Source: a virus. Taken from it: a stretch of DNA of 24,520 bases. Below are positions 1 to 24,520 of this stretch, in pieces (the stretch's first letter is position 1; each line of letters opens with the position of its first letter). The stretch is from the IMG/VR virus record IMGVR_UViG_3300049215_000014, positions 1 to 24,520 of that record; one strand, given 5' to 3'. A program made the translations under genes and the position numbers. Below the pieces are notes generated by a model that was not told the origin of the DNA, made no database searches, and saw only the letters and a list, made by a program, of their open reading frames with translations.

Positions 1-332
1 CCCGGCGTCCCTGCCGCCGCATTCTGCATGGAGTTGTCGCGGATACCGTTCGTTCGCGCCTCCTCGATCAGCGCGCCCTTGTTGGTGACCCGCATCAGCC
101 CCGAGGCGAACGAATACCAGTTGCCCGAGGTGTCATCCTCATAGGCGGTCGAGGCCCGGCTGATGGTCAGGAATGATCTCGCCGAGCCCTGCCCCAAGCC
201 ACGCTGCCAGCCGCGACCGTTGGCAAACTGCAGCGCCAGGTCCGGCATGGTGCCGAACACGCCATAGCTCGCCCGCACCCAGCCGGGGATCAGCCCCGAC
301 AGAAGGGCGCGGCCGGTTCCGACAGTCCCCAT
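1..332 (-). CDS. Phage tail/appendage protein, N-terminal part (runs off left edge)
   Basis: The reading frame opens with ATG at 332, four bases after the stop of the upstream gene, and stays open to base 1, so at least 110 residues are present and the C-terminus is missing. The translation begins MGTVGTGRALLSGLIPGW and contains SGNWYSFASGLMRV followed by ALIEEARTN. The last phrase (glycine-hydrophobic-EEARTN) is typical of phage tail or appendage proteins that carry a lectin-like or carbohydrate-binding domain further on; that part is family knowledge, not visible here. It follows two other beta-rich virion proteins in the same transcription unit. The start lacks a strong Shine-Dalgarno sequence, so it is probably translationally coupled. 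Confidence is good that the gene is real, moderate for the role. Confidence 0.7.
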   Translation of the reverse strand, partial: MGTVGTGRALLSGLIPGWVRASYGVFGTMPDLALQFANGRGWQRGLGQGSARSFLTISRASTAYEDDTSGNWYSFASGLMRVTNKGALIEEARTNGIRDNSMQNAAAGTP

Positions 333-335
333 GCG

Positions 336-992
336 TCAGGCGTCCGCCAGTACGGAGATGGACACGGTCACGTCCGATGTGGACGCGAACTGGTTGGTCA
401 ACGTGGCGTTCGACAGGAGCACCGCATACAGCGAGGTCGCCGCGACATTGACCGCCAGCCCCAGCCCGTAGGCATAGGCCGTGGTATCGGTGCCGAGGGC
501 ATTCGACGAACTGAGCGGGATGGCCGCCACCACCTTGCCCACGTCGGCCGCGTTGATCGCCGCTACCGAGGCGTCGGTCCACGTCGTGTTGGACGGATTG
601 GCGTTGAAGATAAACAGCGTGAAGCCGCTGGTCTCGATCTTCTTGCAGGTCACCCATGCCGACTGGATCACGCCAGAGCCGGTGGACGTGAACATGTTGG
701 CGAAGGTCAGAAGGCCGCCGACCACATAGTTGGCGCCGTAGGAGTTGGTCGCCGTGACGGTCGGGGTGACCGTGACCGTGGTCGTCTTGCCGCCGACGTT
801 GCCGATGGCGTTCTGACCAGCCGGCAGCGCGTTGGTGATGGCCGTGACGGCGGTCAGCGTGCCGGAGTCGACGATCACGTGGGATGCGCCGCCGCTCGCT
901 TCCAGCGTGACCGGGACCGGGTTGGTAGCCGACGCCAGCGTGGCGCCGTCCACTCCGATCAGCATTACCTTGTCTGCGTTTGCGCCTGCCAT
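336..992 (-). CDS. Virion structural protein, beta-rich, unknown role
   Basis: A 218-residue protein that starts MAGANADKVMLIGVDGATL. The frame extends upstream to a TTG at 1004, but ATG at 992 is preferred because it overlaps the stop of the preceding gene (997) and has GGGTG upstream. The sequence is rich in Thr, Val, Ala, Asn and Ser and poor in charged residues, with alternating hydrophobic positions, as in beta-sandwich tail or head-fibre proteins. Segments such as TVTVTPTVTATNSYGANY and SSSNALGTDTTAYAYGLGL recall conserved phage proteins of unknown function found next to tail genes. It lies between a small Ig-like protein and a tail-appendage gene, supporting a virion role. The specific function is unknown. 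Confidence 0.75.
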   Translation of the reverse strand: MAGANADKVMLIGVDGATLASATNPVPVTLEASGGASHVIVDSGTLTAVTAITNALPAGQNAIGNVGGKTTTVTVTPTVTATNSYGANYVVGGLLTFANMFTSTGSGVIQSAWVTCKKIETSGFTLFIFNANPSNTTWTDASVAAINAADVGKVVAAIPLSSSNALGTDTTAYAYGLGLAVNVAATSLYAVLLSNATLTNQFASTSDVTVSISVLADA

Positions 993-996
993 CGGA

Positions 997-1344
997 TCAC
1001 CCAACTATCCCGGCCTGAATGCCCTTGACGGCAATCGATCCGCCGCTCACCGAGTTGACGGTGACGCGCCAGCCCGTGATCGGATCATTGATTGTGGTTT
1101 GACCGCTTGTGGTCTGCGAAGTCAGCACAGGGTCAGCGACGACGGTGGCCGAGCCAGTAACCGGCGACCACGAACTCGGATCGGGAGAATCCCAGAACCG
1201 ATCGTATGTCAGTTCGACGCTGTAATTGATCGTGCCCGTCACCGTGACCGCGATGGACAGGTTCACCGGCTGGGCGTGGTAGTCGACGTTCTTCCACGGG
1301 GAAGACGTCTGCGTGTTCATCGTGAAGTAAACGGGGCGGGCCAT
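997..1344 (-). CDS. Small virion structural protein, Ig-like/beta-sandwich composition
   Basis: A 115-residue protein starting MARPVYFTMNTQTSSPW. The ATG at 1344 is preceded by AAAGGATTGAGCT, a good Shine-Dalgarno sequence. The composition is strongly beta (runs such as LSIAVTVTGTINYSVELTYD and TGSATVVADPVLTSQTT), with almost no predicted helix and no cysteines. It lies directly downstream of a long intergenic hairpin (1361-1406) and upstream of another beta-rich structural gene whose start overlaps its stop. I infer a tail, neck or decoration protein; no enzyme motif is visible and I do not recognise a named family. Confidence 0.75.
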   Translation of the reverse strand: MARPVYFTMNTQTSSPWKNVDYHAQPVNLSIAVTVTGTINYSVELTYDRFWDSPDPSSWSPVTGSATVVADPVLTSQTTSGQTTINDPITGWRVTVNSVSGGSIAVKGIQAGIVG

Positions 1345-1360
1345 AGCTCAATCCTTTGAA

Positions 1361-1406
1361 AGAGCAGCGGCGCCGGTGGGGGAGGAAACCACCAGCGCCG
1401 CGCTCT
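1361..1406 (-). terminator. Long intergenic hairpin (terminator/attenuator or processing site)
   Basis: A nearly perfect inverted repeat in the 98-bp gap between the beta-helix gene (ends 1443) and the next gene (starts 1344). Arms pair as AGAGC/GCTCT (5 bp), one bulged A, GCGGCGC/GCGCCGC (7 bp), a C-A mismatch, then GGTGG/CCACC (5 bp) around a 9-nt loop (1380-1388). On the minus-strand RNA it is followed by only three U residues and then the Shine-Dalgarno of the next gene. A partial terminator, an attenuator or a 3'-end-stabilising structure is therefore more likely than a full stop. Confidence 0.6.
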
Positions 1407-1442
1407 ATCGCGCGTCCGGGAGGAAGAGACCGCGCGAGACCG

Positions 1443-2459
1443 TTACGAGTTGGCCGCCGTGGCAAACGTGCCGGACGAAAAGCCGTTGCCCGCCGCGTAG
1501 CCAGAGATGATCATCTGCGAGGTCGCAGAAGCCCACTTCGTCGCGTTCGTCGTGCATTGGTCGATGACCAGAACGCCGTTGACCGTGGCGTTCAGCGTCG
1601 CCACCACTGCCGGGTTCGACGCCGCGCTGATACCCGTCAGGTTCTGGAAGATGCAGTTCCGGAAGGTCATGCTCGATCCGTTCAGGCAATTGGCCGCCGA
1701 CAGGTCGAGGAACAGCGGGCTCGTCGCGCTCGCCGCCATCATGAACTGGCAGTTATAGAAGTTGTTGCGCTGGGTGCTCGGCCCCTTGACCAGAACGCTC
1801 GAATTGGCGCCCGAACGCTGCACCGTCTCCAGACCGACCGTGCAGGTGTCGAAGGTGTTCTCACCGCAGCCGTCGCCGAGCCCGATGATGTAGGAGCCCG
1901 CACGGGTGGCGCCGTTGGTATGGCCCATGCCGCCGAAGTCGATCAGGCCGAAGTAGTTGCGCTGCCCGGTGATGTCGATCAGCTTCTCGTCGGTCGACGC
2001 CTGGCCGATGCCCTGGAAGAACGAGAAGTTGGCGAACATGCAGTCATTGCCGGTGACCGACACCAGCGGATTGATGTTCGTGGTGGCTGTGGTCAGCGGC
2101 GCAATACGGGCGCGCGAGGCGATGCGCACCGGGGGCGCCATGCCGATCAGGTGGGTGGCGTTCTTCGCCCACGTCAGCGTCGAGGAGATGCGCTGCGTGG
2201 AAGCGGTGGTGCCATCCGACACGATCACGACCACGTCGTTGTGGCCGGAGGTCGTCAGGCTGTACGCCTGCGAGAGCGTCTGGACGGGAAAGTTGGCGGA
2301 GCCGGGGTTGCCGTCGCTGCCGTTCACCGCGTCGCAGAAGTACCAGTTGCCGGTGAAGAACGGAGCGCCGCCCGACGTGATGATCGGAACGCCAGCCACG
2401 GTGAGGCTGGAGAGAGCAGTCGGAGGACCGGCCGGGCCGGAGTTGGTTACGTTTGCCAT
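1443..2459 (-). CDS. Right-handed beta-helix (pectate-lyase-like) virion protein
   Basis: A 338-residue protein beginning MANVTNSGPAGPPTALSS. After a short N-terminal anchor comes the phrase GNWYFCDAVNGSDGNPGS followed by FPVQTLSQAY. This is the typical entry of single-stranded right-handed beta-helix proteins, in which a 'wide field' or pectate-lyase fold begins by laying out repeated coils. The rest shows the expected N-, C-, F- and I-rich ladders (NTFDTCTVG, NNFYNCQFMM, MTFRNCIFQN, VLVIDQCTTN) spaced about 25-35 residues apart, consistent with successive helical coils. Such proteins serve as phage fibres, spikes or decoration. Its start overlaps the end of the endonuclease gene by 13 nt. 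The start codon has only a weak Shine-Dalgarno (AAGGG, 8 nt upstream). No catalytic residues could be assigned. Confidence 0.8.
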   Translation of the reverse strand: MANVTNSGPAGPPTALSSLTVAGVPIITSGGAPFFTGNWYFCDAVNGSDGNPGSANFPVQTLSQAYSLTTSGHNDVVVIVSDGTTASTQRISSTLTWAKNATHLIGMAPPVRIASRARIAPLTTATTNINPLVSVTGNDCMFANFSFFQGIGQASTDEKLIDITGQRNYFGLIDFGGMGHTNGATRAGSYIIGLGDGCGENTFDTCTVGLETVQRSGANSSVLVKGPSTQRNNFYNCQFMMAASATSPLFLDLSAANCLNGSSMTFRNCIFQNLTGISAASNPAVVATLNATVNGVLVIDQCTTNATKWASATSQMIISGYAAGNGFSSGTFATAANS

Positions 2460-3220
2460 GGGAGAATTGCCCTTCTATCCGCAGCTATAGCTGTGGGCTT
2501 GGTTACGCCAGACTCCGGTGGCGCGCCGGTATGCGAGTCCCACGACGGCTCATCCGAATGGCGCCGCAGATACTCGATTGCATTCCGAAGCAGTTCGATG
2601 CTGTCGCCGGCTTTGCCGATCATCTGGTTGCAAGACGCACAGAGCAGGCCGCGAACCTTGCCCGTCTCGTGGCAGTGGTCGACCGAAAGCGGCGTGTTCT
2701 TACCCCACCGCAACATTGTCTCCGGCCTGAAGCAGATGGCGCACACGCCGCTCTGCTCAGCATGCATGCGCTCGTAATCCTCAGACGTCAGCCCGAAGGA
2801 ATTGCGAAGCACGCGCTCCCGGTAGTGCTCCGGGAAAGCAGCTCGGTGCGCCCGCAGGTAAGCCGACCGCCCTTCGCGGCTCTTATGGTCAAAGGACTGA
2901 TCAAGACCCTGCCGCACCGACATGTTGGCGATGCGGATATTCGTGGCATCCCCGTCCTTGAACTCCAGTTGCCGCGCGGGCCACTCGCCGAAATGGTGCA
3001 GCCATGCCAGCCGTGACGCGAGAACCACCGCGCCCCTGACGGTCACCATCCGATAGCCGTTGCGGACGTACCCGACTTCTTTCCCGACCTTGGACAGGTG
3101 CGCGTTGGGGGACGGCTTTGTCCTCCAACGAAGCGACCCCGTCTCCGGATCGTAGCTGAAGAGATGACGCACCTCTTCGGCAGTGATGTCTTTTACCTTG
3201 CGAGCAATACGAGCGGGCAT
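2447..3220 (-). CDS. Endonuclease: degenerate HNH domain plus endonuclease VII domain
   Basis: A 257-residue protein. Residues 1-105 match the N-terminal half of free-standing HNH homing nucleases (SYDPETGSLRWR, SRLAWLHHFGEWPARQ, IRIANM). However, the catalytic HR and DH positions seen in its relative at 13299-13802 are replaced here by SR and by EF, so this domain is probably inactive. Residues 148-220 form a recombination endonuclease VII (T4 gp49-like) domain, with zinc ligands C160/C163 and C194/C197 and the active-site cluster DHCHETGKVRGLLCASCN (181-198). Its role is DNA branch cleavage or homing-type mobility. It lies between the major capsid gene and the beta-helix gene. ATG at 3220 has a strong Shine-Dalgarno (GGAGGT, 7 nt upstream) that is buried in a predicted hairpin. 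Confidence 0.88.
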   Translation of the reverse strand: MPARIARKVKDITAEEVRHLFSYDPETGSLRWRTKPSPNAHLSKVGKEVGYVRNGYRMVTVRGAVVLASRLAWLHHFGEWPARQLEFKDGDATNIRIANMSVRQGLDQSFDHKSREGRSAYLRAHRAAFPEHYRERVLRNSFGLTSEDYERMHAEQSGVCAICFRPETMLRWGKNTPLSVDHCHETGKVRGLLCASCNQMIGKAGDSIELLRNAIEYLRRHSDEPSWDSHTGAPPESGVTKPTAIAADRRAILPWQT

Positions 3221-3226
3221 TCAAGT

Positions 3227-3274
3227 ACCTCCGTGTCCGATGCCAAGGAACATAGCATGAACAGACACGGAGGT
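3227..3274 (-). promoter_or_regulatory. RNA hairpin masking the endonuclease ribosome-binding site
   Basis: A perfect 11-bp inverted repeat: ACCTCCGTGTC at 3227-3237 and GACACGGAGGT at 3264-3274, separated by 26 nt. On the minus-strand mRNA the downstream arm contains the GGAGGT that serves as Shine-Dalgarno for the ATG at 3220, and the upstream arm is its exact complement. Folding would hide the ribosome-binding site. This type of control is known for phage homing endonucleases such as T4 I-TevI; its application here is inferred. Confidence 0.7.
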
Positions 3275-3289
3275 CTATTGTCGTTGTTC

Positions 3290-3325
3290 GGGTTGTTACT
3301 TTTGCCCTACTTGTGGACACAACCC
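3290..3325 (-). terminator. Hairpin at the end of the major capsid gene
   Basis: GGGTTGT (3290-3296) and ACAACCC (3319-3325) form a 7-bp stem with a 22-nt loop that starts right at the capsid stop codon. A nested 12-base dyad, TTGTG-GA-CACAA (3311-3322), gives an alternative fold. There is no U-tract, so it may limit rather than abolish read-through or protect the capsid mRNA 3' end. It is the only structure between the capsid stop and the endonuclease hairpin. Confidence 0.35.
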
Positions 3326-4230
3326 TAGCTGGTTGGAAATGAGCCCCAGCACCACCGAGGGTCGTAGTAGCTCATCGCGTAACGCTCGCGTCCGGTGACC
3401 AGCAGGCTCTTCGTGATGAAGTCCACCTGCATGTCGATGTCGAACGGAGCGCGCTCCAGCCAGACGCCACCGGGGATGGTGGTCTTCACGAACCACGCAT
3501 ACTGCGAGGTCAGGAAGTCCAGCACCTCGAAGCCCGCATACTCGCCGGTATACCGAACCGCGTTGATGTCGTTGTTCGCGGTGCCGGGGCGGAGTTCCGT
3601 CTCCATGAGGCGGATCGCCGTATACCGGAGCTGCGGGGGAACCAGCAGCTTCTGCGGACGCGCCATGATGCGCATGCCGGCCTGATCGAGGAAGTACCTG
3701 ATCTGGATGGCAGCGGTTTCCAGCGCGCTTTCGTTCAGGTCGAGGTCGACGCTCGGCCGGTTCTGGTAGGTGTTGCCTTCGACCGGGTGATCAGTCGCGC
3801 ACATCGCCTTGCCGTCGCCGACGACCGCCGAGTTGTAGGTCGTGCCGGTATTCAGCACGTTGGCGGCGAGGATTTCCTTGGTCTGGTTGAACGAGTTCTG
3901 CAGACCGAGGTTCGTCGGGTTGAACTGCGACTTGTAGAGGTTGTCCTCGATCGCCTCCTGCGTGATCGCGTAACCGAGCGCGATGACCGCGGGAGTGATG
4001 TTGTAGACGTACCGGTCGCCCGATGCGTTGTCGAACTCGACCGGGGCACCCTGGTTCTTCAGGGCGGCAAGGCCGAGGTAGCGCTCTTCAGCGACCCGCT
4101 CCTGATTCAGCATCGAGGTGCGCTTGTCCATGTAGCGCGGATACTGCTTCGGGATCAGGTCATACTGCCCGGTGACTTCCATCAGGCCGGGGAGGAGAAG
4201 ATTGCGTTCAGATGCGAGATTGACAGACAT
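3325..4230 (-). CDS. Major capsid protein (HK97-fold type)
   Basis: A 301-residue protein starting MSVNLASERNLLLPGLMEV. It has the features of phage major head proteins. There is a region of early strand-helix content (EERYLGLAALKNQGAPVEFD) and a long-helix-like segment (PAVIALGYAITQEAIEDNLY) followed by LGLQNSFNQTKEILAANVLN. Then come MCATDHPVEGNTYQNRPS and a VPPQLRYTAIRLMETELRPG stretch, a pattern shared with Mu gpT-like and related coat proteins. The ATG at 4230 has GGGGAG about 10 nt upstream. It directly follows the putative decoration protein (16-nt gap), the usual decoration/capsid gene order. No protease or delta-domain extension is seen at the N-terminus, which fits use of a separate scaffold (probably 7162-8109). 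Confidence 0.85.
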   Translation of the reverse strand: MSVNLASERNLLLPGLMEVTGQYDLIPKQYPRYMDKRTSMLNQERVAEERYLGLAALKNQGAPVEFDNASGDRYVYNITPAVIALGYAITQEAIEDNLYKSQFNPTNLGLQNSFNQTKEILAANVLNTGTTYNSAVVGDGKAMCATDHPVEGNTYQNRPSVDLDLNESALETAAIQIRYFLDQAGMRIMARPQKLLVPPQLRYTAIRLMETELRPGTANNDINAVRYTGEYAGFEVLDFLTSQYAWFVKTTIPGGVWLERAPFDIDMQVDFITKSLLVTGRERYAMSYYDPRWCWGSFPTS

Positions 4231-4246
4231 GGTTCATGGCTCCCCG

Positions 4247-4828
4247 TTAGATGCCAGTCGTGGAGCCAAGCCACCAGCCGTTGCCCTTCACGACAACGAT
4301 ATTGCCTGAGCTGGTGCTGTCGTTATTGACCGGCGCATCCAGGACCGAGATGATCTTGAACGGATACGAGGTCGTGGTGCTCGTCGTGGCATTGAGCAGA
4401 GTGGTGGAACGGCCGGTATAGGAGTTGTACGTGCCCGCAACGAAGGTGGCGGTCTCGCCAACCTGCGCCGCCGTGATCGGGCCATTCGACACACGGACGC
4501 GGAACGTCGCGGTCGGATCGTCGATCACATAGGCCAGAACCGAGCCGGCAACCGCCGTACTGGGGCCAGTCCATGCATTCTGCTGCTGGGACGGGGATAC
4601 CTGCGCAGTGTCAGTGTAGGTGCAGCCGTCAAAGACACCGAGAATGGTCGTGTCGCCGGCCGTCGCCAGGTTGACGTAACCGGACGAGTTCAGGACGACC
4701 GGATCGCCTCGGGCGATCGTGGTCGCATAGGTGGAGAGGATCGGGTAGGTGTGGGTCCCGAACGACGGGTCGACCGCGTGCGAAGTACCCACCTGCACAA
4801 ACCCGAACCCCGTGAGGGAGTTCGACAT
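4247..4828 (-). CDS. Probable capsid decoration/structural protein
   Basis: A 193-residue protein starting MSNSLTGFGFVQVGTSHAVD. The sequence is almost entirely beta-prone, with few charges and repeated small residues: PILSTYATTIARGDPVVLNS, VNLATAGDTTILGVFDG, SVLAYVIDDPTATFRVRVSN and GETATFVAGTYNSYTG. The 'GDPVVLNSSG' and 'ILGVFDGCTY' turns resemble small-barrel head-decoration proteins that are co-transcribed with the capsid gene. It lies immediately upstream of the major capsid gene (16-nt gap). The assignment as decoration rests on position and composition; I do not recognise the exact family. Confidence 0.7.
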   Translation of the reverse strand: MSNSLTGFGFVQVGTSHAVDPSFGTHTYPILSTYATTIARGDPVVLNSSGYVNLATAGDTTILGVFDGCTYTDTAQVSPSQQQNAWTGPSTAVAGSVLAYVIDDPTATFRVRVSNGPITAAQVGETATFVAGTYNSYTGRSTTLLNATTSTTTSYPFKIISVLDAPVNNDSTSSGNIVVVKGNGWWLGSTTGI

Positions 4829-4969
4829 GGTTTTTCCAGGATAGGATCGCGGCTTGGCCGACGGCGCGTCAGCGAGACCCGCAGGTCTGTGTCATCCGCT
4901 TCGAGCGCCGAAGCGGGATTAACGCTTAACTTACCAGTTAAACGACGGCGGTTAAGCCGTCAAGCGAGT
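4829..4969 (-). other. AT-richer intergenic region with two hairpins, upstream of the head genes
   Basis: This 141-bp gap is one of the few real intergenic spaces in the late region and contains a TTAA-rich block (4918-4955), unlike the GC-rich surroundings. Two stems are visible: CCGCTTC/GAAGCGG (4896-4902 with 4910-4916, 7-nt loop) and GACGGC/GCCGTC (4944-4949 with 4956-4961, loop GGTTAA). The second lies just past the stop of the glycosyltransferase gene and could be a weak terminator. The AT-rich part may hold a promoter for the capsid genes, but I find no convincing -35/-10 pair. Confidence 0.45.
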
Positions 4970-6544
4970 TTAGCCGAAAGACCGCTCATAGGTCGCGGCC
5001 GCCTCCTTACTCACCATGCTCGCAGCCCCGCAAGCAAGGTCAGGCGCACCCAGTACGCAATGCGCCAGGAGGCTCAGGTGCTTCCACTGCTCCACGGTCA
5101 GCGGCGTCACCGGGTTGATGTAGTTCTTCACATAGATCGCGTCGGCGTCGATGACCTGCGTTGCCATGTCCACCTTCCAGTTCGGCAACTGCCAGACCGG
5201 CAGGTGCTTCTGGCGGATCAGCCGATGCAGGATGAAGCCCCGCCCCCGCAGGTACTTGTCGATCTCCGCAAAGCTCGCCTGCCCCTCGTAGAAGGGAATG
5301 AACGGCACCTCCACCTGCACCACCACGGCAGAACTCAGCGTCCGCATCTGACCGTTCAGAACGTCCATCTCGGCGCCCTGCACGTCGATCTTGAGGAAGT
5401 CGACCGGCAGAGGCCATGCATACCCGTCCGGGTCTCCCTTGGCCTCCGGGATCAGTTCGTCGGCGAGAACCTGATCGAGCATCACCGAGATGTGCTCTCC
5501 CGCCGAGACCGTCTTGCAGTGCTCGGTCATGCGGAAGAAGCCGGCAATGCCTTGGTCGATCTCCTTGATACTGGTCATGCCCGGCGACTGGCAGACCGTC
5601 AGGGTTTCATGCCCGCCGCGCCCGATCAGGTGCGGCAGGTAGCGCTGGTCCTCGCGGTTGAACTGCTTCAGGTGCTCGTACTCGGCCGGGTTGGGCTCAA
5701 AGCCCGTCACCGTGCAAAGCCCCTGCAGGAGCATGTCGGCATAGAGCGGCGTGCCGTCGAAGGCTGCCGCGCCGATGTCGATGACCGATGTCTTCCGCTC
5801 CGGCTTCAAGAGGTCGCGCAAGTGCAGACCGGACATGCCGGGCCGCTTGCGCAGGAAGGATGCGTTCCACTCCTTCTTGCCGACGTGACCGATGGGCTGG
5901 ACGGCGTTCGCCCAGATGGTGCCGCCGGAACGGTTGTAGCGTTCGCAGAACGAATAGTCGTCCGACAGCACGCCAACATCCACTTCGACCGTGGGATCAA
6001 AGGCCGAAAAGATGCGCGCGATCCCATTCTTGTCGAGGAACTTCCAGTCGACATACTTGTCGTCGCGGCGGTCGTGAACCACGATCTGACCGGCTTCCAG
6101 CATTTGCGTGATAGCTTCGCGCTGGATCAGAAGCAGGCCACCGCCAACCCCGGCAACCTCCATGAAGCCGCTCTCAGTGACGCGGGCGCCCTTCTTCGTC
6201 CGCACTACCCACTCAATCTCGTCCGAACCTCGCGAGGGATAGATCGCACCCACAATGGGTTTGTCGAACGCGATCATGTCGAGGACGACGCGGGCATCGC
6301 AAGCCATATCCGCGTCGATCAGCAAAAAGTCCGTGCAGTCCGGGAAATTGTCGTACCAGTACGTCAGAAACCCGTTCCGCACCCGCACGATGTCGGCATG
6401 CGAGGACGACATGTACCCAAAGAACATGTCCTTCTCGACCAAGGCTCGGATGATACCCGCAACCGTGGCCGACGTTTCCTCCTCGATCTTCCCGCCATAG
6501 CAAGGCAGGAAAAGCAGGACCTTGCGCTTCTTTCCTCCCGACAT
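4970..6544 (-). CDS. Glycosyltransferase-FkbM methyltransferase fusion protein
   Basis: A 524-residue two-domain enzyme. Residues 7-235 look like a GT-A glycosyltransferase: VLLFLPCYGGKI at the start, the DxD-type metal/nucleotide-sugar motif LLIDADM (74-80), AFDKPIVGAIYPSRG (92-106), and DDYSFCERYNRSGGTIW (195-211), which is common in phage and viral glycosyltransferases. Residues 252-445 match the FkbM SAM-dependent methyltransferase family: the motif I-like VIDIGAAAFDGT (254-265), acidic loop GFEPNP (281-286), VDFLKIDVQGAEMDVLNG (381-398) and VVVQVEVPF (407-415). A C-terminal segment ends at 524. It lies in the head module, three bases after the preceding structural gene. I infer addition of a methylated sugar to a virion protein or host-surface glycan; the acceptor is unknown. 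Confidence 0.85.
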   Translation of the reverse strand: MSGGKKRKVLLFLPCYGGKIEEETSATVAGIIRALVEKDMFFGYMSSSHADIVRVRNGFLTYWYDNFPDCTDFLLIDADMACDARVVLDMIAFDKPIVGAIYPSRGSDEIEWVVRTKKGARVTESGFMEVAGVGGGLLLIQREAITQMLEAGQIVVHDRRDDKYVDWKFLDKNGIARIFSAFDPTVEVDVGVLSDDYSFCERYNRSGGTIWANAVQPIGHVGKKEWNASFLRKRPGMSGLHLRDLLKPERKTSVIDIGAAAFDGTPLYADMLLQGLCTVTGFEPNPAEYEHLKQFNREDQRYLPHLIGRGGHETLTVCQSPGMTSIKEIDQGIAGFFRMTEHCKTVSAGEHISVMLDQVLADELIPEAKGDPDGYAWPLPVDFLKIDVQGAEMDVLNGQMRTLSSAVVVQVEVPFIPFYEGQASFAEIDKYLRGRGFILHRLIRQKHLPVWQLPNWKVDMATQVIDADAIYVKNYINPVTPLTVEQWKHLSLLAHCVLGAPDLACGAASMVSKEAAATYERSFG

Positions 6545-6547
6545 CGG

Positions 6548-7147
6548 CTAAACGCCTCGCTCGCCGTCCGGGTATTCGTAGGCCGAAGCATCCGGCGCCA
6601 CCGCAATGGCCTGCTCCCGCTTGACGCTGACCAGCGACCGTCCATGCCGATCGGCGCGCGGCAACTGGCCGGCGTCGTTCAGCTTCAACTGGCGGAAGTT
6701 GTTGCGGACCTGGTTCTCGGCGTTCTCTCGGTCCTCCTGCTCGGCTTCGAGGCTCATCTCCTCGGGGCGTTCCTCCAGGCGAAGGCCGCCGATGACGATC
6801 TCGTTGCCGGTGAAGCCGGCGCCAACTATCTCGGGGTGCCGGTCGGGCGGGACAGGCTTCCACCCGTTCATCGCGTACATGATGGAGCGGCGCTTGGGCA
6901 GTTCGTCGTTGCCGAGGACCGAGACCGCATTCCACTGGTAGCGCATGTGCTCGGGTCGGCGGCTGTCGTCGATCCAGAACAGATCGCCGTTCTGGTTGAC
7001 GCGGAGACGGCCGGTTTCCGTGCGGCCGGGGGCGCGGCGCTGGTCGCTCCTCTGGCTGCGGCGCTGCGAGGCGGTGGCTTCGGCAGCCTCACGCACCGGG
7101 GGACGGCCCCGGCGACGGGCAGGCTGCGGCATGGCTTCTTCGGTCAT
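6548..7147 (-). CDS. Conserved structural-module protein, unknown function
   Basis: A 199-residue hydrophilic protein. ATG at 7147 is chosen over the upstream codon at 7165 because GAGGAG lies 10 nt before it. Residues 1-45 are Arg/Ala/Gln-rich and probably disordered (PQPARRRGRPPV resembles an AT-hook-like RGRP core). The middle is more ordered: GDLFWIDDSRRPEHMRYQWN, MYAMNGWKPVPPDRHPEIVG and EIVIGGLRLEERPEEM. The tail is acidic-basic, with a possible coiled coil (EQEDRENAENQVRNNFRQLK). It sits between the scaffold-like gene and the glycosyltransferase fusion, so a head-assembly role is likely. No catalytic motif is visible. Confidence 0.72.
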   Translation of the reverse strand: MTEEAMPQPARRRGRPPVREAAEATASQRRSQRSDQRRAPGRTETGRLRVNQNGDLFWIDDSRRPEHMRYQWNAVSVLGNDELPKRRSIMYAMNGWKPVPPDRHPEIVGAGFTGNEIVIGGLRLEERPEEMSLEAEQEDRENAENQVRNNFRQLKLNDAGQLPRADRHGRSLVSVKREQAIAVAPDASAYEYPDGERGV

Positions 7148-7161
7148 GGTTTGTTCTCTCC

Positions 7162-8109
7162 TCAAGCCACCGGCGTCAGCGGCTTCTCTCGGTTCATCCG
7201 GTCGCGGTTCTGGGCGTAGCGGGCGAATATCTCGCCCTGCGAGAACTTCGATCCGTCCGGCTTCTTCATCTCGCCCATCGTCGACAGCGCAGCCTCCTTC
7301 TCCGCAGGCGACAGGCTGAACGTCTGCCGGGTCTGGGCGTGCGAGGGCGACATGGAACGGCTCGGGGCTGCGGCCATTGCAGCGGTCCTCTGACGGGTTT
7401 GCGGGCGGGCTTCGGTCTGGTAGCCGTCATCGGCAACCGGACGTTCACCCAAGGCAGTCTCGACGTGGGCGTAGTACTCGGGCGAGTCCGCCGCATGCCC
7501 CAGCACCTTTTCGGCGTAGTTGGCAGCGGCAATCGCCTTGGAACGCCAGCCTTCGTCGGTCAGGAAGCGCGGGTGCGCGTTCACCCACTGGCGGGCCTGC
7601 GGGGTCATGCCAGCGAGCGGATCGGCTGGTGCCTGCCGGGCCGTCTGCTCGGCCTGCTGGGCCTCCTGTGCGAACTTGCCCTTGGCGTCGTTGATCCAGC
7701 GCTGCTGGCCCTCAGCCTGCTTCAGCCTGATCTTGGCGTCGGCGAGCTGGTCGATGGCTTCCGTCGCAGCGTCGAAGTTGCCTTCCGTCTGCGCGCGGGT
7801 GACAGCCGCCTTCAGCGAGGCGATGTCGTTGGTGGCGGCAGCCAACGCCTGCGCGATGGCCGACTCCTGCGCGCCGAAGCGCTGGTGGATGGCAGTCTGC
7901 TGCTGCTGGCGGGCCTCGGCCTCGCGGGCCTGTGCCTCGGCAGCGCGGGCGTTGGCTTCGTCGCGGGCCTTGTTCGCAGCCTCAAGCTGCGCCTTCATGT
8001 CCGCGATCGGGTCGGGTTCGGTGTCGGGTTGTTCCTGCACCATCACGGCAGGAGCAGGAGTAGCCTGCTCCTCGGTTGCCGCAATGGCTTCGTCGAGTAC
8101 GTCAGCCAT
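7162..8109 (-). CDS. Probable scaffolding protein
   Basis: A 315-residue acidic, Ala/Gln/Glu-rich protein starting MADVLDEAIAATEEQATPAP. A long predicted coiled coil covers roughly residues 35-160 (MKAQLEAANKARDEANARAA, then AIAQALAAATNDIASLKAAV). It is followed by WVNAHPRFLTDEGWRSKAIA, LGHAADSPEYYAHVETALGE and a basic, probably capsid-binding C-terminus (KFSQGEIFARYAQNRDRMNR). Acidic coiled-coil proteins of this size between portal and capsid genes are typical phage scaffolds; similar proteins with the 'hPrfL/f...yaha...lG' motif occur in many phages. The role is inferred from composition and position. Confidence 0.72.
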   Translation of the reverse strand: MADVLDEAIAATEEQATPAPAVMVQEQPDTEPDPIADMKAQLEAANKARDEANARAAEAQAREAEARQQQQTAIHQRFGAQESAIAQALAAATNDIASLKAAVTRAQTEGNFDAATEAIDQLADAKIRLKQAEGQQRWINDAKGKFAQEAQQAEQTARQAPADPLAGMTPQARQWVNAHPRFLTDEGWRSKAIAAANYAEKVLGHAADSPEYYAHVETALGERPVADDGYQTEARPQTRQRTAAMAAAPSRSMSPSHAQTRQTFSLSPAEKEAALSTMGEMKKPDGSKFSQGEIFARYAQNRDRMNREKPLTPVA

Positions 8110-8111
8110 GC

Positions 8112-8333
8112 TCAGGTGATCCTCTCCAGAAGGGCATTGTGGACGCGCGAGATGTGGTCGCGCTGCAGGACGGAGCTTCCCGGCGACAGCCTGCGGGCAA
8201 GAGCGGCAGCCTTCAGGTCAGCATCGGCATTGCAGGCGGCCACGAAGGCGTCGGCCACCGTGCCCTGATCCTCCTTGCCGATGGATGCGGCGTACCAGCG
8301 GGCGAGCCAGTCGGTGATGGTCGGGTCAGGCAC
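8112..8333 (-). CDS. Small conserved phage protein, unknown function
   Basis: A 73-residue protein starting with GTG at 8333 (MPDPTITDWLARWYAASIGK); GGGG is 6 nt upstream and the start overlaps the stop of the preceding gene by 8 nt. It appears mostly helical and contains ADAFVAACNADADLKAAALA and ends VHNALLERIT. The spacing of only 2 bases to the scaffold-like gene suggests co-translation. No known domain is recognised. Confidence 0.65.
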   Translation of the reverse strand: MPDPTITDWLARWYAASIGKEDQGTVADAFVAACNADADLKAAALARRLSPGSSVLQRDHISRVHNALLERIT

Positions 8334-8598
8334 GTGCGTCCCCGAACAGTTGGCGCTCTATCGCGCTTGTCAGTGCTTCGGTCGCAGCCTTTATCCGTGC
8401 TTCGACGAAGGGATGAGGTTTGGGGGTCAGACGCTCCCAGTTCTCCCACGCCTCGATGAAAGCCAGCTTGCCGCGATCGCCATGAAGCGGGCGGCATGTG
8501 TGGGACAGACCGTGGCGCCACTTGTAGATCAGCCGGCGACGACGCTTGTCCCGCAGCTTGAGGCGCGTCTCGTCGACGAGGCTCAGATACCCGCTCAC
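8326..8598 (-). CDS. Small basic protein with IYKWRHGL motif, paralogue of 9193-9399
   Basis: A 90-residue protein. The start is GTG at 8598 because it forms a 4-nt GTGA overlap with the co-chaperonin stop. Residues 13-48 are very basic (RLKLRDKRRRRLIYKWRHGL) and contain C and H residues in CRPLHGDRGKLAFIEAWENW. The same block occurs in the gene on the other side of the co-chaperonin (9193-9399): RRMRWIYKWRHGL and HADRGKLRTICAWERF. The C-terminal third is an amphipathic helix (ARIKAATEALTSAIERQLFG). Nucleic-acid binding is plausible from charge; no function is known. It probably arose by local duplication. Confidence 0.7.
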   Translation of the reverse strand: MSGYLSLVDETRLKLRDKRRRRLIYKWRHGLSHTCRPLHGDRGKLAFIEAWENWERLTPKPHPFVEARIKAATEALTSAIERQLFGDARA

Positions 8599-8993
8599 CA
8601 GACGACATCCGGCCGATCGAGAATGCCGGCGATATGCACGTCCTCGATAATCCGCGTCGGCCACTCGCCCAGCGTCATCCGGCGCGCGTCGCCGATGTTC
8701 ATCAGCACCCAGTCGCCGACCTTCGGCACATTCCCCGGCCAGACGTGCGTGTCGTCTTCCTTGAACGCCAGCGGCCCCATCTTCAGGACCAGCCCCACGC
8801 GCCCCTGGTAGTCGTCCTCGTCGATCGTCTTGTGGGTGAGGAAGATGCCGCCTGCGGTCTTCTCCGCCCGCTTGTAGGTGGCGACCAGAACGCGGGCGCC
8901 CAGCATCTCGACCTTGTCGACGAGCGGTCCGATCTTCTCCCAGATTTCGTCTCGCGGATCGTTGGTATGAACCGCCATGATAGCCTTTGGCAC
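8595..8993 (-). CDS. groES: GroES-type co-chaperonin
   Basis: A 132-residue protein with a GroES/Cpn10 fold across residues 28-129: first strand LGARVLVATYKR (31-42), mobile loop AEKTAGGIFLTHKTIDEDDY (43-62) with the chaperonin-binding tripeptide IFL (I50-F51-L52) in place of IVL, then GRVGLVLKMGPLAF, PKVGDWVLMN and IIEDVHIAGILD. In E. coli GroES the equivalent loop is GGIVLT. It is longer than cellular GroES (about 97 residues) because of a 28-residue N-terminal extension and an insert at the roof-loop region (KEDDTHVWPGNVP). The GTG start has GGAGG 7 nt upstream; an ATG lies 15 nt further in. Phage co-chaperonins such as T4 gp31 redirect host GroEL to fold the capsid protein, which fits its place in the head-assembly module. 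Confidence 0.87.
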   Translation of the reverse strand: MPKAIMAVHTNDPRDEIWEKIGPLVDKVEMLGARVLVATYKRAEKTAGGIFLTHKTIDEDDYQGRVGLVLKMGPLAFKEDDTHVWPGNVPKVGDWVLMNIGDARRMTLGEWPTRIIEDVHIAGILDRPDVVW

Positions 8994-9196
8994 TAAACGT
9001 CCTCCATATCCTGCCCGGAGTTGATGTCCTTAATCACATTAAGTGCGGTGTCCAAAGCAAACTGCAAGCCCCTGATCTCTCCGCAGGCCAGCAGATACTC
9101 TCTCTCGGCCACCCCACGCTTCATGTCGCCGACGACGTTGTCCATGCGCTCGTTTATGGCGCGGCGGACAAGCGGCCAGAGGCGCGGGTCGCTCAA
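8993..9196 (-). CDS. Small helical protein, unknown function
   Basis: A 67-residue protein. TTG at 9196 is chosen because it overlaps the upstream stop as TTGA and because the frame upstream of it is antisense-like sequence in another gene. The protein (MSDPRLWPLVRRAINERMDN ... LLACGEIRGLQFALDTALNV) looks all-helical. It ends SGQDMEDV, and the GGAGG of its final codons forms the Shine-Dalgarno for the co-chaperonin. Many phage genomes carry small proteins with 'R.e...l.G.I..Lq.vLd' near the portal; the function is unknown. Confidence 0.65.
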   Translation of the reverse strand: MSDPRLWPLVRRAINERMDNVVGDMKRGVAEREYLLACGEIRGLQFALDTALNVIKDINSGQDMEDV

Positions 9197-9399
9197 CGGC
9201 CAAACCGCTCCCACGCACAAATGGTGCGCAGCTTGCCCCGGTCCGCGTGCGCGGGCTGGCTGCGACACGGCAATCCATGCCGCCACTTGTAAATCCATCG
9301 CATGCGGCGCTTGCGGGCCAGTGCAAGCCGCGCGTCGCGTGCAGGGTTCAGCCGGCGGTACTCGCCGCCGGGATGGACTATCTCGACAATGTCGATCAC
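9193..9399 (-). CDS. Small basic protein with IYKWRHGL motif, paralogue of 8326-8598
   Basis: A 68-residue protein starting with GTG at 9399 in a GTGA overlap with the upstream stop. It contains LALARKRRMRWIYKWRHGLP followed by CRSQPAHADRGKLRTICAW. It is homologous along this block to the gene at 8326-8598 but lacks that gene's C-terminal helix, ending WERFGR. Arg content is very high. Function is unknown; nucleic-acid binding is a guess from charge. Confidence 0.68.
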   Translation of the reverse strand: MIDIVEIVHPGGEYRRLNPARDARLALARKRRMRWIYKWRHGLPCRSQPAHADRGKLRTICAWERFGR

Positions 9400-9887
9400 T
9401 TCTCGCGCTTCCCCACGATGGCCTTCTGCGCCTTCATCGCCGTGCCCTTGATCGGCTGCGACTGGCCGGAAGCCTTCGCCTGGTTGAGAATCTTCTCCTC
9501 GCGGCCAACCCCGGTCATCGCGCCGAACTCCATCGGCACCGGACCAGCCTTGCCGCCGCGCTTCATGCCCGGCATTCCCGGCATCGGAGGCGCACCCGGA
9601 GGACCGCCCGGTCCACCCATCGGCGGGCCACCCGGAGGCGGCATCGCAGGGGCCGGCGGAGGATTGACCAGCGGTGGCTTGCTCGCCGCAGCCATGGCCG
9701 CCATCGCGTTCGGGTCCATGCCGGGCTGACCGCGATTGCCACCGATGTTGATCTGGATCGTGGTCGAGGGCTTCTTGCCGCCGACCTTGCCGCCGTCCGC
9801 ATACTTGGCCGGAGGCGAGACGCCAGCGTTGCTCAGGTACTTGCCAACCCGCGAGGCATTGTCGCGGGCAGAGCCTTTGAGGTCCAT
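9396..9887 (-). CDS. Pro/Gly/Met-rich low-complexity virion-module protein
   Basis: A 163-residue protein starting MDLKGSARDNASRVGKYLSN, with AAAGGA 8 nt upstream of ATG 9887. Residues 71-115 are a low-complexity Pro-Gly-Met stretch (PPGGPPMGGPGGPPGAPP), surrounded by KYADGGKVGGKK and MPGMKRGGKAGPVPMEFGAM. The C-terminus is Lys-rich (KGTAMKAQKAIVGKREK). The KxADGG-V/GG-K elements are common in phage proteins encoded near portals and in minor virion proteins, but the function is not established. It begins immediately at the stop of a 58-aa gene (TGATG overlap). Confidence 0.7.
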   Translation of the reverse strand: MDLKGSARDNASRVGKYLSNAGVSPPAKYADGGKVGGKKPSTTIQINIGGNRGQPGMDPNAMAAMAAASKPPLVNPPPAPAMPPPGGPPMGGPGGPPGAPPMPGMPGMKRGGKAGPVPMEFGAMTGVGREEKILNQAKASGQSQPIKGTAMKAQKAIVGKREK

Positions 9888-10063
9888 CAGTCTTGTCCTT
9901 TCACGAAAGTGAATTGGCTCCAGTACCGATCGCGCGTGATCTCGCTTTCGGCAGCCAGCTTTTCAACTGGGGAGCGCTTGTCGTCCTCGTCATACAGGGC
10001 TTGGAAACAGCGGCGCAGATGGTCCACGTCAACGGCCCCGCGCGCAAACTGATAGGCGTTCAC
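9887..10063 (-). CDS. 58-aa protein encoded between portal and Pro/Gly-rich gene
   Basis: A short gene with GTG start at 10063 that overlaps the portal stop as GTGA, and a stop that overlaps the next ATG as TGATG, so it fits exactly into the operon. The translation begins MNAYQFARGAVDVDHLRRCF and continues with QALYDEDDKRSPVEKLAAES, ending YWSQFTFVKGQD. It is hydrophilic and probably helical. Both junctions being coupled strongly supports it as a real gene despite its size. The function is unknown. Confidence 0.72.
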   Translation of the reverse strand: MNAYQFARGAVDVDHLRRCFQALYDEDDKRSPVEKLAAESEITRDRYWSQFTFVKGQD

Positions 10064-12261
10064 TGCACCGTCCTCGGTTGCTGGGCCTGCTGTCCGTTGA
10101 ACTGACTGTTGACGGGATCAGGCGGCACGTTGTTCAAAGCCTCGATGCCGGCCAAGAGCAACTGCACCCGCCCCTGTATCTCGGCTATCCGCTCCCGGCT
10201 CGCCCGATCAGCCGCCGCGTCCGCCATGTCCGCCATGTGCTTCTGCAGGTCGGCCTTGATCTGCGCCATCTTCGCGGCAGTGTCCGCCTGCGCCTTCTGG
10301 GCCTGGATCTGCGTCTTCTGCTGCTCGTTCTGCACCTGCGCCTGCACGACAGCCGCTTGCGCCTGCATCATCAGCGATTGCGGGTCTTGTCCCGGAGGCG
10401 GCGCCGGCTGCGGCGGCAGCAACAGCCGCTGGATCGTGTTCTCGCCAACCCGGATCGTCTCCAGCAGATACTCCTGCGTCGCCCGCTGGTCGTACAGGCC
10501 GGGGTTCTGCTGTGCCAGCATCGCCACGCCCGACGCCATCAGGATACGGTGCGTCTGCGCCGGAATGTTCGGGTCGCTCGCAGGCACCAGGCTCAGGTCG
10601 TCGAGTTCTTCCTTCTTCCAGTGCCGTGTGGCGTTCGGGTTGTCCTGCCACAGGCTTTCGGGATACTCGGCGAACAACTCCCGCAAGAGGATGAACTCCT
10701 CCTGCTGGCTCGTGTGGTCGCGCTTGTGGACGCTGGTCATCATCTGCGTCTGCTGCTCGATCATCGCCATGACCGTGCCCACAGGCATGTTCGTGCGGCC
10801 CTCGCCGATCTCAAGGTCGATCGTGGCCGCCTTGCTCTTGGCGTTCTGCTGGATCATGTCCCAGAGCTGGATAAGCTCCGGCATCGGCCCCTTGTACGGG
10901 AGCGGCATGATGACATCGGACAGCTTCGCGCCAATCCCCGGATCGATGTCGATGAACTGTCCCGGCCCCGGCATGATGTTGTTCGGGTCGTTGCGGCTGC
11001 GCACCTTGATGCCGCCCGGGAAGTTCGAGAACATCCCCGCGTCGATCAGAATGCGCTCGATCGCCGTCAGCGCCTTGGCGTCCTGCCCGAGAATGTGCAG
11101 GTAACCCAGGTCCAAGAACCCCATCGCGGGGATGAAGCCGTACTTTACGAAGCGCTTGCGCGGGCGCTTCATCTCGTCATCAGGACGCCAGTTCCTCCGG
11201 ATCTCAAGGACCGTCATCGTGTCCTTGTCGATCGTCACCTTGTAGGGCAGCGGATCAAGGTCCATGTCCGGCGAGTCAGTCCCGCCGCCGGTCTTCTCCA
11301 GGTCCAGATAGGTGTAACACTCGTAGATCGTATGCGGCACATCCTGCTGCCGCTCGGGCGTCGCCTGGATGCCGCGAATCTTCGCTTCCGTCGTCTGGAT
11401 CGGCGTCGGGATGCCCGCCGGCACCAATCCAATCGACGTGTCGATCCACACGCCAGCTTCTACCATCGCCCGGTACTGGACGTGCGTCATCATGATCTGG
11501 TGCGTGACGCGCGTCGCATTCGCCATGTCGGTGGCGTCGTTGCTGACGATCAGGTCAGGCAGTTCGACGCTCTCCGAGACCGGCCGCTTGCGGATCGGGT
11601 CGTAATAGACCTTCTTGAACGCATTGCCGCCGAATGCCTTCGCGAACAGCATCCGGTCCGTGTCGGGGTAATACTCGCTGGCCGTCACCGTGAGCCAGTG
11701 ATTCATGTCCTCTTCGAGATCGGCCGCAAGCTGGTCGCGCTCGGGGTTCTCGTCACCGTCGTTGCGCACCTTGACCGGGCCGGCGGCGGGCAATAGCTCG
11801 CCCCGCTCCATTGCCTGCGCCCGCAGACACGCCTCCAGCAGAATGCCGTGGCGAACACGGCTGTTGAACGCACCCGCGATGCTGCCGCCCTGCGTCGATG
11901 TGCCCGGGGCAGCGTCGTTGATCTTCAGGCCGAGGAGGTCGAGCCCGGCCTTGTATTCCTCCACCCATTCGCTGCGGCTGCGCTCGTCGGCGCTGATGGC
12001 ATCGAGCAGGTTGGCCGCGATCGTCGGGCACTGGCCGGCATAGCGCTTGGCCAGGTTGGCGTCGAAGCCGTCGTCACCATCGTCCTCGTCATCGCCCCCG
12101 GTCGTGAGTTCGACTGTGACGCCACCATCCTCGTGCTCGGTGACGACGACCGCATTGTCCTCTGCCGGTTCGGGAGGATTGAAGCCCGACAGGCCAGCGC
12201 CGAAGGAAGATGCCGGCGTGGCGTCAGGGACCGGAGAGTCAGGAAAGCCGCCAGTGCTCAA
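10060..12261 (-). CDS. Portal protein
   Basis: A 733-residue protein, in the size range of P22 gp1/N4-type portals. Residues 1-65 are acidic and disordered (EDNAVVVTEHEDGGVTVELT). The core starts around residue 68 (ANLAKRYAGQCPTIAANLLD). Recognisable portal features include SRVRHGILLEACLRAQAMER with GELLPAAGPVKV, FAKAFGGNAFKKVYYDP, KRFVKYGFIPAMGFLDLGYL, then GGIKVRSRNDPNNIMPGPGQ and PVGTVMAMIEQQTQMMTSVH. Residues about 630-700 form a Gln/Ala-rich coiled coil (QAQAAVVQAQVQNEQQKTQI) that would lie at the crown. It is the DNA-packaging vertex to which terminase docks. The start is probably TTG at 12261, 15 nt after GGAGGGG; an out-of-frame ATGA overlap at 12271 opens a 10-codon reading frame. 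Confidence 0.88.
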   Translation of the reverse strand: MSTGGFPDSPVPDATPASSFGAGLSGFNPPEPAEDNAVVVTEHEDGGVTVELTTGGDDEDDGDDGFDANLAKRYAGQCPTIAANLLDAISADERSRSEWVEEYKAGLDLLGLKINDAAPGTSTQGGSIAGAFNSRVRHGILLEACLRAQAMERGELLPAAGPVKVRNDGDENPERDQLAADLEEDMNHWLTVTASEYYPDTDRMLFAKAFGGNAFKKVYYDPIRKRPVSESVELPDLIVSNDATDMANATRVTHQIMMTHVQYRAMVEAGVWIDTSIGLVPAGIPTPIQTTEAKIRGIQATPERQQDVPHTIYECYTYLDLEKTGGGTDSPDMDLDPLPYKVTIDKDTMTVLEIRRNWRPDDEMKRPRKRFVKYGFIPAMGFLDLGYLHILGQDAKALTAIERILIDAGMFSNFPGGIKVRSRNDPNNIMPGPGQFIDIDPGIGAKLSDVIMPLPYKGPMPELIQLWDMIQQNAKSKAATIDLEIGEGRTNMPVGTVMAMIEQQTQMMTSVHKRDHTSQQEEFILLRELFAEYPESLWQDNPNATRHWKKEELDDLSLVPASDPNIPAQTHRILMASGVAMLAQQNPGLYDQRATQEYLLETIRVGENTIQRLLLPPQPAPPPGQDPQSLMMQAQAAVVQAQVQNEQQKTQIQAQKAQADTAAKMAQIKADLQKHMADMADAAADRASRERIAEIQGRVQLLLAGIEALNNVPPDPVNSQFNGQQAQQPRTVQ

Positions 12262-12267
12262 TGCTCG

Positions 12268-12519
12268 TCATCGTTTCCCCTCCCCAAAGACAGCATCGGA
12301 CTCCCGGATCAGACGCTCGGCGCGTTTGGTCCACAGCGTCCACTTCGGCTCCCGGCACAGAATGTCTGGCACAGGCTCACCCTCCGCCGGACAATAAGGC
12401 GCCTCGGACTCGTGCGGGTTCCATGCGTCATATACTCCACAACCCGTCAATTCGTCGGGGTTCAAGCAGAACCCGCGTGCCACTTGCTCGATTTCGGCTG
12501 CGTTCTTGTGCGCGGTCAT
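12268..12519 (-). CDS. Small acidic phage protein, unknown function
   Basis: An 83-residue protein starting MTAHKNAAEIEQVARGFCLN; the ATG overlaps the upstream stop as ATGA. It contains four cysteines (GFCLNPDELTGCGVYDAW, PYCPAEGEPVPDILCREPKW) that could bind a metal, and a basic C-terminal helix (KRAERLIRESDAVF). Similar short Cys-containing proteins are common beside phage portal genes. No function can be assigned. Confidence 0.7.
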   Translation of the reverse strand: MTAHKNAAEIEQVARGFCLNPDELTGCGVYDAWNPHESEAPYCPAEGEPVPDILCREPKWTLWTKRAERLIRESDAVFGEGKR

Positions 12520-12698
12520 TTCGCATCAGCCTCCACTGGTGCAACGTATCGCCCGTCCTGCATCAGCAGGTCGGCTATCGCGTCGGACTCGCTCTCCCCA
12601 CGCCCGACATGGTCGCCCGTCTCATACGGCTCGTAGCACGCGATCCAGCGCGGCACGGACGGGTCAAGCTTGACGACGATCTCGCGGGTCTCAGTCAT
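12516..12698 (-). CDS. Small phage protein with putative type II toxin/HicB-like profile, unknown
   Basis: A 60-residue protein. ATG at 12698 is chosen because GGAGGGG lies 2-4 nt upstream and the codon overlaps the stop of the preceding 37-aa gene (ATGA). The sequence MTETREIVVKLDPSVPRWIA followed by GRGESESDAIADLLMQDGRY has the short beta-strand, conserved turn and 'S...Ai..L' helix pattern seen in small single-domain phage proteins related to the HicB fold. This resemblance is weak and only a suggestion. No partner toxin is visible. Confidence 0.65.
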   Translation of the reverse strand: MTETREIVVKLDPSVPRWIACYEPYETGDHVGRGESESDAIADLLMQDGRYVAPVEADAK

Positions 12699-12808
12699 TT
12701 CCCCTCCACCGAATACTGCCGCATCAGCCAGCGGACGACAGACTGCCCGTACAGCAGCGGCCACTTCGGGTCGCGCGGATCAGGCCACCTGATAGGCTCG
12801 CCGCTCAC
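12695..12808 (-). CDS. 37-aa protein, GTG start, in overlapped cluster
   Basis: A very short gene that begins with GTG at 12808 (GTGA overlap with the upstream stop) and ends with TGA overlapping the next ATG (ATGA). The translation begins MSGEPIRWPDPRDPKWPLLY and ends VEGK. GGAGG occurs 7 nt before the start. It is Pro/Trp-rich. The two coupled junctions and good Shine-Dalgarno make it likely to be translated; the function is unknown. Confidence 0.65.
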   Translation of the reverse strand: MSGEPIRWPDPRDPKWPLLYGQSVVRWLMRQYSVEGK

Positions 12809-13299
12809 CTCGCCTCCGCCATGCGCTTCTCCAGCGCCGTGTCGTGCTCGTCCCGATAGGGCCCCATGAACAGGTTCGCCGGGACCTTCTTCAGCTTCTC
12901 CACGTCATCGGCCTTGATGTATGGCTTGAGCGCCGCCTCGTATGCGGCGGGGTCGATCCCGTTGTGCCGCAGCCTCCGATGCTCTGCGGTGGTCGCCAGC
13001 TTGTGAGCCTGCTGGTACTTCATCCCGAGGACCGTCATCAGGGCGTGCTCGGTCCGCTCGTGAACCTGCAAGTAGGGAACCGGGTTGATGCTCAGCCGCC
13101 CGATCTTGAGCGAGGTCGGCAGATGGCGGTCGATGTAGACGGTACGCCCATCGTTGCTGATGCCGCCCGTGTAAGGCACGTCGTGCTGCCGGTCGACCTT
13201 GGCGCCACGAGCGAGCTTCTGCCTGACCTTCGGGTCGCTGATGGCGCTGTCGAGCAGATGGGAAGGGCCTTCGCTCTTCGGGTGGTGGCCGCAGGACAT
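12805..13299 (-). CDS. Conserved phage protein with HExxEH motif
   Basis: A 164-residue protein starting MSCGHHPKSEGPSHLLDSAI. The core is VPYLQVHERTEHALMTVLGM followed by KYQQAHKLATTAEHRRL: H80-E81-x-x-E84-H85, with H99 and H107 as further candidate metal ligands. This conserved phage family carries the 'HE..E.aL...lG..Y..AH..At..E' pattern, which looks like a metal site, although it is not a canonical HExxH protease. The second half (AYEAALKPYIKADDVEKLKK, VPANLFMGPYRDEHDTA) is helical. It lies between the homing-type endonuclease and the portal-proximal cluster, so a packaging or head-assembly role is plausible. Enzymatic activity is unproven. Confidence 0.72.
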   Translation of the reverse strand: MSCGHHPKSEGPSHLLDSAISDPKVRQKLARGAKVDRQHDVPYTGGISNDGRTVYIDRHLPTSLKIGRLSINPVPYLQVHERTEHALMTVLGMKYQQAHKLATTAEHRRLRHNGIDPAAYEAALKPYIKADDVEKLKKVPANLFMGPYRDEHDTALEKRMAEAR

Positions 13300-13802
13300 C
13301 AGTGGTGCGCAAACTCGCCGAACAACTCGCGCGCCTTTGCGGCGTAAGCAGCAGCCGCCGCATCGATGGAGTCGAAGTGGCCCAAGTTGTGCCTCACGTT
13401 CGCGTGCTGGACCGAAGCCTTGATATAGGTCCCGTACTTGGTTGAGTAAACCGTCACACCCTTGGGCAACCGGTTGAACGACTGCTTTACGCGGTTGCCG
13501 GCGTTGTCAGTCGGCGACGCCAAGCGAAGGTTCGCGATCCGGTTATCGTCGACCACGCGGTTCTTGTGGTCGATCCATTCCGGCGGCCACTCGCCATGAA
13601 CGTACAGCCACGCCAGCCGATGCGCCAGGTAGCGGCGCCCGTCCAACTTGATCGTCATGTATCCCTTGGGCATGCGAGAGCCCGCCACCGCGCCCGCGCG
13701 CATGGTGCGACCGCGCCCACTGAGGCGCCACGTAAACACGCCAGTCTCCGGATCGTAGTGCAAAAGCTCTCTCAAGCGAGCCTGCGTCACGTCACACGTC
13801 AT
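13299..13802 (-). CDS. HNH homing-type endonuclease with AP2 DNA-binding domain
   Basis: A 167-residue protein. Residues 8-100 form an HNH_3-type nuclease: HYDPETGVFTWR, LAHRLAWLYVHGEWPPEWID, with H61, D78-H79 and N87/N91 as active-site candidates. Residues 112-164 form an AP2-like DNA-binding domain (LPKGVTVYSTKYGTYIKASV, HFDSIDAAAAAYAAKARELF). This architecture is common in phage free-standing homing endonucleases. The start (ATG 13802) overlaps the terminase large subunit's end by 11 nt and the stop shares a base with the next ATG, so it is compactly integrated. Its N-terminal half is clearly related to that of the endonuclease at 2447-3220. Confidence 0.85.
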   Translation of the reverse strand: MTCDVTQARLRELLHYDPETGVFTWRLSGRGRTMRAGAVAGSRMPKGYMTIKLDGRRYLAHRLAWLYVHGEWPPEWIDHKNRVVDDNRIANLRLASPTDNAGNRVKQSFNRLPKGVTVYSTKYGTYIKASVQHANVRHNLGHFDSIDAAAAAYAAKARELFGEFAHH

Positions 13803-15504
13803 AGGGCCTCATCACAGGTCGTGCTGCCTTGTAGTCGGCGAGACGATCGAGTTGCGCCTGACGCTCATCCCGCGTCGACAGCAAGCCTTGGTCCCGCAGA
13901 AACTTGAGCGCCTGGATGGCGGACGAGCTCAAGTCGTCGTGTGCCGCTTTGGGCAGCATTGCCATCTCGTCAATTAGGTTCGTGGCCCAATCCCGATCCG
14001 GCGCATAGACGATCTTTGCCGCAAACAGGTGGCTGACGGCATGCGCCCGCGCGATGATGTCGCCGCCCCCGTGCTTCTTCGGGTCCCACGGATACACCCC
14101 GAACTCCTCGCCCTTGCACAGGCGCGCAATCTCCTGGATCACCGACCAGCCATTCGCCTTGGCCTCGATCAGCAACGAATCCGCCTTGAAGCCCAAGATG
14201 GCCTCGTATTCCGTGCCATCCCGCCGTGTGCGCTTCTCCTTGCCGCGACAGGTCAGGATGATCTTCTCGACCAGTTCATGAAACGCAAGCCGGTCCTGCC
14301 ACGCCCAGAGCAACACCACCTTGATCAGGTTGCGCTCGTTGGTGAACACGCCCCAGACCGTGCAAGCGCTCCAGTCGTTCTCTTCCTTCGTCGTCAATGC
14401 CGTGTCGACACTGACCACGACATAGTCCATCGGCGGGAACTCAAGCCACTTGCGCTCGCCGGTCGCAGGATCGATCGGGTTGCCCCGCTCGTCGAAGGTC
14501 TCGCCCTCCGGCGGCCACAGTTGCCACCAGTCCGTCTTGAAGATGCCACCACCCGGAGGCGCGGGCGCCTGCTGGTACTGCCCCGACCAGATGAACGGGT
14601 TGCGCTTGAATGGCTCCAGATAGTCCAGGCTGAACCGCTCAGGCCACAGCAGCTCGCCCTGTTCCGTGCGCGGATCGTTCCACCCGAGCATCGTCGAGCA
14701 ATGCCGGCGGGGATCGTATTCCTCCGGCAGGCAGAGATGCACCCAATCCTTTTCGGTCGCGAGGATGTGGCCAGCCAGGTCCCGCTCGTGCAGCCGCTGC
14801 ATGATCAGAATCGTTGCCGTCGTGCGCGGGTCGGTGACACGCGATCGAAGCGTCGCCTCGTATGAGGCGATCACGCCCTCCCGGATTGCTTCCGACTCGC
14901 CTTCGTCCGCCTTGATCGGATCGTCGATGATGCGGATATCGCCACCGCGGCCAAGGACCGCGCCGCCCATTGGCGAACTGATCCGCGAGCCGCCCGCAGT
15001 CGTGTCGAACTTGTTCTTCGCCGACTGGTCCGACGCGATCTTGACCCGCTTGCCCCAGCGCTCCTGATACCAGTCGCTTTCAATCAGCCGGCGGGCCTGA
15101 ACCGCAGCATCGTACACCACCGCGTCGCCATAGCTGACGCAGAGGAACTTGACCTGCGGCCCACAGAGCGGCCGATCAGCTTCGGGTGTCTGCGCCCATA
15201 TCCAGCACTGGAACAGCACCGAGACGATCAGCGTCTTGCTGTGCCTCGGCGCAATGTTGATCAGGAGCTTGCGTATGCGCCCGTCTGCGACCGCCTCAAG
15301 GTGCTGGCAGATTGCCTCGATATGCCAGTTGCTCTCATAGGTCGAGGCGTCGATGACGCGCCAGGCTGCAGCGCAGAACTCGCTGAAGCTTGCTTCCAGC
15401 CTTTCGACTTCCTTGCGTCGCCGCATCTCCGCCTCGAGCCGCTGCAGCACGCTCGGCGCCGACGAAGGATCGAAGGGCAGCGATGATCTCTCCAAGCTCC
15501 TCAT
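13792..15504 (-). CDS. terL: Terminase large subunit (packaging ATPase-nuclease)
   Basis: A 570-residue protein of typical length. The ATPase domain shows NIAPRHSKTLIVSVLFQCW (residues 83-101, a Walker A variant of the PPRHGKS/T type), Walker B IRIIDDP (190-196) and coupling motif TATILIMQRLHERDLAGHIL (228-247). The nuclease domain starts with DYVVVSVDTALTTKEENDWS (359-378; D366 and D376), continues with GFKADSLLIEAKANG (437-451), and ends with the metal ligand region HDDLSSSAIQAL (521-532). It powers DNA translocation through the portal and makes packaging cuts. It overlaps the small-subunit gene by 170 nt if the ATG at 15504 is used; ATG 15426 is an alternative that shortens the overlap to 92 nt. 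Confidence 0.93.
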   Translation of the reverse strand: MRSLERSSLPFDPSSAPSVLQRLEAEMRRRKEVERLEASFSEFCAAAWRVIDASTYESNWHIEAICQHLEAVADGRIRKLLINIAPRHSKTLIVSVLFQCWIWAQTPEADRPLCGPQVKFLCVSYGDAVVYDAAVQARRLIESDWYQERWGKRVKIASDQSAKNKFDTTAGGSRISSPMGGAVLGRGGDIRIIDDPIKADEGESEAIREGVIASYEATLRSRVTDPRTTATILIMQRLHERDLAGHILATEKDWVHLCLPEEYDPRRHCSTMLGWNDPRTEQGELLWPERFSLDYLEPFKRNPFIWSGQYQQAPAPPGGGIFKTDWWQLWPPEGETFDERGNPIDPATGERKWLEFPPMDYVVVSVDTALTTKEENDWSACTVWGVFTNERNLIKVVLLWAWQDRLAFHELVEKIILTCRGKEKRTRRDGTEYEAILGFKADSLLIEAKANGWSVIQEIARLCKGEEFGVYPWDPKKHGGGDIIARAHAVSHLFAAKIVYAPDRDWATNLIDEMAMLPKAAHDDLSSSAIQALKFLRDQGLLSTRDERQAQLDRLADYKAARPVMRPYDV

Positions 15505-15769
15505 CCGATACGTCTTCCAACGATGCGCCCTTGACCAGAAACTCCTTCGGCATCTGGCTCGCCACCACCTTCACAAAGTCGCCGGGCTTGTCCTCGATCA
15601 TCCGGCTGATCGCGGATTTGCCTTTCTCAACCCATGCGTCGTGCAGGTCTACCCAGAACAGTTCCGACAGGCGGTTGCGCGAGCCCTTGGGGCGCCCATC
15701 GGGATTGCCGCTCTCCCCGGGCTGCCAGCGATGCGGTTTGTTGGCGCCTGTTTTTTCATCAGCGGGCAT
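15335..15769 (-). CDS. terS: Terminase small subunit-like protein (DUF5681)
   Basis: A 144-residue protein. Residues 13-37 carry the DUF5681 signature RWQPGESGNPDGRPKGSRNR, which marks many phage small terminases or terminase-adjacent DNA-binding proteins. A helical body follows (LSELFWVDLHDAWVEKGKSA, FVKVVASQMPKEFLVKG). The last about 55 residues, rich in Ala and Arg, overlap the terL frame for 170 nt. Such a long overlap is unusual; the frame may simply run on to a late stop, or a sequencing frameshift may have extended it. It should bind the packaging initiation site and load TerL. Confidence 0.85.
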   Translation of the reverse strand: MPADEKTGANKPHRWQPGESGNPDGRPKGSRNRLSELFWVDLHDAWVEKGKSAISRMIEDKPGDFVKVVASQMPKEFLVKGASLEDVSDEELGEIIAALRSFVGAERAAAARGGDAATQGSRKAGSKLQRVLRCSLARHRRLDL

Positions 15770-15775
15770 GACGCT

Positions 15776-15940
15776 TCAGTCACCCCAAGTTCGACGGCGC
15801 GCGTCAAGCAGAATGGCCGCAATCAGCAGCCCGATGACGCCGAACACCACCCACAACTCCGGGTAATAGTACAGCGCGACGGCAAAGAATGCCAGATACG
15901 CGACTATCATGCCGCCGCCGCCGATGTTGAGTACGTTCAC
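15776..15940 (-). CDS. Small membrane protein
   Basis: A 54-residue protein. GTG at 15940 is preferred because GGGAG lies 8 nt upstream; an in-frame TTG at 15967 would add nine residues but has no Shine-Dalgarno. Two hydrophobic segments are visible, MIVAYLAFFAVALYYYP and LWVVFGVIGLLIAAILL, followed by a positively charged tail (DARRRTWGD), consistent with a two-span inner-membrane protein. It lies just upstream of terminase genes. Holin-like or superinfection-related roles are possible but not shown. Confidence 0.62.
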   Translation of the reverse strand: MNVLNIGGGGMIVAYLAFFAVALYYYPELWVVFGVIGLLIAAILLDARRRTWGD

Positions 15941-15967
15941 TTGGTGCTCCCTTGATGGCGAGGTCAA

Positions 15968-16189
15968 TCACGGGCCGGCAAAGCACGTTCCGGCGACTGA
16001 CAGCGTGCAGTACGGACTGACAATGGCAGGCTGCGGATACTGACTTTTGCGGGCTTCGTGAGCAGCGCCGGCCACGGCCTGAGTCGGGCGAGGCGGCGCC
16101 AACGCGAACGCAAGCCAGAAGATGCACGCCAGCATGGCGGATATTCCCACCAGCGTTGCAACCACCACGGCCACCGTGTCACGATCCAT
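15968..16189 (-). CDS. Small single-span membrane protein
   Basis: A 73-residue protein. ATG at 16189 is used; an in-frame ATG at 16243 would put the start inside the opposing promoter at 16237-16264, and neither has a good Shine-Dalgarno. A single strong transmembrane segment covers TVAVVVATLVGISAMLACIF (residues 5-24), followed by a Pro/Ala-rich extracytoplasmic-looking tail with cysteines (SPYCTLSVAGTCFAGP). The short cytoplasmic N-terminus and Cys-containing tail suggest insertion into the inner membrane with a periplasmic C-terminus. Function is unknown; it could belong to the lysis region. Confidence 0.5.
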   Translation of the reverse strand: MDRDTVAVVVATLVGISAMLACIFWLAFALAPPRPTQAVAGAAHEARKSQYPQPAIVSPYCTLSVAGTCFAGP

Positions 16190-16236
16190 GCCGATTGCCG
16201 TTGTTACAATTCGTGAACTGATGGCTGCGATTTGCG

Positions 16237-16264
16237 TTGACATGGCCGTGCATTTTGCTACACT
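16237..16264 (+). promoter_or_regulatory. Near-consensus sigma70 promoter of the rightward island
   Basis: TTGACA at 16237-16242 and TACACT at 16259-16264 with a 16-bp spacer, followed 28 nt later by the ATG of the 75-aa gene with GGGAG as ribosome-binding site. The -35 box is perfect and the -10 matches four of six consensus positions. It points rightwards, against the direction of nearly all other genes, and lies between a leftward membrane-protein gene and the rightward operon. Confidence 0.75.
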
Positions 16265-16291
16265 GACCACATCGAAACGGGAGACACGCAG

Positions 16292-16519
16292 ATGACCACC
16301 TTCCAGACCGGCCGCACCTACTACACTCGCTCGATCTGCGACGCGGATTGCATCTTCTCCTTCACGATCCTCGGCCGCACCGCCAAGTCCGTGACCGTCC
16401 AAGTCCACGGCAAGACCGTCCGGCGTGGGCTGTCCGTGTGGAACGGCATCGAGCAGTTCAAGCCCTTCGGCAATTACTCGATGGCCGCGATCATCAGCGC
16501 CGACAAGGTGGCGGCTTAG
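16292..16519 (+). CDS. Conserved small protein of mobile elements (unknown function)
   Basis: A 75-residue protein starting MTTFQTGRTYYTRSICDADC. It has the features of a small protein often found on phages and plasmids: YYTRSICD, FSFTILGRTAKSVTVQVHGK and VWNGIEQFKPFGNYSMAAII. It looks like a compact beta-barrel with two cysteines and many basic residues; RNA or DNA binding is a guess. It is the first gene of the rightward island, 28 nt after the promoter, with GGGAG 8 nt before the ATG. I recognise the sequence type but not a function. Confidence 0.78.
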   Translation: MTTFQTGRTYYTRSICDADCIFSFTILGRTAKSVTVQVHGKTVRRGLSVWNGIEQFKPFGNYSMAAIISADKVAA

Positions 16520-16556
16520 GCCGCCTTCCCCTTCCCTCCCACCGGAGCCTCAGACA

Positions 16557-16724
16557 ATGACCACGTTCGCACAGACCTTCGCAGTCCGTACCGCAGCCCA
16601 GTCGATCGCCGATGCACTCATGGTGCTGACCATCCGTGTCAGGCAGGGACAGAAGCCCACGTTCGAGGAGATGGGCTATCTGCTCAAGAGGCTCGGCGAG
16701 GCGCAGATGGCGCTTGAAGCATGA
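16557..16724 (+). CDS. 55-aa helical protein of the rightward island
   Basis: A short protein starting MTTFAQTFAVRTAAQSIADA, ending LLKRLGEAQMALEA. ATG at 16557 has GGAG 9 nt upstream and its stop overlaps the next start as ATGA. It appears all-helical and mildly basic. Frames on the other strand here are much less coding-like. No function known. Confidence 0.65.
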   Translation: MTTFAQTFAVRTAAQSIADALMVLTIRVRQGQKPTFEEMGYLLKRLGEAQMALEA

Positions 16725-16924
16725 CCGCGTCCGAATACATCGCCGCCCTCGACGCCCTGTGCCTCAGTCAGACTGGGGCCGGGGAGTTCTTCGGGGTACA
16801 CCGGATCACTGCTCACCGATGGGCAGAGACAGGACCGCCAGAGCCAGTGGCGAAGCTGCTTAGGCTCATGCTGGCGCTGCAATTCTCGGTGGAGTACGTG
16901 GAGCGGGTGACGCGGGAGGCTTGA
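16721..16924 (+). CDS. Small XRE-like HTH DNA-binding protein
   Basis: A 67-residue protein that is essentially a bare helix-turn-helix: LCLSQTGAGEFFGVHRITAH (14-33) with recognition helix VHRITAHRWAE, then PPEPVAKLLRLMLAL. It resembles the compact Cro/C1-type fold found in phage and plasmid regulators. The start overlaps the upstream stop (ATGA). As last gene of an island that faces the late operon, it may regulate that island or the leftward late genes. There is no effector or cleavage domain, so it is more Cro-like than a full repressor. Confidence 0.75.
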   Translation: MTASEYIAALDALCLSQTGAGEFFGVHRITAHRWAETGPPEPVAKLLRLMLALQFSVEYVERVTREA

Positions 16925-17084
16925 CGGGAACGGCCGCGCAAGGGTGCCAGCCCGAGCGCAGCCGTTTGGCAGTCTGGACCGGTCGGCGGGGCTTGTCCTG
17001 CGACGCCGCCCGGCGGATGAGTGGCTGGTGGGCTTTCCCTGCGAACCAGCCGCTCAGCACAAGCTTCCGTAGTATGGCAATTTG

Positions 17085-17111
17085 CCTATACATGCCTGAC
17101 AGGCTTGTCAA
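17085..17111 (-). promoter_or_regulatory. Possible leftward promoter with palindromic operator
   Basis: On the minus strand TTGACA (17111-17106) and TATAGG (17090-17085) are 15 bp apart, with the dyad GCCTG-A-CAGGC (17094-17104) between them. The -35 is perfect but the spacer is short. It would read leftwards, antisense to the rightward island and into the late genes at 16189. The only other content of the 183-bp gap 16925-17107 is GC-rich sequence in which I see no gene. Confidence 0.35.
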
Positions 17112-17641
17112 CCGTGTTTCGCGCGCCGGCCACCATTGTCCTTCGCCAGCCCAAACACCACGGCGAGATTATCGAGTCGACGGCGCAATTCCCGCCCCAG
17201 CGCGTTCAGGTCGCGGAGGTCCGTCATCCCCATCGCCCGCCCGTATTGCTCGGGCATCATACCCTTCGCCAGCACCGCGTAGACCAAAGCATAACCGTCC
17301 TGCCCGAGGACCGGATAGATCGAGTTGAGCTGTTTGATCGCCTTGAACTGCCTGTCAGACATGATCGTCGGCACTCCTCCCCCGCCGTCGACCGGCTCCT
17401 GAGTGGTGTCGACAGAGCGGGGGCCACGGACCTCTGCCGCTTCCATCAGCGCCTGCATCATCCTGCCTGCCTCATAGGCGCAGTCGTCGATCCTACGGGC
17501 ATGGTGGAGGCGCACCAGGGCATCCGTGCGCATGGCGCGGACGACCGTGACGCGCTCCAGCTCGTCAGGATGGCCCGGCTGATAGCGCGGGTTGCGGACC
17601 TCGATGACGGGCACGCTGGGGGCAAGCGTCGCGGTCGTCAC
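17108..17641 (-). CDS. Conserved phage protein, regulator-like, unknown
   Basis: A 177-residue protein. GTG at 17641 is selected because GCAGGAG lies 7 nt upstream and the sequence before it is unlike a protein. Residues 45-75 (DALVRLHHARRIDDCAYEAG ...) form a helical block that resembles the 'lhr.g.i...y.AG..yr.l.e.a' segment of phage proteins of the DUF6456 type. The second half (SDRQFKAIKQLNSIYPVLGQ and MTDLRDLNALGRELRRRLDN) resembles regulators that place a helix-turn-helix near the C-terminus. It lies last in the leftward early region, a position often used for late-gene activators. The role is inferred from position. Confidence 0.6.
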   Translation of the reverse strand: MTTATLAPSVPVIEVRNPRYQPGHPDELERVTVVRAMRTDALVRLHHARRIDDCAYEAGRMMQALMEAAEVRGPRSVDTTQEPVDGGGGVPTIMSDRQFKAIKQLNSIYPVLGQDGYALVYAVLAKGMMPEQYGRAMGMTDLRDLNALGRELRRRLDNLAVVFGLAKDNGGRRAKHG

Positions 17642-17675
17642 TGGCTTTCTCCTGCGCTTGCGGCGGGGCAATGCA

Positions 17676-18089
17676 CTAGCTCGCGTCAGTGGCGGGCTTG
17701 GCAAGATGGGCGTCGCGGAAAGCCCGCCAGATTTCCGTGAACTCGTCACTTGAATAAGCCAGCAGCCCGCTTCGGTAGCCACTGTCCATCGCCGCGAGTT
17801 CGGCGTCCATCGGCGGCTCGTTCCGCCGAGATTTGGCTATCTCATTCAACTCGTTGCACATCCACCGGAACACAGGTTCAAACGCCGCAGTCTTGACATC
17901 AGACGACAATTCCCACGGGGCCAGCCATGCTGTGCCGGGAATGTCGATGACATCCACGGCAGCGCGGGCGAGCGCGAGAAACGCCTCGCGCACAGTCTGC
18001 ACCACATCGCTCCACGGCAAGTCAGAGCCACCGCTCTGCGCATACATCGCTTTCGCCGCACGCTCGATGATGGCTTCCCGATCAGTCAT
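17676..18089 (-). CDS. Unknown protein with GTAWLAPWE motif, paralogue of the next gene
   Basis: A 137-residue protein starting MTDREAIIERAAKAMYAQSG; ATG 18089 overlaps the preceding stop by 8 nt. It shares with the upstream gene (18082-18447) the N-terminal block MTDREA-hydrophobic-IERAA, the central motif IPGTAWLAPWE and the terminal ...FRDAHLAK. The N-terminal helix (AAKAMYA) and the Ser/Trp pair resemble small phage proteins with an 'ERAA.A...' start. Function unknown; the pair looks like a tandem duplication. Confidence 0.7.
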   Translation of the reverse strand: MTDREAIIERAAKAMYAQSGGSDLPWSDVVQTVREAFLALARAAVDVIDIPGTAWLAPWELSSDVKTAAFEPVFRWMCNELNEIAKSRRNEPPMDAELAAMDSGYRSGLLAYSSDEFTEIWRAFRDAHLAKPATDAS

Positions 18090-18447
18090 GGGGCGTATCC
18101 TTCGGCTCAATGGCGGCCTTGGCGAGATGGGCGTCGCGTGTCTCGGACCAGAGGGCCGCCCAGTTGCCGAAATCGCCGTAGAACTCGGTGAACTCCTGCA
18201 TGCCGCCTTCTTCGTGCCGGCCGTGGCGGCGGATGATGGTCCACATCTCGTCAGGCATCTCCCACGGAGCCAGCCATGCGGTGCCGTTGAGGAGGCCGGG
18301 GCAGGCGGCGTTGAGCACGGTGATGGCGTCCTCCCGATATATCTGCCGATCGCTGTCCTCCTCTTGGTCCCACGACAGAACAGACGTTCCATCGCACGAA
18401 TGGATCGCCCTCGCCGCGCGCTCAATGAGGGCTTCCCGATCGGTCAT
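18082..18447 (-). CDS. Unknown protein with GTAWLAPWE motif, paralogue of neighbour
   Basis: A 121-residue acidic protein starting MTDREALIERAARAIHSCDG; the ATG overlaps the preceding stop as ATGA. It carries the same elements as the gene at 17676-18089: ALIERAARAI, NGTAWLAPWEMPDEMW and SETRDAHLAKAA. The middle differs (DQEEDSDRQIYREDAI against VVQTVREAFLALARAA), showing divergence after duplication. The conserved GTAWLAPWE is probably structural. No known domain. Confidence 0.7.
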   Translation of the reverse strand: MTDREALIERAARAIHSCDGTSVLSWDQEEDSDRQIYREDAITVLNAACPGLLNGTAWLAPWEMPDEMWTIIRRHGRHEEGGMQEFTEFYGDFGNWAALWSETRDAHLAKAAIEPKDTPHD

Positions 18448-18941
18448 GTCGCATCCTCCAGGCAGCGCAGGCGCGGCAGGCTCACCGGCACCAGCGGCAG
18501 GTTGACGTGGTCAAGGTTCTTCACCCAACGAACCGTGGTGGCCGGCTTGGCTGGCACGGCCTTGCCTGCCTCGATCCGGTACACCGTGGGGCGGTTATGC
18601 GGGCGGGCGATGACGGTCAGCGCACCATCGCGCAGGAGCTTCGCCACGGCACGTTCGGCTCTCCGCACATTAATGCCTGCAGCCTTCGCCAGGTCTGGGC
18701 CGGGCATGCTGACCGCGCCAGCGAAAGACGCGTGCTCAGCGAGAGCCGCGAGGACAATGGCGGCATCACCCTGTCTACTCGGCCTGCGAACACCCCACCC
18801 CCTGCGGCGCGCCATCCCGGCGACCTCATCGCGAGTAATGCCGCCGCCGAGCTTGGCTGCGATCTCTGACCCGAATAGCCCTTCCTTCCAAAGCCGCTCC
18901 GCCTCGGCGAGAACGGCTGGCGACCGATGCCGGTTGGTCAT
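18444..18941 (-). CDS. Regulator: GcrA-like N-terminal HTH plus winged helix
   Basis: A 165-residue protein. ATG at 18941 (GGAG 10 nt upstream) is preferred over GTG at 18956. Residues about 10-45 (LAEAERLWKEGLFGSEIAAK, ITRDEVAGMARRRGWGVRRP) resemble the GcrA DNA-binding helices: a LW.eG....IA..LG..TR..V.g..R pattern. Residues 57-118 form a winged helix-turn-helix (GPDLAKAAGINVRRAERAVA, LLRDGALTVIARPHNRPTVY). The tail (DHVNLPLVPVSLPRLRCLED) lacks the Cys-rich sigma-binding segment of GcrA. A composite DNA-binding regulator is likely. Because a full GcrA is encoded 2 kb upstream, it may compete with or modify that protein's targets. Confidence 0.7.
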   Translation of the reverse strand: MTNRHRSPAVLAEAERLWKEGLFGSEIAAKLGGGITRDEVAGMARRRGWGVRRPSRQGDAAIVLAALAEHASFAGAVSMPGPDLAKAAGINVRRAERAVAKLLRDGALTVIARPHNRPTVYRIEAGKAVPAKPATTVRWVKNLDHVNLPLVPVSLPRLRCLEDAT

Positions 18942-18987
18942 AGCGTCATGCTCCACGGGAGTTTGCTCATCGGGGAAGGCTGGTCAG

Positions 18988-19197
18988 TCATGGGCCGGTC
19001 CTCTGGTTAAGGCACATCGCGCCGTTGCCATACTGGTTCATCGGCACCCACGTCCCTCCATGACCCACACATTCCGTCTGCGCTGCGTAGTAGGCTTGTC
19101 GCGACTGCTGGCAACCGTACAGGCTGCCGCCCACAATGATGCCGAGGCCGGTCAGAACCGCGGTCGACACCACGATTGAGATGATTGTGTCCTTCAT
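18988..19197 (-). CDS. Small membrane-anchored protein
   Basis: A 69-residue protein. ATG 19197 has GGAGG 7 nt upstream. A transmembrane segment covers IISIVVSTAVLTGLGIIVGG (residues 5-24), followed by a soluble tail with cysteines (SLYGCQQSRQAYYAAQTECV, AMCLNQRTGP). The orientation (short N-terminus, periplasmic tail) resembles small phage proteins that alter the envelope. Function unknown. Confidence 0.68.
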   Translation of the reverse strand: MKDTIISIVVSTAVLTGLGIIVGGSLYGCQQSRQAYYAAQTECVGHGGTWVPMNQYGNGAMCLNQRTGP

Positions 19198-19500
19198 TCG
19201 CTGTCCTCCAGCCATAGTTCCTCTTTCCGTATACCCTCCCCTCCCGGGGATCGGTCTCCCGAGAGGTTCACAGGGGGCTCTATCAAGCAGCGGTATACCG
19301 TAGCTGCCCGTTATCGTGGGCCAGACGCCTCCCCCTCCCTCTACTTGCCGGGAGCAGCCTACAAATTGGGGGTTTGGTGCTACGCTATCTCTCAGTCCGA
19401 ATGCCAAGACCTTCGAGGGCTCGGAACCTGGCCTCTCGGCCAAGAAAGTTCGCCCCGCCACTAGCCGGCTATTGTCGAGCGGAAGCCGGCCAACCCATGC
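19198..19500 (-). other. 303-bp intergenic region with a palindrome, possible promoter/operator
   Basis: This is the longest non-coding gap in the leftward early region; the plus-strand frame across it is not convincing. It contains the 10-base perfect palindrome CGGTATACCG (19291-19300), extended to a 20-base imperfect dyad AGC-AG-CGGTATACCG-TA-GCT (19286-19305). A second GTATAC core (CCGTATACC, 19227-19235) lies 64 bp away. A CCGGCT/AGCCGG stem of 6 bp lies near 19464-19489, shortly after the stop of the upstream gene. These features fit a terminator plus regulated promoter for the genes at 19197 and beyond; no confident -35/-10 pair could be assigned. Confidence 0.45.
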
Positions 19501-20037
19501 TCACCCATCGAACAGCGAATTTTGCGCTTGCACAGAACGTCCATTCCTGCTAGGGAATGTTTGTTCCGTAGAGGGAACAGGCGCAATTTTCGTTGCGGGG
19601 GCGGATGGCTGAGCAAAGTCACCGCCCCCTTTTTCGTCCAGCCACTCGGCGGGGAACCGCCAGCCCTGGCCGTTCAGGCCAGCGACGTGCGGAGGCAGGA
19701 CACCGCGCTCTGCGTAATAGCGCCCCGCCATCTTCCGCCACCGAGGATCACCCATCGGCACCCACACCATCGCCTTTGTCGGCGCCATGCGGGTCTCATA
19801 GTCCTTCCAGCGCTGCTGGTTCAGCCATGTGACCGCCTGACAGACGTAAGGCGTGTTCAGATGGCCGAGGTCGCGTTGCTCGGATGCGTAAATGCGGGCG
19901 GCGTTGATGATGGTATCAGGCGGCGTCCGCTTCACGGCCTTCTCGAAACTCCGCTGAGCCGGCACCCAAGGGTTTGATCCCTTGCGCTTGGGGTACACGG
20001 ACCTGAACTGCTCAAACGCTTCCGCAATATCGCTCAT
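19501..20037 (-). CDS. Replication-initiation-like phage protein (C-terminal helicase-loader type motif)
   Basis: A 178-residue protein. ATG 20037 is chosen because GGAGGGG lies about 6 nt upstream; a GTG at 20067 is in frame but lacks support. Residues about 5-72 show the pattern FEQFRSVYPKRKGSNPWVPA ... FEKAVKRTPPDTIINAARIY ... LGHLNTPYVCQAVTWLNQQR. This is the 'YPkr.g...A...f.kai....p..ii.aa..y......t.p..WLn..rW' motif found in many phage replication-associated proteins. The rest (MGDPRWRKMAGRYYAERGVL, HVAGLNGQGWRFPAEWLDEK) is a basic tail. The role is probably recruitment of the replication machinery; this is family inference. Confidence 0.7.
   Translation of the reverse strand: MSDIAEAFEQFRSVYPKRKGSNPWVPAQRSFEKAVKRTPPDTIINAARIYASEQRDLGHLNTPYVCQAVTWLNQQRWKDYETRMAPTKAMVWVPMGDPRWRKMAGRYYAERGVLPPHVAGLNGQGWRFPAEWLDEKGGGDFAQPSAPATKIAPVPSTEQTFPSRNGRSVQAQNSLFDG
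19542..19579. promoter_or_regulatory. Two tandem 18-bp dyads (TTCC-N6-GGAA), candidate operators
   Basis: CATTCC-TGCTAG-GGAATG (19542-19559) and TGTTCC-GTAGAG-GGAACA (19562-19579) are two perfect 6-bp inverted repeats with 6-bp spacers. They share the inner half-sites TTCC/GGAA, and their centres lie exactly 20 bp apart. They fall inside the C-terminal codons of the replication-like gene. Such paired, phased dyads are typical of dimeric-repressor binding sites; a role as RNA hairpins is the alternative. Confidence 0.55.
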
Positions 20038-20067
20038 CCGCCCCTCCTTCGCTACCGTATTTGGCAC

Positions 20068-20712
20068 TTATGCCGGATTTCCACGGGCATCATCCGTCGC
20101 CTTGAGATACAGGTATCGGGTCGACGTGTAGTCGCGGTTCATGAGCTTGCCCATTACCTCGAAGGACAGGCCAAGCTGCTCCCGCAAGCGGACAATGGCA
20201 TACCGCCGCGCAAGCACAAGAAATTGCATCTGGCAGGAGCCCAGAAGCTCCTTCCGCGAAACGCCATACATGGCGCAGGCAAGGACGATGATCTTCTCGG
20301 CGGGAGACAGGACGGTGCCCTTTGGCACCCCCACTTTCGCCGGCTTTGGCAAGTAAACAGCGGGATCGTCAGACAGGAACTTGGCGACCGTGGACGGGTC
20401 TTTGCGGATGACGTATGCGATCTGCGCTACCGTCATGCCGCGATCGGCGCGAAGCCTGCGGGCGATGACCTTGCGGGCGGAGACCAGCTTGGCCGTCCGC
20501 TTTTCGCGGCGAATCTCCAGATCAGCGATGCCCAGCTTGGCGCAGTACGGCGCAAGGATTTTGCGCCAGTCGAAAATGGGCACGGATGGCGCAGTGAAGG
20601 GCTTTGCCCACGTCTCGCGGTCGGCCTTCACAATGGGCCGCAAAGTCGTTGCAGGAAAGAACTTCCCCCGCAACTCGGCAGCCCGCGCCTGGATCGCCGC
20701 CTCGATGCTCAT
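20068..20712 (-). CDS. Tandem DnaA domain IV-like DNA-binding protein (no AAA+ domain)
   Basis: A 214-residue protein starting MSIEAAIQARAAELRGKFFP; ATG 20712 overlaps the gcrA stop as ATGA. Two halves each look like DnaA domain IV. The first (about 51-113) reads RKILAPYCAKLGIADLEI ... VSARKVIARRLRADRGMTVA ... IRKDPSTVAKFL. The second (about 137-204) reads EKIIVLACAMYGVSRKELLG ... LVLARRYAIVRLREQLGLS ... NRDYTSTRYLYL. Each keeps the domain IV logic: a first helix, an L-rich loop, R..A.., a central S/T-hydrophobic turn, and the base-contacting RDHT-type signature, here KDPS (104-107) and RDYT (193-196). Chromosomal DnaA carries one such domain after an AAA+ ATPase; here the ATPase is absent. 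Binding of DnaA-box-like sites is likely. Whether it initiates replication or occludes host DnaA is not known. Confidence 0.75.
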   Translation of the reverse strand: MSIEAAIQARAAELRGKFFPATTLRPIVKADRETWAKPFTAPSVPIFDWRKILAPYCAKLGIADLEIRREKRTAKLVSARKVIARRLRADRGMTVAQIAYVIRKDPSTVAKFLSDDPAVYLPKPAKVGVPKGTVLSPAEKIIVLACAMYGVSRKELLGSCQMQFLVLARRYAIVRLREQLGLSFEVMGKLMNRDYTSTRYLYLKATDDARGNPA

Positions 20713-21191
20713 GCGGCCACCCGCCACACCATCCGATGATGCCACGCGCAGAAGCTCGACTTGGGCGCCCACTTGTCGGCCCCGCAGAACATCTGCCCTG
20801 CACCCGTCGCCACGCCAACCGGATACCGACAATGCCGATGGCTCAGGTCCATCAGGCTGACGGCAGTCTCGGCGGTCGGCTCGACAAGGAACAAAAGGAT
20901 CGGCTCGGGCTTTACCTTCGGCGGGCGCATGATCGCGTTCATCGGCTTCCTCCGGTCCTTGCGGGGATTCGCAGATGCGTTCGTGCGGCGCTTCACGCCC
21001 ACAGTCGGAATGGTGGTGCGTGTCCGCTTGCTGATGCCGAGTTCCTTCATGCGGTCGCGATGCATGCGGCCGATGACGGCATTGCGGGTGGTGTCGCCGA
21101 GGTCGCGGGCGATCATCCCGGCAGACCATCCTTGGTTCCACAGGTCACGGGCGCGGGTAAGACGCTCGGGCGTCCATGGCGCGTAGATCAT
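20709..21191 (-). CDS. gcrA: GcrA family cell-cycle transcription regulator
   Basis: A 160-residue protein. ATG 21191 overlaps the MT-A70 stop as ATGA. The N-terminal domain is a clear GcrA match: WTPERLTRARDLWNQGWSAG (6-25) and IARDLGDTTRNAVIGRMHRD (27-46), the helix set that reads methylated GANTC in Caulobacter. The linker (51-110) is basic and disordered. The C-terminal segment HCRYPVG (120-126) ... GQMFCGADKW (133-142) ... FCAWHHRMVW (148-157) matches the zinc-free Cys/Trp/His sigma70-interaction domain of GcrA (LC.WP.G....FCG......YC..H). So both the DNA-binding and RNA-polymerase-contact parts are retained. It would steer host RNA polymerase to adenine-methylated promoters, including the phage's own. 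Confidence 0.9.
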   Translation of the reverse strand: MIYAPWTPERLTRARDLWNQGWSAGMIARDLGDTTRNAVIGRMHRDRMKELGISKRTRTTIPTVGVKRRTNASANPRKDRRKPMNAIMRPPKVKPEPILLFLVEPTAETAVSLMDLSHRHCRYPVGVATGAGQMFCGADKWAPKSSFCAWHHRMVWRVAA

Positions 21192-21775
21192 GCCGCCACC
21201 TCTCCAAACTTGCCCACCTCGTTGCCCCACGCATCCCAGCCCTTGCGGCGCTCCCGCGCAAACAGTTCGACGTAGGGACCACCCACCAGGCGCTCGATGC
21301 GGTCGTGAATGCCGTCAGGCTTGCGAGAATGCTCCCGGCGCGGCGCAATGATCCCCTGCCGCACATCCGCGTGCAGGCGCTTCGGCTTGCCACGGGTTGC
21401 CAGAAGGCTCGGCTCGGTGTTGGCGCGCGTCCAGTAGCCCATGCCGGCAAAGGGCGTCGCGTCGTCGGCGAAAAGCCGGTACGGGTCCGCTTTCATCCAC
21501 GAGAAGGCACAGGTCTTGTAGGTAAAGCCCCAATGGTCGAGGAGTTCAAACGCATCGCGCAACGTAGGCCAGCACGACCACATGAACAGCACGCAGTCAT
21601 CGGCGGCGAGATCCCCGACCGGCAGCGCGCCTATGTCGTCCACCGCCATCGTCGGATAGTGGTTGTCGGCAGACCGCGCCGTGCCCTTTCCGCTCCAAAC
21701 CTCAAATCGCCACGGAGGGTCGGCTAGGATCGCCCCGTAATGCCCGCGCCGCAGGTCGCCGAAGGGCCAACTCAC
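21188..21775 (-). CDS. MT-A70 family adenine-N6 DNA methyltransferase
   Basis: A 195-residue protein starting with GTG at 21775 (GTGA overlap with the preceding stop). The SAM-dependent amino-methyltransferase motif DPPW lies at residues 19-22 (AILADPPWRFEVW), followed by HYPTMAVDDIGALPVGDLAA (39-58), DDCVLFMWSCWPTLRDAFEL (59-78), and the conserved GYWTRANTEPSLLATRGKP ... RREHSRKPDGIHDRIERLVG, ending ELFARERRKGWDAWGNE. This is the phage MT-A70 family, distinct from CcrM. The target sequence is unknown. It is the immediate neighbour of gcrA, whose cellular counterpart senses m6A. Confidence 0.92.
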   Translation of the reverse strand: MSWPFGDLRRGHYGAILADPPWRFEVWSGKGTARSADNHYPTMAVDDIGALPVGDLAADDCVLFMWSCWPTLRDAFELLDHWGFTYKTCAFSWMKADPYRLFADDATPFAGMGYWTRANTEPSLLATRGKPKRLHADVRQGIIAPRREHSRKPDGIHDRIERLVGGPYVELFARERRKGWDAWGNEVGKFGEVAA

Positions 21776-22095
21776 TTGCGTCCCTCCGCCACCATCAGCA
21801 CCCGCAGGAAATCCGACAGGCGCATGACCATCAGGGGCTCCTGCCGGTCAGCCTTGACCACCAGGCCCTTGTGCTCGCCGAGCCAGCCATAGAGCTGCGC
21901 AAACCCGGCAGCCCGGCTCTTGCATTCGAACACCCAATCCTCGCCCAGCACCGGACAGGACACGTCGCCCACATACGAGCCTCCGGCGGCGCCAGAGAGA
22001 GGCACACGCTCGGCTGCGAGGCCGGCGTCCTGCAGGATGTGGACGATGGACCGCTCCATGCGGGCGCCCTTGTCGCGGGAGGCGCGACCGGTCAT
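21772..22095 (-). CDS. Holliday-junction resolvase-like PD-(D/E)XK nuclease
   Basis: A 107-residue protein starting with ATG 22095 (ATGA overlap with the methyltransferase stop). It shows the archaeal Hjc/phage resolvase core: SRDKGARMERSIVHILQDAG (6-25; E14), GSYVGDVSCPV (39-49; D44), WVFECKSRA (54-62; E57-x-K59) and FAQLYGWLGEHKGLVVKADR (65-84). These supply the E-D-ExK catalytic set. It should cut branched DNA produced during replication or recombination. The longer frame to 22254 is rejected because it overlaps the methyltransferase gene out of frame. Confidence 0.85.
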   Translation of the reverse strand: MTGRASRDKGARMERSIVHILQDAGLAAERVPLSGAAGGSYVGDVSCPVLGEDWVFECKSRAAGFAQLYGWLGEHKGLVVKADRQEPLMVMRLSDFLRVLMVAEGRK

Positions 22096-22808
22096 GCAGC
22101 AGCCCTCATCATGCCAGGGTGAAACGTGCGGGCGATGTATCGGCTTAACGGCAGGGGTATCTTCGCGATCATCGCCGAAGCGAACTTGCGCTTCGCCGAC
22201 TTGCTGCCCGAAGATGCCAAGCTGTCGGGTGTGCGCGGGCCGTCGTTGAACCATTGCGTTCCAGCCGGGGCCTTGCGCCCGTCAGGAACCATGCGATTGC
22301 AGGACTGTAACGTGCCGTTTTCCCGCCACCCGCTTCCGTCATGCTTGGCGGCCTTGAAAACGGGTGGCATCAACGCAGGAACATCGCCCCAAAGGTAAAA
22401 GCTACCGAAACACCATCGTGCCCTGCCAACCCATTTCTGCGCGCCGCGCACGTTCTCGACCACCAGCGGGATGTGCCGGCCAGCGGCCTCGCAAGCCTCG
22501 CGCTGAATGCGAAAGCAAGCATCGAACAGCGTATTGTCCGGTGGCGGCAACGCCTTCGCCCGCTTCCACGGCATCGCCCGATAGCTGTATGCTTGGCATG
22601 GTGGAGACGCGACAATCAGCGCCGCATCGCGGAACTGGCTGCCGTGCAACGTCAGCACGTCCTGGACAACAAGTTGCGCCGGGTAGCGATGCTCCCCGTA
22701 GACATGCCGCTCGATGTCGAAGCCGACGACATCATAGCCCTCGGCCAGCAAACCCTCGGTCCAGCCGCCAAGGCCGCAGTATAAATCTATGCCTAGCGGC
22801 CTGCTCAT
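22092..22808 (-). CDS. C5-cytosine DNA methyltransferase
   Basis: A 238-residue protein starting MSRPLGIDLYCGLGGWTEGL; the ATG overlaps the gapR stop as ATGA. SAM motif I is DLYCGLGGWTEGL (8-20), catalytic PC motif SPPCQAYSY (68-76; C71), and motif VI VVENV (116-120). Later parts WFNDGPRTPDSLASSGSKS and KIPLPLSRYIARTF correspond to the target-recognition and C-terminal motif region, though the whole enzyme is shorter than most (about 330-400 residues). It could modify phage DNA against host restriction. Recognition sequence unknown. Confidence 0.88.
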   Translation of the reverse strand: MSRPLGIDLYCGLGGWTEGLLAEGYDVVGFDIERHVYGEHRYPAQLVVQDVLTLHGSQFRDAALIVASPPCQAYSYRAMPWKRAKALPPPDNTLFDACFRIQREACEAAGRHIPLVVENVRGAQKWVGRARWCFGSFYLWGDVPALMPPVFKAAKHDGSGWRENGTLQSCNRMVPDGRKAPAGTQWFNDGPRTPDSLASSGSKSAKRKFASAMIAKIPLPLSRYIARTFHPGMMRAAA

Positions 22809-23098
22809 GCAGCCCGCACCGACACGCTGGCGATGGCGGCCTTGCCCAACGGAGTATCCGCCAGCATCCCGAGGGCATGCCGGTATGTGTCGAGGATGGC
22901 CTCCTGCTCCGCCAGGTCGCGGGCATCCATGCGGCGCTCGCGGATGATCCGGCGGAGGACTTTCACGTCGTAGCCATTTGAGCGTGCTTCGGCGTAGACC
23001 TCCTTGATGTCATCGGCGGTTTCCCGCTTCTGCTCTTCGAGGGTTTCGATCCGGGAGATGATCGACTTGAGCTGTGCGGCTGCGATGGTGTCGGACAT
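22805..23098 (-). CDS. gapR: GapR family nucleoid protein (DUF2312)
   Basis: A 97-residue protein. ATG 23098 has TAGGAG 7-8 nt upstream and is the correct start; a longer frame upstream is antisense. The sequence AAAQLKSIISRIETLEEQKR followed by DIKEVYAEARSNGYDVKVLR is a direct match to Caulobacter GapR/DUF2312 ('QLKSI..R.E.LE..K......IKEVYAEA.gnGfDvKvLk..vr.R....'). It then continues with RRMDARDLAEQEAILDTYRH. GapR forms a clamp on overtwisted, AT-rich DNA ahead of moving polymerases and helps topoisomerases. A phage copy would presumably help replication or transcription of phage DNA. Confidence 0.93.
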   Translation of the reverse strand: MSDTIAAAQLKSIISRIETLEEQKRETADDIKEVYAEARSNGYDVKVLRRIIRERRMDARDLAEQEAILDTYRHALGMLADTPLGKAAIASVSVRAA

Positions 23099-23106
23099 GG
23101 GGGCTC

Positions 23107-23490
23107 CTACGGAACAATCTTCATGATGCGCGTGGTGCCGGACCTGCCTTTCCGCTTCAGGCGCTTGTATCGGCTCTTGATCAGGCCGCGCCTTTCCATG
23201 TCGGACGCCAGTACGCACACGTCCGGGCTATGCGCCCCGGCCCGCCGCGCGATTTCGATCATCCCGATGCGGCAGTCACGATAGCGGCTGTTGGCGCATT
23301 CCTCGGCGATGACCTGCAGAACGCGGGTCTGCGTAAGGCTAAGACGCCTCGCGCTCCGGCACTTCTCCAGCCAAGCCGAGTCGGCCGGGAATATCGGCTT
23401 GACGACCACCGGCATCAGGTCGGCGGGCATCTCGCCCCATACCGGCGCCGGGCGCTTGAACCACGACGCGATGGCAGACAGCAGGCTCAT
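23107..23490 (-). CDS. Winged-helix DNA-binding protein
   Basis: A 127-residue protein. The frame is open from TTG 23514, but the best start is ATG 23490 (MSLLSAIASWFKRP) because the AGGAGG at 23497-23503 on the coding strand lies 9 nt upstream. ATG 23511 (TGATG overlap) is an alternative. Residues 51-127 look like a winged helix: LTQTRVLQVIAEECANSRYR, IGMIEIARRAGAHSPDVCVL, ASDMERRGLIKSRYKRLK and a basic tail (KGRSGTTRIMKIVP). It is a probable transcription regulator of the following operon. Confidence 0.65.
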   Translation of the reverse strand: MSLLSAIASWFKRPAPVWGEMPADLMPVVVKPIFPADSAWLEKCRSARRLSLTQTRVLQVIAEECANSRYRDCRIGMIEIARRAGAHSPDVCVLASDMERRGLIKSRYKRLKRKGRSGTTRIMKIVP

Positions 23491-23510
23491 CCTCATTCCC
23501 TCCTCATCCA

Positions 23511-23942
23511 TCAATCCAAGGGGCGATCAGGACCGCGAAGCGCCGCGCGATGCGCAGCCACTTGAGGGCCATGGAAGTCCTCGTCCTGAAGCAGCAGGGC
23601 CTCCAGCCTCGCGATGCGAGCATCGATTTGCGCCAAGGCATCCCGTCCCTCCGCCAGTAACCGCGTGTCAGCCGCCGCCTTGCGAATGGCGTCCATCTCT
23701 TCGGCGCGAATGATCCGTGCCTCCTGACGCCAGATGTCCTCCGCACGGCCATGCGTCATCGGGTGCGCCATGAACCGGGATACCCTCCGGGCAGCGCGGC
23801 TGATGGCGGCCTTGACGCTGTCCCCGACAGGTCGAGGCTCGGCGACGCGGCGCAGCAGGCTCGAAGCCTCAGCAGCGATGCTCATGACTGCCTCTTTGCG
23901 CGCGGTGCGCTTGGTTGAGCGCAAGGTGTGAAATTCCGACAT
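23511..23942 (-). CDS. Basic/coiled-coil protein of the early operon, unknown
   Basis: A 143-residue protein starting at ATG 23942 with GGAG 9 nt upstream. An alternative ATG at 23885, with AGAGG 6 nt upstream, would give a 124-residue form (MSIAAEASSLLRRV...). The N-terminal half is Arg-rich (VKAAISRAARRVSRFMAHPM, GRAEDIWRQEARIIRAEEMD) and the second half is a predicted helix or coiled coil (DALAQIDARIARLEALLLQD). It is the first gene of the leftward operon and starts next to a divergent rightward gene. No homologue recognised; a small DNA-binding accessory protein is a guess. Confidence 0.6.
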   Translation of the reverse strand: MSEFHTLRSTKRTARKEAVMSIAAEASSLLRRVAEPRPVGDSVKAAISRAARRVSRFMAHPMTHGRAEDIWRQEARIIRAEEMDAIRKAAADTRLLAEGRDALAQIDARIARLEALLLQDEDFHGPQVAAHRAALRGPDRPLD

Positions 23943-23963
23943 CTAGGAAGGCTCCTCGGCCAT

Positions 23964-23980
23964 GTTCGTTGTCGACGAAC
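23964..23980. promoter_or_regulatory. 17-bp dyad in the divergent start region (candidate operator)
   Basis: GTTCGT-TGTCG-ACGAAC is a perfect 6-bp inverted repeat with a 5-bp spacer. It lies between the leftward start at 23942 and the rightward ATG at 23995. A regulator binding here could control both operons. If the rightward gene actually starts at 23962, the site would lie inside its first codons. I find no strong -10/-35 pair. Confidence 0.4.
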
Positions 23981-23994
23981 ACGCGGAGCAACCG

Positions 23995-24423
23995 ATGTCG
24001 GATGACTGGGAGTCGATCGGCGAGCTGGTGGCCCGCATAGCAGGTGGATTGACGGGGGTTGCCGCCCCCGACACCACCGACCTTCAGGAAGGAGAAGGCC
24101 GGGAGCCGAAGCCCCCGGCAGTTGGCATCGACAGACCGGGTAGCGTGCTGAGGGAGGAGTACAGCAGCATACCCACCGGCAAGCGGCCGGCTTCGCCAGC
24201 GGGCCATGAGCCCGAAGAGGGTGCGGGAGCGCTTGCAACCGGGATGGAGGGACATGCCGAGAGCACTCCCGCGTACCGGCTGTTCGTACTCAGCCGGATA
24301 GGCACCGCCGGGATGCGGATGCGGCGGGAGCACCCCGGCGGCCTGCGCGTGGTAGGAGGTAGCGCCACGCGGTTCGAGATCAGAGAGACGCGGTCTGCCG
24401 CACGGGCACACCAGCGTCGTTGA
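23995..24423 (+). CDS. Divergent small rightward protein, unknown (possible frameshift)
   Basis: An acidic protein of 142 residues from ATG 23995 (GGAG 7 nt upstream), or 153 from ATG 23962. It begins MSDDWESIGELVARIAGGLT, a good phage-like N-terminus. Beyond about residue 20 the sequence (GHEPEEGAGALATGMEGHAE, RREHPGGLRVVGGSATRFEI) is low in structure. A second possible start (GGAGG then ATG 24255, MPRALPRTGCSYSAG, then stop) lies in another frame, so the region may contain a frameshift or two genes. Coding on this strand is moderately supported. Confidence 0.45.
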   Translation: MSDDWESIGELVARIAGGLTGVAAPDTTDLQEGEGREPKPPAVGIDRPGSVLREEYSSIPTGKRPASPAGHEPEEGAGALATGMEGHAESTPAYRLFVLSRIGTAGMRMRREHPGGLRVVGGSATRFEIRETRSAARAHQRR

Positions 24424-24520
24424 CGAATGCCTGCGCCCACAGGCTAGGCAGGACCACACAGGCCACCTGCCGCCGGGCGGCGGGGGCGAACCCCCCCCCC
24501 CAATCCACCACCCCCCCAAC
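24424..24520. other. C-rich right-end sequence without a gene
   Basis: The last 97 bases contain no credible gene. The final about 50 become extremely C/G-rich, with a run of twelve or so C, then a second run of seven C. No terminal repeat or cohesive-end pattern is seen against the left end. This is most likely an assembly or sequencing edge; a true low-complexity end is possible. Confidence 0.5.

Follow-up and report, generated by a model that had tools for sequence, protein, structure and literature searches.

The head operon of a tailed phage contains a gene in which a predicted glycosyltransferase (GT) is joined to a methyltransferase, and its position raises the question of what such an enzyme would modify. 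The DNA analyzed here, hereafter the window, is the 24,520-nt stretch of IMG/VR record IMGVR_UViG_3300049215_000014, and the gene is an open reading frame on its (-) strand at 4970-6544 (Table 1). It starts with ATG and has no internal stop, as expected for the 524-residue polypeptide of the initial annotation, and a single GT domain stands ahead of a SAM methyltransferase in one chain. The codon-position GC of the gene (0.62/0.39/0.83) is the same as that of the MCP, portal and terminase genes, and because it equals that of the capsid genes and supports a (-) strand gene, an opposite-strand ORF of 822 aa at 4751-7219 (+) was rejected as a mirror artefact. The protein has no hydrophobic stretch of transmembrane grade, and promoter and terminator scans stayed at chance level.

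Table 1. Positions of the fusion gene, its domains and motifs, and the surrounding head genes in the 24,520-nt window
Feature	Positions	Strand	Evidence
GT-A glycosyltransferase + FkbM methyltransferase fusion, 524 aa	4970..6544	(-)	ORF, translation, Pfam/PHROG domains
GT-A domain, residues 1-236	5837..6544	(-)	phrog_1574, AF2 model, Foldseek, profile match to 2c0n
DxD motif, D77-A78-D79	6308..6316	(-)	Both Asp (D77, D79) invariant across 47 aligned relatives
Second GT motif, D196 through H220 (DYSFC...HVG)	5885..5959	(-)	D196, C200, H220 and G222 invariant in relatives' alignment
FkbM methyltransferase domain, residues 240-524	4973..5827	(-)	PF05050, bacterial homologue, full model
SAM-binding motif I, DIGA, residues 256-259	5768..5779	(-)	D256, G258 and A259 invariant in relatives' alignment
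FkbM motif DVQGAE, residues 387-392	5369..5386	(-)	D387, Q389, G390 and E392 invariant in relatives' alignment
Major capsid protein (MCP), 301 aa, candidate acceptor	3325..4230	(-)	phrog_371 major head protein
Y, conserved 193-aa protein directly before MCP gene, candidate acceptor	4247..4828	(-)	phrog_37556, homologues upstream of MCP
X, conserved head-cassette protein, 205 aa	6548..7165	(-)	tblastn and HMM homologues, same position in relatives
Probable scaffold protein, 315 aa	7162..8109	(-)	Name inferred from position and composition; homologue at same place in MW202675
GroES-like co-chaperonin	8595..8993	(-)	PF00166 E 7e-7, phrog_3188, syntenic in relatives
Portal protein	10060..12261	(-)	phrog_1216, 41% to MW202675
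Terminase large subunit (TerL)	13792..15504	(-)	phrog_38 E 9e-80

The initial annotation had read the N-terminal half as a GT-A enzyme with a DADM motif, which falls at residues 77-80. This call needed further evidence because the Pfam GT models miss the N-terminal half: residues 1-243 have no match above cut-off, and relatives of the domain match Anp1 and Glycos_transf_2 weakly. Residues 63-227 are matched by phrog_1574 (E 2e-8), to which no function is assigned, and a profile built from 47 GT relatives matches one sequence in the PDB, the STIV protein A197 (2c0n, E 6e-4). Because MAFFT misplaced the GT-only rows in a mixed full-length alignment, the GT domain was folded alone and the full-length model was made from fusions and FkbM rows. 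The AlphaFold model of the GT domain (pLDDT 84.6, pTM 0.85) is matched by Foldseek to 2c0n, LH3, ColGalT1 and domain 1 of PBCV-1 A064R (structures 2p6w/2p73). The N-terminal half combines all the marks of a phrog_1574 GT-A enzyme, namely the profile match, the GT-A fold, the DxD and the C-terminal histidine, and the original call is upheld by phrog_1574, the AF2 model with Foldseek and the invariant aspartates.

The C-terminal half is more readily placed. FkbM enzymes are O-methyltransferases that act on small molecules and sugars, and residues 255-437 match the Pfam family Methyltransf_21/FkbM (PF05050) with an E-value of 1.8e-17 and 64.4 bits against a cut-off of 22.7, with TIGR01444 passing just over its cut-off (38.0 versus 37.7). 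A Pseudosulfitobacter FkbM protein is 37% identical over 265 aa, and in the full-length model this half has a pLDDT mostly >90; a search of INPHARED phages with it returned no match. The FkbM-type SAM fold that had been proposed is thereby confirmed by PF05050, TIGR01444 and the intact SAM motifs, and of the domain search suggested along with it, Methyltransf_21 was recovered and the Pfam GT families were not. Judged from their folds and intact motifs, both halves look catalytically competent. Sequence searches against solved structures with the whole fusion protein, Y and the MCP gave no matches, and the whole fusion used as a single query had none in viral contigs and genome contigs, a search relying on short exact seeds that are too strict.

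By domain content the fusion belongs to the viral GT-methyltransferase enzymes, a kind already known, and its closest functional precedent is by analogy the chlorovirus protein PBCV-1 A064R, in which GT and methyltransferase activities of one protein provide the O-methylated rhamnose that completes the glycan of the major capsid protein (PMC9614988). Both are single viral chains with an N-terminal GT-A and a C-terminal class I SAM methyltransferase, but A064R has two GT domains and a methyltransferase in 638 aa, whereas the window protein has one GT and FkbM in 524 aa; A064R serves a eukaryotic virus and an N-glycan acceptor whereas the window protein is from a phage, and we detected no sequence relationship between them. 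STIV A197, proposed to glycosylate the STIV coat protein (PMC4187194), likewise is a viral GT-A fold with a DxD and the sole PDB sequence matched by our profile, but it comes from an archaeal virus, lacks a methyltransferase domain and is remote (16% in the Foldseek alignment). Among phages, GTs of mycobacteriophages Che8, Corndog and Myrna glycosylate the phages' own capsid and tail-tube proteins according to the available text of two reports, which in that text mention no fused methyltransferase (PMC12363180, PMC11256854), whereas the window GT is fused. The GT genes of Maravista (cluster F1) lie near the genome 3' end, outside the head cassette.

The reading of the neighbors as capsid and head genes is corroborated by PHROG or homology for the TerL, portal, GroES and MCP genes, the window MCP being 54% identical to the annotated MCP of MW202675. 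The gene order is TerL - portal - GroES - scaffold - X - [GT-FkbM] - Y - MCP, with X directly upstream of the fusion gene across a 3-bp gap and 141 bp between the fusion gene and Y. This cassette order is shared with MW202675, Roseobacter phage CRP-902, Pelagibacter phages HTVC023P and HTVC027P, DSL-LC04 and 023Pt_psg01; the genes for X, Y, MCP, GroES and portal keep their synteny in these six phages, though some genes are undetected in some, X and the scaffold being too diverged for tblastn in several. The GT-FkbM fusion is absent from all six, and X and Y are nearly adjacent in each except MW202675. Scaffold-X-Y-MCP was also found in ∼70 of 80 IMG/VR contigs chosen by MCP similarity, with the scaffold homologue at the same position in most, and a single one of the 80 (L278) has a GT at the X-Y site. 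Because cassette relatives keep X and Y without the fusion, this comparison of gene order marks the gene as accessory, an insertion that separates X from Y in an otherwise conserved head cassette. The phages nearest to the window by MCP have an empty X-Y site, so the enzyme would be dispensable for head assembly in general. The exceptional X-Y gap of MW202675 (L248:15053-16196) holds small ORFs and a tRNA-Met in place of glycan genes, which suggests an insertion hotspot. The GroES-like gene (8595-8993, (-)) keeps its position in the head cassette in all annotated relatives examined.

The GT of L278 is 37% identical to the window GT over 227 aa, which makes it far nearer than the distant GTs retrieved without it. 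A six-GT alignment of distant members was too diverse to seed a search, and a two-sequence alignment of the window GT and that of L278 retrieved 49 loci, 46 of which encode close GT relatives (30-37% identity); L278 is again among these, and 45 IMG/VR loci were analyzed. Wherever Y was detectable (38 of the 45) the order GT - Y - MCP was preserved (38/38), with the GT either immediately ahead of Y-MCP or elsewhere in that interval, and X, detected in 13 of the 38, was always upstream of the GT. The X-Y interval carries a recurrent set of further genes. In it, 27/38 loci have a SAM methyltransferase from the two families tested, usually touching the GT: Methyltransf_11 in 25, usually directly upstream of it, and FkbM in five. 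Genes for radical SAM/SPASM proteins occur in 23 of the 38 islands, for a TPP enzyme in nine and for a DegT aminotransferase in five, with a few for hexapeptide transferase, PfkB/cytidylyltransferase, transketolase and acetylesterase. Neither methyltransferase family was found in 11 of the 38, of which at least two (L349 and L371) begin at the GT. We had also considered L278 as a GT without a methyltransferase and rejected this, as it is a truncated version of the fuller L372, which has Methyltransf_11, TPP and radical-SAM genes upstream.

The fusion gene is the only gene between X and Y in the window, where radical SAM, TPP enzyme and DegT genes are absent, and by its predicted domains it unites the pair of activities found together most regularly in the island. 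In three loci (L347, L348 and L350) a stand-alone FkbM gene stops ∼12 bp short of the GT, and in L357 and L363 one lies 3' of the GT, disrupted in the latter. In another locus (L337:6083-7732) the island GT carries, fused at its N-terminal side, a 300-aa domain that belongs to no known family; L338, L341 and L343 encode this 300-aa protein in a gene of its own just upstream, and island neighbors, therefore, do fuse to the GT. The search for the same fusion in related phages, which the initial annotation had recommended, yielded the separate GT and methyltransferase at the same site and no close full-length homologue. The fusion gene would represent, in compact form, the glycan island found at this site in related phages. 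More broadly, we give about even weight to the proposal that the head operon in a whole group of tailed phages from aquatic habitats houses, where scaffold-X meets Y-MCP, an island dedicated to virion glycans and built on the GT-A clade, a methyltransferase and often unusual-sugar enzymes, with the window as its minimal fused form. This wider island is the more interesting finding, and the literature searched, with most subscription journals outside its scope, contains no description of a phage GT-FkbM fusion or of a head-operon glycan island.

The linkage to coat genes bears directly on the acceptor. A recognized coat gene is present in 42 of the 45 close-GT loci, at a distance of ≤3 kb in 35, whereas none of 80 control loci from a distant stand-alone phrog_1574 clade has any of the three coat types tested, a control that can overlook unfamiliar coat proteins. 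The same GT clade also stands near a P22-type coat gene in five loci (L373-L377), so that its linkage to the coat gene spans two head modules of different type. The initial annotation had argued from location to virion modification; from one genome that argument was weak, and it becomes strong because the GT relatives hold the same head-cassette place (38/38 Y loci, 27/38 with a methyltransferase, and the five P22-type loci). Since the GT clade stays by the coat gene, with a methyltransferase in the interval, modification of the virion is favored over that of the host surface. We regard it as unlikely that the enzyme alters a host surface glycan (LPS O-antigen or capsule) against superinfection, as seroconversion genes do, and merely rides in the head operon. 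Bacterial FkbM relatives do lie in polysaccharide clusters (on an Azospirillum plasmid), FkbM proteins act also on small molecules and surface polysaccharides, and phage LPS-modification genes are known; however, such a role fits poorly with the strict coat-gene linkage in two head modules, with a protein that has no transmembrane segment and no GtrA/GtrB-like membrane partner seen beside its gene, and with a late-operon position that would be ill timed for superinfection exclusion. In L373 and L374 the gene directly 5' of the GT weakly matches the MptE-like family (PF01973).

We consider it fairly probable that the window protein is a bifunctional cytosolic virion-glycan enzyme that adds a sugar to a phage head protein and O-methylates it. 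The GT-A half would move the sugar from a nucleotide donor by means of the DxD and a divalent metal onto the head protein, or onto a glycan already present there, and the FkbM half would then O-methylate the transferred sugar from SAM, capping the chain. The enzyme would act on the head protein during or before assembly, and its gene is probably co-expressed late with the capsid genes. The activity, the order of steps and a virion-protein acceptor rather than host material are what we infer, with Y or MCP as the best candidates. It is highly improbable that the enzyme instead acts on phage DNA, with glucosylated or otherwise hypermodified bases as the product. Phage DNA glucosyltransferases exist and DNA methyltransferases are encoded in the window, but FkbM enzymes are generally O-methyltransferases of small molecules or sugars, the GT fold resembles GT-A enzymes for protein or glycan, the gene is in the head operon and not among replication genes, and a non-systematic look through the window turned up no base hydroxymethylase.

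GT-methyltransferase fusions also occur elsewhere. Three loci (L162, L164 and L165) encode a GT fused to Methyltransf_24 shortly 3' of an HK97-type MCP gene and before the head-tail adaptor, and MW202691 has a GT fused to an unclassified class I methyltransferase, 3' of a P22 coat and an endonuclease gene; these are independent fusions, in two further lineages of unrelated phages. Beside tail-fiber genes there are also GT-FkbM chains, 410 to ∼1350 aa long, that share the domain order of the window protein. The uncultured Caudovirales proteins among them (BFVD A0A6J5M7M7; IMG/VR L022, L025 and L033) share the GT-then-FkbM order with the window protein, the IMG/VR three aligning with it end to end and A0A6J5M7M7 (BFVD names such proteins "Methyltransferase FkbM") matching over 509 columns, but overall identity is 23-26%, several have extra GT domains, and their neighbors are tail genes. 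Two chains of 1150-1350 aa (L025:3191-7246 and L033:3788-7246) combine GT4-, GT2- and phrog_1574-type GTs with FkbM beside tail-fiber genes and are apparent assembly lines for a methylated glycan. The occurrence of related GT-FkbM multidomain proteins beside tail-fiber and collagen-like genes (L022, L025 and L031-L033) is compatible with an acceptor in the tail or another virion protein; we hold this to be quite unlikely for the window protein, as the gene neighbors Y and MCP in the window and in its closest GT relatives, where the downstream Y-MCP pair is constant.

Phylogenetic analysis speaks to the origin of the two halves. In the GT tree the window sequence groups with the island GTs (SH-aLRT 98), although the branches are long and the AU test does not reject its union with the tail-linked fusions (p=0.38). 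For the FkbM half the nearest proteins are bacterial FkbM members (≤41% identity), within which its tree places it with moderate support, apart from the tail-linked fusions; a grouping with the latter is again not rejected (AU p=0.15). Each match in 385 alphaproteobacterial genomes spans one domain, and none of these genomes has both halves in one gene. The simplest reading suggested by the sequences is that a bacterial FkbM would have been captured and fused in a separate event. That the gene is no more than a recently captured passenger without a fixed role seems very unlikely; its absence from most MCP-close relatives and the long branches in both trees would fit, but the motifs of both domains are intact, the coding signature is the same as that of the capsid genes, and the pairing of GT and methyltransferase recurs at the same site. 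A Pseudoroseomonas plasmid FkbM relative (L009:2927-4831) lies directly 3' of the gene for a Thr-rich protein of highly repetitive sequence, which may be a substrate for glycosylation.

Virion glycosylation in phages is documented mainly for mycobacteriophages, and methyl-capped capsid glycans mainly for giant algal viruses; if the proposed function is true, methylated capsid glycans would be a recurring trait of environmental tailed phages. Such coatings could change adsorption, particle stability or recognition. The fusion is a small enzyme with two named candidate acceptors, Y and MCP. The window Y has a Ser+Thr content of 27.5%, the highest of the 77 homologues compared (mean 19%); as a general acceptor signature this enrichment was rejected, since the island-bearing relatives are not enriched (p=0.35). 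Elsewhere in the window, two DNA methyltransferase genes (21188-21775, phrog_359, and 22092-22808, phrog_363, both (-)) lie away from the head module. An Endonuclease VII/HNH-type protein is encoded directly 3' of the MCP gene (2447-3220, (-)) and an HNH endonuclease gene (13299-13802) adjoins the terminase gene; the two resemble insertions of the homing type within the structural operon.

Follow-up and report, generated by a model that had tools for sequence, protein, structure and literature searches.

Profile searches of the window, by which we mean the whole 24,520-nucleotide stretch of viral DNA analysed here, identified a six-gene operon on the minus strand, from 23098 to 20068, that encodes in order GapR, a C5-methyltransferase, an Hjc/PDDEXK nuclease, an MT-A70 adenine methyltransferase, GcrA and a DnaA domain-IV (DnaA-IV) protein. 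The five junctions, read from the sequence in gene order, are ATGA, ATGA, GTGA, ATGA and ATGA, and these 4-nt stop/start overlaps support co-transcription, as an earlier sequence-only reading of this DNA had proposed; each of the six family assignments made in that reading is likewise backed by the profile (HMM) searches. The window is a 24.5-kb fragment with no near match to the whole contig among named phages, and we infer an alphaproteobacterial host.

The first gene (22805..23098) encodes a 97-aa GapR (DUF2312/UPF0335), whose PF10073 domain (7.7e-30) runs along solved structures of the family and which aligns with the GapR structure PDB 6cfy over residues 1-78 (6e-26). It is followed, across an ATGA overlap, by a small C5-cytosine DNA methyltransferase of 238 aa that retains the PCQ and ENV motifs (22092..22808; PF00145, 6.5e-6; phrog_363, 1.5e-14) and by a 107-aa Hjc/PDDEXK-type, Holliday-junction resolvase-like nuclease (21772..22095; PF24608, 9.4e-8; Hjc, 2.7e-5; phrog_244, 1.1e-18). 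The MT-A70 gene (21188..21775; phrog_359, 1.8e-78) starts with GTG and encodes 195 aa that match PF05063 over the full profile (1e-23), including the catalytic DPPW, a motif kept by all sequences in the MT-A70 alignment. The genes for GcrA (160 aa; 20709..21191) and for the DnaA-IV protein (214 aa; 20068..20712; PF08299, 1.5e-12) complete the set. The first description of the operon needs two corrections: the DnaA-type protein holds a pair of domain-IV modules (see below), and the operon does not end at 20068, since an ORF for a 178-aa replication-initiation-type protein (20037-19501, minus strand; phrog_270, 2.7e-15) comes next downstream of the DnaA-IV gene.

The match of GcrA to PF07750 (4e-27) spans profile positions 3-147 of 155 and covers both the DNA-binding and the sigma-interacting domain, and the protein also matches PDB 5yiu and 5yix beside 7ye1 (8.8e-16). 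Its predicted architecture consists of an N-terminal methyl-DNA-binding domain, a linker and a C-terminal sigma-interacting domain in which the conserved cysteines are present. The DNA-binding domain is identical to that of Caulobacter GcrA at 22 of 41 positions, and the recognition helix is nearly the same (TRNAVIGRMHR compared to TRNAVIGKVHR). We conclude, as far as sequence can tell, that GcrA keeps both working domains. A second GcrA-like protein is encoded on the same strand at 18444..18941; its weak N-terminal resemblance to the GcrA DNA-binding domain (PF07750 positions 13-66) scored 23.8 bits, under the cut-off of 26.9, and a phage GcrA profile found it at 3e-8. This protein has no sigma-interacting domain.

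The DnaA-IV protein is a tandem of domain-IV modules, one at residues 48-111 and the other at 126-199, which scored 54 and 58 bits with a profile built in this analysis and, when searched separately against Pfam, 4e-4 and 4e-7. The internal repeat scored 55, compared to 22.8 +/- 3.8 in shuffled sequences, none of which reached the observed value (0/500), and the DnaA-box-binding signature is present (R-D-Y-T-S versus R-D-H-T-T). The AAA+ ATPase domain III is absent from the 214 aa, the profile matches being to domain-IV and HTH profiles only, and by its predicted domain content this tandem protein is not DnaA. An AlphaFold model made from the single sequence was unusable (pLDDT 38). Its proposed role as an origin-binding factor is plausible by family, but the DnaA-box enrichment that might accompany such a role is not seen in the fragment (3 near-matches, 10 expected).

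We surveyed relatives through the MT-A70, GapR and GcrA proteins of relatives, because scans of viral contigs with the single GcrA or DnaA-IV protein of the window found no relatives; tblastn of the DnaA-IV protein against phages also found none. This survey of synteny, which the sequence-only reading had suggested, showed that the module does recur, with other alphaproteobacterial phages and prophages holding subsets of the same early genes and with the methyltransferase slot filled from three unrelated families. In rhizobial-type prophages (L136-L139, L165-L177, L266-L345), as in the window, the genes share one transcription direction, with GapR followed by a GANTC-type, N6/N4 or MT-A70 methyltransferase and then by GcrA. 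These prophages differ from the window in that no DnaA-IV was found next to GcrA, the methyltransferase is usually GANTC-type or N6_N4 (PF01555), and the genes extend over 5-7 kb. Within 4.5 kb, L122 carries GapR, a GcrA with the sigma domain only, DnaA-IV and a GANTC-type methyltransferase, and in L008 the GcrA and DnaA-IV genes share a 4-nt overlap. The closest MT-A70 (78%) lies in viral contig L003 (IMGVR 3300047409_000603), with gcrA immediately after it and GapR upstream; unlike the window, L003 has neither a DnaA-IV nor a C5 gene that could be found within 16.6 kb. Thus the six-gene operon is real, but its distinctiveness, which had been thought to lie in the packaging of all six families together, is weakened by the combined modules of other phages. 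Since early regions of phages shuffle and many relatives hold subsets only, the operon might be a chance assembly of early genes with no functional coupling. We consider this very unlikely: the genes overlap by 4 nt at all five junctions, and GapR, GcrA and DnaA-IV have come together again and again with methyltransferases from three unrelated families.

Parts of this arrangement have been described. The phiCbK-like Caulobacter phages, like the window, encode a GcrA homologue (gp222), which has been suggested to drive the host into replicating its DNA; they differ in being large (205-280 kb), and the part of that account available to us describes no neighbouring methyltransferase, GapR or DnaA-IV gene (PMC3556154). 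Phage methyltransferases of CcrM specificity are also known, and each of those described lies in a replication module (PMC5537653). The window resembles Sinorhizobium phiLM21 and its related prophages, which have a replication-module m6A methyltransferase with a DnaA-like gene, and GcrA and UPF0335 (GapR) are among the genes reported from phiLM21-like prophages (PMC5537653, PMC12429752). In this group, however, the methyltransferase is GANTC-specific and of NPP type, not MT-A70, and our survey found no GcrA match in phiLM21 itself. As in the window, a single early region of Rhizobium phage RHph_TM3_3_3 (MN988468) combines DUF2312 with a DnaA-like gene and two methyltransferases, one of them an MT-A70, but GcrA was not found in this phage. 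Phage GcrA and CcrM-specific phage methyltransferases are thus each already known separately; here both functions share one operon with replication genes, in a pairing that recurs while the methyltransferase family varies. This makes testable the question whether phages of alphaproteobacteria supply the enzyme that writes the host m6A code as well as its reader, or the reader only.

Proteins of these kinds serve alphaproteobacterial hosts in reading DNA methylation, in controlling DNA twist and in initiating replication. Going by the activities of the known families, we think that a tailed alphaproteobacterial phage probably uses this operon early in infection, for replication and host takeover. 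GapR would bind overtwisted DNA arising from phage replication, which would be started by the tandem DnaA-IV protein as a DNA-binding factor and by the product of the replication-type gene that follows it, possibly as a helicase loader. The Hjc/PDDEXK nuclease would resolve replication intermediates, and both methyltransferases would modify phage DNA, although MT-A70 might act on RNA instead. GcrA would bind to sigma region 2 in the host polymerase and direct this sigma70 enzyme to m6A promoters, and might help the phage to maintain or induce S-phase and phage gene expression whatever the level of host GcrA.

Of 16 dereplicated loci with both genes, 8 have gcrA directly next to MT-A70 (3.0 would be expected; P = 0.003, or ~0.013 with the window locus removed), in both gene orders and with a 4-nt overlap in the window. 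The controls (GapR, DnaA-IV, C5 and RepX) showed no significant enrichment next to MT-A70. These counts support a juxtaposition of gcrA and MT-A70 that is recurrent and non-random. On the MT-A70 tree, nearness to gcrA needs 11 changes, of which at least 9 are forced, and thus the association was gained or lost repeatedly; it is also clustered on the tree (0/500 shuffles as low). Moreover, among dereplicated GapR phages an amino-methyltransferase occurs in 11 of 14 with GcrA, compared to 8 of 23 others (P = 0.017), although the phylogeny-corrected test of this relationship had only 5 usable pairs and no power.

All of these patterns favor the model of the sequence-only reading, in which MT-A70 marks adenines of phage or host promoters and the phage GcrA reads them, uncoupling transcription from the CcrM cycle of the host. 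The families, the co-transcription and the juxtaposition on which it drew hold, but the claim that MT-A70 writes the mark of GcrA is not supported, and we regard a private circuit of this kind as improbable. MT-A70 was found in 352 phage records, many with hosts outside the alphaproteobacteria (Vibrio, Salmonella and Klebsiella phages among them), and in chromosomes of Geminicoccaceae and similar genomes without detectable GcrA (6 of 10 genomes searched). The family is unrelated to the CcrM-type GANTC methyltransferase, and in six loci (L006, L085, L240, L257, L272, L322) MT-A70 adjoins a GANTC-type methyltransferase, so that MT-A70 probably has a non-GANTC target. We also considered MT-A70 as a substitute for the GANTC methyltransferase with the same specificity, an idea largely rejected because the two stand side by side in several loci. 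Further evidence against a GcrA mark comes from a relative, a prophage MT-A70 enzyme with DPPW that methylates 16S rRNA once joined by a partner protein (PMC10810198).

This relative raises the alternative that the window enzyme methylates rRNA or mRNA and is functionally unrelated to the mark of GcrA. METTL3 is among the closest solved structures (8e-11), and the fold of a moderate AlphaFold model (pLDDT 66) appears to match METTL3/METTL14 and also MTA1, and says nothing further. Nevertheless, the DNA methyltransferase MTA1 of Tetrahymena is equally close (1e-10), and MT-A70 associates with DNA-acting genes; we consider a role on RNA rather unlikely, with somewhat better prospects than the private circuit.

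GANTC is the CcrM/GcrA mark of alphaproteobacterial hosts. We counted 25 GANTC sites in the contig where ~113 were expected (0.22x, z = -10); none of the other palindromes in a comparable set of 16 is so strongly depleted. The median ratio was 0.21-0.22 in viral loci with GcrA, compared to 0.43 in those without GcrA and GapR. The depletion in the contig supports adaptation of the phage to GANTC-methylating hosts. All 25 sites apparently lie in coding sequence and none in a likely intergenic or promoter interval, where only ~2 would be expected; their absence from likely phage promoters may count against both the takeover reading and the private circuit.

It is quite plausible, if a little short of an even chance, that the phage GcrA instead reads the GANTC methylation made by the host CcrM, chiefly at host promoters, and that the two methyltransferases have other uses, protection from restriction being one candidate, and neighbor gcrA since all are early genes. 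The near identity of the recognition helix to that of Caulobacter, the GANTC depletion and the wide occurrence of phage MT-A70 without GcrA all point this way, as does the evidence that a prophage operon can be driven by host GcrA: in Brevundimonas subvibrioides, expression of a prophage operon with 26 genes depends on GcrA (PMC7987155). In contrast, the abutment of MT-A70 and gcrA exceeds the frequency predicted from module membership alone. Very improbable, in our estimate, is a private promoter code in which MT-A70 would write a non-GANTC m6A and GcrA, alone or with the tandem DnaA-IV protein, would read it with a shifted specificity.

Upstream of gapR, the window also holds an ORF with no assigned function (23511..23885, minus strand; phrog_26665, 6.4e-12). 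Its likely start is at 23885, and its longest version opens at 23942. A homologue of this ORF lies beside the phage gapR in several relatives (L046, L051, L085, L133, L137 and others).

Profile searches backed every family that the sequence-only reading had assigned to the six genes at 20068-23098, and the boundaries are exact in the sequence: gapR (23098-22805), a small C5 methyltransferase gene (22808-22092), an Hjc/PDDEXK nuclease gene (22095-21772), MT-A70 (21775-21188), gcrA (21191-20709) and a DnaA domain-IV gene (20712-20068), all on the minus strand and joined at every junction by a 4-nt overlap (ATGA or GTGA). The six-gene operon is confirmed and the observation somewhat extended. A replication-initiation-type gene (19501-20037; phrog_270) follows the DnaA domain-IV gene, and terminase, portal, major-head-protein-like and endonuclease VII-like genes lie farther along this viral contig (24,520 bases, 63.7% G+C), which carries nearly all of its genes on the minus strand. 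Among the structural genes is one for a 524-aa protein (4970-6544, minus strand) whose C-terminus carries an FkbM methyltransferase domain (PF05050, 1.9e-17). A divergent 153-aa ORF without a Pfam match (23962-24423, plus strand) is separated by 76 bp, a possible early control region, from the likely start of the upstream ORF at 23885.

The claim of a DnaA domain IV-type protein held for the domain, although there are two modules rather than one. These lie in tandem (54 and 58 bits), give an internal repeat score of 55 compared to 22.8 +/- 3.8 in shuffled sequences, and match Pfam when the halves are searched separately (E = 4e-4 and 4e-7); the second retains the DnaA signature R-D-x-T. The protein is not DnaA itself, since the AAA+ domain is absent. 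The 24,520-base contig shows no enrichment of host-type DnaA boxes.

The GcrA is nearly full length (profile positions 3-147 of 155) and aligns to both solved portions of Caulobacter GcrA, the methyl-DNA-binding domain and the sigma-interacting domain, whose roles in Caulobacter are reviewed in PMC7403470. In the former, 22 of 41 residues are identical, with the recognition helix reading TRNAVIGRMHR (TRNAVIGKVHR in Caulobacter); in the latter, three cysteines are invariant in all nine aligned phage GcrAs. We also note a second protein (18444-18941, minus strand) with an N-terminus weakly like the GcrA DNA-binding domain and an unrelated C-terminus.

A synteny survey, which the sequence-only reading had proposed, found subsets of the module in other loci. 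We scanned viral loci collected via MT-A70 (80), GapR (80) and relatives' GcrA proteins (84), as well as 80 cellular loci collected via MT-A70, all with profiles built for this analysis. GapR, a methyltransferase and GcrA occur together in many rhizobial-type prophages; one locus (L122) has GapR, a sigma-domain-only GcrA, DnaA-IV and a GANTC-type methyltransferase, another (L008) shares the 4-nt GcrA/DnaA-IV overlap of the window, and in a third (L003) gcrA directly follows MT-A70. No other locus read is as compact as the window, which is also among the most complete. The module methyltransferase comes from three unrelated families, MT-A70, N6_N4_Mtase (PF01555) and an NPP type related to phiLM21 p027, which is GANTC-specific (PMC5537653).

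We consider the association of gcrA with MT-A70 genuine but moderate, based on three counts. First, of 16 dereplicated loci with both genes, 8 have gcrA no more than 200 bp from MT-A70 (gene numbers predict 3.0; P = 0.003; P about 0.013 with the window omitted), while in the same test the controls DnaA-IV, GapR, C5 and RepX showed no significant enrichment next to MT-A70; MT-A70/GANTC-type pairs, few in number, were enriched (3 of 4 adjacent). Second, in the MT-A70 tree the window falls in a 13-row clade (support 100/99) with gcrA nearby in six, and the gcrA-nearby label requires 11 changes (shuffled mean 15.3). Third, an amino-methyltransferase is present in 11 of 14 GapR phages with GcrA compared to 8 of 23 without (P = 0.017), a comparison whose phylogeny-corrected version has no power.

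It is possible that the phage GcrA reads a mark made by the phage MT-A70, as the sequence-only reading proposed, and the association speaks for it, but we do not favor this explanation. There are 352 phage records with an MT-A70 enzyme, including many from hosts outside the alphaproteobacteria (Vibrio, Klebsiella, Escherichia, Salmonella), and in some alphaproteobacteria related enzymes are chromosomal with metabolic neighbors; 6 of 10 searched genomes with chromosomal MT-A70, one titled complete (AP024683), gave no GcrA match. Moreover, MT-A70 adjoins an NPP-type (GANTC-family) methyltransferase gene in six loci (L006, L085, L240, L257, L272, L322), often with a 4-nt overlap, which suggests that the two enzymes have different targets. 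Finally, an E. coli prophage MT-A70 enzyme methylates 16S rRNA (PMC10810198), and the substrate of the window enzyme could be DNA or RNA. Chromosomal orphan MT-A70 genes were seen in Geminicoccaceae, Rhodospirillaceae and other alphaproteobacteria (L187, L209, L212, L220, L230 and others).

Among the 16 palindromes built like GANTC, GANTC itself shows the strongest depletion in the contig (25 sites compared to 113.7 expected; 0.22x, 4.5-fold, z = -10), which fits long residence in GANTC-methylating hosts. The median ratio is 0.21-0.22 in GcrA-bearing viral loci (n = 111, many closely related) and 0.43 in viral loci without GcrA and GapR. All contig sites are apparently inside coding sequence (two overlapping ORFs lie in the 12262-12804 interval), and the likely promoter intervals have none, where only about two were expected. 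Thus, the phage GcrA may have its main targets in host promoters, in phage promoters beyond this fragment, or at another motif. CTAG is also depleted in the window, about 4-fold (8 compared to 33).

The likeliest reading is that the operon is early and serves phage replication and takeover, with GcrA steering host RNA polymerase. Its parts are already known: PMC3556154 describes a phage-encoded GcrA in phiCbK, and GcrA or GcrA-like proteins are reported in Agrobacterium phage Atu_ph08 (PMC6630229), a brucellaphage (PMC11836647) and, with UPF0335, phiLM21-like prophages (PMC12429752); sinorhizobial prophage GANTC methyltransferases all lie in the replication module (PMC5537653), and a Brevundimonas prophage operon shows GcrA-dependent expression (PMC7987155). 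The literature searched contained no paper joining GcrA and MT-A70, or GcrA and GapR, with phage, and does not describe the combination or its recurrence, both of which are directly testable.

Several phages encode GcrA-like proteins of 71-90 aa that have the sigma-interacting domain and lack the DNA-binding domain (L095, L094 and L096, on the contigs of L004, L041 and L056; L080:6939-7196; L122:9115-9345), in L122 immediately before the DnaA-IV gene. They might modulate sigma70 on their own or serve as decoys of host GcrA.
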